Shown here: positions 1 through 55,702 of the stretch, piece by piece
Layout: each line of letters starts with the position of its first letter
Numbering within the stretch: the stretch's first letter is position 1
Origin: Thiogranum sp.
GTDB taxonomy: Bacteria; Pseudomonadota; Gammaproteobacteria; DSM-19610
Direction: 5' to 3'
Assembly (NCBI GenBank): GCA_030148915.1
Contig: JASBSN010000005.1
Span: 1-55,702 of the forward strand
DNA: 55,702 bases
The notes under the pieces: model-generated
The model's input: only the letters and a program-made list of their open reading frames with translations
The model's database searches: none
What the model was told of the DNA's origin: nothing
Made by a program: the position numbers and the translations under genes

Positions 1-67
1 GTCGGGTAAGCCCTCGATGGCTTAGGGCGCCGCGAGCGGCACATGCACCATCGAGGGCTTACCCGAC
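1..67. repeat. Perfect 20-bp inverted repeat with nested hairpin
   Basis: Bases 1-20 (GTCGGGTAAGCCCTCGATGG) are the exact reverse complement of bases 48-67. The 27-base loop contains a second hairpin, GCCGC-GA-GCGGC at 29-40. The element lies 79 bases beyond the secF stop codon and could fold as RNA from either strand or as a cruciform. No T-run follows the stem on the plus strand, and the window edge hides what follows on the minus strand. It could be the terminator of the secDF operon, a REP-like dispersed repeat, or half of a larger element starting outside the window. Confidence 0.8.
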
Positions 68-145
68 GGAACCTCTGCGCTTGTGTTGTGGGAGACCCGG
101 TAGTGAAATAATCCGCCGCACCCGACGCAACGCGCCGCATATTGC

Positions 146-1081
146 TCAGGGCGAGGGATCGATTTCCTTGCCTTCCTTCTCGACCACCATCAGATCCGCC
201 TTGCTCACGCCGAGCGCCAGCGACAGCGCGCCAGCGACAAAAATCGACGAGTAGGTGCCGACAAAAATGCCGACAATCAACGCCACGGCGAAGTCGTGAA
301 TGATCTCACCGCCGAACAGGAACAAGGCAACCAGTACCAGCAAGGTCGTACCCGAGGTCATCAGGGTCCGCGACAGGGTCTGGTTGATGGAAGCATTCAT
401 GACCTCTTGCGGGGAGCCCTTGCGCATTTTACGGAAGTTTTCGCGAATCCGGTCAAACACCACAATGGTGTCGTTGAGCGAATAACCGATAACCGCAAGG
501 ATGGCCGCCACTACGGTAAGATCGAATTCCAACTGTAACAGTGAAAACAGGCCCAGGGTGATGGTGACGTCGTGCACCAGCGCCACCACGGCACCCACGG
601 AAAAACGGTATTCAAAGCGCAGGGAGACATAAATCAGGATACCGATCAGCGAATACAGCACCGCCAGACCACCTTGTTCGGCCAGCTCGCCGCCGACTTG
701 TGGCCCGACAAACTCGACGCGCCGTTTCTCCACCGTGGGGTCGGCGTTGGCCAGCGCCGTCATCACCTCTTCGCTGAGCCGGGCGCTGGCCAGATCGTCA
801 CGCGGTGCGATGCGTATCAATACATCGCGCGCCGTGCCGAAATGCTGTACCTGCACATCATGGTAGCCGGCCTCCTCGAGCAGCTTGCGGATTCCGTCCA
901 ATTCGACAGCTTGCGGATAAACCACTTCGATCAGGGTGCCGCCGGTAAAATCAATGCCGAAGTTCAATCCGCGAATCGTCAACGTCACCAGCGAGGCGAT
1001 CACCAGCAGGACCGAAAACACCATGGCAATCTTGCGCTTGCCCATGAAGTCGATGTGTGTGCTTTTAGCGAATAGTTCCAT
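146..1081 (-). CDS. secF: Protein translocase subunit SecF
   Basis: SecF partners SecD in the inner-membrane complex that uses the proton gradient to help pull exported proteins across SecYEG. The 311-residue protein has the expected build: a first membrane segment near residues 18-37, then a region with FGIDFTGGTLIEV, a periplasmic P1 domain to about residue 130, and five membrane segments in the C-terminal half, including the conserved stretch AVIGYSLNDTIVVFDRIREN. Length is close to E. coli SecF (323). It begins with ATG 13 bases after secD and is the last gene of the queA-tgt-yajC-secD-secF run. Identification is secure. Confidence 0.97.
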   Translation of the reverse strand: MELFAKSTHIDFMGKRKIAMVFSVLLVIASLVTLTIRGLNFGIDFTGGTLIEVVYPQAVELDGIRKLLEEAGYHDVQVQHFGTARDVLIRIAPRDDLASARLSEEVMTALANADPTVEKRRVEFVGPQVGGELAEQGGLAVLYSLIGILIYVSLRFEYRFSVGAVVALVHDVTITLGLFSLLQLEFDLTVVAAILAVIGYSLNDTIVVFDRIRENFRKMRKGSPQEVMNASINQTLSRTLMTSGTTLLVLVALFLFGGEIIHDFAVALIVGIFVGTYSSIFVAGALSLALGVSKADLMVVEKEGKEIDPSP

Positions 1082-1094
1082 GATAGTTTCCAGG

Positions 1095-2948
1095 TCAGAT
1101 CGGCAGACGTTTCACGCGGCGGCCGCCGTATACCAGGTTGATGACCGCGCGCGTGCCCATGATGGCCGTAAACATCGAGGTCAGAATACCCAGGGAGAGG
1201 GTCACGGCGAAGCCTTTGATTGGCCCGGTACCGAAGCTGAACAACACCACGGCAGCGATCAGCGTGGTGATATTGGCGTCGGCAATGGTGGAAAATGCCT
1301 TGGAATAACCGGCATGAATACTGGCCTGCGGGGTGTTGCCGTTGCGCAGCTCTTCGCGGATACGTTCAAAAATAAGTACGTTGGCATCGACCGCCATGCC
1401 CACGGTCAGCACGATACCGGCGATACCCGGCATGGTCAGCGTGGCCTGCAGCAGTGACAGCAAGGCAACGATCAGGATCAGATTGAAGGCCAGCGCCAGA
1501 TCGGCCACCAGACCGAACACCTTGTAATACACCGCCATGAACACCAACACCAGGGCGAAGCCGATGACCACGGAGGCAAAACCCTGCTCGACATTTTCCG
1601 CCCCCAGGCTCGGGCCGACGGTACGTTCTTCGATGATACGGATCGGCGCGGCTAGCGCGCCGGAGCGCAGCAACAGCGCCAATTCGTGCGCCTCTTCCGG
1701 GCTATCGAGACCGGTGGTCTGGAAGTTTTTGCTGAACACGTCGCGGATGGTCGCGACGCTGATGATTTCCTTGACCTGATGGTTGGTCAGCACCGCCTTG
1801 CCGTCCACCATGCGCGAAGTGGTCTTGTTCTCGATAAACACCACCGCCATCGGCTTACCGACGTTCTCTTTGGTAAAGTCGAGCATTTTGCGCGCGCCCT
1901 TGCCGTCGAGCGTCACCGATACCTGCGGACTGCCGCTGTTGTTGTCAAATCCCGAGCGGGCATTAATGATCTGGTCGCCGGTAACGATGACACGGTTCTT
2001 GAGCAGGTAATAACGCCCGTCGCGGCTCTTGTAGAGGCGGCTGCCGGGTGGCACCGCGCCCTTGCGCGCCGCCTCGACGTCGTGCTGGGTATCGACCGCG
2101 CGGTATTCCAGGGTGGCAGTCGCACCGAGTATGCGCTTGGCTGCGGCGGTATCCTGCACGCCGGGCAGCTGCACCACGACGCGGCTGTCTCCCTGCTGCT
2201 GAATAATCGGCTCGGCCACACCCAGTTCGTTGACGCGGTTACGCAGCGTGGTGATGTTCTGCTGCAGGGCCAGTTTGCGCGTCTCGCGGATCTCGTTTTC
2301 GCTCAGCGCCGCCTGCAGCAGATAAGCGCCCTTGCGATCCGTTTCCTGTAATTCCAGGTCGCGGTAAGCCTCGTGAATACTCTCGCTAGCTTTAGTCCGA
2401 TCCTCGGCGCTGCGGAACTTGAACATCAAGTGGTTCTTTTCGACACGGATGCTGATGTAGCGCACCTTGGCATCGCGCAGTACGGTGCGCAGGTCCGAAG
2501 CATAGCGCTCGAGCGCTTTGTGCACCGCCGCGTCCATGTCGACTTCCATCAGAAAGTGAACGCCGCCGCGCAGATCGAGGCCGAGATACATCGGCAAAGC
2601 GTTGATCGCCTGCAACCAACCGGGTGTGGCCGGCGCCAGGTTGAGCGCGACGATGTAGTCACCGCCCAGGACTTCCTTGATGACATCCGCCGCCCGCAAC
2701 TGATCCTCGGTGTCGTTGAATCTGATCAACAGGCGGTTCTCACCCCGCTCCAGCGACTTGACACGGAGCTTACGGTCGGCCAGTCGCGTTTCGACCGTTC
2801 CCGTGAGGCTGTCACCGAGCTGAGTGCCGCGGGAAGAGGAAATCTGTACCGCCGGATCCTCGCCATAGAGGTTGGGCAAGGCGTAGAGCCCGCCAACCAC
2901 CAGAACAACACAGATGAGAACATATTTCCAGGCGGGGTAGTGATTCAT
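1095..2948 (-). CDS. secD: Protein translocase subunit SecD
   Basis: This is the large subunit of the SecDF export motor. It has 617 residues (E. coli 615). An N-terminal membrane segment (about residues 9-26) is followed by a large periplasmic region with the family motif LGLDLRGGVHFLMEVD near residues 120-137, and then six membrane segments in the last 180 residues. The RND-type signatures GMAVDANVLIFERIREEL and ADANITTLIAA carry the membrane aspartates linked to proton flow. yajC lies 28 bases upstream and secF 13 bases downstream, the usual operon order in Gammaproteobacteria. Confidence 0.97.
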   Translation of the reverse strand: MNHYPAWKYVLICVVLVVGGLYALPNLYGEDPAVQISSSRGTQLGDSLTGTVETRLADRKLRVKSLERGENRLLIRFNDTEDQLRAADVIKEVLGGDYIVALNLAPATPGWLQAINALPMYLGLDLRGGVHFLMEVDMDAAVHKALERYASDLRTVLRDAKVRYISIRVEKNHLMFKFRSAEDRTKASESIHEAYRDLELQETDRKGAYLLQAALSENEIRETRKLALQQNITTLRNRVNELGVAEPIIQQQGDSRVVVQLPGVQDTAAAKRILGATATLEYRAVDTQHDVEAARKGAVPPGSRLYKSRDGRYYLLKNRVIVTGDQIINARSGFDNNSGSPQVSVTLDGKGARKMLDFTKENVGKPMAVVFIENKTTSRMVDGKAVLTNHQVKEIISVATIRDVFSKNFQTTGLDSPEEAHELALLLRSGALAAPIRIIEERTVGPSLGAENVEQGFASVVIGFALVLVFMAVYYKVFGLVADLALAFNLILIVALLSLLQATLTMPGIAGIVLTVGMAVDANVLIFERIREELRNGNTPQASIHAGYSKAFSTIADANITTLIAAVVLFSFGTGPIKGFAVTLSLGILTSMFTAIMGTRAVINLVYGGRRVKRLPI

Positions 2949-2976
2949 GTGATTGAATTCTTAGGCTTTTTCGGGT

Positions 2977-3309
2977 TTATTGGAGTTCTTTGCCGGTACC
3001 CTTGGGCATCAGCGTAGCGACCGCCTGTTTCTGGACTTTGACCTCGACGTTGTCGGCGACTTTCAGCTGAACGAAATTTTCACCGACGTCGGTAATTCGT
3101 CCCAGCAGCCCGCCATTGGTCACCACTTCGTCGCCTTTGGCCAGGCCCTCGACCATTGTTTTGTGTTCCTTGGCGCGCTTGGTCTGCGGGCGGATCAACA
3201 GAAAGTAGAACACCACGAAAATCAGCACAAGTGGCAGAAAACTCATAATCGGGTTCGTTTGTGCCTCGGCCGGTGCGGCGGCCAGCGCGTCGCTGATGAA
3301 GAAATTCAT
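2977..3309 (-). CDS. yajC: Preprotein translocase accessory subunit YajC
   Basis: This is a small single-span inner-membrane protein that co-purifies with SecDF. In its 110 residues there is one hydrophobic segment (about residues 20-40, ending FYFLLIRPQTKRAKEHK) followed by a cytosolic beta-rich domain with GDEVVTNGGLLGRITDV, the family hallmark. It sits directly upstream of secD and downstream of tgt, the conserved tgt-yajC-secDF arrangement. Length matches E. coli YajC (110). Confidence 0.96.
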   Translation of the reverse strand: MNFFISDALAAAPAEAQTNPIMSFLPLVLIFVVFYFLLIRPQTKRAKEHKTMVEGLAKGDEVVTNGGLLGRITDVGENFVQLKVADNVEVKVQKQAVATLMPKGTGKELQ

Positions 3310-3362
3310 AGGCTGTTTCCCTTGGTCAACAATTGCATCGGAGACGATTTCAAAGCGCGCTA

Positions 3363-5521
<2,159 letters not shown>

Positions 5522-5580
5522 GGCGCGGCATATTACCACAGCGCGGCGAGACCGCCGGAGCGCGGGCTGGACGGGATGTA

Positions 5581-5608
5581 TTGCGCCGGCAAACGGAATC
5601 CTTATACT
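5581..5608 (+). promoter_or_regulatory. Putative sigma-70 promoter of tRNA-Leu
   Basis: A TATACT box (5603-5608) lies about 14 bases before the mature tRNA, with TTGCGC (5581-5586) 16 bases upstream. The stretch after the -10 is GC-rich (GGCCCGCTCCC), as in stringently controlled stable-RNA promoters. The -35 match is only partial. Confidence 0.5.
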
Positions 5609-5621
5609 GGCCCGCTCCCTC

Positions 5622-5708
5622 GCCGGGGTGGCGGAACTGGTAGACGCGCCGGATTCAAAATCCGGTTCTGGCAACAGAGTGTGGGTTCGATTCCCACCCT
5701 CGGCACCA
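5622..5708 (+). tRNA. tRNA-Leu (anticodon CAA)
   Basis: The 87-base sequence folds as a class II tRNA. The acceptor stem is GCCGGGG with CCTCGGC (one G-U pair), the anticodon stem CCGGA/TCCGG encloses loop TTCAAAA (anticodon CAA, reading UUG), the variable arm is long, and the T arm is GTGGG-TTCGATT-CCCAC. The 3' CCA is encoded. It closely resembles E. coli tRNA-Leu(CAA). It stands alone between queA (opposite strand) and glgP; a weak 6-bp hairpin (5720-5734) follows it. No integrase or att duplication is seen at its 3' end. Confidence 0.97.
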
Positions 5709-5756
5709 TTATTGCTTGCTGTCAGGCACTGACACCGCTCTAAATTCGGAGACCAC

Positions 5757-8315
5757 ATGCCTGGAACGCGTTTTAGCCTGGAAGTCCAACCCGAAATACC
5801 GGAAAAACTGCAACGCCTGACGGAACTCTCTAACGATCTACTGTACAGCTGGGAGCGTCCGGTTCGCGCCCTGTTCTTTCGTCTCGACCCGGCGCTGTGG
5901 GAAAGCAGCGGTCATAACCCCAAAGTCTTTCTGCGCAGAGTCTCCCAGCAACGTCTGGACGAAGCGGCCGGCGACCGCATTTATATGGAGGCCTACCGCC
6001 GCGTACTGTCCGCGTATGACTCTTACGTGGCGGAAAGTCAGCGCAAAAGCATCGACACTTACCTGCATCCGAAAAAAGATCTGGTCGCCTATTTTTGCGC
6101 CGAATTCGGTTTGCATGAAAGTCTGCCGATCTATTCCGGCGGGCTGGGTATTCTCGCCGGCGACCACTGCAAAGCCGCCAGCGATCTGTCCATTCCTTTT
6201 GTTGCCGTCGGCCTGCTGTATCGCCAGGGCTATTTCACTCAAACCATCGACGAACACGGCAATCAGGTAGCGCATTACACCACCACCGATTTTGACAATC
6301 TGCCGTTACGCGCCGCGCGCACGGCCGATAATGACGAATTGCACGTTAAAGTGGCCTTTCCCGGCCGCGACGTGCTGTTGAAGATCTGGGAGGCACGGGC
6401 CGGTCATATCAAGCTGTATCTGCTCGACAGCGATCTGCGCGAAAACGAGGACGCCGACCGCGCCATCACCTATCAGTTATACGGCGGCGATATCAACACC
6501 CGCATCCAGCAGGAGATCGTGCTGGGCATCGGCGGTGTGCGCGCCCTGCGCCTGTTGGGCCTGCAGCCTACCGCCTGGCACATCAACGAAGGTCACGCCG
6601 CCTTCCAGGTGCTGGAGCGCTGCCGGGAACTGGTCAGCGAAGGTCTGGACTTCGGCAGCGCCCTCGAGCAGGCGGCCGCCGCCACCGTGTTTACCACCCA
6701 TACCCCGGTGCCGGCCGGTCACGATATTTTTGATCACAGCCTGGTCTCCAGTTATTTCAGCGAATATGCCGAGTCACTCGGTCTATCGATGGCGGAATTT
6801 CTCGCTCTGGGCACCAACCCGGCCAGTGAAGGACGTTTCAATCAGACCATACTGGCGCTGCGCGCTTCGCGCTTTCATAACGGCGTGAGCCGCATTCATG
6901 GTCAGGTAGCTTCGCACATGGAAGGTTACGTCTGGCCGCAGATACCGGTAGACGAAAACCCCATCAACCACGTCACTAACGGTGTGCACGTACAGACTTT
7001 CCTCGCCCACGAATGGAGCAATCTTTACGACATGCGCTTCGGTCTGGAGTGGCGCAATGAGTTACTCAACGACGAATACTGGGAGCGTATCGATGAAATC
7101 CCCGACCACAGTTTCTGGAGTCTGCGCCAGTCGTTGAAATCCGAACTGCTGGCGGCGGTACGCCGCCGCGTGGCGCTGCAGTCGCGTCGCAATCGCTGCG
7201 GCGAGGCGCAGATCGACCGCATTACACGCTTGCTGAGCCCGCACGAAGCGGACATATTGACGATCGGTTTTGCGCGGCGCTTTGCCACTTACAAGCGCGC
7301 CACGCTGCTGTTTTCCGACCCCGACCGCCTGGCGCGCCTGCTCAACGATCCGCAACGCCCGGTGCTGCTGGTGTTTGCCGGCAAGGCGCACCCGAGTGAC
7401 CAGCCCGGACAGCAGCTGATCCGCGTGATTCATGAGTTTTCCCGTCGCCCCGAGTTCGTCGGCAAGATCCTGTTACTCGAAGGCTACGATTTATCCCTGG
7501 GCCGCAAGCTGGTCTCCGGCGTCGACGTCTGGCTCAATAACCCTGAATACCCGATGGAGGCCAGCGGCACCTCGGGCCAGAAAGCCGGTCTCAACGGCGT
7601 GATCAACTTGAGCGTGCTGGACGGTTGGTGGGGTGAGGGCTATAACGGCGAGAACGGCTGGGCGATCACCCCGCACGACCGCCACTACGACGCCGCCTTC
7701 CGCAACCAGGAGGAAGCCAACGAACTGCTGGATATCCTCGAACACCAGGTCATTCCGCTGTATTACAACCGCAACGGCCACGGCTTCTCCGAGGGTTGGG
7801 TGCACATGTCCAAGGCGTCGATGAAATCCACTCTGCCCCTGTTCAACTCTCAGCGCATGGTGATGGATTATATCCGCGGCTTCTATGCTCCGGCCGCCGA
7901 GCAGGGCCGCGCCCTGTCCAGAAACCGCTATAAAGGCGCCCGCGACCTGGCCGCCTGGAAGGCTAAAGTGCGCAAACTGTGGCCGTCGGTGGCGCTGCGT
8001 CGCGTCGATGCAGCGCCGAGCGCGGTGAGCGCCGGCAGCCGAGTCACGCTGCAGGTGGCGGCGCGCTTGGGTGAGCTGTCGCCGGAGGATGTACGTCTGG
8101 AGTGTGTCGTTGGCACCGAGGATGAACACCACAATTTTCAGACCAGCGATTACCTCGGGTTCACCGCCACGCGCAAACTGGACAAGGGGGAAACCCTGTT
8201 TGAGCTCGACATGGAACCGCCGCTACCCGGGCTGCAGCACTACCAGATCCGTATTTACCCCTACAACCCGCTGCTCAGCCACCGCTTTGAAACCGGCTGC
8301 ATGATCTGGGTGTAG
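5757..8315 (+). CDS. glgP: Alpha-glucan phosphorylase (DUF3417-containing, GT35)
   Basis: Phosphorylase removes terminal glucose from alpha-1,4-glucan chains as glucose-1-phosphate using pyridoxal phosphate. The 852-residue protein belongs to the subfamily with an N-terminal DUF3417 region ([20 protein letters not shown]) rather than the E. coli GlgP/MalP type. Conserved parts include [30 protein letters not shown] and [11 protein letters not shown]; the PLP-lysine region is [15 protein letters not shown] with the lysine at residue 609. The ATG has a GGAGA ribosome site. The stop is one base from the stop of the convergent malQ, so transcripts from the two strands should meet here. Together with malQ it would degrade glycogen. 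Confidence 0.95.
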
Positions 8316-8316
8316 C

Positions 8317-9789
8317 TTAGCCGCAGCGCCGGCCATAGAGGTCGATCCACTCACGCAGGCGCTGTTGCTGGTGTTCCTGCAACTGCTCCCACTGGAAGCG
8401 CCAGCGCCAGTTATTGTCGGCCACGCCCGGCACATTCATGCGGTGCGCGCCGTCCAACTCCAGCACGTCCTGCAGCGGAATCACCGCCAGTCGCGCCACC
8501 GAAGCCAAGGCGGCACGCATCAGCAGCGCCGGCATCGGCTCCTGCGAATCACCGAAGTAATGGCGCACTCGGGCGCGCTCCTCCTCCGACAACTCCTGGT
8601 ACCAGCCCAGGGTGGTATTGTTGTCGTGCGTACCGGTGTACACCACGCCCAGTTCCTCGTGATTATGCGGCAGGTAGGGGTTCTGCGGCGATCCGTCGAA
8701 GGCGAACTGGAGTATTTTCATACCCGGCAGACCGAAAGCCTTACGCAGTGCGGTCACCTGGGGGGTGATGACGCCCAGGTCTTCGGCCACCAGGGGCAGC
8801 TCGCCAAACACCTGCCTGAGCACTTCGAAGAAACTGTCCCCCGGGCCCTTGACCCAGCGGCCGTCGATGGCGGTCGCCGCATCGGCGTCGATCTCCCAAT
8901 AGGCCTCGAAACCGCGAAAATGATCGATACGTACCAGATCGAACATCTCCATCTGCGAACGTATACGTTCCAGCCACCAGCCAAAACCGTCTTGTTTCAA
9001 CGCATCCCAGCGGTAGTGGGGATTGCCCCAGCGTTGACCGGTGGCGGAAAAATAATCCGGCGGAACACCGGCGACCACTTGCAGACGACCCTGTTCATCG
9101 ACCGAGAACCATTCACGATGCGCCCACACGTCGGCGCTGTCATGAGCGACGAAAATCGGAATGTCGCCGAACAGCAGGATACCCTGCTCGTTGGCGTAAC
9201 GGCGCAACTGTTTCCACTGACGATAGAAAAGATACTGTTCGAAACGCGCCTGAGCGAGCGCTTCGGACAAACGTTTACGCTCAATATCGAGCGCTTCACG
9301 GTCGCGTTCGCACAGCGGTTGCGGCCAGGTATACCACGCCTGTCCACCGTGGGCGCCGCGCAAGGCCTGATAGAGCGCAAAATCCTCCAGCCAGCGCGAA
9401 TGTTCCCGCACAAAGCGCTTGAAAGCGCGCCGGTCTTCATCGTCAGCCTGGCGCTGGAAACCGCTCCAGGCGGCGGCCAGACGTTCGTGGCGCTGCGCCT
9501 CGAGGTCTTGTCCCGGTTCGAGCGCGGCATGATCCAACCAGCCAAGATCCACTAAGGCCTGCAGACTGATCAGGCGCGAGTCGCCGGCGTGCACCGAGGT
9601 GCACTGATAGGGCGAGCCATCTTCGTGGGTCGGTCCCAAGGGTAGTGTCTGCCACAGCCCGACGCCACAAGCGGCGAGAAAATCGACAAAATTGTACGCC
9701 TCCTGGCCGAGATCCCCGTTGCCGGGCGGCCCGGGCAGTGAGGTGGGGTGCAGCAGTACGCCAGCGCGGCGTTGGGCAAACAACTCCAT
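8317..9789 (-). CDS. malQ: 4-alpha-glucanotransferase (amylomaltase, GH77)
   Basis: MalQ transfers maltodextrin segments between chains and frees glucose, feeding longer chains back to phosphorylase. The 490-residue length is typical of the compact bacterial form. GH77 motifs are visible in order: GVLLHPTSLPGP and LPLGPTHEDGSPYQCTS near the N-terminus, the nucleophile stretch VRIDHFRGFEAYWEI, the acid/base stretch LVAEDLGVITP, and VYTGTHDNNTTLGW. It is 25 bases downstream of the GH57 gene on the same strand, so glgC, GH57 and malQ likely form one transcript, ending against glgP. Confidence 0.96.
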   Translation of the reverse strand: MELFAQRRAGVLLHPTSLPGPPGNGDLGQEAYNFVDFLAACGVGLWQTLPLGPTHEDGSPYQCTSVHAGDSRLISLQALVDLGWLDHAALEPGQDLEAQRHERLAAAWSGFQRQADDEDRRAFKRFVREHSRWLEDFALYQALRGAHGGQAWYTWPQPLCERDREALDIERKRLSEALAQARFEQYLFYRQWKQLRRYANEQGILLFGDIPIFVAHDSADVWAHREWFSVDEQGRLQVVAGVPPDYFSATGQRWGNPHYRWDALKQDGFGWWLERIRSQMEMFDLVRIDHFRGFEAYWEIDADAATAIDGRWVKGPGDSFFEVLRQVFGELPLVAEDLGVITPQVTALRKAFGLPGMKILQFAFDGSPQNPYLPHNHEELGVVYTGTHDNNTTLGWYQELSEEERARVRHYFGDSQEPMPALLMRAALASVARLAVIPLQDVLELDGAHRMNVPGVADNNWRWRFQWEQLQEHQQQRLREWIDLYGRRCG

Positions 9790-9814
9790 ATCTAAATACT
9801 GTGCTCAGCGGCGC

Positions 9815-11524
9815 TCAATTACGCAGTTTGCCATGACGCATGGTGCCGCCCATTGTCGGGCTGCCGGAACCGCGGGCGAACGCATGGGCGAGGTATTCGG
9901 GCGGTTCCTGCCCGATCAGTTGATAAAGATTCGACAAGTGCAGGCGGAACAACGCCTCGAAGTCGCTGACGGAATCGGCGGGGTTATAGTCACCGAACCA
10001 CCAGAACCAGTCAGAGCCCTCACAGATGGCCAGTTGCAGCTGCGCGGCAACCGCCTGGTCGCCGTCGATGCCACCCTGACTGAGCGCCAGATCATAGGCG
10101 CGCTTCGCGTCTGCCAGCATATCCCAACCGCGGTTCTTGTCGCGGTCACCGATCCAGGTGGAAAACGTGCCGTAGACCCATGAACCACCGACCATCTGTG
10201 ACAGGCTGTCAATTTCGACACCCGCGTCCAGACATTCGGAAAAGGTCGACAGACGCAGTGTCGGGTGGGCGGCCAGTCTTTCATACAGGGTGCGAAGAAA
10301 ATAATAGCCGTTCTCGGGAAAATGCTCCCAGGCGTTTTCGCCATCGAGAATAATCGGTAAGGCCAGCTTGCGCCCGGGGTGCGCGGCGGCGATATTTTCG
10401 AGGTTATGGATCAAATTGGCCACGGCATCGTCGGCGTGCCAGGTCGAGTAGTTGAAGCCGATATCGTCGGACAGGTTGTCATCGCGGAAAAAGCACACCA
10501 ACTTACCCTGCTGCACCCGGTAACCCTTGAGCACGGCGTCGGTACCACCCACCGCCTCTTCGCCGCCACCGGCACGCAGGCTGTTGCGTAACACCGTTTC
10601 ACCGCTGGCCGCCCAGCGAAACCCGTATTCCTCCAGCAGCTCCAGCGACTGCTGGCTGACGCCCCCTTCAGCGGGCCAGCAACCGGTCGGCTTGCGCCGG
10701 AAATACTGTTCGAAAACATTCAACCCTTCGCGGATGTGCCAGTCGGTGCGCGCGAGGCCGTCCGGATAGCGCTCCATCTCCGGCAGGGCCACCTCCGGCA
10801 TGGCCTGGCGGGCGCTGGCGATATCCTGCATCAAGGGGGCGATCGGGTGCGCATAGGGTGTCACCGAGAGTTCGATCTGGCCGCGCGCGGCCAGGGCCGC
10901 ATAGCGATCGATGACACCCCCGAGCAGCTCGCCGATCAGCACCAGCAGTTCGCGTCGGTCATGCAGGGTAAAGTTCCTGCCCTGCTCCTGCCAGCGCTGT
11001 ACGCGCAGATCGTTGCGGCGCACCGTCTCGCCGATCCAGCCAAGGTGATACCAGAACAGCAGGTCGGCGAGGTACTGCTCGCTGATATAGGTCAGATAAT
11101 CGCAATGGCCGATAAACGGACCGGCCATTTCCGCCAGCAGCCTGAAAGACGGGAAACGATCGATGACGCGTTCGCGGTTGACGCGCAGACAGGCGTTGAT
11201 CAGTTCCAGACGCCGTTCCGGGTGGGTCGGCAATACCGGCGCTACCAGCGCCGCCAGCAACGGATCGCGAATCGCCTTGTGGTCACGCAAATAACCGCGT
11301 ACCTGGGCGGCGTAATCATCGAGTTGCTCCAGTAGCACCGGGGCGAAATTGATCACCGCGCGCGCCTCGGGCACCGCCTCCAGGTGCGCGGCCATGTCGA
11401 CGTAGTCCTTGATCGCGTGCAGGTAGGTCCAGGGTAACTTGTACTCGCCGCTGATCAGATCGCAATACTGTGGCTGGTGCATGTGCCAGCACAACACCAC
11501 CCGCAACGGCTCACTAGCGGACAT
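9815..11524 (-). CDS. Glycoside hydrolase family 57 protein (amylase/glucanotransferase-like)
   Basis: A 569-residue GH57 enzyme acting on alpha-glucans. Region 1 is [11 protein letters not shown] (residues 12-22). The catalytic nucleophile is expected at Glu286 in [11 protein letters not shown], and the acid/base at Asp348 or Asp349 in [14 protein letters not shown]. There is no signal peptide, so it should be cytoplasmic. The ATG at 11524 lies inside the end of glgC (11-base overlap), which implies translational coupling. GH57 includes alpha-amylases, amylopullulanases, 4-alpha-glucanotransferases and branching enzymes; since glgB is present next door, a debranching, amylase or transferase role is more likely than branching. 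Exact specificity cannot be read from sequence. Confidence 0.9.
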
Positions 11525-12782
11525 GATGCAATTCCTGCCCGAGCATCTCCGGGGTCACCAGCACCACGCCGCCGGGCGTGACGTGATAGCGCTGCGCGTC
11601 CTGTTCCGGATCCTCGCCGATCACCGTCCCCGGCGGCACGATGCAGCCTTTGTCGATGACCGCTTTCTGGATGCGGCAGTGCCGGCCAATGCGCACGTCG
11701 GGGAGCACCACCGCGTGCTGCAACAACGCGTAGGAGTTGACCTTGACGTTGGAGAACAACAGCGAGTGGCGCACGCTGGCGCCGGAAATCACACAACCAC
11801 CCGAGACCATCGAGTCCACCGCGCTGCCGCGTCGTTCATTATTGTCGAACACAAACTTGGCCGGCGGCATCTGCTCCTGATAGGTCCAGATCGGCCAATC
11901 GACGTCGTACAGGTTCAGTTCGGGGGTAACGCCGATGAGCTCCAGATTGGCCGACCAGAAGGCATCGACGGTACCCACGTCCCGCCAGTAGGCCTGACGT
12001 CCGCTCTGTACGTCGCGGAACCGGTAGGTATGCACGCGGTACTGGCTGATGATACTGGGAATGATATCGTGGCCGAAATCGTGGCCGGAGTTAACGTTGT
12101 CGGCGTCTTTGATCAACTGCTCAAAGAGAAAACGGGTGTTGAAGACATAAATCCCCATCGACGCCAGCGCCAGATCATCTCTGCCGGGCATGGACACCGG
12201 CTGGTCGGGTTTTTCGTTGAACTCGCGCACCCGGCCGTCGGCGTCAGCCGTCATGACGCCGAACGAGCGGGCCGATTCCAAATCCACCTCGAGGCAGGCC
12301 ACCGTCATGTCGGCGCAATTCTCCACGTGCTCGGCGATCATCGGGCCGTAATCCATTTTGTAGATGTGGTCCCCGGCCAGGATCAGCACGTACTCGGGGT
12401 TATGAATGCGTATAATGTCCAGATTCTGGTACACCGCATCGGCGGTGCCCGCGTACCAGGACGATTGAATACGCTGCTGGGCCGGCAGTAATTCGACGAA
12501 TTCGCCAAACTCGCCGCGCAAAAAACTCCAGCCCCGCTGAATGTGCTGGATCAGTGAATGCGACTTGTACTGCGTCAAAACACCCACACGACGAATGCCG
12601 GAATTCATGCAATTGGACAGCGGGAAATCGATGATGCGGAACTTGCCGCCGAAAGGCACCGCCGGTTTGGCGCGCCAGAGCGTGAGTTGCTTGAGTCTGG
12701 AACCCCGCCCTCCCGCCAGTATCAAAGCCAACGTGTCGCGTGTCAGACGACTGACAAAGCGTGGCGTAGACGCAGAATTCAT
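11514..12782 (-). CDS. glgC: Glucose-1-phosphate adenylyltransferase (ADP-glucose pyrophosphorylase)
   Basis: GlgC makes ADP-glucose from ATP and glucose-1-phosphate, the committed step of bacterial glycogen synthesis. The 422 residues show the nucleotide-binding start [16 protein letters not shown], the motif [19 protein letters not shown], the substrate site region FNEKPDQP, and a C-terminal left-handed beta-helix domain ([18 protein letters not shown], then [19 protein letters not shown]). The length resembles E. coli GlgC (431). It is divergent from glgB across a 107-base gap and overlaps the GH57 gene. No glgA (glycogen synthase) is present here, so it must lie elsewhere or be replaced. 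Confidence 0.97.
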
Positions 12783-12815
12783 ACAACTCCCCTGTCGGCG
12801 TGACTTCCGTTCACC

Positions 12816-12856
12816 GGTAACATACCTGACTTAAATACGGCACCGCCTATGTTACC
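12816..12856. promoter_or_regulatory. Palindrome in the glgC-glgB divergent promoter region
   Basis: GGTAACATA (12816-12824) and TATGTTACC (12848-12856) are perfect inverted arms separated by 23 bases in the middle of the 107-base gap. Read outward, each arm gives TATGTT, a plausible -10 box for the gene it faces; on the plus strand CTGACT (12826-12831) lies 16 bases upstream of it. The symmetry suggests either paired divergent promoters or an operator controlling both genes. No regulator can be named. Confidence 0.5.
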
Positions 12857-12889
12857 ATCTTGGCAGCAAGGTGAAATTTAACATCTTTT

Positions 12890-15109
12890 ATGAATAGAGA
12901 CATAGCTTCTGTAGGTCGGAGTTCGACGGCCGGTAAAGGCACGGCACAACAACTGGCCGAGCCTTTACGTCGCCTGATTGAAGCTCGCCACCACAATCCC
13001 TTCGACGTCCTGGGACCTCACCAGGAAAACGGTGAAGGCCTGGTGCGCGCCTTTCTTCCCCACTGCGACGACGTCAGCATCGTCGAAACCGGCGCCAAGC
13101 TCTCGCGTATCCCCGGCACCGATCTTTTCGAGTGGCGCGGTGAGCTGGACGCATTGGCGTCCCACTATCGCCTCAGCTGGACCGAGCGCGACGGTACCCG
13201 GCATACCGAATACGACCCCTACAGCTTCGCGCCGCTGGTTGGCGATCTCGATCTGCATCTGTTCGGCGAGGGCCGCCATCTACACGCCTGGCGGGTGTTT
13301 GGCGCGCACCTCGGCGTGGTCGACCAGGTCGCCGGCACCCGCTTTGCAGTGTGGGCTCCGGGGGCGGAGCGCGTCAGCGTCGTCGGTGACTGGAACCACT
13401 GGGACGGACGCCGGCACCCAATGCGGGTGCGCGGCGGCAGCGGCGTCTGGGAGCTGTTCATACCCGGCGTGGAAGCACACCAGTTTTACAAATTTGAAAT
13501 CCGCAACCGTCAGCACGGCTCCATTCAGATCAAATCCGATCCCTATGGCCAGGGCTTTGAGATGCGCCCGGGCACCGCCTCGGCCATTCAGCCCGACCAT
13601 GAGTATGCCTGGGGCGACAGCCAGTGGATGCAGGCGCGCGCGCGCGGCGACTGGTTGCACGAACCCATGTCCGTCTATGAAGTGCACCTCGGTTCCTGGC
13701 AGCGTGATCCTGAAGGAGGCTTCCTCAACTACCGCACTCTGGCCGAATGGCTGGTCAACTATGTCCGGGAGACCGGTTTCACCCACATAGAGCTGTTACC
13801 CATTACCGAGCACCCCCTCGATGCCTCCTGGGGCTACCAAACGACGGGCTATTTCGCGCCCACCAGTCGCTTCGGCACGCCCGAGGACTTTCGCTACTTT
13901 GTCGACTACTGCCATCAGCACGGCATTGGCGTGATCCTCGACTGGGCGCCCGCGCACTTCCCCAAGGATGCTTTCGCCCTGGCACGCTTTGACGGCACCC
14001 CTTTGTACGAACATGAGGACCCTCGCCGCGGCGAACACCGCGACTGGGGGACATTGATATTCAATTACGGCCGCAACGAGGTACGCAACTTTCTCATCTC
14101 CAGCGCCATGTTCTGGCTGGAGGAGATGCACCTCGACGGCCTGCGCGTCGACGCCGTCGCCTCAATGCTCTACCTCGACTATTCGCGCGAACCCGGCGAC
14201 TGGATGCCCAATGAACACGGCGGCCGGGAAAACCTCGAAGCCATCCACTTCCTCCGTCATCTGAATCAGGTCACCCACGCTGAGCAGCCGGGCAGCATGA
14301 TTATCGCCGAAGAGTCCACCGCCTGGCCGCAGGTCACACGCCCGGTCGACGACGGCGGCCTGGGCTTCAGCATGAAATGGAATATGGGCTGGATGCACGA
14401 CACGCTCGAGTATATGAGCAAGGAAGCGGTACACCGCAAATTCCACCATCACCAATTGACCTTCGGCCTGCTGTACGCCTTTCAGGAGAATTTCGTGCTG
14501 CCGTTCTCGCACGACGAGGTGGTGCACGGCAAGGGCTCCATGCTGGAAAAAATGCCGGGCGATGCCTGGCAACGCTTTGCCAACCTGCGCCTGCTGTACA
14601 CTTTCATGTTCAGTTACCCGGGCAAAAAACTGCTCTTCATGGGCAGCGAATTTGGTCAGTACGCCGAATGGGATTTCGATGGCTCGCTCGACTGGCAACT
14701 GCTCCACAACGAACGGCATGCCGGACTGAAACACCTGATCCACGATCTCAATCATCTGTATCGCGAACAACCCGCCCTGTATGAATACGACTTTGAGGCG
14801 CAGGGTTTTCACTGGATCGACTGCCATGATGATAGCCAGTCGCTATTGAGTTATTACCGCCGGGGCGGCGGGCAGATCTCGGTGGTGGCGCTCAATTTTA
14901 CGCCGGTGCCGCGCAATGGTTTTCGCCTCGGCGTGCCTGAGGCCGGGCAGTATCGCCTGTGCCTGAATTCCGATTCGGGTTACTACAGCGGCAGCAACCT
15001 CCCAGTGTGGGGCCTGCACGACACCGAAGCCGTGCCGTGGATGGACCAACCCTGTTCCATCGTCCTCGATCTGCCCCCGCTGGCGGGCCTGATTCTGCTG
15101 AAAATCTGA
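12890..15109 (+). CDS. glgB: 1,4-alpha-glucan branching enzyme GlgB (GH13)
   Basis: GlgB introduces alpha-1,6 branches into glycogen. The 739 residues comprise an N-terminal domain ([11 protein letters not shown]), a CBM48-type beta-sandwich ([20 protein letters not shown]) and a GH13 barrel. The catalytic triad is Asp421 ([10 protein letters not shown]), Glu474 ([10 protein letters not shown]) and Asp542 ([10 protein letters not shown]); the spacings of 53 and 68 residues equal those of E. coli D405/E458/D526. Length is near E. coli GlgB (728). It is transcribed away from glgC. The downstream Memo-like gene begins 80 bases after its stop and may be cotranscribed. Confidence 0.98.
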
Positions 15110-15189
15110 GATGGGTTGATTTCGACGGCGCCAGCGCCTATCTAATAGCCTGAGCACCGGTGTTTAGCGCCGGTTCGGAGGTAGCGCTT

Positions 15190-15978
15190 GTGATACGGAT
15201 CCGTGAGCCCGCCGTGGCCGGCCTGTTCTATACCGATCAGCCATCACAGCTGCGCCGATACATCGAGGCCCTGCTGCACGCCGACCCGTCCGGTCCCGGG
15301 CGCCCCAAGGCCCTGATCGTGCCGCACGCCGGCTACCGGTATTGCGCAGCGATCGCCGCCAACGCCTACCGACTGCTGAAACACTGCCGCGGTACAATCA
15401 CCCGCGTGGTGCTGGTGGGGCCCGCACACCGGCTCGCCTTCGCCGGCCTGGCGGCGAGCGCCATGGATTTTTTTTCCACCCCGCTCGGACGGGTTAAACT
15501 CGACCGCGCCGCGCTGGAGTCACTGTTGCCTCTGGCCTCCGTACACATTAACGAAGAGGCCCACTGTCAGGAACACAGCCTGGAAGTGCAACTGCCATTT
15601 CTGCAGACACTGTTAGGCGAAGACTTCAGCCTGATCCCGCTGCTGGTCGGCGAAGCCAGCGCCGAGTCTGTCGCCGAACTCTTGGAGCACCTGTGGGGCG
15701 GCCCCGAAACGCTGCTGTTGATCAGTTCCGATCTCAGTCACTACTACGACTACCGCAGTGCGCGGGAACTGGACCTTGCCACCTCCCGGGCGATCGAACG
15801 GCTCGACCCCGAGGGCATCGGCTGTCACCAGGCCTGCGGACGCATCCCGATCAACGGCCTGCTAGTGGCGGCAGGCCACCATCAACTGCACGCCACGACC
15901 CTCGATCTGCGCAACTCCGGCGACACGGCGGGCGGTCGCGACCGGGTGGTCGGCTATGGCGCTTATGCCTTTGTCTGA
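15190..15978 (+). CDS. amrB: Memo-like protein (AmmeMemoRadiSam system protein B)
   Basis: A 262-residue Memo-family protein, related to extradiol dioxygenase-fold enzymes. Putative metal-site residues are visible at spacings close to human MEMO1: His46 (VPHAGYRY), His80 (VGPAHRLAF), Asp181 and His184 (ISSDLSHYYDY); EHSLEVQLPF at 128-137 is also conserved. The GTG at 15190 is chosen because GGAGG lies 8 bases upstream; an earlier GTG at 15160 lacks such a site. The AMMECR1 gene overlaps its end by 23 bases. In many genomes these two occur with a radical-SAM partner (AmmeMemoRadiSam), which is not in this window. The cellular function is unproven. Confidence 0.92.
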   Translation: MIRIREPAVAGLFYTDQPSQLRRYIEALLHADPSGPGRPKALIVPHAGYRYCAAIAANAYRLLKHCRGTITRVVLVGPAHRLAFAGLAASAMDFFSTPLGRVKLDRAALESLLPLASVHINEEAHCQEHSLEVQLPFLQTLLGEDFSLIPLLVGEASAESVAELLEHLWGGPETLLLISSDLSHYYDYRSARELDLATSRAIERLDPEGIGCHQACGRIPINGLLVAAGHHQLHATTLDLRNSGDTAGGRDRVVGYGAYAFV

Positions 15979-16534
15979 GTCTCAGCGCGCGCTGCTGCTG
16001 GAACTGGCACGCCAGTCCGTAAAATCCGGGCTTGCCGAGGCCCACCCCCCGGCAGTCAGCGCGAGCCCACACCCGCCGCTTAACCGCCCTGGCGCCAGTT
16101 TTGTCACCCTGCACCGCCACGGCAAGCTGCGCGGCTGTATCGGCAGCCTGGAAGCACGCCGCCCTCTGCGGGTGGATGTCGCCGAAAATGCCTTCGCTGC
16201 AGCGTTCCGCGATCCGCGCTTCAGCCCGCTGCGCGCCGAGGAGACGACGGGCCTCGAGCTGCAGGTCTCGGTGCTGTCCCCACCAACCGCACTGCGCTTC
16301 AGCGGTCAGGCGGATTTGCTCTCGCAGCTGCGCGTGGGTAGCGACGGTCTAATTCTGCAAGAGCGCGGCAGTCGTAGCACATTTCTGCCTGCCGTGTGGG
16401 AAACTCTGCCCACTGCCGCAACCTTTCTCGAGCAGCTCAAATGCAAGGCCGGTCTGCCCGCCGACTACTGGTCTGAGACACTAAAGGTGTGGCGGTATAC
16501 AACAGAAAGTTTCGGCGCCGCTTATCTGCGCTGA
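15956..16534 (+). CDS. amrA: AMMECR1-domain protein (AmmeMemoRadiSam system protein A)
   Basis: A 192-residue protein carrying a single AMMECR1 domain. The signature LRGCIGSLEARRPL places the invariant cysteine at residue 61; FAAAFRDPRFSPL and WETLPTAATFLEQLKCKAGL are also family features. It overlaps the Memo-like gene by 23 bases, so the two are translationally coupled. Two in-frame ATGs (15956 and 15965) could both serve as the start. The biochemical role of the domain is not established, but the constant pairing with Memo indicates a joint reaction. It ends 16 bases from the stop of the opposite-strand GYF-like gene. Confidence 0.92.
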   Translation: MALMPLSESQRALLLELARQSVKSGLAEAHPPAVSASPHPPLNRPGASFVTLHRHGKLRGCIGSLEARRPLRVDVAENAFAAAFRDPRFSPLRAEETTGLELQVSVLSPPTALRFSGQADLLSQLRVGSDGLILQERGSRSTFLPAVWETLPTAATFLEQLKCKAGLPADYWSETLKVWRYTTESFGAAYLR

Positions 16535-16550
16535 AAACCCCTCTGCGCGG

Positions 16551-17225
16551 TTACCGGGTCCGGCTACCGGCCCCGACCAGCGGCAGGGAAGCGCCGCTGA
16601 GCTCGGCGGCATCCAGTGGGGTGTTGCGCATCTGCGCAGCGGCCAAACCGGCCTGTTGGGCCTCCAGACCGGTAAGATTACAACCTTTCCCGACGACGCT
16701 GGGCCGAGCCGGGGGGCTGCACTCCGGCTGTGGGCTTGGGAACCTGTCGGTGGCGTACAAGAATCCCAGCAGGAGACCGAATACCGCCAGCAGCGCAATG
16801 CCCAGCGGGTAACGGTAGCGGGTGCCGTGACGGCGCCCGGCCGGGGCGCGTAATTGGCGGGCGCGCAGCACTTCGGCGCTTTCCGCCCGGCGCCGATCGG
16901 GGCCGCTGCGCCGTTCGTGCGTCGCCGCCGAGGCCGCCTCGGTCTGCTCGCGCCGGTCGCGCGGGCGGCGTTCGTCCTCGCGCAGGCGGGCCATGAACAA
17001 TTTTTGCCGGTTTTCTTCGCTGGGCGGCAACTTCATGACCTCGGGAATCAGATCCGCTCGCTGCCCGAGCGATGTCCAGTGACCGCCCTCGGAGCAAACC
17101 TCATCGGTCGCGCGAATCCGCCCTAGAAGAATGTAACGGCTGATCTGTGTCTCGGGGTACGGGCCACGCACCACCCCGTTGCGACGGGTGTACCATAATC
17201 TGCGTTCGTGCATGATTTCATCCAT
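16551..17225 (-). CDS. GYF-like domain membrane protein with pentapeptide-like tail
   Basis: I do not recognise a named gene. The 224-residue protein begins with a GYF_2/DUF4339-like domain (WYTRRNGVVRGPYPETQI, residues 11-28, then W50). Next is a highly charged Arg/Glu-rich linker containing ERRSGPDRRR (104-113), one membrane segment (about 140-158), and a 65-residue tail with two cysteines and weak pentapeptide-like periodicity (CNLTGLEAQQAGLAAAQM). This predicts a cytosolic peptide-binding head with a periplasmic tail. ATG 17225 is used; ATG 17213 (MHERRL) is an alternative. It is divergent from the FliK-like gene and convergent with the AMMECR1 gene, so it is probably its own unit. Confidence 0.75.
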   Translation of the reverse strand: MDEIMHERRLWYTRRNGVVRGPYPETQISRYILLGRIRATDEVCSEGGHWTSLGQRADLIPEVMKLPPSEENRQKLFMARLREDERRPRDRREQTEAASAATHERRSGPDRRRAESAEVLRARQLRAPAGRRHGTRYRYPLGIALLAVFGLLLGFLYATDRFPSPQPECSPPARPSVVGKGCNLTGLEAQQAGLAAAQMRNTPLDAAELSGASLPLVGAGSRTR

Positions 17226-17314
17226 TATGAAGTTCGCAGGCCGCCCCCGGGGCGTTCACTTCCGTCGGCAAATGCTGCAGTATAGGTTCCACTCAAATTC
17301 GCCGCGGCAACGCT

Positions 17315-18793
17315 ATGGAACCCTCCGGCCCGACTTCGGGCGTCCTACCACCATCGACCCGAGCAACCGGTCCGACCGCTCCGCCCCCCCTACAGGTCGG
17401 GCAATTACTGCAAGCCACGGTGGTGGAAAACACCGCCGGCAAGCTGTTGCTGGCCTTAAGTCATCGGCAGCTCAGTGCCGAGTCTTCACTGCCGTTCAAG
17501 CCGGGGCAGGTTCTGACCCTGGAGGTGCGCAGCCTGGGCGAGCAGCCGGTGCTGCGAGTGATCGCCGCCTTGCAGGAGTCGGCCACCGCCAGCGCCATCC
17601 GCACGCTACTGCCCCGCTATGGCGCCAGCACACCCCTACTGGCCAGCGTGGCGCAGCTGGCGCAGGCGCCGGCTGGCAGCCTGCCGCCGGCACTCAATGC
17701 GGTTATCCGTACACTGGTGCGGGAGTTGCCGGATCGTAGCCAGCTCAGCAGCGCTGAAGGGGTGAAAAACGCTATCGGGCGCTCCGGCAGCTTCCTCGAA
17801 CAGAACCTGGTGCAGGCGTCCTCGCGGTTGCCCACACCCGCCGTTCTGGCCGGCGACTTCAAAGCCGCGCTGCTGCGCCTGCAAGGGCTGTTGCGCGAAC
17901 TGCCGGCCGAGAACACCCCGGCGCCCACCGCCCGACGGCCGCCCGCCGCCCCACCTGGCGGCTCGCCTTCGGCACCCGCCACCGCGGCTACCCCGACCGC
18001 CCAGACACCCGCCCGCGAACCACCCACAGCAGCAGCCCACGCCGGCGGCGTGCCGCGCAAAGAGCCTACGGGGGCGAGCGCGCCGCTACCACAAGCCGTG
18101 CAACGCGCCCTTCGCGCGGCCGGCAATGCCTTGTCACGCCCGGTTTCGAGCCCGGTTTCGAGCCCAGGGCCGAGCGCAGCGCCAAGCCTCGGCACCGGCG
18201 CCTCAGCCGGCACCGTGCCGGGCGCCGCCGGGCAGCCGGCGCCGCCGCTCCCGGGGGGGGTGCCGACTGCGCAGGTGCCGGTGGTGGCGCCCGGCCTCGA
18301 TGCGCTGGGTCGCCTGGGCCAGTTGCGCGCGGATCTGTTACAGCAAACCGAGGCGGCGCTGACGCGCATTCATCTCAACCAAATCGCCAGTCTGGCGCGT
18401 GACGGCGAGCCGCGGTTGGCCGAGTGGTTATTCGATCTGCCGATCCGCCGAGGCGGGGACATCGATCTGTGGTCGGCGCGCCTGTACCGCGACGGCAAAG
18501 GCAATGACGAAAAGCCCGAACAGACAGCGCCTTCGTGGAGTGTGCAGCTGGCCTTCGATTTGCCCGGGCTGGGCCCGCTACAGGCGCAGATCAACTTGCG
18601 CGGTGAACAGGTCTCGACCCATTTCCGCGCCGCGCGCCAGGAGACGTTGCCGCTACTGCACGCTCATCTGCACGAGCTGCGCAGGGCGATGCTCGCCGTC
18701 GGTCTGGAAGTCGGCGAGATTAATTGCCGTTTCGGCAGTCTCCAGGACAGCGACAGATCCTCCCCCGGCCCGCTGATCAACGAACGGGCATGA
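17315..18793 (+). CDS. Second FliK-like protein with flagellar hook-length control C-terminal domain
   Basis: A 492-residue protein whose C-terminal 120 residues resemble the Flg_hook domain of FliK (LPGLGPLQAQINLRGEQVST, then HLHELRRAMLAVGLEVGEIN). The N-terminal 180 residues are a separate region (LQVGQLLQATVVENTAGKLL), and the middle is a Pro/Ala/Ser-rich linker. It is not the canonical fliK, which is at 41137-42375. The gene stands apart on the plus strand and ends in an ATGA overlap with an FlhB-C-like gene, recalling Bacillus ylqG-ylqH. That pairing suggests a substrate-specificity or export-related role, but no function is proven. The linker region contains a G8 tract and a 12-bp tandem repeat. 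Confidence 0.85.
   Translation: MEPSGPTSGVLPPSTRATGPTAPPPLQVGQLLQATVVENTAGKLLLALSHRQLSAESSLPFKPGQVLTLEVRSLGEQPVLRVIAALQESATASAIRTLLPRYGASTPLLASVAQLAQAPAGSLPPALNAVIRTLVRELPDRSQLSSAEGVKNAIGRSGSFLEQNLVQASSRLPTPAVLAGDFKAALLRLQGLLRELPAENTPAPTARRPPAAPPGGSPSAPATAATPTAQTPAREPPTAAAHAGGVPRKEPTGASAPLPQAVQRALRAAGNALSRPVSSPVSSPGPSAAPSLGTGASAGTVPGAAGQPAPPLPGGVPTAQVPVVAPGLDALGRLGQLRADLLQQTEAALTRIHLNQIASLARDGEPRLAEWLFDLPIRRGGDIDLWSARLYRDGKGNDEKPEQTAPSWSVQLAFDLPGLGPLQAQINLRGEQVSTHFRAARQETLPLLHAHLHELRRAMLAVGLEVGEINCRFGSLQDSDRSSPGPLINERA
18139..18162 (+). repeat. 12-bp tandem repeat (two copies) in the FliK-like linker
   Basis: CCCGGTTTCGAG occurs twice back to back, encoding PVSSPVSS inside the disordered Pro/Ser-rich part of the FliK-like protein. 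Being a multiple of three, copy changes would keep the frame. Confidence 0.85.
18253..18260 (+). repeat. G8 homopolymer tract inside the FliK-like gene
   Basis: Eight consecutive G residues lie within the coding sequence (Pro-Gly-Gly-Val). A C7 tract also occurs near the 5' end of the same gene at 17394-17400. Such tracts can slip during replication and shift the frame. Confidence 0.8.
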
Positions 18794-19065
18794 CTAGCGA
18801 CAAACCGCAACCCACGCCCTTGGCCATCGCCCTGCAGTACGACGGCGAAAACGCACCGCGTGTCACCGCCCGGGGCCGCAACGAGGTGGCCGATGAAATT
18901 GTCCGCCTGGCCCGGCAACACGGTATTCCGCTACAGGAGAACGAACCTTTGGCCGGATTGCTGTCCAGCGTCGAGTTGGGTGAGGAAATTCCGCAAAGCC
19001 TGTATCTCGCCGTAGCGCAGGTCATCGCCTTCGCCTATCAATTATCGGGGAAAGTGCCCGGTTAA
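18790..19065 (+). CDS. FlhB C-terminal-domain-like small protein (FhlB/YlqH type)
   Basis: A 91-residue protein matching only the cytoplasmic C-terminal domain of the export switch protein FlhB: PLAIALQYDGENAPRVTARG, then AREHGIPL-like (ARQHGIPLQENEPLAGLL) and ELGEEIPQSLYLAVAQVIAF. It begins about where FlhB is cut, but the NPTH-type cleavage site is absent (TPLAIAL instead), so it cannot self-cleave. The ATG overlaps the stop of the FliK-like gene (ATGA). Similar proteins are FlhX of Campylobacter and YlqH of Bacillus. It may substitute for, or compete with, the C-terminal fragment of FlhB at the export gate; this is inference. Confidence 0.88.
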   Translation: MTSDKPQPTPLAIALQYDGENAPRVTARGRNEVADEIVRLARQHGIPLQENEPLAGLLSSVELGEEIPQSLYLAVAQVIAFAYQLSGKVPG

Positions 19066-19066
19066 A

Positions 19067-19089
19067 CCCGCGCCAGGCTCCGGCGCGGG
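19067..19089 (-). terminator. Terminator hairpin between the FlhB-C-like gene and the DUF2802 gene
   Basis: CCCGCGCC (19067-19074) and GGCGCGGG (19082-19089) form a perfect 8-bp stem with a 7-base loop in the 32-base gap between convergent genes. On the minus strand the stem is followed by TTTAA, fitting termination of the cheW-DUF2802 transcript. It could also act weakly on the plus strand. Confidence 0.6.
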
Positions 19090-19097
19090 CGCGCGTA

Positions 19098-19490
19098 TCA
19101 GGAGGCGCGCTGCATCATAATCAGTAATTCGGCTTCCCCACGGGTCAGACCGCAGGACTCCACCAGCTCGTCGATATCCGCGCCGCGAGTGGCCAGTTGG
19201 CTGGCCTGGGAGTAAGGGCGTTCCACGGTCACGCGCATATCCTGCCGATTCTGCCGCTCGACAATGCGCTGCACCTGCTGCTCGAGTCGGACCACGTGCT
19301 CTCCGGCACCCATCGAAGCGCTGCACAAGGCACCGATTTCCTGTTCCAGTTGCTGCAGGCGCTCGCGCAGGTTGCCAGTGTCGTAACTCAGCTCGGCGAC
19401 ACTCAGACGCGCCTGGCGTAAGCGGTAGCCCTGGTAGATCAGGGTCGTCGCGGCCAGTACGGCCAGTACGCTAAGCAGTATCGCTGTCAT
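19098..19490 (-). CDS. DUF2802 membrane-anchored coiled-coil protein
   Basis: A 130-residue protein with an N-terminal membrane segment (about residues 3-20), a heptad-like helical stretch (NLRERLQQLEQEIGALCSAS and onward), and a C-terminal helical domain (ADIDELVESCGLTRGEAELL) that looks like a small helix-turn-helix-type DUF2802 fold. Genes of this kind regularly follow cheW at the end of chemotaxis clusters in Pseudomonas and Vibrio. The function is unknown; the location suggests a membrane or polar accessory of the chemotaxis array. The ATG is 9 bases after the small upstream gene and shares its GAGG ribosome site with that gene's stop. Confidence 0.85.
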   Translation of the reverse strand: MTAILLSVLAVLAATTLIYQGYRLRQARLSVAELSYDTGNLRERLQQLEQEIGALCSASMGAGEHVVRLEQQVQRIVERQNRQDMRVTVERPYSQASQLATRGADIDELVESCGLTRGEAELLIMMQRAS

Positions 19491-19499
19491 GATGGCACC

Positions 19500-19676
19500 T
19501 CAGGCGTATTCATCGACATGAGCCGCTTTGTCGTCGTCCGGGCTGTGCCGACGCTGCTTGTCTTTCTCGGCATCACGACTGGCAGGCTTGCGTTGCGGCG
19601 CACGGTTGCCGCCACCGGCGGCCGGACGTGGCGGCGGTATCTGATAGGCAGGCTGAAGCTTGTCGATTTCGCCCAT
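19500..19676 (-). CDS. Small hypothetical protein (58 aa) between cheW and DUF2802
   Basis: A 59-codon frame starting MGEIDKLQPAYQIPPPRPA and ending DDDKAAHVDEYA. It fills most of the 222-base gap between cheW and the DUF2802 gene and is followed nine bases later by the DUF2802 ATG, with a ribosome site overlapping its stop, so it fits well as a cotranscribed gene. The protein is hydrophilic, Pro-rich at the N-terminus, then basic (APQRKPASR), then acidic, with no membrane segment, and is probably disordered. Function unknown; a short array-linked adaptor peptide is possible. Competing frames on either strand in this gap look like noise. Confidence 0.6.
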   Translation of the reverse strand: MGEIDKLQPAYQIPPPRPAAGGGNRAPQRKPASRDAEKDKQRRHSPDDDKAAHVDEYA

Positions 19677-19712
19677 GACTGCATGCCTGATGTTCCATCT
19701 TGAACCGGTCGC

Positions 19713-20195
19713 CTAAAGATCGGCCAGTTCGTCCCATTCCTCGTCCGTGAGCAGTTTGTTGAGGTCCACCAGGATCAACAATTCTTCGTCCCGGCTGGCC
19801 ACACCTTGTATATAGCGATTGCTCTCGTCACTGCCGACATTGGGCGCCGACTCGACTTCGGACATCGGTAGATCGACCACCTCGGCGACGCAGTCGACGA
19901 GAATTCCGACCACGTGCCGGGCACCCTCGATAATCACGATACGCGTGGCATCGGTGACTTCGGTAGTGGCCAGACCGAGGCGGATGCGGGTATCGATAAC
20001 CGTCACCACATTGCCGCGCAGATTAATGATGCCCAGCACGTAGTGCGGCGCACCTGGCACCGGAGCGACTTCTGTCACCCGCAGCACTTCCTGCACCTGC
20101 ATCACATTGATGCCATAGATTTCGTCCGCGAGCCGAAAAGTAACCCACTGAATTATGGAGTCATTTGAGCTAGCTTGTGCTGCCGCCTTAGTCAT
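19713..20195 (-). CDS. cheW: Chemotaxis coupling protein CheW
   Basis: CheW links the kinase CheA to chemoreceptors in polar arrays. The 160-residue protein shows the full two-lobed SH3-like fold signature: WVTFRLADEIYGINVMQVQE, PVPGAPHYVLGIINLRGNVV (the receptor/CheA contact region) and ILVDLNKLL near the end. The ATG at 20195 is preferred because GGCGAGG lies upstream at good distance; a TTG two codons earlier is possible. A sigma-54-type promoter motif precedes it, so it may be transcribed separately from parP as well as by read-through. Confidence 0.96.
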   Translation of the reverse strand: MTKAAAQASSNDSIIQWVTFRLADEIYGINVMQVQEVLRVTEVAPVPGAPHYVLGIINLRGNVVTVIDTRIRLGLATTEVTDATRIVIIEGARHVVGILVDCVAEVVDLPMSEVESAPNVGSDESNRYIQGVASRDEELLILVDLNKLLTDEEWDELADL

Positions 20196-20273
20196 ATCCA
20201 AACCTCGCCTCGATTAGTTCTGATGGCCGGAGCCGTCAAACTTCCGGCACCCTGCTCGCTGCTATGAATAGTT

Positions 20274-20288
20274 GCATAGTTCGTGCCA
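20274..20288 (-). promoter_or_regulatory. Putative sigma-54 promoter of cheW
   Basis: On the minus strand TGGCAC-GAACT-ATGC has a perfect -24 element, the correct 5-base spacer and the -12 GC (consensus TGGCAC-N5-TTGC). It is in the 98-base gap between parP and cheW, about 80 bases before the cheW ATG. Confidence 0.65.
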
Positions 20289-20299
20289 GAAAAAAGTCA

Positions 20300-20995
20300 T
20301 CAAGCCATCCAGGCGGCCAGCTCCTGGCTCAGCTGGTCAACGTCGAGCACCGCGCAACCGTGCTTGGTCGCGGTGCCGGCCAGCCATAAGCGCTGGCTGC
20401 CCGCACCCCGCCAGTTGATATCCACACAACGCAGGTCGATGACCTCACCAACGCGCGCACAGCCGAGCGCCCAGCGGCCCTCGTCGATCAGGACCAGGTG
20501 CCGGAAACGCGCCGCCGTGCCGATACTCTCCAGCTGCGCGCTGCGTTGCGCGGGCAGCACGACGCGCGCGGTGTCGACCACCTGTGACTGCCGCCCCTGA
20601 TAGTCTATCTGGCCGATGCACAGCGGTAAGTGCGCGCGCGCCGTGAGGATCTCGCCGCAGTCGTTCACCACGCCGTGGAGTTTCGCCAACGGCACCGCCA
20701 GGCGCAGGCCGACGACTTCGAACAGCAATGCCTGAAAATCCGTTACCGCCCAATGCGGCACACTCGCCTCCACCGGCGCGGCATTGCCGGAGAGCGCTGT
20801 GGGCAAAATGTCCTCGACGGTCTTGGAGGGTGCGCCAGCCGGGCTGCTCGGCGCAGATGAAACACTAAGCGCCTCCGCGGGCGCACTAGGCGATGCCTCC
20901 AACGCGGTCGCCGGCAGATCCAGCAACTCGCCCAGGTAAGCGCCCAATGCTTGTTTCTGATCGATCACCTGCGTTTGCCGGTTTGAGGTCTTCAT
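20300..20995 (-). CDS. parP: ParP-like CheW-domain protein
   Basis: A 231-residue protein with a Pro/Ala/Ser-rich N-terminal half (about residues 20-80) and a divergent CheW-like domain in the C-terminal 145 residues (FQALLFEVVGLRLAVPLAKL, HLPLCIGQIDYQGRQSQVVD, CAVLDVDQLSQEL). In Vibrio, ParP occupies the same place (after parC, before cheW); it binds ParC and CheA and joins the array through its C-terminal domain to hold arrays at the pole. The ATG overlaps the parC stop (ATGA). Assignment rests on architecture and gene order. Confidence 0.85.
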   Translation of the reverse strand: MKTSNRQTQVIDQKQALGAYLGELLDLPATALEASPSAPAEALSVSSAPSSPAGAPSKTVEDILPTALSGNAAPVEASVPHWAVTDFQALLFEVVGLRLAVPLAKLHGVVNDCGEILTARAHLPLCIGQIDYQGRQSQVVDTARVVLPAQRSAQLESIGTAARFRHLVLIDEGRWALGCARVGEVIDLRCVDINWRGAGSQRLWLAGTATKHGCAVLDVDQLSQELAAWMA

Positions 20996-21804
20996 GATGC
21001 CGCGCCTGCGCTGATCTGCGCCGGGGCAGTGACTGGCGCGGCCTGTAACCAGCGCAGCAGCGAGGCATAAGCCTCGGTACCGCGCGCCGTCGGGCTATAG
21101 ACGTTGATTGGCAGCCCCCCGCGACTGGCTTCACGAAACTGAGTATCGATCGGGATCACTCGCGCCCAAAGGTGTTCGGCGTGCTTATCACGCAGCGCAT
21201 GCAAAGCGTCGGTCGAAGCACGCGTACGTCGGTCGAAGAACGTCGGGATAATTGTGTAAGGCAGGGGATCGCCGCGCGAGCGGCCGATCATCTGCAGTGT
21301 GCCGAGCATCCGCTCCAGTCCTTTCAGGGCGAGGAATTCGGTTTGTACCGGGATCAACAGCCGCTCGCAGGCGGCCAGCGCATTCACCATCAGCATGCCC
21401 AACATCGGTGGACAGTCCATCAACACATAATCGAAATGGGTCTGCAGATGCACCAGCGCCTCGCGCACCACCAATCCCATCCCTCCCTGCGCGCCCAACT
21501 GCCGGTCGAGCGTCGCCATTGAGGTTGAAGCCGGCAGCAGCGACAAACCGTCGATGCCCGTTGTCTGCAGCAGCGAGTCGGGCGGCGGCGGCGGGCGCTG
21601 GTTGGCGCGCGCCTGGAACAGCGAGTAGACGCTGTATTCCATGTTATCCGGATTGCAGCGGAAATAGACGCTCAGCGACCCCTGCGGATCCAGATCGACT
21701 AACAACACCCGCTCACCCTGGGCGGCCAGCAATCCCCCCAGACTGACCGCCGTGGTGGTTTTACCCACTCCGCCTTTTTGATTGGAAACGGTCCACACCT
21801 TCAT
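20992..21804 (-). CDS. parC: ParA-like ATPase ParC (chemotaxis array positioning)
   Basis: A 270-residue MinD/ParA-family ATPase with the deviant Walker A motif SNQKGGVGKTTTAVSLGGLL at residues 7-26, the Walker A' segment LLVDLDPQGSLSVYF and the Walker B region YVLMDCPPMLGML. Its place between motD and the ParP-like gene matches Vibrio parC and the homologous Pseudomonas gene (often called soj). ParC is recruited to the old pole and sets chemotaxis array location and inheritance. It has ATGA overlaps with both neighbours, so motD-parC-parP are translationally coupled. It is distinct from FlhG at 28740-29627. Confidence 0.9.
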   Translation of the reverse strand: MKVWTVSNQKGGVGKTTTAVSLGGLLAAQGERVLLVDLDPQGSLSVYFRCNPDNMEYSVYSLFQARANQRPPPPPDSLLQTTGIDGLSLLPASTSMATLDRQLGAQGGMGLVVREALVHLQTHFDYVLMDCPPMLGMLMVNALAACERLLIPVQTEFLALKGLERMLGTLQMIGRSRGDPLPYTIIPTFFDRRTRASTDALHALRDKHAEHLWARVIPIDTQFREASRGGLPINVYSPTARGTEAYASLLRWLQAAPVTAPAQISAGAAS

Positions 21805-22808
21805 CGCTCGGATTCCGCGCTGGTACTGAGAACGGGTACTGCAGGCGGTGTGACCGCCGGCACCGCGGCGTCGGGCTCGCTGCCGCCCTCACGCAGTGTC
21901 TGCAGATGGTTGAGACGTTCACTGACGCGCGCGTCGGTGCCGGACATAATCACCAGGACGACACGGCGATTGCGCGCACGACCTTCGGGCGTCGCATTCG
22001 TGGCTATCGGCCGGAACTCACCGTAGCCGATAGCGGCCATACGCTGCGGATCGATGCCCAGACTGGTAAACAGATGCACTACACTGGCCGCGCGCGCCGC
22101 CGACAGCTCCCAGTTGGAACGAAATTCAAACGTATTGATCGGCACGTTGTCGGTAAAACCTTCGACATGAATGATGTTGTGCAGCGGCGCCAAGGTCTTG
22201 GCCAGTTGACGCAGTACCGGTTGCGCCTGCGCCGCCAGCAGCGCGTTACCGGAGCTGAACAAAATACTGGACTTGATCTCCACCTCGATCCAGCGCTTGT
22301 CGCGACGCACTTCTATCAACCCCTGTTGCATGAGTCCGGCCATGGCTTTTTCAATGCTGTCGGCGAGCTTTCGCGCAGCGTCGTCAAGTGCAGGTTGTGC
22401 CTCGGCGGCGGACTGTTTCTCCGGCGCGGGCTTTTCCTCCGGCGCGGACTTACGCTCAAGCTGCAGAGCCGGCGCCTGGGAATCCAGGCTCTCAGCGCGC
22501 TCCTCTACCGGATTCTCCGGGAGCGGTACTTTGAACACCTGGATGACCGGCTTGTTCTGGTCGAAGGGTTTATCGGACTGGACCGGTGCGCGCATCATCT
22601 TGCCGACCTGGATCGGCTCCATGCTGCGCGCCGGGCTACGGAAGGCGGCTACAATGGCATCGGAAAGCACCCGGTATTTACCTTCATTCACGGAAGAAAT
22701 CGAATACATGACGACGAAGAAAGCAAACAGCAGCGTAATAAAATCAGCGTACGAGACCAACCAGCGTTCGTGGTTTTCGTGTTCTTCGAGGCGTTTTTTT
22801 CTGGCCAT
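21801..22808 (-). CDS. motD: Flagellar stator protein MotD (MotB/OmpA family)
   Basis: Stator subunit that anchors to peptidoglycan and carries the proton-path aspartate. In its 335 residues there is one membrane helix (WLVSYADFITLLFAFFVVMY) with the key aspartate at YAD, a Pro/Glu/Ala-rich plug and linker (about 85-140), and an OmpA-like domain (VEGFTDNVPINTFEFRSNWE, then RAASVVHLF, RRVVLVIM) that binds the cell wall. Position after motC and inside the che operon matches the second stator pair (MotCD) of Pseudomonas. It starts 8 bases after motC and its stop overlaps parC. Confidence 0.94.
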   Translation of the reverse strand: MARKKRLEEHENHERWLVSYADFITLLFAFFVVMYSISSVNEGKYRVLSDAIVAAFRSPARSMEPIQVGKMMRAPVQSDKPFDQNKPVIQVFKVPLPENPVEERAESLDSQAPALQLERKSAPEEKPAPEKQSAAEAQPALDDAARKLADSIEKAMAGLMQQGLIEVRRDKRWIEVEIKSSILFSSGNALLAAQAQPVLRQLAKTLAPLHNIIHVEGFTDNVPINTFEFRSNWELSAARAASVVHLFTSLGIDPQRMAAIGYGEFRPIATNATPEGRARNRRVVLVIMSGTDARVSERLNHLQTLREGGSEPDAAVPAVTPPAVPVLSTSAESER

Positions 22809-22816
22809 GGCACAAG

Positions 22817-23557
22817 CTACTGATAGTATCCCTGCAACTTGGTCTCGATGTTGCGCGGGTTTTCGCCTTCGGCGATGGAAATCACGCCCTCGACGATCAT
22901 TTCGCGAAACTGCGTCTGGCTGTGCACCTGGCTCTTGAGCTTGTTGGCCATCGGCAGAAACAGTAAATTGGCCATCCCCACCCCATAGATCGTCGCGACA
23001 AACGCTGTGGCGATGCCGCTGCCGAGTTTGGAGGGATCGGCAAGATTATTCATCACGTGTATCAGGCCCATAACCGCGCCAATAATGCCGATTGTCGGGC
23101 TGTAACCGCCCATGCCGTCGAACACCTTGGCGGCCTGAATGTCGTCGTGTTCACGACTGTCAATTTCCACCTCGAGAATGCCCCGGATGATTTCCGGCTC
23201 GCTGCCGTCGACCAGCAGTTGCAACCCCTTGCGGGCAAAGGCGTCCGGCTCGTCCTCGGCAATGGCCTCCAGACCCAGCAGACCTTCGCGGCGGGCGATA
23301 TTGCTCCAGTTGACGATCTTTTCCGCCACTTCTTCCGGATAAAGTTTCACCGGTAACAGAACCCAAACCGCAATTTTCATGGCGCGCACAAAGGTACGCA
23401 TCGGCGTTTGCACCATCACCGCACCCAGTGTGCCGCCCCCGACAATGACGAAGGCGGTGAGCTGCACCAGCGAAGAGGTGTGGCCGCCTTCGAGCAGATT
23501 GCCACCCAGTATCGCCACCAGGGCCACCAAAATACCGGCCAGGCTGAGGATATCCAC
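22817..23557 (-). CDS. motC: Flagellar stator protein MotC (MotA family)
   Basis: Ion-channel stator subunit forming a MotA5B2-type complex with MotD. The 246-residue protein has four membrane segments (start MDILSLAGILVALVAILGGN, then GGGTLGAVMVQTP, and a pair at about 148-200 with GGYSPTIGIIGAVMGLIHVM and GVGMANLLFLPMAN). The cytosolic loop (about 70-140, ARREGLLGLEA) contacts FliG. It starts two bases after cheB ends, so it is in the cheYZAB-motCD-parCP transcript. Confidence 0.95.
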   Translation of the reverse strand: MDILSLAGILVALVAILGGNLLEGGHTSSLVQLTAFVIVGGGTLGAVMVQTPMRTFVRAMKIAVWVLLPVKLYPEEVAEKIVNWSNIARREGLLGLEAIAEDEPDAFARKGLQLLVDGSEPEIIRGILEVEIDSREHDDIQAAKVFDGMGGYSPTIGIIGAVMGLIHVMNNLADPSKLGSGIATAFVATIYGVGMANLLFLPMANKLKSQVHSQTQFREMIVEGVISIAEGENPRNIETKLQGYYQ

Positions 23558-23559
23558 GC

Positions 23560-24627
23560 TTAGCCCCCCAGCGCCACTACCAGCGAGGGAGCGATATCGC
23601 CCAATGGGATGATCTGATCGCTGAGGCCGGCTTCGGCCACGGCCATGGGCATGCCATAGATGACACTGCTGGCCTCATCCTGGCTCCACACGGTGGCGCC
23701 TTGGGTTTTCAGCGCCCGCGCGCCCTCGCGGCCATCCGCGCCCATGCCCGTCAACACCAGTGCCAGGACCCGGCCGCCGCAGACCTCGGCAATCGAAGTA
23801 AAGCTGACGTCGGCGCAGGGCCTGTAGTGCAACTCAGGCGCTCCGTCCTCGATACGAATCTGGATTTCACCGCCGTGCTGGGCAAAGGTCATTTGACGAC
23901 CGCCGGGTGCGATGTAGACATGCCCGGCCTGCAGCCGGTCGCCGTCGGCGGCTTCCTTGACGCTGACCGCGCATTGCTGGTCGAGGCGCTGGGCAAAGGC
24001 CGGAGTAAAGCTTGCCGGCATGTGCTGCACGACCACCACCGGGGCATGGAGATCGGCGGGCAGTCTGGTCAGCACCTGCGTCAGCGCCACCGGCCCGCCG
24101 GTGGAACTGGCTACGGCCACCACCTGGAACTGACCGCGTTTGATTCGCAGCGGCGCAGCCGGGACGGCTCGGGCCCCGACGCGAGCGCCGCGGGCCGACG
24201 CCTCGGCCCCACCGGAGTGAGCTACCTGCTGACGTCTCGAGACGGCGTGAATACGCCGGCGCAGCAGCAACTGAGCCTGGTCCCGGTCGCTGGCGATCTC
24301 ATCGAAACGCTTGGGTAGGAAGTCGACGGCACCGGCCTCCAACGCGTCCAGGGTGGCGCGGGCGCCGTCGTGCGTCAGAGAGGAAAACATCAGCACCGGG
24401 GTCGGGTGGGTCGCCATGATCTGGCGCACCGCCGTAATGCCGTCCATGACCGGCATTTCAATGTCCATGGTGACCACATCGGGCTTCAGAGCCGCGACCT
24501 GTTCGACCGCCTCCTTACCGTTGACCGCGGTGCCGACAACCCGGATACGGGCGTCGGCTTCCAGCATTTCCACGATACGGCGACGGAAAAAACCTGAATC
24601 ATCGACCACCAGAACGCGGGTTATCAT
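23560..24627 (-). CDS. cheB: Chemotaxis protein-glutamate methylesterase CheB
   Basis: CheB demethylates and deamidates chemoreceptors when phosphorylated by CheA, giving adaptation. From ATG 24627 (GGAG upstream) it has 355 residues. The receiver domain has D9/D10 and phospho-acceptor Asp55 (VVTMDIEMPV). A variable linker covers about 125-160. The esterase domain carries the catalytic Ser175 (VASSTGGP), His202 (VVQHMPASFT) and Asp298 (LTGMGADGREG). The open frame extends 11 codons upstream but without a ribosome site. It is separated from cheA by 121 bases that hold a strong hairpin. Confidence 0.95.
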   Translation of the reverse strand: MITRVLVVDDSGFFRRRIVEMLEADARIRVVGTAVNGKEAVEQVAALKPDVVTMDIEMPVMDGITAVRQIMATHPTPVLMFSSLTHDGARATLDALEAGAVDFLPKRFDEIASDRDQAQLLLRRRIHAVSRRQQVAHSGGAEASARGARVGARAVPAAPLRIKRGQFQVVAVASSTGGPVALTQVLTRLPADLHAPVVVVQHMPASFTPAFAQRLDQQCAVSVKEAADGDRLQAGHVYIAPGGRQMTFAQHGGEIQIRIEDGAPELHYRPCADVSFTSIAEVCGGRVLALVLTGMGADGREGARALKTQGATVWSQDEASSVIYGMPMAVAEAGLSDQIIPLGDIAPSLVVALGG

Positions 24628-24671
24628 GCGCTCCGATCCTGAGCTACGAGAAAAGCGCACATATCAGAGAA

Positions 24672-24695
24672 AGCGGCGCGATAGGCCGCGCCGCT
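24672..24695 (-). terminator. Strong hairpin between cheA and cheB
   Basis: AGCGGCGCG (24672-24680) pairs perfectly with CGCGCCGCT (24687-24695) around a 6-base loop; flanking AGAGA/TCTCT extends the stem with a mismatch. It sits between the cheA stop and cheB start. On the minus strand it is followed by TTTCTCTGATAT rather than a clean U-run, so partial termination or an mRNA-processing or stability role are both possible. Confidence 0.55.
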
Positions 24696-24748
24696 CTCTC
24701 TGCCTGGCTGCCCCCGGTATTGGCGCTTGCGGGTCACTGTTCATCCTT

Positions 24749-26764
24749 TTACAGGTGCCGTGCGTAGGCTTTCATCAGACTGGGCACATCGAGAATCAGT
24801 GCGATGCGCCCATCGCCGGTAATCGTGGCGCCGGCAAACCCCGCCAGACCATGCAGAAAAGCACCCAGCGGCTTGATCACGACCTCTTCCTGTCCGACCA
24901 ACTGCTCGACGACAAAGCCAACCTTCTGGCTGCCCACGTGCACCACCACCACATGACTGACACTGCTGAGCGCCGTCTGGCTCCCGGCCGTAACCAGCCA
25001 GTCGCGCAGGAAATACAACGGTAACGCCTTCTGACGCACCATCACGCACAGCTGACCGTCGACGGTATTGGTGCGTGTTTCATCGAGATCGAAAATCTCA
25101 CTGACACTGCCGAGCGGCAAGGCGAATGGCTGCTCGCCGATTTTGACCATCAACGTCGGCATAATGGCCAGCGTCAATGGCACGCGGATCATCAGGCGGG
25201 TGCCTTTGCCGAGTTCCGAATCGATTTCGACGGTTCCGTTGAGCTGGCCGATGCGGGTCTTCACCACGTCCATGCCGACCCCGCGCCCGGACACATCGGA
25301 GATTTCTTCTTTGGTTGAAAAACCGGCGGCGAAAATCAGATTGTAGGCATCGCGATCATCGAGCCGAGCGGCGGCGTCAGCGTCCATAAGACCTTTCTCG
25401 ACCGCTTTTTCCCGCAATTTGACCGGATCCATACCCTTGCCGTCGTCTTTGATCGACAACAAGATGTGGTCGCCTTCCTGCTCGGCGCAAAGAAGCACTG
25501 TGCCCGCCCGTGACTTGCCGGCCGCTTCGCGTTGTTGCGGATCCTCGATGCCGTGATCCACGGCGTTGCGCACCAGATGTACCAGAGGATCGGCCAGCGC
25601 CTCGACCAGATTCTTGTCCAGATCGGTCTCTTCGCCCTGAAGCTCCAGGTTGACTTCCTTGTTGAGACTTCGGGCCAGGTCCCGCACTACACGCGGAAAC
25701 CGCCCGAAAACCTTTTTGATCGGTTGCATGCGCGTTTTCATCACCGCATTCTGCAGATCCGCGGTAACCACATCGAGATTGGAGATGGCCTTAGACATCT
25801 CCTCGTTGGACATCGACTCTTTGAGCGTCGCCAGGCGATTGCGCGCCAGCACCAGCTCACCGACCATATTCATGATTTCGTCCAGGCGCCTGGTGTCGAC
25901 GCGCACCGTGGCTTCCGCTTTGCTCGACGACGGCGCGACCGCGCTCTTGGCCGGCTCGGCGGGTGCAGCGGCGGGCGAGGGCGTGTCGACCACGGGTGCC
26001 GGCACAGGTTGGGCGAGTGTATCGGCGCTCGGACTCGGTGCCTTGCCGGAGCCATGCAACTCATCCAAGAGGGCTTCGAATTCGTCCTCGGTGATCTCCT
26101 CACCGGCCGCCGGAGTCGCCGGCGGGGTTTCGGGCGCTGGCGAAACGGCGTCCGCCGCAGGTGCCTTGCCGGCGCCGTGCAGGCGGTCGAGCAGTGCATC
26201 AAACTCGTCCTCGGTAATATCGTCGGATCCGGAAACTGTCTGCGCGCCGGCGGCCGGGGCGTCGTCGGGCGCGGTGCCGGAGTGTTCCAGCATCGCTTCG
26301 AATTCGGCGTCCGCATCGGCCGGCGGCGGGGCCTCCTTGGGCGCACCGGGTTCGACCGCCGCTGTCGCTGGCGCCGCAGCGGCCGTCAGGCCTTCAAGGG
26401 CCAGCAGCAGCGCAGGATCGGCCGGGGTGGGCATACTGCCACCCTGCACTTCGGCAAACATGGTGTTGACCACGTCGAGGACCTGCAACACTGTGTCCAT
26501 CAAGGCGGTATCGACACTGCGTTCGCCGTTGCGCAACACATTGAAGACGTCTTCGGCGCGGTGACAGACCTCGACCAGGCCATCGAGACTGAGAAAACTT
26601 GCACCGCCTTTTATGGTATGAAAACCACGAAACACGGCATTCAGCAAGTCGACGTCGTTGGGACGCTGCTCCAGCTCAACCAACTCTTCGTTCAGACGCT
26701 CCAGAATCTCGCCGGCCTCGACCAGAAAGTCCTGCAGAATCTCATCGTCGGCGTCAATACTCAT
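24749..26764 (-). CDS. cheA: Chemotaxis histidine kinase CheA
   Basis: Central kinase that phosphorylates CheY and CheB. Of 671 residues, the Hpt (P1) domain with phospho-His49 (FRGFHTIKGGASF) occupies about 1-105. Residues 106-285 form a Pro/Ala-rich linker where the CheY-binding P2 domain would be expected; instead it holds two near-identical peptides at 181-200 and 222-241. The dimerisation helices start at VDTRRLDEIMNMVGELVLAR (P3), the ATPase (P4) shows the N box LVRNAVDHGIED, DDGKGMD, SGRGVGMDVV and GKGTRLMI, and a CheW-like P5 ends the protein. It lies 12 bases after cheZ. Confidence 0.96.
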   Translation of the reverse strand: MSIDADDEILQDFLVEAGEILERLNEELVELEQRPNDVDLLNAVFRGFHTIKGGASFLSLDGLVEVCHRAEDVFNVLRNGERSVDTALMDTVLQVLDVVNTMFAEVQGGSMPTPADPALLLALEGLTAAAAPATAAVEPGAPKEAPPPADADAEFEAMLEHSGTAPDDAPAAGAQTVSGSDDITEDEFDALLDRLHGAGKAPAADAVSPAPETPPATPAAGEEITEDEFEALLDELHGSGKAPSPSADTLAQPVPAPVVDTPSPAAAPAEPAKSAVAPSSSKAEATVRVDTRRLDEIMNMVGELVLARNRLATLKESMSNEEMSKAISNLDVVTADLQNAVMKTRMQPIKKVFGRFPRVVRDLARSLNKEVNLELQGEETDLDKNLVEALADPLVHLVRNAVDHGIEDPQQREAAGKSRAGTVLLCAEQEGDHILLSIKDDGKGMDPVKLREKAVEKGLMDADAAARLDDRDAYNLIFAAGFSTKEEISDVSGRGVGMDVVKTRIGQLNGTVEIDSELGKGTRLMIRVPLTLAIMPTLMVKIGEQPFALPLGSVSEIFDLDETRTNTVDGQLCVMVRQKALPLYFLRDWLVTAGSQTALSSVSHVVVVHVGSQKVGFVVEQLVGQEEVVIKPLGAFLHGLAGFAGATITGDGRIALILDVPSLMKAYARHL
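26042..26224 (-). repeat. Duplicated peptide-coding segment in the CheA linker
   Basis: Two copies encode DDITEDEFDALLDRLHGAGK (26165-26224) and EEITEDEFEALLDELHGSGK (26042-26101), 41 residues apart; a third degenerate copy (DAEFEAMLEHSG) lies just before them. Each is an acidic amphipathic peptide within a disordered linker. Confidence 0.85.
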
Positions 26765-26776
26765 CCGTTCCTTCCC

Positions 26777-27547
26777 TCAGAAACCCAAACTCGACAATAG
26801 GTCATCCACTTCGTCCTGGCCTGACACCGATCCGGCGTTTTCGCTGGTGCCCGGCACCCGCGGCCCCAGGCCCTGCATGAGATCCGCGTCCTGCGCTGAT
26901 TTTTCCGCTGCCATTTGCTCGGTGGCGACTTCGGTCTCGATGCCACCCGAGAGCCGGATCAGTTCGACCAGGTTGTCCTCCACTTCCTGTACCAGGTTGA
27001 TCACTCGCCGGATAATCTGCCCGGTGAGGTCCTGAAAACCCTGCGCCATCATCACCTCCGACAGATTGCCGTGAATCTGCCCGGCGTTATCGCAGGTCAC
27101 ACTGAGAAAGTCGTCGATCTCCTTGCTCATGCTGCGGAATTCGTCGACGTTCATGTCCTTGTTCCGAAACCGCCCCCATTTTTCGTGCAGGTCGCCGGCA
27201 CTGCGCTGCAACTGTTCGGCGATCGGTAAGGTGCTCTCGACCGCAGTGAGCGTCCGATTGGCAGAATCCTCGGTCATGGTGATAACGTGATTCAGACGCG
27301 CCTTGGCGTCGGGGATATCCGACTCGGCCAGCGAGTGCATGCGCGAATCCACCGCAAAACTGGTCAGTGAATCGTGCAACTGACGGGTCATCTTACCCAG
27401 CTCGCGGAACAGACTCTGTTCGCGTATGCGCCCCAGTTCGTCGATCACCTGTTCGGCCGCGATCACGTTGCCGGCCTCGAGTTCGGCCACTAATGAACGC
27501 GCCTGCGTCAACATGGCGTCATTATTTTTGCTTTTTACCGCTTCCAT
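26777..27547 (-). CDS. cheZ: Protein phosphatase CheZ
   Basis: CheZ dephosphorylates CheY-P. The 256-residue protein is predicted as a long helical hairpin, with the active-site helix MMAQGFQDLTGQIIRRVINL in the second half and the conserved C-terminal CheY-binding peptide QDEVDDLLSSLGF. A flexible linker of about 45 residues joins them. ATG 27547 follows GGAG at 5 bases; a GTG two codons earlier overlaps the cheY stop. It is longer than E. coli CheZ (214) and similar to pseudomonad CheZ. It lies between cheY and cheA. Confidence 0.95.
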   Translation of the reverse strand: MEAVKSKNNDAMLTQARSLVAELEAGNVIAAEQVIDELGRIREQSLFRELGKMTRQLHDSLTSFAVDSRMHSLAESDIPDAKARLNHVITMTEDSANRTLTAVESTLPIAEQLQRSAGDLHEKWGRFRNKDMNVDEFRSMSKEIDDFLSVTCDNAGQIHGNLSEVMMAQGFQDLTGQIIRRVINLVQEVEDNLVELIRLSGGIETEVATEQMAAEKSAQDADLMQGLGPRVPGTSENAGSVSGQDEVDDLLSSLGF

Positions 27548-27549
27548 GC

Positions 27550-27945
27550 TCACTCCGCCGTGGCTGCTATGCGCTCAAAGATCTTGTCGATCTTCTCCTT
27601 CAGGGTGACGGCGGTGAACGGCTTGACAATATAGCCATTCACCCCGGCCTGTGCGGCTTCGATAATCTGTTCCCGCTTGGATTCGGCGGTAACCATCAGG
27701 ACCGGCAGGGGTTTCAGCTTAGCCTCGGCGCGCACCGCCTTCAGCAGCTCGATGCCCGTCATCCCCGGCATGTTCCAATCGGTCACCAGAAAATCAAAAT
27801 TGCCGTTTTGCAACATCGGCAACGCGCTATTGCCGTCGTCGGCTTCCTGGGTATTGTTAAAACCCAGGTCGCGCAGCAGGTTTTTGATAATCCGCCTCAT
27901 TGTGGAAAAATCGTCCACAATCAGGATCTTCATGTCCTTATCCAA
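27550..27945 (-). CDS. cheY: Chemotaxis response regulator CheY
   Basis: CheY-P binds FliM and FliN to switch motor rotation. It is a single receiver domain of 131 residues from TTG 27945, which has GGGAGG five bases upstream. Phosphorylation-site residues are Asp11/Asp12, Asp56 ([13 protein letters not shown]), Thr86 (LMVTAESK) and Lys108 (GYIVKPF). An alternative ATG at 27933 gives the 127-residue form typical of Pseudomonas ([15 protein letters not shown]). It is the first gene of the cheYZAB set, just after fliA, and has a sigma-28-like promoter upstream. Confidence 0.95.
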
Positions 27946-27982
27946 AATAGCCTCCCGCAGCGGAGTAGTTGTGCTCGGTAAT

Positions 27983-28009
27983 ATTGCGGCATGTTGTCCC
28001 AGTTCTTTG
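27983..28009 (-). promoter_or_regulatory. Putative sigma-28 (FliA) promoter of cheY
   Basis: On the minus strand CAAAGAAC-N11-GCCGCAAT matches the enterobacterial sigma-28 pattern TAAAGTTT-N11-GCCGATAA in AAAG, the exact 11-base spacer and GCCG, with poorer flanks. It lies directly after the fliA stop and 38 bases before the cheY start, where a class IV chemotaxis promoter is expected. Confidence 0.45.
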
Positions 28010-28011
28010 GT

Positions 28012-28743
28012 TCAATCGCTGGTCCACTCGGTCATGCGGGCGCGCAGCCGGATCAGCGCCTGGCCGTGTATCTGGCAGACGCGGGACTCGCTGACCCCCA
28101 GTACTTCGCCGATCTCGCGCAGATTGAGCTCTTCGTCGTAGTACATGGCCATCACCAGCCGCTCGCGCTCGGGCAGGTTGGAGATCGACTCGGCCAGCGC
28201 CGACTTGAAATCCTCGGTGTGCAAGCTGTCGAGCGGCTCATTACGGCGCGGGTCCGCCGGCGGCTGCGGATGATCCTCGCCGTTGATACCGCCGTCGTCG
28301 ATGCTGAAGACCCGGCAGCCGGTGGCATCCTGAAGAATACGGTGGTATTCATTGAGGGTCATACCCAGTTTGGCGGCCACTTCGACATCACGCGCGTCGC
28401 GCCCCTCCTGGTTCTCGATCTCCCGCACGGCTTCGGCCACCTGGCGGGCCTTGCGGTGCACCGAGCGCGGCGTCCAGTCGGTGCGTCGGATCTCATCGAG
28501 CATGGCGCCGCGGATCCGAATACCGGCGTAGGTCTCGAAGCTCGCGCCTTGCGAGGCGTCGTAGTTGCGCGAGGCCTCCAACAGGCCGATCATGCCGGCC
28601 TGTATGAGGTCATCGGCCTGCACGCTCGGCGGCAGTCGACTCATGAGGTGATAGGCGATGCGTTTGACCAGGGCGGCGTGCTTGGTTACCAGGTCATCGC
28701 TTTCAATATCAGGGTTGGTCACGTACATAGCGGCTCCATTCAT
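28012..28743 (-). CDS. fliA: Flagellar sigma factor FliA (sigma-28)
   Basis: FliA directs RNA polymerase to late flagellar and chemotaxis promoters. From ATG 28743, which overlaps the flhG stop (ATGA), it has 243 residues; an internal ATG at 28728 with GGAG upstream is an equally good start (238 residues). Region 2 reads LPPSVQADDLIQAGMIGLLE and ETYAGIRIRGAMLDEIRR, and region 4 has LNLREIGEVLGVSESRVCQI, all typical. The frame extends upstream but the extra residues overlap flhG out of frame. No flgM is in the window. Confidence 0.96.
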   Translation of the reverse strand: MNGAAMYVTNPDIESDDLVTKHAALVKRIAYHLMSRLPPSVQADDLIQAGMIGLLEASRNYDASQGASFETYAGIRIRGAMLDEIRRTDWTPRSVHRKARQVAEAVREIENQEGRDARDVEVAAKLGMTLNEYHRILQDATGCRVFSIDDGGINGEDHPQPPADPRRNEPLDSLHTEDFKSALAESISNLPERERLVMAMYYDEELNLREIGEVLGVSESRVCQIHGQALIRLRARMTEWTSD

Positions 28744-29627
28744 ACCGGTATCTCCATGTGTCCGTTGTGCGACTGGATAAGGCGCTCTACAAAAAACTCC
28801 AGATGTCCACCGGCTAGCGAAGGCGCCGGCCATTTATCCGTTTTCTGCGCCAGATTTTTAAACGCAACCGCCGAGCGGCTGCGTGGGTACGCCTGCACCA
28901 CGGCGCGCTGCTTGCGTACCGCCTTGCGCAGATATTCGTCGTGCGGCACCACACCCATGAACTGCAGTGTTACATCGAGATAGCGGTCGGTTACACGTGA
29001 TATCTTGTTAAACAATTCCCTTCCCTCCTGGACACTTTGGACCTGATTGGCCAGCACCCGGAAACGCTGGATGCCGTACTCAGAGCTCAGAACTTTGATC
29101 AGCGCATAGGCGTCGGTGATCGATGCCGGCTCGTCGCATACCACCACCAACACTTCCTGCGCCGCACGACTGAAACTGGTGACGCTTTCATTGATGCCCG
29201 CAGCGGTATCGATAATCAGCGTATCCACCGGATGGTTGAGCTCGCTGAAGGCACGAATCAGACCGGCATTTTCCATAGTGTCGAGCTCCGCCAGGCGCTT
29301 CACTCCCGAGGCCGCCGGCACCACCATAATCCCCGCCGGGCCCTCGACGATGACTTCTTCAAGGGTGCGCACACCGTCAATGACGTGCGACAGATTGCTC
29401 GTCGGGTGCAGCCCGAGCAGCACATCGACATTGGCCAGACCCAGATCGGCGTCCATCAACATCACGCGCTTGCCCGCATCAGACATCGCCACCGCCAGAT
29501 TGACCGAAATATTGGTCTTGCCGACGCCACCCTTACCGCTGGTCACGCTGATGACTCTTACCGGTTCGGGTTTAGCCATGCGTCGTAATCCAGCCGCCTG
29601 ATCCACTCGCAACTCAGACAAGAACAT
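28740..29627 (-). CDS. flhG: Flagellar number regulator FlhG (FleN)
   Basis: MinD-like ATPase that limits polar flagella to one or a few by acting on FlhF and restraining FleQ. The 295 residues carry an N-terminal DQAAGLRRM (residues 9-17), the activator helix that stimulates FlhF GTPase. They also carry the deviant Walker A TSGKGGVGKTNISVNLAVAM, the switch segment LMDADLGLANVDVLLGL and Walker B DTLIIDTAAGI. The start lies 14 bases inside the end of flhF and the stop overlaps fliA, so flhF-flhG-fliA are tightly coupled. Confidence 0.96.
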   Translation of the reverse strand: MFLSELRVDQAAGLRRMAKPEPVRVISVTSGKGGVGKTNISVNLAVAMSDAGKRVMLMDADLGLANVDVLLGLHPTSNLSHVIDGVRTLEEVIVEGPAGIMVVPAASGVKRLAELDTMENAGLIRAFSELNHPVDTLIIDTAAGINESVTSFSRAAQEVLVVVCDEPASITDAYALIKVLSSEYGIQRFRVLANQVQSVQEGRELFNKISRVTDRYLDVTLQFMGVVPHDEYLRKAVRKQRAVVQAYPRSRSAVAFKNLAQKTDKWPAPSLAGGHLEFFVERLIQSHNGHMEIPV

Positions 29628-30849
29628 TCGTTCTCACGCCTCCAAACTGTTCGGCCATAACCGCGTCGGCGGGCAACTCACTGCTGCACTGCAGCGCCGC
29701 GGCCTGCTCAACCAGGCTCTGCGCGCGGGCCGGCTGCATGTCCTCGGGCACCCGCTGACCGTTGGTGACAAACATCAGCGCCAGCCGCTGCCGGATCAAG
29801 TTGGAGAGCACCCCGCCGAGACTTGCCGCTTCGTCGAGCTTGGTCAGAATGGCGCCTTCGAAGGCGACACCGGAAAAGGCTCGGATAGTCTCATCCAGAA
29901 CCGAAGGATGCAGCGTGGCGGAGAGCACCAGCAGGGTGCGAATCGGCATGCCGCTGTCGGCCAGGGTGGCGAACTGCTCGCTCAGGCGCACATCGCGCTG
30001 GCTCATGCCGGCGGTATCGATCAGCACCAGGCGTTTGTCGGCCAGGCTGTTGAGAGTGGAGCGCAGTTCTTTGTGATCGGAGGCCACCTGCACGGGAATA
30101 CCGAGCAGGCGTCCGTAAGTCATCAGTTGTTCGTGCGCGCCGATACGATAGCTATCGGTGGTCACCAACGCGACATGGCGACGACCGTGACGCAGCACAT
30201 AGCGCGCCGCCAGTTTGGCAATGCTGGTGGTCTTGCCGACGCCGGTGGAGCCGACCAGGGCGACAATGCCCCCGTGGTCGAGAAAATCGTTATCGGCGAT
30301 CGGAAGGGTCGCCGAGAGTTCGTCCAGGGCCAGCTCCCAGGCGTGCTGGCTATCGCGCGCCTGGCGCGCCGGCGCCGAGACGCGCTCGACCAGCGCGCTA
30401 TCCAATTCCATGGCGCTGAGCCGACGCATGACCTCAGTGTGCAGCGGTTCGCGCCGCTCCCGGTCGCTCCAGGCCAGATGCGCCAGTTGGTTTTCCAGCA
30501 GCCCACGCAACTGATGGATCTCCTCGCGCATGGAGACGATCGCCGGATCCTGCACCCAGTCGCCCGGCACGGCGTTGCGTGTACGTCGTGGCGCGGGCGC
30601 GGCGGCGGGCGTCGGGTCCGCCGTGGTGTCTTTGTCCGGAGCTGTATTAGATGGCACGGCCGAAGACTTCTGATCGTCGGCGACCGCTGAGGCTTCAAAC
30701 AGCGATTCGTCATAGTCGATCGCCGCGACGATTTCGATGCCCCCGTCAACTTGGCGGTTGGAGAGAATCACCGCGTCGGGGCCCTGCTCGTCGCGTACTT
30801 TTTTTATTGCCTGGCGCATGTCAGGCGCAAAGAAGCGTTTCACCTTCAT
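29614..30849 (-). CDS. flhF: Flagellar placement SRP-type GTPase FlhF
   Basis: FlhF is a third SRP-family GTPase that sets the polar site of flagellar assembly. The 411-residue protein has a basic N-terminal B domain (MKVKRFFAPDMRQAIKKVRD), a Pro/Ala/Asp-rich stretch (about 55-95) and an NG domain: G1 GSTGVGKTTSIAKLAARYVL, G3 LIDTAGMSQRD, G4 LTKLDEAASLGG. The gene follows flhA by 61 bases, a gap that contains a 7-bp hairpin, and overlaps flhG by 14 bases. Together with FlhG it points to polar flagellation. Confidence 0.96.
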   Translation of the reverse strand: MKVKRFFAPDMRQAIKKVRDEQGPDAVILSNRQVDGGIEIVAAIDYDESLFEASAVADDQKSSAVPSNTAPDKDTTADPTPAAAPAPRRTRNAVPGDWVQDPAIVSMREEIHQLRGLLENQLAHLAWSDRERREPLHTEVMRRLSAMELDSALVERVSAPARQARDSQHAWELALDELSATLPIADNDFLDHGGIVALVGSTGVGKTTSIAKLAARYVLRHGRRHVALVTTDSYRIGAHEQLMTYGRLLGIPVQVASDHKELRSTLNSLADKRLVLIDTAGMSQRDVRLSEQFATLADSGMPIRTLLVLSATLHPSVLDETIRAFSGVAFEGAILTKLDEAASLGGVLSNLIRQRLALMFVTNGQRVPEDMQPARAQSLVEQAAALQCSSELPADAVMAEQFGGVRTNVLV

Positions 30850-30870
30850 CTCAACACCCCACTGATCCGT

Positions 30871-30886
30871 AAGGCGCCCGCGCCTT
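30871..30886. other. Hairpin in the flhA-flhF gap
   Basis: AAGGCGC-CC-GCGCCTT is a perfect 7-bp inverted repeat in the 61-base gap between flhA and flhF. On the minus strand no U-run follows, so strong termination is unlikely; it may tune flhF expression or mRNA processing. Confidence 0.4.
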
Positions 30887-30910
30887 TGTCTTTATGATTC
30901 GCCGCTACGT

Positions 30911-33037
30911 TCATGCTGCCGGGCTCCTGTTGCTCTGTACACCGAGACTCGGCGCATCTGTGCCAATGTTGGCAACCACTTTGATCTGTTTGTTATCCGG
31001 TATTTCGTTGTAGGCCAACACCCGCAGCATCGGAATGCTGTGGCGCACCAGTTTGGCCAGCCAGGGGCGCAGCGGCGGCGTCACCAGCAGAATCGCCGGC
31101 TGACCTGCCGCTTCCTGGCGCTGCGCGCTTTCGGCCAGCGAACGGTGCATCCGTTCCGCCAGACCGGGCTCTATGCCGGCGCCCCCCTCGGACAGTCCTT
31201 GAACTGACGATTGCAATATCTGTTCCAGTGAAGGATCGAGCGTGATAACCGGGACTTCGGCTTCCATCCCATTGATATGCTGGATAATTGATCGACCCAG
31301 CGCGACTCGTACCCCGGCGGTCAAAGCGCCAGGATCTTGACTCCTGGCTCCGGTTTCGGCGAGTGTCTCGGCAATGGTGCGCATGTCGCGGACGGGGATG
31401 CGCTCTTCGAGCAAATTTTGCAGCACGCGCAAAACCACGCCGAGAGACAGGGTTTTGGGCACCAGGTCTTCGACCAGCTTGGGCGTACTCTTGGCCAGCA
31501 CATCGAGCAGCTGCTGGACTTCTTCGTGGCCGATAAGTTCGTGGGCGTGACCTTGCAGCAGTTCGCTGAGGTGGGTGGCAACCACGGTACTGGAGTCGAC
31601 CACGGTATATCCAAGCGTCCGCGCGTTGTCCCGCTCGGTGATCGGAATCCATACCGCCGGCAAACCGAACGCCGGGTCGCGGGTCTCGATGCCCTGCAAG
31701 TTGCCGAACACCCTGCCCGGATTGATCGCCAGGTCCCGGTCCGGGTAAATCTCCGCCTCACCGACCGGCACACCCATCAGCAAAATACGGTAAGCGTTGG
31801 GCGATAATTCGAGATTGTCGCGGATGTGCACCGGTTGAATCAGAAAACCGAGCTCCTGCGAAAGTTTTTTACGCACCCCCTTTATGCGGTCCATCATCTG
31901 GCCACCCTGGGCCCGATCGACCAGCGGAATCAGTCGATACCCCACCTCCAGGCCGATGATGTCAACGGCGCCGACATCCTCCCAGCTCAAGTCGCGCGCC
32001 TCGCTCGGCGCTGCCTCTTCCTCTACCGGCTCCTCAACCGGCAGCAGTTCCTGCTGTTGGCGTTTCCAGGTGAGATACGAGCCGCCACCGGCCAGTGCCG
32101 CCAGCGACAGGAACGCCAGGTTCGGCATGCCCGGAATCAGCCCCATGAAACCGATAATGCCGCCCGAGACTCCCAGCACCATGGGATTACCGAACATCTG
32201 GTCAAAGACCTGTTCGGACATTTTGTTCTTACTGGAGACACGCGTGACGATAATCGCCGTCGCCGAGGACAGCACCAGGGAGGGAATCTGCGCCACCAGC
32301 CCGTCACCGATGGTGAGCAGCGTGTAATTGCGCATGGCCTCACCGATGTCCAGGCCGAACTGCAGCGTACCGATCGCCAGCCCGCCGATAATATTGATAA
32401 ACAGAATCAGGATGCCGGCGATGGCGTCACCACGGACGAACTTGCTGGCACCGTCCATGGCGCCGTAAAAATCCGCTTCGCTGGCGATATCCTCGCGTCG
32501 CGCTCGGGCGTCTTCCTGGGTAATCAGCCCGGCGTTCATATCGGCATCGATCGCCATCTGTTTGCCGGGCATGGCATCGAGGGTAAAGCGGGCGCTGACT
32601 TCCGAGACTCGCCCGGCGCCCTTGGTGACCACGACAAAATTGATAATGACAAGGATGGCGAACACCACCAGACCCACTGCGTAGTTACCGCCGACGACAA
32701 ATTCACCGAACGATTCGATGACTTTACCGGCTGCCCCCGTACCGGTATGTCCGTTCAGCAACACGACCCGGGTGGAGGCGACGTTCAACGCCAGACGCAA
32801 CAGCGTGGTGACCAGCAGCACCGTGGGAAAGATACCGAAATCGAGCGGTCGCAGCGCATAGATGGTCACCATCAACACCACCAGCGACAGCGTGATATTA
32901 AAAGTGAAGAACATGTCCAGGGCGATGGGCGGCAAGGGAATAATCACCATCGCCAGCATCATCACCAGCAGGATCGGCGCCCCCAGCCCCTGACGGCCGA
33001 TGGCGCGCAGGCTCGGAATTAATGCATCAGTTGCCAT
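30911..33037 (-). CDS. flhA: Flagellar export gate protein FlhA
   Basis: FlhA is the large ring-forming membrane component of the flagellar type III export gate. Its 708 residues have eight predicted membrane segments in the first 320 (for example MFFTFNITLSLVVLMVTIYA), with the FHIPEP-family cytosolic loop DAMPGKQMAIDADMNAGLI near 160-180, followed by a linker (about 330-360, Glu-rich) and a cytosolic domain that docks chaperone-substrate complexes. It starts 35 bases after flhB. Length is close to Salmonella FlhA (692). Confidence 0.97.
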   Translation of the reverse strand: MATDALIPSLRAIGRQGLGAPILLVMMLAMVIIPLPPIALDMFFTFNITLSLVVLMVTIYALRPLDFGIFPTVLLVTTLLRLALNVASTRVVLLNGHTGTGAAGKVIESFGEFVVGGNYAVGLVVFAILVIINFVVVTKGAGRVSEVSARFTLDAMPGKQMAIDADMNAGLITQEDARARREDIASEADFYGAMDGASKFVRGDAIAGILILFINIIGGLAIGTLQFGLDIGEAMRNYTLLTIGDGLVAQIPSLVLSSATAIIVTRVSSKNKMSEQVFDQMFGNPMVLGVSGGIIGFMGLIPGMPNLAFLSLAALAGGGSYLTWKRQQQELLPVEEPVEEEAAPSEARDLSWEDVGAVDIIGLEVGYRLIPLVDRAQGGQMMDRIKGVRKKLSQELGFLIQPVHIRDNLELSPNAYRILLMGVPVGEAEIYPDRDLAINPGRVFGNLQGIETRDPAFGLPAVWIPITERDNARTLGYTVVDSSTVVATHLSELLQGHAHELIGHEEVQQLLDVLAKSTPKLVEDLVPKTLSLGVVLRVLQNLLEERIPVRDMRTIAETLAETGARSQDPGALTAGVRVALGRSIIQHINGMEAEVPVITLDPSLEQILQSSVQGLSEGGAGIEPGLAERMHRSLAESAQRQEAAGQPAILLVTPPLRPWLAKLVRHSIPMLRVLAYNEIPDNKQIKVVANIGTDAPSLGVQSNRSPAA

Positions 33038-33072
33038 AGTTACACCTGTTGTCGCTTAGAGCACGCCGTAGC

Positions 33073-34248
33073 TTATTCATCGGCGTGGCCGCGTTCGTGA
33101 CCGGTAGCGGTTCCCGGCCCCTGGAAGAATTCGTCCGACACTTCCACCTTGCCGGGTCCAACGGGTAACGGCCCGCCGTGCGCGCTGGCTTTCAGCTGGA
33201 AGATGTAGGCAAGAATCTGCGCCACGGCCAGGTACAAACCGGCCGGGACCTGTTGGTTGATGTCGGTGCTGTAATAGAGCGCGCGGGCCAGAGGCGGCGC
33301 CTCGTACAGCGGCACCTTGTGAGCCGCGGCGACCGTACGAATCTGGCCGGCGACAAGCTCCACGCCTTTGGCGATGACCACCGGAGCGGCCATCTTTTCG
33401 GCGTTGTAGCGCAACGCCACCGCGTAATGGCTCGGATTGGTGATCACCACATCGGCGTGCGGTATCTCCTCCATCATGCGCCGCTGCGCGACCTCGCGCT
33501 GCAGTTGGCGGATGCGCGATTTGATCTCCGGCTTGCCTTCGCTGTTCTTCTGCTCATCGCGCACTTCCTGGCGCGTCATTTTCATGTTCTTGGCGTGGTC
33601 CCAGAGCTGGAACGGCACGTCGATAGCGACGATCAACAGCAGCGAGGCGCTCAGCAGGATAAAAGACTGGGAGAGGATGCCGCCGCTGTGTGCCAGGCCC
33701 GCGGGCAACGACTGTCGGCCGAGCACCAGCAGTTCGGGCATGTAGTACCAGAGTAAACCGGCGCCGATGGAACCGATGAGCGCAAACTTGGCCAGCGCCT
33801 TGACCACTTCCACCAGCCCGCGCTGACTGAACATCCGCCTGAGGCCCGCCAGCGGATTGATTTTCCCCGGCTTGAACGCAAGCGCCTCGGTGCTGAACGC
33901 CCAGCCGCCGAGCGCCACCGGCGCGGCGAACGCGGTAACCACCATGATCAGCAAAAAAGGCGCCATCAGCAACGCGGCATCGCCGATCGCTGTACCCAAC
34001 TGATCGATCACCGCCCAGCGGTCAAAGACCTTGGCCCGTTCGAGGGCCAGGCCGTTGTGCATCAACTGGCCGACCCGTTCAATCATCTCGCCGCCCATCA
34101 AGGACAACGACAGCGCACCAACCAACAGCATAGCGGTGGTGGTCAGCTCCCGCGATCGGGGCACCTGGCCTTTTTTGCGTCCTTCCTCAAGGCGCTTGGG
34201 GGTCGCCTGTTCGGTTTTCTCCTGACCGTCCTCGTTCTCCTGGGCCAT
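33073..34248 (-). CDS. flhB: Flagellar export switch protein FlhB
   Basis: FlhB switches export from hook to filament substrates after autocleavage in its cytosolic domain. In 391 residues: N-terminal EKTEQATPKRLEEGRKKGQV, four membrane segments between about 30 and 210, then the cytosolic domain with ADVVITNPSHYAVALRY. The cleavage site reads Asn271-Pro272-Ser273-His274, with serine in place of the usual threonine of NPTH; this conservative change should still allow cleavage. An acidic/His-rich C-terminal tail extends past the conserved domain. The start follows the fliR stop by one base. Confidence 0.96.
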   Translation of the reverse strand: MAQENEDGQEKTEQATPKRLEEGRKKGQVPRSRELTTTAMLLVGALSLSLMGGEMIERVGQLMHNGLALERAKVFDRWAVIDQLGTAIGDAALLMAPFLLIMVVTAFAAPVALGGWAFSTEALAFKPGKINPLAGLRRMFSQRGLVEVVKALAKFALIGSIGAGLLWYYMPELLVLGRQSLPAGLAHSGGILSQSFILLSASLLLIVAIDVPFQLWDHAKNMKMTRQEVRDEQKNSEGKPEIKSRIRQLQREVAQRRMMEEIPHADVVITNPSHYAVALRYNAEKMAAPVVIAKGVELVAGQIRTVAAAHKVPLYEAPPLARALYYSTDINQQVPAGLYLAVAQILAYIFQLKASAHGGPLPVGPGKVEVSDEFFQGPGTATGHERGHADE

Positions 34249-34249
34249 C

Positions 34250-35044
34250 TCAGGGCCCCCCGCCGCCGAGTGAGGCGGCCGCCCTCAGCGCTTCGTCCAG
34301 CATCTGCTGGAGTTCCGGTAGCAGGCTGGCCAGGGCAAACACCAGAATAATGAAACCCAGCATCAGGGTCATCGGGAAGCCGACGCCGAAAATATTCAGC
34401 TGCGGCGCCGCGCGGCTGATCACACCGAAACACAGGTTCACCAGCAGGATCGCGGTGACCGCCGGCAGTGCGACCATCATCGCGTCGCCGAACATGCGCA
34501 CGCCCCAGTGGGCGACACTGCGAAAATCATCACGCGACAACGCATCGAGGCCGATCGGTAACGACTGAAAACTGTCCACCAGTACGCGCAGCAGCGCCAG
34601 GTGGCCGTTGAGCGCCAGAAACAGTAACGTGGCGATGACCAGATAATATTGGCCGATGACCGGTACGCTGACGCCGTTCTGGGGATCGACCATCTGCGCG
34701 AAGCCCAGCCCCATGCCCATGGCGATGGTCTGTCCGGCGACCACCAGCGTGGCCAGCACCAGCTGCAAACTGAAGCCGATCGCCAGGCCGATGAGAATTT
34801 GCTGCAGGGTCACCAGGGCGCTGGCTGCAGACAGCGGATCGATCACCGGTACGCGCGGAATCACCGGCAGCACGACCCAGGTCAGCAGCAGGGCGATAAC
34901 CAGCCGCACCCGCAGCGGCACTACGCGGGCGCCGAAAATCGGCGCGATCGTCAGCATCGCCGCGATACGCGTGAACGGCCAGACCAGACCACCCGCCCAT
35001 GAATTGACGTCGGCGCCGGTAAAGAGCATGGCCGCATTGCTCAT
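34250..35044 (-). CDS. fliR: Flagellar export protein FliR
   Basis: FliR is an integral membrane part of the FliPQR export-gate core. The 264-residue protein has several long hydrophobic segments (FTRIAAMLTIAPIFGARVVP at the start is the family signature; LVLATLVVAGQTIAMGMGLG and VALPAVTAILLVNLCFGVIS follow). It sits 4 bases after fliQ and one base before flhB in the usual fliPQR-flhB order. Confidence 0.96.
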   Translation of the reverse strand: MSNAAMLFTGADVNSWAGGLVWPFTRIAAMLTIAPIFGARVVPLRVRLVIALLLTWVVLPVIPRVPVIDPLSAASALVTLQQILIGLAIGFSLQLVLATLVVAGQTIAMGMGLGFAQMVDPQNGVSVPVIGQYYLVIATLLFLALNGHLALLRVLVDSFQSLPIGLDALSRDDFRSVAHWGVRMFGDAMMVALPAVTAILLVNLCFGVISRAAPQLNIFGVGFPMTLMLGFIILVFALASLLPELQQMLDEALRAAASLGGGGP

Positions 35045-35048
35045 GGGC

Positions 35049-35318
35049 TTAACCGATCAGTTCCGGAATGCGTCCGATAAGCCCGGTGGTGAATCCCATC
35101 AGGGTGTTCAGCAGGGCCGGGCCGGCGAACAGTATCACCAGACCCACCACAATCAGCTTGGGGACAAAGGTCAGGGTCATTTCATTGATCTGGGTGGCGG
35201 CCTGCAGCATGCCGATGAGCAAACCCACCACCAGCGCCGACAGCAGCAGCGGTGCCGACAGCAGCGCCGTGACCTCCATCGCCTGAGTGCCGATATCGAG
35301 AACAGTTTCCGGTGTCAT
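35049..35318 (-). CDS. fliQ: Flagellar export protein FliQ
   Basis: FliQ is an 89-residue protein of two membrane helices that wraps the FliP ring in the export gate. Typical sequence: MEVTALLSAPLLLSALVVGL, then GMLQAATQINEMTLTFVPKL. The length is the family standard (89 in Salmonella). It lies 10 bases after fliP and 4 before fliR. Confidence 0.96.
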   Translation of the reverse strand: MTPETVLDIGTQAMEVTALLSAPLLLSALVVGLLIGMLQAATQINEMTLTFVPKLIVVGLVILFAGPALLNTLMGFTTGLIGRIPELIG

Positions 35319-35328
35319 GGACCAGCTC

Positions 35329-36072
35329 CTAGACGCTAAAACTGGAGGCCAGCGTACCCATAATCAGGGACCAGCCATCGATTAAAACAAACAACATGAT
35401 TTTGAACGGCAATGAAATAATCATCGGCGAAAGCATCATCATGCCCATAGACATCAACAAGGTGGCAATCACCAGATCGATAACCAGAAAGGGGATCAGT
35501 ATCAGGAAACCGATCTGGAAAGCGGTTTTCAGCTCACTGGTGACAAACGCCGGCATCAGCAGCGAAAACGGCACGTCGTCCGGACCGGCGAACTGACCGG
35601 CGTTGGAGATATTGGCAAACAAAGTGAGATCATCATCGCGTGTCTGTGCCAGCATGAACTGACGCAACGGCACGGCGGCATGCTGCAGCGCGTCCTGAGC
35701 CGGCATTTGCTCATCAAGGTAGGGCTCCAGGGCGCTGTCGTAAACTTTATCGAACACCGGCATCATGATGAACAGGCTGAGAAACAGCGCCAGACCCACC
35801 AATACCTGATTGGACGGCGAGGATTGCGTGCCCAGTGCCTGGCGCAGTATCGCCAGGACAATGATGATGCGCGTGAACGAGGTCATCATCATCAGCGCCG
35901 CCGGCAGCAGGCTGAGCGCTGTCATGAACAGCAGCACCTGAATCGTCACGGTGTAGGTTTCTGAACCGTCCTTACCCGGCTCCACTTTGAGCGCCGCCAG
36001 GCCGGGCTCGGCCAGAGCCATCACCGGTGACAGACTCAACAACAACGTGACCCAGAACAACAGCCGTTTCAT
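35329..36072 (-). CDS. fliP: Flagellar export protein FliP
   Basis: FliP pentamers form the core of the export channel. The 247-residue precursor begins with a signal peptide ([20 protein letters not shown]), then has membrane segments with the family signatures [20 protein letters not shown] and [20 protein letters not shown]. The start overlaps the fliO stop as ATGA. Length matches Salmonella FliP (245). Confidence 0.97.
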
Positions 36073-36554
36073 GCCGATTTCCCCCTGCCGATAACCCGCG
36101 CCAACTGCTCGGCGAAACCACCGCCCGGCAACGCATCGCCCGCGGCCAGGGGTTGCTCGAGCACATGCAGCGTCTGCACGCGCCCGGGAGCGACGCCGAG
36201 CAGCAATTGTGTTTCACCGGCCTGAATCAACACGACGCGTTCGCGCGCCCCCATCGACAGGCCGCCGAGAACGCGCAGGCCACCGCCCGCTGCTGCCTGG
36301 AAGCGCCCGCTGCGCTTGAGCAACCACGCCAGCGCAAGAATCAGGCCCAGCACCACGAGCATGCCGAGTGTCAGTTGCCACAGGCTCGACATCGCCAGAG
36401 GATCGTGCGTGGCAGGCGCGCGGCCGGCGGTCTCTGCGGGTACCTCGGTGGCGGTAGCGGCAGGTGTCGGCTCAACCCCCGCCTGTACGCCGGCCTGGAC
36501 TGTCAGCAATAACAAAACCAGCAGCAGCCGAGGGCAAAGTAAAGTCAGATTCAT
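36069..36554 (-). CDS. fliO: Flagellar biosynthesis protein FliO
   Basis: FliO helps FliP assemble into the export gate. The 161-residue protein has an N-terminal signal-like segment (about 6-25), a Pro/Ala/Thr-rich spacer, a membrane helix (about 58-80, [20 protein letters not shown]) and a small cytosolic domain ([20 protein letters not shown]) seen in FliO homologues. FliO varies widely in sequence; placement between fliN and fliP supports the call. It lies 7 bases after fliN. Confidence 0.92.
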
Positions 36555-36561
36555 GCGTTAC

Positions 36562-36978
36562 CTACTTCAGCTTCCTGACGCGTTCGGCCGGGCTGATCAC
36601 ATCGGTCAGGCGGATACCGAACTTTTCGTTCACTACCACGACTTCGCCGTGCGCCACCAGCGTCCCGTTGACCAACACATCCATCGGTTCACCGGCCAGA
36701 CGATCGAGTTCCACCACCGAGCCCTGGTTGAGTTGCAACAGGTTGCGAATACTGATGTGAGTACGCCCGATTTCCATCGAGATAGTGACCGGAATGTCCA
36801 GAATGACATCCAGGTTGGCCTCATCGCCGGCCGGACCCCCGGAGGTATCCTCCAGACTGTCGAATTGCGCGGCGGGGACATCAGCAACCGCCGTCTCGCT
36901 GTCTGCATCCGACTGCTCGGCCATGGCCGCCGCCCAATCGTCGTCCGCAGCGTCCTGATTATCAGTGTCGTTACTCAT
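36562..36978 (-). CDS. fliN: Flagellar motor switch protein FliN
   Basis: FliN forms the lower C-ring with FliM and receives CheY-P. The 138 residues consist of an acidic, disordered N-terminal half (about 1-50) and the conserved SpoA domain (ILDIPVTISMEIGRTHISIR, LLQLNQGSVVELDRLAGEPM, VVNEKFGIRLTDVISPAERV). It lies 19 bases after fliM, the usual order. Confidence 0.96.
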   Translation of the reverse strand: MSNDTDNQDAADDDWAAAMAEQSDADSETAVADVPAAQFDSLEDTSGGPAGDEANLDVILDIPVTISMEIGRTHISIRNLLQLNQGSVVELDRLAGEPMDVLVNGTLVAHGEVVVVNEKFGIRLTDVISPAERVRKLK

Positions 36979-36997
36979 CTGGCTTCTCCCGCCGTGC

Positions 36998-37981
36998 CTA
37001 GGCGTCCGTTTGTCCGGGGGTTATCTTGCGCATGATCTTCACCGCGCGACTGCCGTTATAGAGACCGAAAGTGCCGCGAAAAACCGGTGTCGATTCGGCT
37101 TCCACGGTGACCAGGTCAGGTAGATCGATAGGGATGACATCGCCGACGCGCAGCGCATTGACTTCGCGCAATGACAGTGTCGTTTCCACCAGTGTGCTGC
37201 TCATAGTCACGCGCGCCTGTTTCATTTCATCGCGGATCGAGCGTGTCCAACGGTCGTCGCGATCAGAACGATCGCTCTGCACGCCGGCGTCAAGCAGATC
37301 GCGAATCGGTTCGACCATCGAGTAGGGCATGGTGACGTGCATGTCCCCGCCACCGCCCTCGAGCTCGATACGGAATGTGTTCACCACCACGACTTCCGTG
37401 GGGCTGACAATATTGGCAAAGTGCGGATTGACCTCCGAGCCCTGGTAGTCGAAGTTCACGTCGATCACAGGCTTCCACGCCTGGCTCAAATCCTTGAAGG
37501 CCAGATCGAGCACCATTTGGATGACGCGCAGTTCGGTGGGAGTGAACTCCCGCCCTTCAATCTTGGTATGGAAGCGACCGCCGCCGCCAAAAAAATTGTC
37601 CACCAGGGCGAACACCAGCTTCGGCTCGAGGACAAACAGCGAGGTACCCCGCAGCGGCTGCACGCGCACCAGGTTGAGGCTGGTGGGTACGAACAGGCTG
37701 TGCACGTACTCGGCGAACTTCAGCATCTGTACGCCGGATACCGAGATCTCGCCGGCGCGACGCAGCATATTGAAAAGACTGATGCGGAAATAACGCGCGA
37801 AGCGCTCGTTGATCATCTCCAGCGTGGGCATGCGCCCGCGCACAATGCGATCCTGACTGGTAAAGTCGTAACCGCGAGCCTCGCCTTCCGGCACGCTCTC
37901 GTCGGTCTCGGTTTCCACGTCGCCGCCGCTGACACCGTGCAGCAGCGCGTCGATTTCGTCCTGCGAAAGAAGATCGTTCAC
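36998..37981 (-). CDS. fliM: Flagellar motor switch protein FliM
   Basis: FliM is the C-ring middle subunit and the first CheY-P binding site. From GTG 37981 it has 327 residues. The N-terminal CheY-docking peptide is LLSQDEIDALLHG (residues 4-16), followed by a linker, the middle domain (LEMINERFARYFRISLFNML, RGTSLFVLEPKLVFALVDNF) and a C-terminal SpoA domain (RVGDVIPIDLPDLVTVEAES). The start is 9 bases after fliL. The docking peptide closely resembles peptides in CheA and CheZ in the same cluster. Confidence 0.96.
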   Translation of the reverse strand: MNDLLSQDEIDALLHGVSGGDVETETDESVPEGEARGYDFTSQDRIVRGRMPTLEMINERFARYFRISLFNMLRRAGEISVSGVQMLKFAEYVHSLFVPTSLNLVRVQPLRGTSLFVLEPKLVFALVDNFFGGGGRFHTKIEGREFTPTELRVIQMVLDLAFKDLSQAWKPVIDVNFDYQGSEVNPHFANIVSPTEVVVVNTFRIELEGGGGDMHVTMPYSMVEPIRDLLDAGVQSDRSDRDDRWTRSIRDEMKQARVTMSSTLVETTLSLREVNALRVGDVIPIDLPDLVTVEAESTPVFRGTFGLYNGSRAVKIMRKITPGQTDA

Positions 37982-37990
37982 CGCTACACC

Positions 37991-38545
37991 CTATTGCATG
38001 ACAAAGCTGGTGAAAAAAACATTTTCAACCGCCGCGTTGCCGGTTTCCTGCTTCATCACTTTCTGGATTTCGGCCAGCGCCTGCGCGCGCAACTTTTCCT
38101 TGCCCTCGCGGGTGTTGAGCGTGACGGGGTCCTGGTTGCTGAACAGCATGACCAGATTGTTGCGAATGGCGGGTCGCTGCTCTTTGATGCGCTCCACCAT
38201 ATCGGCGTCGCGGGTGCCGACTTCGATAGTGATCTGCAAAAAGCGCACATCGCTATCGCCGCTGAAATTCACCACAAACGGCGGATCCATCGGCACATAG
38301 TTGAGCGGAGTCTTGGGTTTGGCCGCCTGGGCCTTCGCGGCACCTTTGTCGCCCGAGGCGCTCGGGTCTGCCGCCGGCGCGTCATCACCCGAGAGCATGC
38401 CGGTAAGCCACAGGGTGGCACCACCGGAAACGCCGAGGAACAACACCGCCGCACCGATAATTATGAATAATTTGGACTTGGATTTGGGCGCCTGTGCGCC
38501 GTCGTCCTCGTCATTACCCAAATCCAAGTCGTCTTCCCGTGCCAT
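37991..38545 (-). CDS. fliL: Flagellar basal body-associated protein FliL
   Basis: FliL encircles and stabilises the stator units. From ATG 38545, with GGGAG five bases upstream, it has 184 residues; a GTG two codons earlier also fits. An acidic N-terminus is followed by a membrane segment (KLFIIIGAAVLFLGVSGGAT), an Ala/Lys-rich spacer and a periplasmic stomatin-like domain (YVPMDPPFVVNFSGDSDVRF, ending VFFTSFVMQ). It is the first gene of fliLMNOPQR-flhB, with a sigma-54 promoter motif 37 bases upstream. Confidence 0.95.
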   Translation of the reverse strand: MAREDDLDLGNDEDDGAQAPKSKSKLFIIIGAAVLFLGVSGGATLWLTGMLSGDDAPAADPSASGDKGAAKAQAAKPKTPLNYVPMDPPFVVNFSGDSDVRFLQITIEVGTRDADMVERIKEQRPAIRNNLVMLFSNQDPVTLNTREGKEKLRAQALAEIQKVMKQETGNAAVENVFFTSFVMQ

Positions 38546-38581
38546 GTGCACTCCCGCTCTTTGTCTACTGCAAGGGGGAAA

Positions 38582-38596
38582 GCAAGACGTATGCCA
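38582..38596 (-). promoter_or_regulatory. Putative sigma-54 promoter of the fliL operon
   Basis: On the minus strand TGGCAT-ACGTC-TTGC matches the sigma-54 consensus TGGCAC-N5-TTGC at nine of ten positions and is followed by a T-rich stretch (TTTCCC). It lies in the gap between the GGDEF/EAL gene and fliL, placing a start site about 25 bases before the fliL ATG. Confidence 0.75.
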
Positions 38597-38723
38597 GAGG
38601 ATGGGAAGATTTATATTACTTGATTTTCAATAAGATAAAATTGCTGATTGAGAGACTGCCGGAGATTTGACAGGCTTTGGCCGCCGGGGAGACAGATCCT
38701 TGGCTACCGCGGGCGCCGCCAGC

Positions 38724-40991
38724 TTAGTGGGTGCTAAGCGACAGCCACTCACCGAAGCCCTTATTCGGCAGCGGTTTGCTGATATGGAAACCCTGCAGGA
38801 GATCGCAACCCAGTTCCAGTAGCATCAGGCGGATCGCCTCTTCCTCGACGCCCTCGGCAACCACCAGGCACTCAAGGTTGTGTCCCAATTCGATAATCGA
38901 ACGCACCACAGCGGCATCGCGCGGACTGCTTAGCATGTCTTCGAGAAAAGAACGGTCGATTTTCAACGTATCGATGGGCAGACGTTTCAAGTAGGACAAG
39001 GACGAATAACCGGTGCCGAAATCGTCAATCGCGATCGACACACCGAGTTGGCTCAGACTGTCCAGCGTGCGCGCACCGGCCTCCAGGTCAGTCATCAGCA
39101 TGCCTTCGGTAATTTCAATTTCCAGGCTGGAGCCGTCCAGACCGGCGTTTTTCAGCGCCTGCCTGATCCGCCCGACCAGCCCGGGCGACTGGAACGAGCG
39201 CGCCGAGACATTGACCGAAACCGGCATCGGCGTGCCGTCCATCGACCAGAGCTTGCTCTGCTCCAGGGCGGTATTCAACACCCAGTCGGTAATCGGCGCA
39301 ATCATGCCCAACTGCTCGGCGATGGGAATGAAGCGCTTGGGCAAAACCAGCCCCTGCTGCGGGTGCTGCCAGCGCAGCAGCGCCTCGGCGCCACGGATCT
39401 GCCCGCTGGCGATGTCGATTTTGGGCTGGTAGTGCAGCTCAAACTCCTCGCGCTCCAAAGCGCCGTGCAGTTGGCCGGAGAACTGCAAGTGCTCGCTGGC
39501 CGAGGGCTGCTTGGCATCCGATTGGTAAAACAGATAGGGTGCGGAGTTCCACTTGGCGCGGTACATGGCGCTGTCGGCGTGGCTGGCCAGCGTGTGCGCA
39601 TCCTCGCCGTGCTGTGGATAGACCGAAATACCGATCGCGCTACTGAGACACAGCTCGCGTTGCTGGTAGGTGAACGGCGCGCTCAGCGCCGCGATCACTT
39701 CGCCGGCGACGCGTTCCACGGCGCGTTCGGCGTCCTGCACAAACGGCAGGATGATGCCGAATTCATCGCTACCCAGGCGCGCCAGCGTGTCGGTATCGCG
39801 CAGCAGCTTCTGCAGGCGTCCGGCAATCTGTCGCAACAGATCGTCGCCGGCCTGATGGCCGAGCGAATCGTTGTACATTTTAAATTGATTGATATCCAGC
39901 ACCATCACCGCCACGGCCGCGCCCGGGTTGCGCCGCGCCACCGCCAGCGCCGAACCCAGACGGTCGTACCAGAGCGCGCGGTTCACCAGACCGGTGATTT
40001 CGTCCTGCGTGGAGAGCTGCTCCAAGCGCTCGCGATCGCTGTGCCCGTCGGTGACATCTTCCATCAGACAATGCACCCGCAGCACCCGTCCGCGACGGTT
40101 GGCGGTCGGGTAAAACGCCATGCGGAACCAGCGTCCGGCGGGCGCCTCATCCTCACCGGGCTGCATCAGGACTTCGAGTTGAACCGCTTCGTTGTCGATG
40201 ACTTGCTGCCAGGCGGTAAGCACGCGTTCCCGCTCGCTGCCCTGAATACGATAGAAACACGGAATCGGCGCCTCGAGCTCGCGCTGACAGAACGCCTGTG
40301 TGCCCGGGCTGGCGTAGCTGATGCTGTTGTTTTCGATGTCCACCGTCCACAACAACTGTGGGATGTTGCCGAGAATTTCGCTGGCCAGGAACTGCTCGGC
40401 GCCGAGTTCGTCGCGCTGGTCGGTCAACTGATCGACGGCGGCTCGCCAGTAGGCCTCGGTCATCACCGCCAGATCGCGAAAAATCATTTTGATGAGCGCC
40501 GTTTCGACCGCTTCGCGGTCGCCGGTGTCGATCTGCGGATCGCTCGCCACCAGGTCCTGCAGGTGGGCGAGGAACAACCGGTAAGCACCGAGCATCCACA
40601 CCGGTTTGACGCCGCGCTTATAGTGGGAGCGGCCGATCGCCTCCGAGCGCCGGGTGGCGGCCTCGTCGATCTCACCGCTCAGCAACTCCAGTTTATGCGC
40701 CAGCATGGAGCGCACCAGCTCGCCGACGTTGCCGCCGTCGCGCTCGAACGCGTACATCACATCGGCTATATCCGGGTTGTCGAACAGATAATTGTAGCTG
40801 GTTTCAGCGAATCCGGCCGCGCCCTGTACCAGGGCCGCCCGGTACCGCCGGAGCAGTCGGGTGTCGGCCTCACTCAGCTGCAGAACGTAATTAAATTCCT
40901 TGCCGGCGATCGGGGTGGAAGTGCGCTTTCTGACTCCTGACCGCCGTCGCTCCTCTTTGGGACGCCCGCGCTTTTTCGGGGGTGTTGGCAT
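38724..40991 (-). CDS. Globin-coupled PAS/GGDEF/EAL c-di-GMP protein with AT-hook-like N-terminus
   Basis: A 755-residue predicted c-di-GMP enzyme (from ATG 40991; GTG 41003 adds four residues). The N-terminus is strongly basic with the AT-hook-like KKRGRPKEERRR (about 6-17). Residues 35-150 resemble a globin-coupled sensor domain, with His123 in AIGRSHYKRGVKPVWMLGAY at the place of the haem-proximal histidine. A PAS-like domain follows (about 200-315). The GGDEF domain has GSDEF (407-411) and an intact RxxD inhibitory site (RDTD) five residues before it. The EAL domain (E536, GAEALLRW) keeps DDFGTGYSSL, AEGVEE and QGFHISKPL. Phosphodiesterase activity is likely; cyclase activity is uncertain. 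It sits between fliK and fliL on the flagellar strand. The function in motility is inferred from location. Confidence 0.85.
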   Translation of the reverse strand: MPTPPKKRGRPKEERRRSGVRKRTSTPIAGKEFNYVLQLSEADTRLLRRYRAALVQGAAGFAETSYNYLFDNPDIADVMYAFERDGGNVGELVRSMLAHKLELLSGEIDEAATRRSEAIGRSHYKRGVKPVWMLGAYRLFLAHLQDLVASDPQIDTGDREAVETALIKMIFRDLAVMTEAYWRAAVDQLTDQRDELGAEQFLASEILGNIPQLLWTVDIENNSISYASPGTQAFCQRELEAPIPCFYRIQGSERERVLTAWQQVIDNEAVQLEVLMQPGEDEAPAGRWFRMAFYPTANRRGRVLRVHCLMEDVTDGHSDRERLEQLSTQDEITGLVNRALWYDRLGSALAVARRNPGAAVAVMVLDINQFKMYNDSLGHQAGDDLLRQIAGRLQKLLRDTDTLARLGSDEFGIILPFVQDAERAVERVAGEVIAALSAPFTYQQRELCLSSAIGISVYPQHGEDAHTLASHADSAMYRAKWNSAPYLFYQSDAKQPSASEHLQFSGQLHGALEREEFELHYQPKIDIASGQIRGAEALLRWQHPQQGLVLPKRFIPIAEQLGMIAPITDWVLNTALEQSKLWSMDGTPMPVSVNVSARSFQSPGLVGRIRQALKNAGLDGSSLEIEITEGMLMTDLEAGARTLDSLSQLGVSIAIDDFGTGYSSLSYLKRLPIDTLKIDRSFLEDMLSSPRDAAVVRSIIELGHNLECLVVAEGVEEEAIRLMLLELGCDLLQGFHISKPLPNKGFGEWLSLSTH

Positions 40992-41016
40992 CGCCACATC
41001 CACTCGTTGTTATAGT

Positions 41017-41037
41017 TGTGCTATGAAAGGTAGCACA
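41017..41037. promoter_or_regulatory. 21-bp palindrome upstream of the globin-GGDEF-EAL gene
   Basis: TGTGCTA (41017-41023) and TAGCACA (41031-41037) form perfect 7-bp arms around 7 bases. It ends 13 bases before the GTG at 41003 and lies next to a TATAAC -10-like box (minus strand, 41014-41009), so it could be an operator covering the core promoter. No match to FNR or LexA sites is apparent. Confidence 0.45.
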
Positions 41038-41136
41038 GCAAGATCCCTAAGTACAATCAGCCTGTTAGGAGATATTCAGGCTCTCGCTCAGGGGCCTGCG
41101 CGGGGGCTCTGAAGCAACCGGTTGATTTGCCACCAG

Positions 41137-42375
41137 TTAGGCAAACAGGTCCAATCGACCCGTACCCAGGAAGCTCGCCACGGGCGTCTGATGCACGCTC
41201 TGCGCCGTTCCCTCGTCCACTTCTACTCCGGGCCCCCACCGGGGGGTAGCCGTGTCCTGGTCGGTGCGCTGCTGCCCGGCAAAGGAGCCGCCGGAAATAT
41301 CCACATTGATCAGCTGCACGCCGGAGGCCTCGAACATGTCGCGCAACCGCGGCAACGCGGCTTCCAAGGCGTCGCGGACCACGGCGTGGTGGGCGTTGAA
41401 CTGCACCGAGGCCTGATCGTTGTGCATCTGGATGCGCACTTCCATCGGCCCCAGGTTGGCCGGGTTCAATTTGACCTGAGCGCCCTGCACTTTCTGGCTG
41501 GCCAGCCACTGGATGCGCTCCCCCAGCGCCTGGTCCCAGTCGGCTTGGCCGAACGGGGTGTTGACGGCCACCGCCGCGGCACTCGGGACAGCGATCGCCG
41601 AGCTCGCACTCGATGGTACCGTTGGCCCGCTCGCTAGCGTGGTCTCGGCAGAGGGGGCTCGCGGGGCTTCGGGTGACAGGCGTTTGATCGCAGCCATCAG
41701 CGTGGCGAGTTCCGCGCCGCGCTCCTGGGTCGCGTTGGGCGCGGCGGGCGGCAGCTGCGGGACTAGGCCCGCCTCCGCATTGACCGGTCGCGCGTCTCTG
41801 TTGGCGGTAGGGTCTACCGGGGCACTCGGCGCATCCCCCGTCTGGCCGGAGGCTTTCTGCGTCGCCACGAGCTGGGACAGTTGGCGCAGCACCCGCTCGT
41901 CGCCGGCCTTGTCCATCGACCCGGTGGCCCGTTCCAGCGCGCTGACGATTTCAGCCGGCAACAACGCGCGCAATTGCGGTTGTTCCTGCACCATGGGTTG
42001 CAGCACCAACGCCAATTGCTCGGCCGGCGGCGCTTCGGTTGCCTCTCGGGCGAGCAGTTTCAAACCGGCGGTGAGCCGTTCCAGGAACTGTTTCAGATCG
42101 CTATCGCCGGCCGCGACCTTGTCCAAGGTCTGTTGCAGCAGGGGCAACAATTTGCCGCTCTGCGGCAAACTTTGCAGACCGGCAAGCAGGTCCTGGCCAT
42201 CCGTGGAAGGTGTCGGCTGGTCCGAGAGGTGCGGCGATAGCGCCGAATAAGCGTCCTCCAGGGCCCCGCCAAAAACCGAAGAGTCATTGCTATCTAACTG
42301 TGTTATATCACTATTAACCGCTGTTTCCGGCAGTGCTACACCTGTCGTCGGCAATCCTGATAAGGGTGGATTCAT
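41137..42375 (-). CDS. fliK: Flagellar hook-length control protein FliK
   Basis: FliK is the secreted molecular ruler that triggers FlhB to switch substrates. The 412-residue protein has a long low-complexity N-terminal part (Ala/Pro/Ser/Gln-rich) and the conserved Flg_hook domain near the C-terminus (VKLNPANLGPMEVRIQMHND, then EAALPRLRDMFEASGVQL). It follows fliJ by 60 bases, a gap with a near-perfect sigma-54 motif, so it can be expressed separately from fliEFGHIJ. This is the canonical FliK by place; a second FliK-like protein lies at 17315-18793. Confidence 0.94.
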   Translation of the reverse strand: MNPPLSGLPTTGVALPETAVNSDITQLDSNDSSVFGGALEDAYSALSPHLSDQPTPSTDGQDLLAGLQSLPQSGKLLPLLQQTLDKVAAGDSDLKQFLERLTAGLKLLAREATEAPPAEQLALVLQPMVQEQPQLRALLPAEIVSALERATGSMDKAGDERVLRQLSQLVATQKASGQTGDAPSAPVDPTANRDARPVNAEAGLVPQLPPAAPNATQERGAELATLMAAIKRLSPEAPRAPSAETTLASGPTVPSSASSAIAVPSAAAVAVNTPFGQADWDQALGERIQWLASQKVQGAQVKLNPANLGPMEVRIQMHNDQASVQFNAHHAVVRDALEAALPRLRDMFEASGVQLINVDISGGSFAGQQRTDQDTATPRWGPGVEVDEGTAQSVHQTPVASFLGTGRLDLFA

Positions 42376-42417
42376 CCCAGCTCCCGCATCGAGTGAAGTC
42401 GTCTACGAAAGTATTGA

Positions 42418-42432
42418 GCAATGCCCGTGCCA
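42418..42432 (-). promoter_or_regulatory. Putative sigma-54 promoter of fliK
   Basis: On the minus strand TGGCAC-GGGCA-TTGC is a perfect match to the -24/-12 consensus with the right spacer, in the 60-base gap between fliJ and fliK. Confidence 0.8.
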
Positions 42433-42435
42433 GGT

Positions 42436-42870
42436 TTATTTTCGCGGCGGCCTTTGCGAGCGCTCGTCCTGTTCGCGCTGCTCACGCTGCTCCTGCTGGC
42501 GGTGCTCCTGCGCCTGGTAGCGCTCCACTACCTTGTTGATGGCCTGACTGTGACTGCGCGACTCGACCCATTGCTGACGGCTCTGCTCGTGCTGGTGCCG
42601 GTAATTGGCTACCAACGCCTCCTGCTGGCGGATCGCCTCACCCAGTCGATTGAGAAACACCCGATAGTCGCGCAGTCGGGTGACATCCAGACCGGATTCG
42701 CCGCTGGCGGCAAAATCCCGCGTGTACTGCTCGTGGTAGCCGCGCAGCTCTTCGAGCCGGGCCAGCTGCGCGTTCAGATGCTGCTGGCTCTGGCCGAGCT
42801 GGTGCATGGCGTCCTGTTCGCGCCCACGCGCCACGTGCTGCACCGGCTGCATACGCTTGGATCGTGTCAT
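42436..42870 (-). CDS. fliJ: Flagellar export chaperone/stalk protein FliJ
   Basis: FliJ is the coiled-coil stalk of the export ATPase, like the gamma subunit of F1. The 144-residue protein is almost entirely helical and rich in Gln, Glu and Arg ([38 protein letters not shown]), ending in a charged tail ([13 protein letters not shown]). The ATG overlaps the fliI stop (ATGA). Sequence conservation in this family is low, but length and position are diagnostic. Confidence 0.92.
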
Positions 42871-44216
42871 GGTTTCTCACCCAGCGACGCGATCAAGCCG
42901 CCCAGGCTGTCCTTCCAGCCGACCTGTTGGCGCAAATGCTGTTGCAGAAAACCGCTCAGAGCCGGGTACATGGCGATCGACTCGTCAATGCGCGCATCGC
43001 TGCCGGGCTGGTAGGCACCGACACTGATCAGATCGCGGTTCTGTCTGTAAGTGGACCAGAGCTGGCGGAAACGGCGCACCGCCTGCTCGTGCTCGGGGGC
43101 AACGATATCCACCATGACGCGGCTGATGGACGCCTCAATATCAATGGCCGGATAATGCCCAGCCTCGGCCAGCTCACGCGACAACACCACGTGGCCGTCG
43201 AGGATCGCCCGCGCCGCATCGGCGATCGGGTCGTTCTGATCGTCGCCTTCGGCCAACACAGTGTAAAAGGCCGTGATAGAACCGCCGCGGTCGCCGGTTC
43301 CGGCGCGCTCGACCAGCTGCGGCAAGCGCGCGAACACTGACGGCGGATAACCCTTGGTGGCCGGCGGTTCGCCAATCGCCAGCGCCACTTCGCGCTGGGC
43401 CTGGGCGAAACGCGTCAGCGAATCCATCAACAGTAATACCTGTTTGCCCTGATCGCGGAAATGCTCGGCGACCCGGGTGGCGAGCATGGCGCCGTGCATG
43501 CGCATCAGCGGCGAGTTGTCCGCCGGCGTGGCCACCACCACCGCCCGCGCCATCCCTTGTTCACCGAGTATGTTCTGCACGAACTCTTTAACTTCGCGGC
43601 CGCGCTCACCGATCAGACCGACCACGATCACATCGGCATTGGTGTAGCGCGTCATCATCCCCAGCAACACACTTTTGCCCACGCCACTGCCGGCGAACAA
43701 ACCCATGCGCTGTCCGCGCCCGACACTGAGCAGCGCATTGATGGCCGCTACGCCGACGTCCAGCGGCTCGCGGATCGGCGGCCGCGACAGGGGGTTGATC
43801 GGTCTTCCCGTCAAGGGCACGCGGCGTTCGGCCTGCAGCGGCCCCTTGTTATCCAGCGGGTGGCCGGCGCCATCGAGAACCCGACCGAGCAGCTGATCGC
43901 CCACCGGGACCTCGCAAACGCCGTGTGTCGGCACCACGCGGGCATTCGGCCCCAAGCCGTGTACCGCACCGATCGGCATCAGATACAAGGCCTCGTCGTG
44001 AAAGCCGACCACTTCGGCCTCGATGGACTCGCCCTCGGCGGACTCGATGACACAGCGCCCCCCGATCGACGCCTGGCAACCGACCGCCTCCAGCGTCAAA
44101 CCGACCATACGTGTAAGCTTACCGGCGACCACCAGCGGCTGCGCTTGGGAGGCGCGCTGCAAATAGGGCTGCAGGCGTTGCGACCACAACGGCGCGCGCT
44201 GCGCGTCGAGACTCAC
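42867..44216 (-). CDS. fliI: Flagellum-specific ATP synthase FliI
   Basis: FliI is the export ATPase. From GTG 44216, which overlaps the fliH stop (GTGA) and has GGAGAG upstream, it has 449 residues (Salmonella 456). Motifs: Walker [17 protein letters not shown], the Walker B region [20 protein letters not shown], and [19 protein letters not shown]. The upstream extension of the open frame (37 codons, Arg/His-rich) lies in another frame of fliH and is not real. Confidence 0.97.
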
Positions 44217-44839
44217 TCGGGCTCTCCGTCGGAACTGCGCTGACCGCCGAGGACGTGGTTGATGATGGCATTGAGACGCGCCTCGACGCTGGCGTCGATC
44301 TGTGAGGTGTCGGTGACCACCCGGCAACCGCCGCGCGACTGTACCGGATCGTCGACTACCTCGAGCGGTGCGTCGCCTTCGGCAGGTATCAGCGTCTGGC
44401 GAATCAGCGCGGCGTCTTCCGGGTGCAATGCCAGACGCACATTGCGCGTGGCAACCGGCAAGGCCGAGAGCGCCTCGCGCACCACGGCAACGACCTGCTC
44501 GGGTTCTGTTTTCAGCTCTCGGCGCACCAATTGACGGGCGACCAGCATGGCCAGTTCCGTCAATTGTCGCTCGATAGTCTCATCGAGCTGCTCCAGGGGC
44601 TTGTCCAGGCTTTGCAGCAGGGTTTGCAGGGTGCGGATCTGCGCCTGCAGCTCGCCCAGGCCCGCGGCTTTCCCCTCTTCCCGCCCCTGGCGGAAACCTT
44701 CCTCGCGCGCACGCTTTTGAATGTTTTCCAGATCACGCGCGGTCAACGGCCGCGCCTTCTGCGCGCCGTCCTGGCTGACCTGGGGCACCAGCCAGGCAGC
44801 GCAGTCGCCCAGTTCCTCACCGCGGATCACCTTAGACAA
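44213..44839 (-). CDS. fliH: Flagellar assembly protein FliH
   Basis: FliH regulates FliI and tethers it to the C-ring. The 208 residues include a Gly-heptad region with repeated GxxxG-type spacing ([20 protein letters not shown], about 45-64), characteristic of FliH/YscL, then a coiled-coil and C-terminal domain ([19 protein letters not shown], ending [10 protein letters not shown]). It overlaps fliG by 8 bases and fliI by 4. Confidence 0.94.
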
Positions 44840-45839
44840 ACTGTTCCGCTCCCTTGCCGCCCAGCACGATCTCGCCGGATTCCGACATACGCCGCGCGAT
44901 GGCCAGTATCTCCTTCTGCGCGCCCTCGACTTCGCTCAGGCGTACCGGGCCTTTGTTCTCCAGGTCATCACGCATCATTTCCGCGGCGCGTTTGGACATG
45001 TTGTCAAAGATTTTGTCTTTCATGGTTTCATCGGCGCCCTTCATGGCGAGAATCAATGTTTCGGAGGACACCTCGCGCAGCAGCGCCTGAATGCCGCGGT
45101 CATCGACGTCGACCAGATTATCGAAGACAAACATCAAGTCCTGAATCTGCTGGCCCAATTCCGCATCGGCATCCTTGATCGATTCTATGATTTCGCCTTC
45201 CATCGAACTGTCGACAAAGTTGAGGATGTCGGCGGCCGCCTTGATACCGCCGACACTGGACGACTGCACATTCTGATTACCCTGGAACTGGCGCTCCAGG
45301 ATATCGTCGAGCTCCTGCAGCGCCGAGGGCTGGATACCGTCAAGCGTGGCGATGCGCAGCAGCACATCGTGGCGGGTGCGCTCGGGAAAGTATCGAATCA
45401 CTTCGGCGGCGTGGTCGTGATCCAGATACGACAGCACAATTGCCTGGATCTGCGGGTGTTCGAGACGAATCAACTCGGCGACGGCGCGCGCATCCATCCA
45501 TTTCAGCGCTTCCAGCCCCTTGGTGCTGCTACCGAGCAGGATACGATCCATCAGCCCCTGGGCCTTGTCCTCGCCCAGCGCCCCGACCATGACGGTGCGG
45601 ATATAATCTTCCGAACCCACGCCCAGTGCGGTCTGTTGCTGTGCCGCTTCGGAAAAACTCTGCAGCACCTCGGTGACCTGGTCACGCGGCACGTTGGTCA
45701 TCGCGGCCATCGCCGAACCGACCCTCTGCACCTCCTTCGGACCCATGTGCTTGAGCACCTCGGCGGCGCTCTCCTCGCCCAGGGTCAGCAGCAGTACCGC
45801 GGCGCGGCTGGTGCCGTTGAGTTTGACCGCCTCAACCAT
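44832..45839 (-). CDS. fliG: Flagellar motor switch protein FliG
   Basis: FliG is the torque-generating C-ring protein linking the MS-ring to the stators. Its 335 residues cover the FliF-binding N-terminal domain (RAAVLLLTLGEESAAEVLKH), the middle domain (EHPQIQAIVLSYLDHDHAAE) and the C-terminal stator-contact domain with charged residues (LMFVFDNLVDVDDRGIQALL, AKRMSESG-like ARRMSESGEIVLGG). The start overlaps fliF by 8 bases. Confidence 0.97.
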   Translation of the reverse strand: MVEAVKLNGTSRAAVLLLTLGEESAAEVLKHMGPKEVQRVGSAMAAMTNVPRDQVTEVLQSFSEAAQQQTALGVGSEDYIRTVMVGALGEDKAQGLMDRILLGSSTKGLEALKWMDARAVAELIRLEHPQIQAIVLSYLDHDHAAEVIRYFPERTRHDVLLRIATLDGIQPSALQELDDILERQFQGNQNVQSSSVGGIKAAADILNFVDSSMEGEIIESIKDADAELGQQIQDLMFVFDNLVDVDDRGIQALLREVSSETLILAMKGADETMKDKIFDNMSKRAAEMMRDDLENKGPVRLSEVEGAQKEILAIARRMSESGEIVLGGKGAEQFV

Positions 45840-47475
45840 CTTCGCCTACCCAGTTCTTGACCACTTGGGCCACCCGCTTGGGGTCGTCCCGGACAATGCC
45901 GCGCGCCGTATCCAGGTGCTGTTCATAGCCGCCGCCGGGCGCCTGCAGCCGCGCCGGCGGCGGGGCCCCACCGGAGAGGTTCAGTTGATCCTCGCCCGGT
46001 GCGCCACCGGCCGCAGCCGGCACCAGCCCACCGGGTGCGGTCGCGGCCTGGGCGCCTTTCTCGGCGAGAGTGCGCATAATCGGTTTCAACACACCGAAGA
46101 TGAGAAACAGCACCCCGATGGCTCCCAGCGCCTGCTTTGCCGCGCTCCAGACCCAGGGCTGCTCCAGCAGCGACGGTTCCGGGATCGCCTCGACTTTCGG
46201 CGCCGGAATGAACGAGGAGTTGATGATGTTCACGGTGTCGCCGCGCGCGGCGTCGAAACCCACGGCCTCTTTCACCAACGCGGTGAACCGAGTCAGTTGT
46301 TCTTCGGCCCACGGCTTGCTGACCAACTCGTCACTGTCATTGAGCTCCTGCTTATCGTCTATGACCACGGCGATGGACAGACGGCGCACGGTACCGGTGG
46401 CCAGTTTGGTGTGGCTGACGGTCTTGTCGAGCTCGTAGTTGCGCACGCTGCGTGAACTGCTGTTCTGCGGCTCGCTGGCCGGGGCCGGGGTAGCGCCACC
46501 GGCTTGACCGGGCGGCTGTAACTGACCGTTTTCCGGTGGCTGGTTGCTCAGCGCGCCGGGAATTCCCGAGGCAGCGCTGGAACGCGACGAAGTGTCTTTG
46601 CTGGTCTGCTCGCTGCGCAAGGCCGGCAGATCGGGGTTGAAACTCTCCTGGGTACGCTCGGTGATGGTGAAATCCAGATCGGCGTTGACACTCGCCTTGA
46701 CCCGTCCGCTGCCGACCATAGGTTCCAGTAACCGGCGTATGCGATCAGCGTAAGTCGACTCCAATTTGCGGTTGTAGGAAAATTGCGTGGAGGTCTGCGC
46801 CATCCCTTTGTCGGTGGACCCGCTGCTCAACAGCTTGCCGCCCTGATCGACGACGGTGATATCGTCGGGCTTCAGATGCGGAACGCTGGAGGACACCAGA
46901 TGCACAATCGCCGCGACCTGTTCCTCATCCAGGCTGCGCCCGGAATACAGGTCGATCATCACCGAGGCGGTGGGCGAAGAGCGGTCGCGCAGAAACACCG
47001 AGCGCTTGGGAATGGCCAGGTGAACGCGGGCATTTTCGACATTGCGCAGCGTGGCGATGGTGCGCCCCAACTCGCCTTCAAGGGCGCGTTGATAGCGGGC
47101 GGTTTCGATAAACTGACTGGTGCCGAAACCCTGCTCTTTTTGCAGCATCTCAAAGCCCATGGCGCTGCCCTCGGGCAACCCCTCTTTGGCCAGTTCCATG
47201 CGTGCGTGCTGCAACTTGGAACTTTCCACCAACACCGCGCCGCTACCTTCCTCGACTTTGAACTGAATCCCCGATTTCTGCAGGGCATCGACCACCTGCC
47301 CGGCATCCTTACTACTGAGGTTGGCGTACAACGGTGAATAGTCGGGTTGCTGCGACCACAGCACCACCGCCACGCCGAGCGCGACGCTGGCGGCCAGACC
47401 GACCATCAGACCGATCTGGCGTAAGGCCGGCAGGCTCTGAAAACCCTGCGCTGTTTCTGCTTTTACCAGTGCCAT
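45832..47475 (-). CDS. fliF: Flagellar MS-ring protein FliF
   Basis: FliF forms the MS-ring that houses the export gate. The 547-residue protein has two membrane helices (about 25-45, GLAASVALGVAVVLWSQ; and about 450, AIGVLFLIFGVLKPIM), ring-building motifs between them (DYSPLYANLSSKDAGQVVDA and PPTASVMIDLYSGRSL-like SSPTASVMIDLYSGRS) and a C-terminal cytosolic tail that binds FliG (DPKRVAQVVKNWVGED). It lies 19 bases after fliE. Confidence 0.97.
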   Translation of the reverse strand: MALVKAETAQGFQSLPALRQIGLMVGLAASVALGVAVVLWSQQPDYSPLYANLSSKDAGQVVDALQKSGIQFKVEEGSGAVLVESSKLQHARMELAKEGLPEGSAMGFEMLQKEQGFGTSQFIETARYQRALEGELGRTIATLRNVENARVHLAIPKRSVFLRDRSSPTASVMIDLYSGRSLDEEQVAAIVHLVSSSVPHLKPDDITVVDQGGKLLSSGSTDKGMAQTSTQFSYNRKLESTYADRIRRLLEPMVGSGRVKASVNADLDFTITERTQESFNPDLPALRSEQTSKDTSSRSSAASGIPGALSNQPPENGQLQPPGQAGGATPAPASEPQNSSSRSVRNYELDKTVSHTKLATGTVRRLSIAVVIDDKQELNDSDELVSKPWAEEQLTRFTALVKEAVGFDAARGDTVNIINSSFIPAPKVEAIPEPSLLEQPWVWSAAKQALGAIGVLFLIFGVLKPIMRTLAEKGAQAATAPGGLVPAAAGGAPGEDQLNLSGGAPPPARLQAPGGGYEQHLDTARGIVRDDPKRVAQVVKNWVGEDG

Positions 47476-47494
47476 AAGACTGCTCTACCCTGAA

Positions 47495-47824
47495 TTAAAC
47501 CGGCATACTCATAATGTCCTGGTAAGCACTCACCAGGCGGTTTCTCACTTCGGTCATGGCCTGGAAGGCCACCCCGGCCTTCTGCAACGCCACCATGACC
47601 TCGGCGACATCGACATTGGGGTCACCCGCGCTGAATGCCGTGGACAGTTTGCCGGCGGCTTTCTGTGTGTCGTTGACCTGATCGATGGACTGCTTCAGCA
47701 GCGAGGAGAAATCCACGCCGGAGGGCTGGGCACCGTCTGTAGCCTGCGGGACACTTCCCTCCGCGACGGCCGAGAGCCGGCGCATTTCCGCCAGCACCTG
47801 ATTAATACCGCTGATCTCGCTCAT
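47495..47824 (-). CDS. fliE: Flagellar hook-basal body protein FliE
   Basis: FliE joins the MS-ring to the rod. From ATG 47824 (GAGGAG eight bases upstream) it has 109 residues; the open frame extends five codons further but without support. It shows the family pattern: helical N-terminus, then VDFSSLLKQSIDQVNDTQKA and the C-terminal DVAEVMVALQKAGVAFQAMT. The start is 11 bases after the fleR stop, so fliE-fliF-fliGHIJ may be transcribed through from fleSR. I see no separate sigma-54 motif with correct spacing in front of it. Confidence 0.95.
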   Translation of the reverse strand: MSEISGINQVLAEMRRLSAVAEGSVPQATDGAQPSGVDFSSLLKQSIDQVNDTQKAAGKLSTAFSAGDPNVDVAEVMVALQKAGVAFQAMTEVRNRLVSAYQDIMSMPV

Positions 47825-47835
47825 GTATTCGCTCC

Positions 47836-49173
47836 TCAAGCCGGTAGGGCGATGCCCTGTTCACGCATCCGTGCCAATTTGTAGCGCAACGTGCGCGGAC
47901 TGATGCCCAGGCGTTCGGCGGCCGCCTTGCGGCTGCCGTGATCGCGCAGGGCATCGAGAATCAGTTCAAACTCACGCGACTTCAAGCCGCCACCGAGGCA
48001 CTCGCCCTGCTGTTGCGGCGCCTCACCGGGAGCGGCCGCCAGTTCGATGGTCGAGTCCTGTTCGAAGCACAAGTCAGGCGCCTCGATGCGCTCACCGTTG
48101 AACAAAATCAGCGCGCGCTGAATCACATTGTCGAGTTCGCGCACATTCCCCGGCCAGTTGTGTTTGAGCATGAGCTCCTGCGCGGATGAGGAAAATTGCG
48201 GTACGCCACGACCCTCGGGGCAGTACTTGCGCACCAGGCGACTGGCCAGGGGGAGGATATCGGCCGGACGCCGACGCAGGGGGTGCAGATGCAGGGGGAA
48301 TACGTTCAGACGATAGAACAGATCCTCGCGGAAACGCCCCGCCGCGACTTCTTCGCGCATGCTGCGGTTGGTAGTAGCCAGCACGCGCACGTTCAGCGGG
48401 ATCACGCTCTTGCCGCCGAGCCGCTCGACCTCGCGCTCCTGTAACACCCGCAGCAACTTAGCCTGCAATGCCAGGTCCATTTCGGAAATTTCGTCGAGCA
48501 ACAGGGTACCGCCCTGAGCCTGTTCGAACTTACCGGCGTGGGGCTGATAGGCGCCGGTAAACGCACCCTTTTCGTAGCCGAACAAGGACGCTTCCAGCAT
48601 ATTTTCTGGAATCGCCGCGCAGTTGATGGCGACGAACGGTCCGTCGACCCGTGCCGAGTGGTGGTGGATCATCCGCGCGAAAACTTCCTTGCCGACACCG
48701 GACTCACCGCTGATCATGACCGTCGCATCGGTGGCGGCAACGCGCCGCGCCAGACTGACCAGTTTGCGCGTGGCCGGGTCTTCGGCGACCAGCTGCTCGC
48801 CGTCATCGTTGGGCGGCAAATAGAGTTGAATCATATCGGCCAGCACCTGCGCTTCAAACGGTTTCACCAGGTAGTCGGCGGCACCGGCGCGCATCGCATC
48901 GACGGCTTTTTCGATGGTGCCGTAGGCGGTCATCAACACTACGGGTAGTTCCGGCATGCTGGTTTTCAGCTGTTGCAACAGGTCGTGGCCGTCGAGGCCG
49001 GCCATCTGCACATCACTGATAACCAGGCTGAAGCGGCTGTTTTCGATCAAATTCAGCGCCTCAGTGCCGCTTTCGGCCGCCGCGACGCCGAAACCCGCCA
49101 GTTCCACCGTAGCGCACAGCGCGTCGCGCAGATCGGCATCATCTTCCACTATAAGCACAGTCGGTTGACTCAT
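47836..49173 (-). CDS. fleR: Sigma-54-dependent response regulator FleR (FlrC)
   Basis: FleR activates class III sigma-54 promoters (hook, basal body) after phosphorylation by FleS. From ATG 49173 it has 445 residues: receiver domain with Asp54 ([13 protein letters not shown]), AAA+ domain with Walker [15 protein letters not shown], the sigma-54 contact loop GAFTGA ([11 protein letters not shown]) and Walker [12 protein letters not shown], then a Fis-type helix-turn-helix ([20 protein letters not shown]). The ATG overlaps the fleS stop as TAATG. The longer open frame upstream is in another frame of fleS and is rejected. Confidence 0.96.
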
Positions 49174-50114
49174 TAAACACACCTCGAACCGGCAATCGCT
49201 GCCTTTTGTTGGTTTTTCAGTCGCTCGCTGGGGAGCTGCTGCGCCGCCCGGTAGCGGGGCAGCCGGATGATAAACCGAGCGCCCTGCGGGCAGTCGGTAT
49301 CGAGTTCGATCTCGCCCTGGTGGGCATCGATCACCGCCCGCACCACGGCCAGGCCGAGGCCGGTACCGCTGCTGCGGGTGGTAAAAAAGGGTTCGAATAT
49401 ACGATCGCGAAGATCCTCTGCGATACCCGGCCCGTTGTCTTGCAAGATGAGCAGGCAGTCTTCCTCCCGCGCACCGATCTGCCAGCTCAGCTGCGGATCG
49501 GCGCCGCACGCATCCAAGGCGTTACTGACCAGATTGCCGAGGACACTCGCCAGCACTTCGGGCTGTCCCTGTATGCTCGCCGCACTCGGATCGGTGGTCG
49601 TGGCGCAGACCTGCCAACGGGCGTGACAGGCTTCAAGGCGCGGCTCCAGGCTGTGGCGCACCTGTTCGAGCAACGCCGGGAGATCGACAAGCTCTTCGCC
49701 GCACTGGCCACCGCGGGCAAACACCAGCATATCGTTGACCATATGATCGAGGTGACGCAGACCCACCAGCAGGCGGTCGACAAAACAATCGTGCTGAGTG
49801 CGCGGCAGCCCCTCCTGCTTGAGCTGCGAGGCATAGAGCAAAGCGGTGGACAAGGGGGTGCGTACTTGATGGGCCAGCCGCGCGGTCATTTCACCCATGC
49901 TCCACAGGCGGCGACGACGTGAGGCTTCCTCCTGCAGCCTGCGGATTTCACTGAGCAGCTGCCGGCGCTCGCTGCGCGCCGCGGCCAGCTCGCCGTTAAG
50001 ACCGCTGACCTGCTGCTGCAGCGTGGCGTAGGAACCGGTCAGCTGCGCCGAGACCTGGTTGAACAGCTCGAAGGCGTCTTGCAGTTGTTGTTGGCTGGCG
50101 GCCGTGTGGCTCAT
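49173..50114 (-). CDS. fleS: Flagellar sensor histidine kinase FleS (FlrB)
   Basis: FleS is the cytosolic kinase for FleR. From ATG 50114 it has 313 residues; the alternative GTG at 50162 lacks a ribosome site, while AGGAG lies 11 bases before the ATG. An N-terminal coiled-coil/PAS-less region (LQDAFELFNQVSAQLTGSYA) precedes the H box MTARLAHQVRTPLSTALLYA with phospho-His82. The ATPase domain has the N box LVSNALDACG, DNGPGIAEDL and GTGLGLAVV. No membrane segment is present, as in Pseudomonas FleS. Confidence 0.93.
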   Translation of the reverse strand: MSHTAASQQQLQDAFELFNQVSAQLTGSYATLQQQVSGLNGELAAARSERRQLLSEIRRLQEEASRRRRLWSMGEMTARLAHQVRTPLSTALLYASQLKQEGLPRTQHDCFVDRLLVGLRHLDHMVNDMLVFARGGQCGEELVDLPALLEQVRHSLEPRLEACHARWQVCATTTDPSAASIQGQPEVLASVLGNLVSNALDACGADPQLSWQIGAREEDCLLILQDNGPGIAEDLRDRIFEPFFTTRSSGTGLGLAVVRAVIDAHQGEIELDTDCPQGARFIIRLPRYRAAQQLPSERLKNQQKAAIAGSRCV

Positions 50115-50169
50115 GAAGCGGCGTACTCCTAATTGCGTGTACGGGCTATTGACGCCCAACACGGATAAA

Positions 50170-50184
50170 GCAAGGAGTATGCCT
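50170..50184 (-). promoter_or_regulatory. Putative sigma-54 promoter of fleSR
   Basis: On the minus strand AGGCAT-ACTCC-TTGC keeps the essential -24 GG and -12 GC with the correct spacing and is followed by TTTATCC. It lies between fleQ and fleS, about 55 bases before the fleS ATG, consistent with FleQ-driven expression of fleSR. Confidence 0.65.
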
Positions 50185-50238
50185 GAATGTTATTTTCTTT
50201 TTATTTCAAACAATTAAAAATGAAACAGCGCGACGGCG

Positions 50239-51687
50239 TCAAACTCCCGTCGCAGGATCCGAGCGGTGCAAACCGTATTTGCGCAATTTTTCCACCAGCG
50301 TCGTCCGACGCATACCCAGTCGCTTGGCCGCCTGGGCAACGACGCCGTTGGCATCGTCCAGCGCCTGCTTGATAAATCCCACTTCGAGATTGCTGAGATG
50401 CTCTTTGAGGTCCAGACCGTCGCGCGGCAGACGCGGCTCGGCGTCCAGTTGATACTGCATGGGCTGCGCGCTGTTGAGCAACTCGTCGCCGAAGTGCGTG
50501 CTTTGCGCAACAACCGTATCGGTCTGAAATTTGTCGGGCAGATCACCCACATCGACCACCCCAAACGGGTAAAGGATGGCCACACGCTCAATCAGATTGG
50601 CCAGTTCGCGGACATTGCCGGGCCAGTTGTACTGACACAAGGCCAGAATCGCCGCCTGGGTGAGGCGTACCGAGCCGCGCTTTTCGTGTTCGATGCGGCG
50701 GATCAGTTCATTGACCAGCAGCGGAATGTCTTCGACGCGCTCACACAACGGCGGCATTTCAATCGGGAACACATTCAACCGGTAGAACAGGTCCTCGCGG
50801 AATTTGCCAAGCGTGATGGCCTCTTCGAGGTTACGGTGAGTGGCGGCGATAATGCGCACATCGGCCTGGATACTTTTGTTACTGCCGACGCGCTCGAAGG
50901 TGCGCTCCTGCAGCACACGCAGCAGTTTGACCTGCATATTGAGGCTCATATCACCGATTTCGTCGAGAAACAGCGTGCCCTGTTCGGCCAGCTCGAAGCG
51001 GCCCTGCCGGGCGCTGATGGCGCCGGTGAAGGCCCCTTTCTCATGCCCGAAAAGCTCTGATTCCAGCAGATCGCTGGGAATCGCCCCGCAGTTGACCGGA
51101 ACGAACGCCTTGTCGCGACGGTTGGAGTAATAGTGCAGGTTACGCGCCACCACTTCCTTGCCGGTACCTGATTCGCCGAGTATCAGCACGTTGGCCTCGG
51201 AGTTGGCCACCTGCTGAATCATTTTGCGCACCAGCTGCACCGCGCGGCTGGTACCGACGAGACTGCGGAACAGATCAACAGGCCGTTGATGGCGACCGTC
51301 GGACTGGGTTTCGCGGTACACCTCGGCCTGGTGCAAGGCGCTGGTCAACTGCGTGTAGTGGGCCGGCAGTTCCACCCGGCCGAGAATGCACGAGGCCGGT
51401 TCAATGGCCACGGTCAGTTCCTTGTTCTTTTCCGAAAGCAGGAAAATCGGCAGATGTTCGTCCAGGTCGTGCACTTCCTTGAGTTGCTTCTGCAACGCCT
51501 TGTCGGTGGTACAGGTGCCCACCAGCACCGCCAGGATATCGTCGACATCCTCTATACCGGCCTTCCAATGGGCACAATCCTGCGTCAGCACCGGCTCGTA
51601 GTTGATAAAGCGCAGCACCGACTCGAGTTCGCGGCCTCGTTCGGCATCGGCTTCTATTATGAGTACCTTGGGCTCGCTGGTTGCCAC
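50239..51687 (-). CDS. fleQ: Master flagellar transcription activator FleQ (FlrA)
   Basis: FleQ activates early sigma-54 flagellar promoters and, in Pseudomonas, senses c-di-GMP. The GTG at 51687 is chosen because GAGGGGGA lies seven bases upstream (482 residues); a TTG at 51732 is less likely. It has an atypical receiver-like domain (1-125), an AAA+ domain with Walker A GESGTGKEVVARNL and GAFTGA at 218-223, and a Fis-type helix-turn-helix (AAKRLGMRRTTLVEKLRKYG). c-di-GMP-binding residues known from P. aeruginosa FleQ are all present: LFRS (139-142), Arg182-Asn183, and ExxxR (Glu327, Arg331), each offset by three. Confidence 0.96.
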   Translation of the reverse strand: MATSEPKVLIIEADAERGRELESVLRFINYEPVLTQDCAHWKAGIEDVDDILAVLVGTCTTDKALQKQLKEVHDLDEHLPIFLLSEKNKELTVAIEPASCILGRVELPAHYTQLTSALHQAEVYRETQSDGRHQRPVDLFRSLVGTSRAVQLVRKMIQQVANSEANVLILGESGTGKEVVARNLHYYSNRRDKAFVPVNCGAIPSDLLESELFGHEKGAFTGAISARQGRFELAEQGTLFLDEIGDMSLNMQVKLLRVLQERTFERVGSNKSIQADVRIIAATHRNLEEAITLGKFREDLFYRLNVFPIEMPPLCERVEDIPLLVNELIRRIEHEKRGSVRLTQAAILALCQYNWPGNVRELANLIERVAILYPFGVVDVGDLPDKFQTDTVVAQSTHFGDELLNSAQPMQYQLDAEPRLPRDGLDLKEHLSNLEVGFIKQALDDANGVVAQAAKRLGMRRTTLVEKLRKYGLHRSDPATGV

Positions 51688-51762
51688 CTGACTGTCCCCC
51701 TCGGATTTTGATCTGGTCGGTTTGCAGGACAATACGGCCTGAACCGGGCTCGAGTTCTTTAC

Positions 51763-51791
51763 AGTTAAGCACTCTTGGGCGGGATTGTCAA
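51763..51791 (-). promoter_or_regulatory. Putative sigma-70 promoter of fleQ
   Basis: On the minus strand a perfect -35 TTGACA (51791-51786) is followed by 17 bases and TTAACT (51768-51763). It is about 75 bases before the fleQ GTG. A non-sigma-54 promoter is expected for the top regulator. Confidence 0.6.
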
Positions 51792-51800
51792 AATATTGTC
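51787..51800. promoter_or_regulatory. FleQ-box-like site over the fleQ -35 element
   Basis: GTCAAAATATTGTC matches 10 of the 13 fixed positions of the Pseudomonas FleQ box GTCANTAAATTGAC and overlaps the fleQ -35. It also contains most of a direct repeat, ATTGTCA at 51784-51790 and 51795-51801, one helical turn apart. This could mediate autoregulation. Confidence 0.4.
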
Positions 51801-51878
51801 ATGGCGCCGACAGGCAACAGCGTGAGAAGCTATTCAGCTGATTTATCGACTAATATTTCCTGAAACTGTGACAGCTTT

Positions 51879-51897
51879 AACGCTCTGAACGAGCGTT
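51879..51897. other. Hairpin in the 301-base fliT-fleQ intergenic region
   Basis: AACGCTC-TGAAC-GAGCGTT is a perfect 7-bp stem in the gap from 51688 to 51988. Apart from the fleQ promoter elements, this gap holds only GC-rich short inverted repeats (for example GCGGC-AA-GCCGC near 51922-51933) and a G7 tract at 51963-51969. No credible coding frame is seen. The hairpin has no U-run on either strand, so it may act as a transcript end or stability element rather than a standard terminator. Confidence 0.4.
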
Positions 51898-51988
51898 GGG
51901 TGAACACGGCACGGCGCAGGCGCGGCAAGCCGCCTCCGATAGCGGCGCCATACCTACCGCAAGGGGGGGCGTCTAAGCCCCGCAGCCC

Positions 51989-52318
51989 CTAAGGGCCGCA
52001 GTTGGCATAGGCGGTGTGCGCGGCCACGCCTTTCTTTTGGGTTTGTATCTCCGCCCCCAGAGTATCCCGGTGAGACTGACTCAGCGCGGTGACCTCCTGG
52101 TTCAGACGGAGGATTGTTTTGATGGCAGCCGTTTCCTCGCCCGTCCGGTGCGCGGCGCCCGGATGGCTAAAACACGCCATCACCTGTTCGCGGCGCCGCA
52201 GCTCAAGCGCGGCCACGCACTCCCAGGCACCGGCCTGCGCCTGGTCGAGCATTTCGCGGCTTAACTTAACGATATCTTGCAACTGCTGAGTGCGTTGAGC
52301 GTCCATATCCATATTCAC
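51989..52318 (-). CDS. fliT: FliT-like flagellar protein (export chaperone family)
   Basis: A 109-residue, mostly helical protein (QLQDIVKLSREMLDQAQAG, CVAALELRRREQVMACF, AIKTILRLNQEVTALSQSH) in the place after fliS where FliT-type chaperones are found. FliT binds the cap protein FliD and FliI. Sequence conservation is weak, so the call rests on size, helical pattern and the order fliD-fliS-fliT. GTG 52318, four bases after GGGAG, and ATG 52312 are both plausible starts. Confidence 0.75.
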   Translation of the reverse strand: MNMDMDAQRTQQLQDIVKLSREMLDQAQAGAWECVAALELRRREQVMACFSHPGAAHRTGEETAAIKTILRLNQEVTALSQSHRDTLGAEIQTQKKGVAAHTAYANCGP

Positions 52319-52334
52319 ATTTCTCCCTTAACCT

Positions 52335-52757
52335 CTAGGCCGCCGGCAAGCCGGTCTGCGGGCGTTCCGTGTTGGCGATCGCGTCCCAGGCTTCTTTGAT
52401 CTGCTTTATCAGATCACTGACTTCGTCCAATATTTTTACGTCGTTTTCCAGATTCGCCACGACCAGGCGGCGCACCATGTAGTCATAAAGATCATCGAGA
52501 TTCTGGGCGATTTCACCGCCCAGATCTTTATCCAGGCTGAGCCGCAGGCCGTCGATAATGGAAATCGACCAGGTGATGTGCTCCGCCTTCGGACCCAACC
52601 TCCCCTCCACCATCAGGCTTCGGGCAATAAAAATTTTCTCCAGCGCACCGTCCATCAGCATCTGGATCAGGCGATGCGGACTGGCGCCGTCGATTTTACT
52701 TAGCGCGTCCGCCTGTTGGTATTGTTTTAGTGCGGCGCGTGCTCCTGAATACGTCAT
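52335..52757 (-). CDS. fliS: Flagellin export chaperone FliS
   Basis: FliS holds flagellin unfolded for export. The 140-residue protein shows the family motifs YQQADALSKIDGASPHRLIQ, LMDGALEKIFIARSLM and LDDLYDYMVRRLVVANLEND. GGAGATAAAAGC supplies a good ribosome site. It follows fliD by 65 bases and precedes the FliT-like gene by 16. Confidence 0.96.
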   Translation of the reverse strand: MTYSGARAALKQYQQADALSKIDGASPHRLIQMLMDGALEKIFIARSLMVEGRLGPKAEHITWSISIIDGLRLSLDKDLGGEIAQNLDDLYDYMVRRLVVANLENDVKILDEVSDLIKQIKEAWDAIANTERPQTGLPAA

Positions 52758-52822
52758 TGCTTTTATCTCCAGCCAAGGTTATCGCTTTCATTCCCATTCT
52801 CCGCCAGACTGCGCGGCGCTAA

Positions 52823-54868
52823 TTACTTTCGGTTCGATGTCGTAGAGCCGATCACCGGTAGTGAAGCTAACTGATTGTTAAGAAAATTACTCGTTGCCTG
52901 TAGTTGGCTGACGAGCACGTCCATGGCGCTGAACTGGCGGCGCACCCGGTCTTCAAAGCCCGACAGACGCCTCGCCAGTATCTCGCGGTCGGCGTTGATC
53001 CGCTCGATGCGCTGATTCAACCCGTCGGTCACCGAAGTGAAAATACCGTCGGTGACCAGCACCCCGGAGAGGAAGTCACCGAGCTGCGCGGCATAACCGC
53101 GGGTGAAATTTACCAGACCGCGATCACCCAGAGCGCCTCCCTTGATTTCGAGCGCCAGCCCCGTTGCGACATTGGTGCCTTTGAGGGTCTGACCGGAGCC
53201 GATGGCGTCGAAACCGCCTATGGTGCCTTGCACGTCGAGGCCATCGGTGGCCGTGGGCGCGGCGCCGAACAGACCGGTGGCGGCATTGCCGCCGGCGACA
53301 GACACTTTGGATGCCGAGCCAAAGCGGTTCGACGTCACCGTCAGTTCGCCGGCCGTTTCCGCCACCGCTATCGACACATCCGACTTTTTAAAGGCCGCGG
53401 TAGCGTTGATTTTCGACTGCAGCTCGGCGACCAGCGCGGACACCGTATAAGTACCGGCCTGCAAGGTCACCGCGGCGGCCACACCGTCCACCGACAGCGA
53501 CAGGCTATCGTTGACACCGGCGGTGATGGTCAGGTTGGCGGCCACGCCGGCTTGTGCCACCAGCGCGCCCTGACTGGCCAACTGGGAAATATTGACCGCG
53601 TATTCGCCGGGCTGGGTGCCCGCGGTGGACCCGGAATAGCCGATCAGCGAATCATTGATCTGGCCGAAGGCGGCGAACATACCGGTGACCGCATCCGGGT
53701 TCGACGCGATCACGCTCTCCAATTTCACATTGTCGAGCACCAGGGTGCCATCGCGGGAGTTACGCGTAATACCGATATCGGCCAGGATCGAGAACCCCTG
53801 CGTGGCGCCCGCCACCGGGTTTGAAACCATGCGGCTCAATTGCGATTCCAGGCTGCGTAATATCGAGTCGCCGTTGAGCGTCCCGGCCGTATTGGTGGCC
53901 GGATCGTACGACGACAGATCATTGATGGTCCCGACCAGCGCATTGTATTTGCCAACGAAGTCGCGAATGTTACCGGTGATGACATTGGCATCATTGGCCA
54001 CGGTCAGGGTGGCGGTGCTGTTACCGCCCTGCAGCAGATTGAGCGTCACGCCGTCCAGCGTATTGCTCAGCTCGTTGCTGGCGCTGGTAATGGCGATACC
54101 GTTGACGGTCAGGGCCGCGTCCTGCGCGGCATTGGTTTCCAGCAGATTGCTCGAGGTACGGTTAAAGCTGAACAACGACAAGCCACCCAAGGCGTCGTTA
54201 TTGTTGCCATCGTCGTCGGCCACGGTGATTTCCAGGCCATTGGCCTTGCCGGTGTCATTGACGCTGAACGTCAGGCGGTAATGGGTACCGTCGAATACCG
54301 TCGCCGCGGTGATACCGATATCGGCCTGGTTGATCGCATCACGGATACCGGACAGACTGCCATCGGTGATCTGCACCGTTTCGGCCACCTTATTCGGATT
54401 CGGTTCGAAAGACGGTGTAGTGAAGGTGTCGGTAACGGCGTCATAATTGGTCACGCCGAATTTGAACGTGATACTGCCGGTACCCACCACATCGGTCAGG
54501 GAAGTGAACTGGGCGGCGGGCAGCGATGAATCGCTGACCAGGCTCTGCGCTTTGGCCAGTTGGGCGATATCCAGGTTAAAGGTGCCCGGTACGGCGGCGC
54601 TGGTGGCTTTGGCGGTGGCCACTGTAGGATCGCTGGATGTCGCGGATTTGCTCAGAAACGATGAGGCGCTTTTGAGCGTGCCCAGACTGGTTTGAAAAGC
54701 ATCGAAAGCGCCTTTTAAAGTGCCATAGGCCGTCAACTTCGCCTGCGCCTGCGCCTCGCGCCGATCGAGCCGCTGCGTCGCCGGCTGCCCTTCGGCGGCC
54801 ACCAGCTGGGTAACCAGACTGGTGATGTCCAGGCCGGAGCCTAGGCCGGAAGCGGTGATAGTCGGCAT
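52823..54868 (-). CDS. fliD: Flagellar filament cap protein FliD
   Basis: FliD caps the growing filament and guides flagellin insertion. At 681 residues it is much longer than E. coli FliD (468), due to extra central domains rich in Thr, Ala, Gly and Asp. The conserved N-terminal part begins ASGLGSGLDITSLVTQLVAA; the C-terminal region ends in coiled-coil (NQRIERINADREILARRLSG, then MDVLVSQLQATSNFLNNQLA). A sigma-54 promoter motif precedes it. The size of the central region is the part most likely to vary between relatives. Confidence 0.96.
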   Translation of the reverse strand: MPTITASGLGSGLDITSLVTQLVAAEGQPATQRLDRREAQAQAKLTAYGTLKGAFDAFQTSLGTLKSASSFLSKSATSSDPTVATAKATSAAVPGTFNLDIAQLAKAQSLVSDSSLPAAQFTSLTDVVGTGSITFKFGVTNYDAVTDTFTTPSFEPNPNKVAETVQITDGSLSGIRDAINQADIGITAATVFDGTHYRLTFSVNDTGKANGLEITVADDDGNNNDALGGLSLFSFNRTSSNLLETNAAQDAALTVNGIAITSASNELSNTLDGVTLNLLQGGNSTATLTVANDANVITGNIRDFVGKYNALVGTINDLSSYDPATNTAGTLNGDSILRSLESQLSRMVSNPVAGATQGFSILADIGITRNSRDGTLVLDNVKLESVIASNPDAVTGMFAAFGQINDSLIGYSGSTAGTQPGEYAVNISQLASQGALVAQAGVAANLTITAGVNDSLSLSVDGVAAAVTLQAGTYTVSALVAELQSKINATAAFKKSDVSIAVAETAGELTVTSNRFGSASKVSVAGGNAATGLFGAAPTATDGLDVQGTIGGFDAIGSGQTLKGTNVATGLALEIKGGALGDRGLVNFTRGYAAQLGDFLSGVLVTDGIFTSVTDGLNQRIERINADREILARRLSGFEDRVRRQFSAMDVLVSQLQATSNFLNNQLASLPVIGSTTSNRK

Positions 54869-54914
54869 GTAAATCCTCGTTACTGGGCGGTTGGAGCTGT
54901 CTCTATGGCCTAAA

Positions 54915-54929
54915 GCAAATTCAGGGCCA
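54915..54929 (-). promoter_or_regulatory. Putative sigma-54 promoter of fliD
   Basis: On the minus strand TGGCCC-TGAAT-TTGC keeps the -24 TGGC, the 5-base spacer and TTGC. It lies 2 bases after the flaG stop and about 47 bases before the fliD ATG, driving fliD-fliS-fliT. Confidence 0.7.
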
Positions 54930-54931
54930 AA

Positions 54932-55372
54932 CTATATCTTTGCGGTCAGCAGTAACCCGTCAGTGCCGGTATCGGCGCTGCGAAGCTCTTCAAGACGCTG
55001 CGCGCGGGCGATCACCTCTTCCGGTGGAAGCTGGCGAATAATTTCCTTAGTCTCTGAATCGACAACAGAAATAATTGTCGCCCCCAGATCCGTATCGACC
55101 TTGAACTGCAGGTCGCGCTGCAGATTCTGGACGTAGGAGTTGATATCGCTCACGGCTTGCTGCAACTGTCGAGCCTCATTGACGTTGCCAGCGGGCGGCA
55201 AACTCTGTCCACTGGCTGAAAGAAGTTGCCCCTCTTGATTGGCCGCTTTGTCGCCAAAGGCAACCGTGCCCGAAGGCATCGCTGAGGGAGCAGAAGAAGA
55301 GTTGGCACGGGTCTGAAAACCTTCCTGGCGTCCAATCCCGACGCTTAATGCTAAGGATGTTTCGCTAGCCAT
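54932..55372 (-). CDS. flaG: FlaG family flagellar protein
   Basis: FlaG proteins influence filament length in polar-flagellated bacteria. The 146 residues have a low-complexity N-terminal half and the conserved C-terminal core (DINSYVQNLQRDLQFKVDTD, GATIISVVDSETKEIIRQLP, PEEVIARAQRLEEL). It lies between fliC and fliD as in Pseudomonas and Vibrio. A terminator-like hairpin separates it from fliC, so it may depend on read-through or its own unrecognised promoter. Confidence 0.92.
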   Translation of the reverse strand: MASETSLALSVGIGRQEGFQTRANSSSAPSAMPSGTVAFGDKAANQEGQLLSASGQSLPPAGNVNEARQLQQAVSDINSYVQNLQRDLQFKVDTDLGATIISVVDSETKEIIRQLPPEEVIARAQRLEELRSADTGTDGLLLTAKI

Positions 55373-55401
55373 GGTTTGCTGTACCTCAAAACCATCATAT
55401 C

Positions 55402-55434
55402 GGAACGCGCCCGGGAGGAGTCCCGGGCGCTTCC
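55402..55434 (-). terminator. Terminator hairpin after fliC
   Basis: GCGCCCGGGA (55407-55416) and TCCCGGGCGC (55421-55430) form a perfect 10-bp stem with a 4-base loop, extended by GGAA/TTCC with a one-base bulge. It starts 10 bases after the fliC stop. The following minus-strand sequence is TTCCGATAT rather than a strong U-run, so leak-through to flaG is plausible. Confidence 0.75.
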
Positions 55435-55444
55435 TTTATGCCAC

Positions 55445-55702
55445 TTACTGCAGCAACGACAGAGCCAGCTGCGGCAAGCCGTTGGCCTGAGCCAGAATCG
55501 CGACACCTGCCTGCTGCAGGATCTGATTGCGGGTCAGGCTGGCCGTTTCGGCCGCGAAGTCCGCGTCCTGCACACGACTGCGAGCGGCGCTGAGGTTTTC
55601 AGACGTGGCGCTCAGGTTGGCGATGGTGGAACCCAGACGGTTCTGCACCGCACCCAGGTTGGAGCGGATGCCGGAGACCTGCGCCAGCGCACCGTCGACC
55701 AA
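55445..55702 (-). CDS. fliC: Flagellin C-terminal fragment (cut by window edge)
   Basis: Only the last 85 codons of flagellin are inside the window; the rest lies beyond base 55702. The fragment has the conserved D1/D0 C-terminal helices: [40 protein letters not shown] and the terminal [20 protein letters not shown]. This region packs in the filament core and is recognised during export with FliS. The apparent start at 55702 is only an in-frame TTG at the edge. Confidence 0.96.

Follow-up and report, generated by a model that had tools for sequence, protein, structure and literature searches.

Bacteria in oxygen gradients must match their swimming to oxygen, and the locus described here raises the question of what a globin-coupled c-di-GMP enzyme does inside a flagellar gene cluster. 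The window, the whole stretch of 55,702 nucleotides of Thiogranum sp. DNA that was analysed, carries an open reading frame at 38724..41003 (-) that joins a protoglobin domain to GGDEF and EAL domains. Its neighbours on the same strand, identified by Pfam, are fliK upstream (41137..42375, (-)) and fliL downstream (37991..38551, (-)); beyond them lie fliJ, fliI, fliH and fliG on one side and fliM and fliN on the other. With moderate confidence, we read the product as a gas-sensing, mainly c-di-GMP-degrading globin-coupled sensor of a DcpG-like kind that adjusts motility. The protein has the features of a globin-coupled sensor that could be tested, and what makes it chiefly interesting is that it has stayed among the flagellar genes: a globin-coupled c-di-GMP enzyme retained in a flagellar locus throughout a family is a direct candidate for the link between oxygen and swimming, and the position of the gene makes the oxygen-motility prediction easy to test. 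A full-text literature search, returning titles and the openings of abstracts and with most subscription journals outside its coverage, yielded no report of a flagellar gene cluster that contains a globin-coupled sensor, and a search on Thiogranum and flagella gave nothing useful among the titles matched.

The frame encodes 759 amino acids if read from the GTG at 41003, and 755 from the ATG at 40991 (38724..40991, (-)). The ATG is common to the 18 family orthologues (which begin MP..., or MS... in G002), while the other in-frame starts vary. Because a TATAAC block lies 13-17 bases before it in 16 of the 18, and because the G018 orthologue has no other in-frame start within the stretch listed, the ATG appears to be the likeliest start, and the GTG a possible but less likely one. 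In GTG numbering, Pfam assigned Protoglobin (PF11563) to residues 40-188 (E 7.4e-19; 40440..40886, (-)), GGDEF to residues 332-485 (E 7.3e-44; 39549..40010, (-)) and EAL to residues 511-744 (E 4.4e-78; 38772..39473, (-)), matches that are far beyond chance. A weak PAS_4 match (residues 257-319 in the same numbering, E 0.0012) fell below the gathering score; together with fold matches to PAS and LOV domains it marks a PAS-like domain at model residues 212-312 (40056..40358, (-)). The translation carries KKRGRPKEERRR, the motif GSDEF (39759-39773, (-)) and, five residues ahead of it, the RxxD I-site (39789-39800, (-)). All 12 of the EAL positions checked in a table of 43 homologues, which we take to be the catalytic and signature residues, are present. 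The initial annotation had described a globin-like sensor, a PAS-like domain, GSDEF with RxxD and a full EAL domain, and Pfam, alignment and fold matches bear this out.

The window protein departs from the canonical GG(D/E)EF active site and retains the RxxD inhibitory site. Among the 16 family rows that cover the enzyme part, the motif is GGDEF in 11, GSDEF in four (the window protein, G015, G016 and G009) and DGDDF in one (G002); outside the family GSDEF was also found in G350, a truncated copy (a 483-aa frame without the EAL part). RxxD and the 12 EAL positions are kept in 16/16 of these family rows. Since serine stands in for the second glycine of GGDEF, the net output in the GSDEF clade would most likely be breakdown of c-di-GMP by the intact EAL domain, and relatives with an intact GGDEF may be bifunctional. 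The substitution is no proof of a dead cyclase, because PMC4395868 presents PFLU5960 as an 'imperfect GSDEF' cyclase whose mutant is presumed to be activated.

The closest published system, likened by description, is DcpG of Paenibacillus dendritiformis, which also combines globin, GGDEF and EAL and has dual activity; the Thiogranum protein differs in having GSDEF and in sitting between fliK and fliL. According to extracts of PMC10882959, DcpG is phosphodiesterase-active in the Fe(II)-O2 form and acts as a diguanylate cyclase with NO, and GCS-HD-GYP of Vibrio fluvialis is a globin-coupled c-di-GMP phosphodiesterase whose Fe(II)-O2 form is active; in the latter an HD-GYP domain stands where the Thiogranum protein has EAL. 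By analogy with these two proteins, the Fe(II)-O2 form would degrade c-di-GMP and so favour swimming. The literature search returned no paper on a globin-coupled GGDEF-EAL protein with heme and phosphodiesterase activity. The sign would be reversed if the protein were mainly an O2-activated cyclase like DosC or BpeGReg, with a minor or regulatory EAL domain, so that gas raised c-di-GMP and stopped swimming. The characterised globin-coupled cyclases are indeed activated by O2 (extracts of PMC8846402 and PMC9600515), which counts against our preferred reading, and the kept RxxD and the canonical GGDEF of most family rows fit a cyclase as well. However, the window clade has GSDEF, every checked EAL position is present, and replacement of the same glycine by alanine in EcGReg (G375A) abolished function in vivo (PMC5549716). 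We therefore consider a cyclase unlikely, while giving it some weight.

In the reading that we prefer, the protein would work in the cytoplasm as a globin-coupled sensor reserved for motility. Its haem, with His123 as ligand, would take up O2 or a different gas, for example NO, and the long helix that ends the globin (model residues 156-196) would relay the change to the GGDEF-EAL part by way of the PAS-like domain. Lowered c-di-GMP would in turn free FleQ and lift the other brakes that c-di-GMP puts on flagellar genes and on swimming. The window encodes a FleQ at 50239..51732 (-), which phmmer matched to solved FleQ (8p53) along its length with an E value of 1.3e-169; it is likely a c-di-GMP-responsive flagellar master regulator, and its LFRS motif and a nearby arginine are presumably the c-di-GMP binding positions.

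The claimed place between fliK and fliL stood up in the window and proved to be kept through the family. Named relatives are metagenome-assembled genomes of Thiogranum, Thiohalobacter and Gammaproteobacteria. The sensor part was matched in 18 of 20 family genomes, its own included. In one of the two others (G001) the enzyme part lies at a contig end beside fliL, and the second (G011, 82% complete) gave no FliM match. FliK is directly upstream in 17/18 family loci, with a contig end in G017. FliL is next downstream in 12/18, including G014 and G004 after 1.1 and 2.7 kb; on this side the contig ends in five further loci, and G008, whose assembly contains N-joined pieces, lacks FliL there. Two other orders show the same fliK-gene-fliL arrangement, and one more shows its fliL side. 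In the second order (f122), 9 of 11 genomes match and FliK is upstream in 9/9; FliL is adjacent in six and follows after 8.1 and 14.7 kb in two, with the fliK side kept, and the contig of G390 stops 1.7 kb downstream, FliM being on another contig. Two f122 genomes (G385 and G386) have FliM and no match to the globin gene, which counts against our preferred reading. The third order (f83) is represented by a single genome with both neighbours. In the fourth (f113), 4 of 6 genomes match, and the two that do not also have no FliM match; FliL is downstream in three, and on the fliK side the contig ends in three. The remaining f113 genome, G395, keeps the gene with a fliL-like remnant and a chemoreceptor-like ORF on the fliK side, and has no FliM match, which again counts against the reading. 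In the two long f122 intervals (L129 of G391, 14.7 kb; L130 of G392, 8.1 kb) other genes separate the globin gene from fliL, and those of G392 include ATP-binding ORFs, as judged by eye. Degenerate-looking and possibly decaying copies occupy the fliK-fliL slot at L122 (G389, strongly diverged) and L088 (G350).

In a class-wide draw, 24 of 369 genomes matched: nine had flagellar neighbours (for G012 and G247, on a single side), 12 did not (G171 being seen on one side), and three had distant homologues only. The concern that orthologues might lie mostly away from flagellar genes thus fails within the family and is about half true across the class. FliM was matched among the 12 genomes with non-flagellar placement at 64-71% identity in seven and at 44% in one, with no match in four; since eight of the 12 match FliM, a flagellated genome can carry the globin gene away from its flagellar locus. 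From the table of 43 rows (with the distant G284, G280 and G266 and the contig-cut G171 dropped), a tree of 41 rows was built, leaving out also the truncated G013 and G006. The flagellar label, with G395 scored as non-flagellar despite its fliL-like remnant, needs four changes on this tree vs 10.5 in shuffles, so the flagellar-placed members are not one clade; parts of the tree are uncertain owing to long branches, those of G389 and G101 among them. A search of plasmids gave one partial match (31.5%), in Acidithiobacillus caldus, and in a paper on that species (PMC4331095) the word 'globin' is confined to the reference list.

Upstream of the gene, the family conserves a block of the form TGATTGTA...TGTGnTAnC...ACAAYTATAACAA (41007..41059, (-)), with exact ACAAYTATAACAA in 15 of the 18 orthologues. 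The block was found once in the window. In three of six genomes a long pattern made from it matched just once, at the block itself, and it matched nowhere else; G000, G010 and G003, where spacing or letters differ, were missed. A sigma-70 consensus scan upstream of the gene found nothing, so the block can be called a candidate promoter or operator only tentatively; terminator scans were empty as well. In the window the block contains TGTGCTA-N7-TAGCACA. Between the globin gene and fliL lies a sigma-54-type site, TGGCATACGTCTTGC (38582..38596, (-)). The pattern is weak alone in the window (one match vs 0.54 expected by chance, with one mismatch allowed), yet TGGCAY-N5-TTGC precedes fliL in 10/10 family loci where it directly adjoins the globin gene, and in the other three orders in 11/11 loci with fliL, or its remnant, immediately downstream. 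A looser scan pattern gave two matches in 15 other loci that have no downstream fliL, neither of them TGGCAY-N5-TTGC. The globin gene probably has its own promoter, distinct from the sigma-54-type site belonging to the fliL operon, in which case production of the sensor may not depend on the flagellar cascade.

This arrangement, an upstream block of its own and a separate sigma-54-type site ahead of fliL, would also suit a general c-di-GMP enzyme whose gene merely lies between two flagellar operons and has no motility-specific role, as would the homologues located elsewhere in other lineages and the retention of the gene in G395. Against this, the gene occupies the same slot in three orders, the genomes G011, G344 and G131 that lack it also lack a FliM match, and the fliK side is kept even where 8.1 and 14.7 kb have come between the gene and fliL; we judge such an explanation improbable. 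That a globin c-di-GMP enzyme has been retained beside flagellar genes in several gammaproteobacterial lineages suggests that oxygen, or a gas like it, controls swimming.

The globin region was aligned by phmmer with AfGcHK (4.3e-07) and HemAT (8.3e-05), the nearest solved globin domains by sequence, with histidine on histidine. The candidate proximal histidine of the initial annotation is thereby upheld: it is residue 123 from the ATG (127 from the GTG; codon 40623-40625, (-)). Tyr66 and Ser95-Met96 of the protoglobin domain align with the distal positions. A full-length AlphaFold model was set aside (pLDDT 56.9, with the GGDEF part unusable), and the fold search was therefore restricted to a model of residues 1-326, built with 9 sequences and with a mean pLDDT of 63.6; block means were about 60-89 across the globin, and values fell below 50 over most of residues 1-36. 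Foldseek against the PDB gave AfGcHK, HemAT, a Geobacter GCS and a Thermosynechococcus globin domain as best matches, followed by PAS and LOV domains. VIA-align placed these globins together with BpeGReg and DosC at ranks 1-13 (Z 16.2 to 13.9), with protoglobins and other globins from Z 12.9 downward, the Azotobacter GCS domain among them at 11.3. Domains of globin-coupled sensors thus head both lists, and the model of residues 1-326 confirms the globin-coupled-sensor fold. The protein accordingly joins an N-terminal protoglobin, with proximal histidine and distal tyrosine, to a signalling output. AfGcHK and HemAT are alike in the globin domain and differ in output, which is a histidine kinase or a chemoreceptor there and GGDEF-EAL here. 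DosC/YddV (EcGReg) and BpeGReg share the globin fold, distal tyrosine and I-site, and have middle and cyclase domains only (PMC5549716, in extract), whereas the Thiogranum protein has PAS-like and EAL domains.

A haem-free protoglobin fold that senses a non-gas signal, as in stressosome proteins, would fit the proximal tyrosine of G019, which counts against gas sensing, and of G350 (the copy without an EAL part), the leucine of G281 and the tryptophan of G389; stressosome-type proteins also match the globin region in sequence or fold. Since 39 of 43 homologues keep the proximal histidine, and 41 have tyrosine at the Tyr66 position (phenylalanine in two), we hold a haem-free sensor to be very unlikely.

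The N-terminal tail (residues 1-29, net charge +9; 40905..40991, (-)) is basic and, by its low model confidence, disordered. The core motif of an AT-hook is RGRP flanked by basic residues, and the window protein has RGRP in such a setting at residues 8-11 (40959-40970, (-)). The initial annotation had proposed from this an AT-hook-like tail that could anchor the enzyme at AT-rich flagellar promoters, naming loss of the motif in close homologues beforehand as grounds for abandoning the idea. RGRP occurs in 4 of 43 homologues, which are four of the 18 family orthologues, form one clade in the tree and are the same four family members that carry GSDEF; RGR with another residue occurs in five further homologues. 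The 14 other family orthologues have RGRS, RGRL, RRRT, SARS, KGRQ, RRQP and others in its place. The net charge of the tail ranges from +5 to +9 across 18/18 family members; among the 25 remaining homologues it is -2 to +6. Its dN/dS is 0.15-0.54 (seven pairs, few sites), vs at most 0.14 in other regions where computable. Taken together, these values indicate that the basic charge persists and the hook does not. The tail is so basic that 2.1% of its shuffles contain RGRP, which makes the motif alone weak evidence. Pfam at E up to 1 gave no AT_hook in the protein, the short model making this a weak test, and the literature search returned no paper joining AT-hook, c-di-GMP and GGDEF. The AT-hook was therefore rejected as a conserved feature, and tethering to promoters finds no support among the homologues.

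The tail looks like an ordinary basic, floppy one, a disordered appendage under mild constraint that would make at most non-specific electrostatic contacts. A bolder version, which we consider rather improbable, is that a gas-sensing c-di-GMP phosphodiesterase is an ancient fixture of the flagellar locus across several gammaproteobacterial orders, its charge-conserved tail placing the enzyme at the flagellar pole, membrane or nucleoid, where oxygen would set local c-di-GMP for the motor and FleQ. That RGRP is a working AT-hook giving FleQ a local c-di-GMP signal is scarcely credible: the core stands in a basic context in the window protein and three near relatives and the tail is basic throughout the family, but the motif is missing from most homologues, arises in some shuffles, goes without a Pfam match in that weak test and lies in the loosest-constrained part of the protein.

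Two further ORFs were noted. The window holds, at 17315-18793 (+) and far from fliK, a second protein that matches a FliK-type Flg_hook domain (1.6e-17). Elsewhere in the same genome (L131, G000:C102, 965-2170 (-)), a 401-aa ORF combines Sigma54_DBD (6.8e-08) with a weak GIY-YIG match below the gathering score, an unusual pairing, and adjoins a second protoglobin-PAS ORF that is cut by the contig end.
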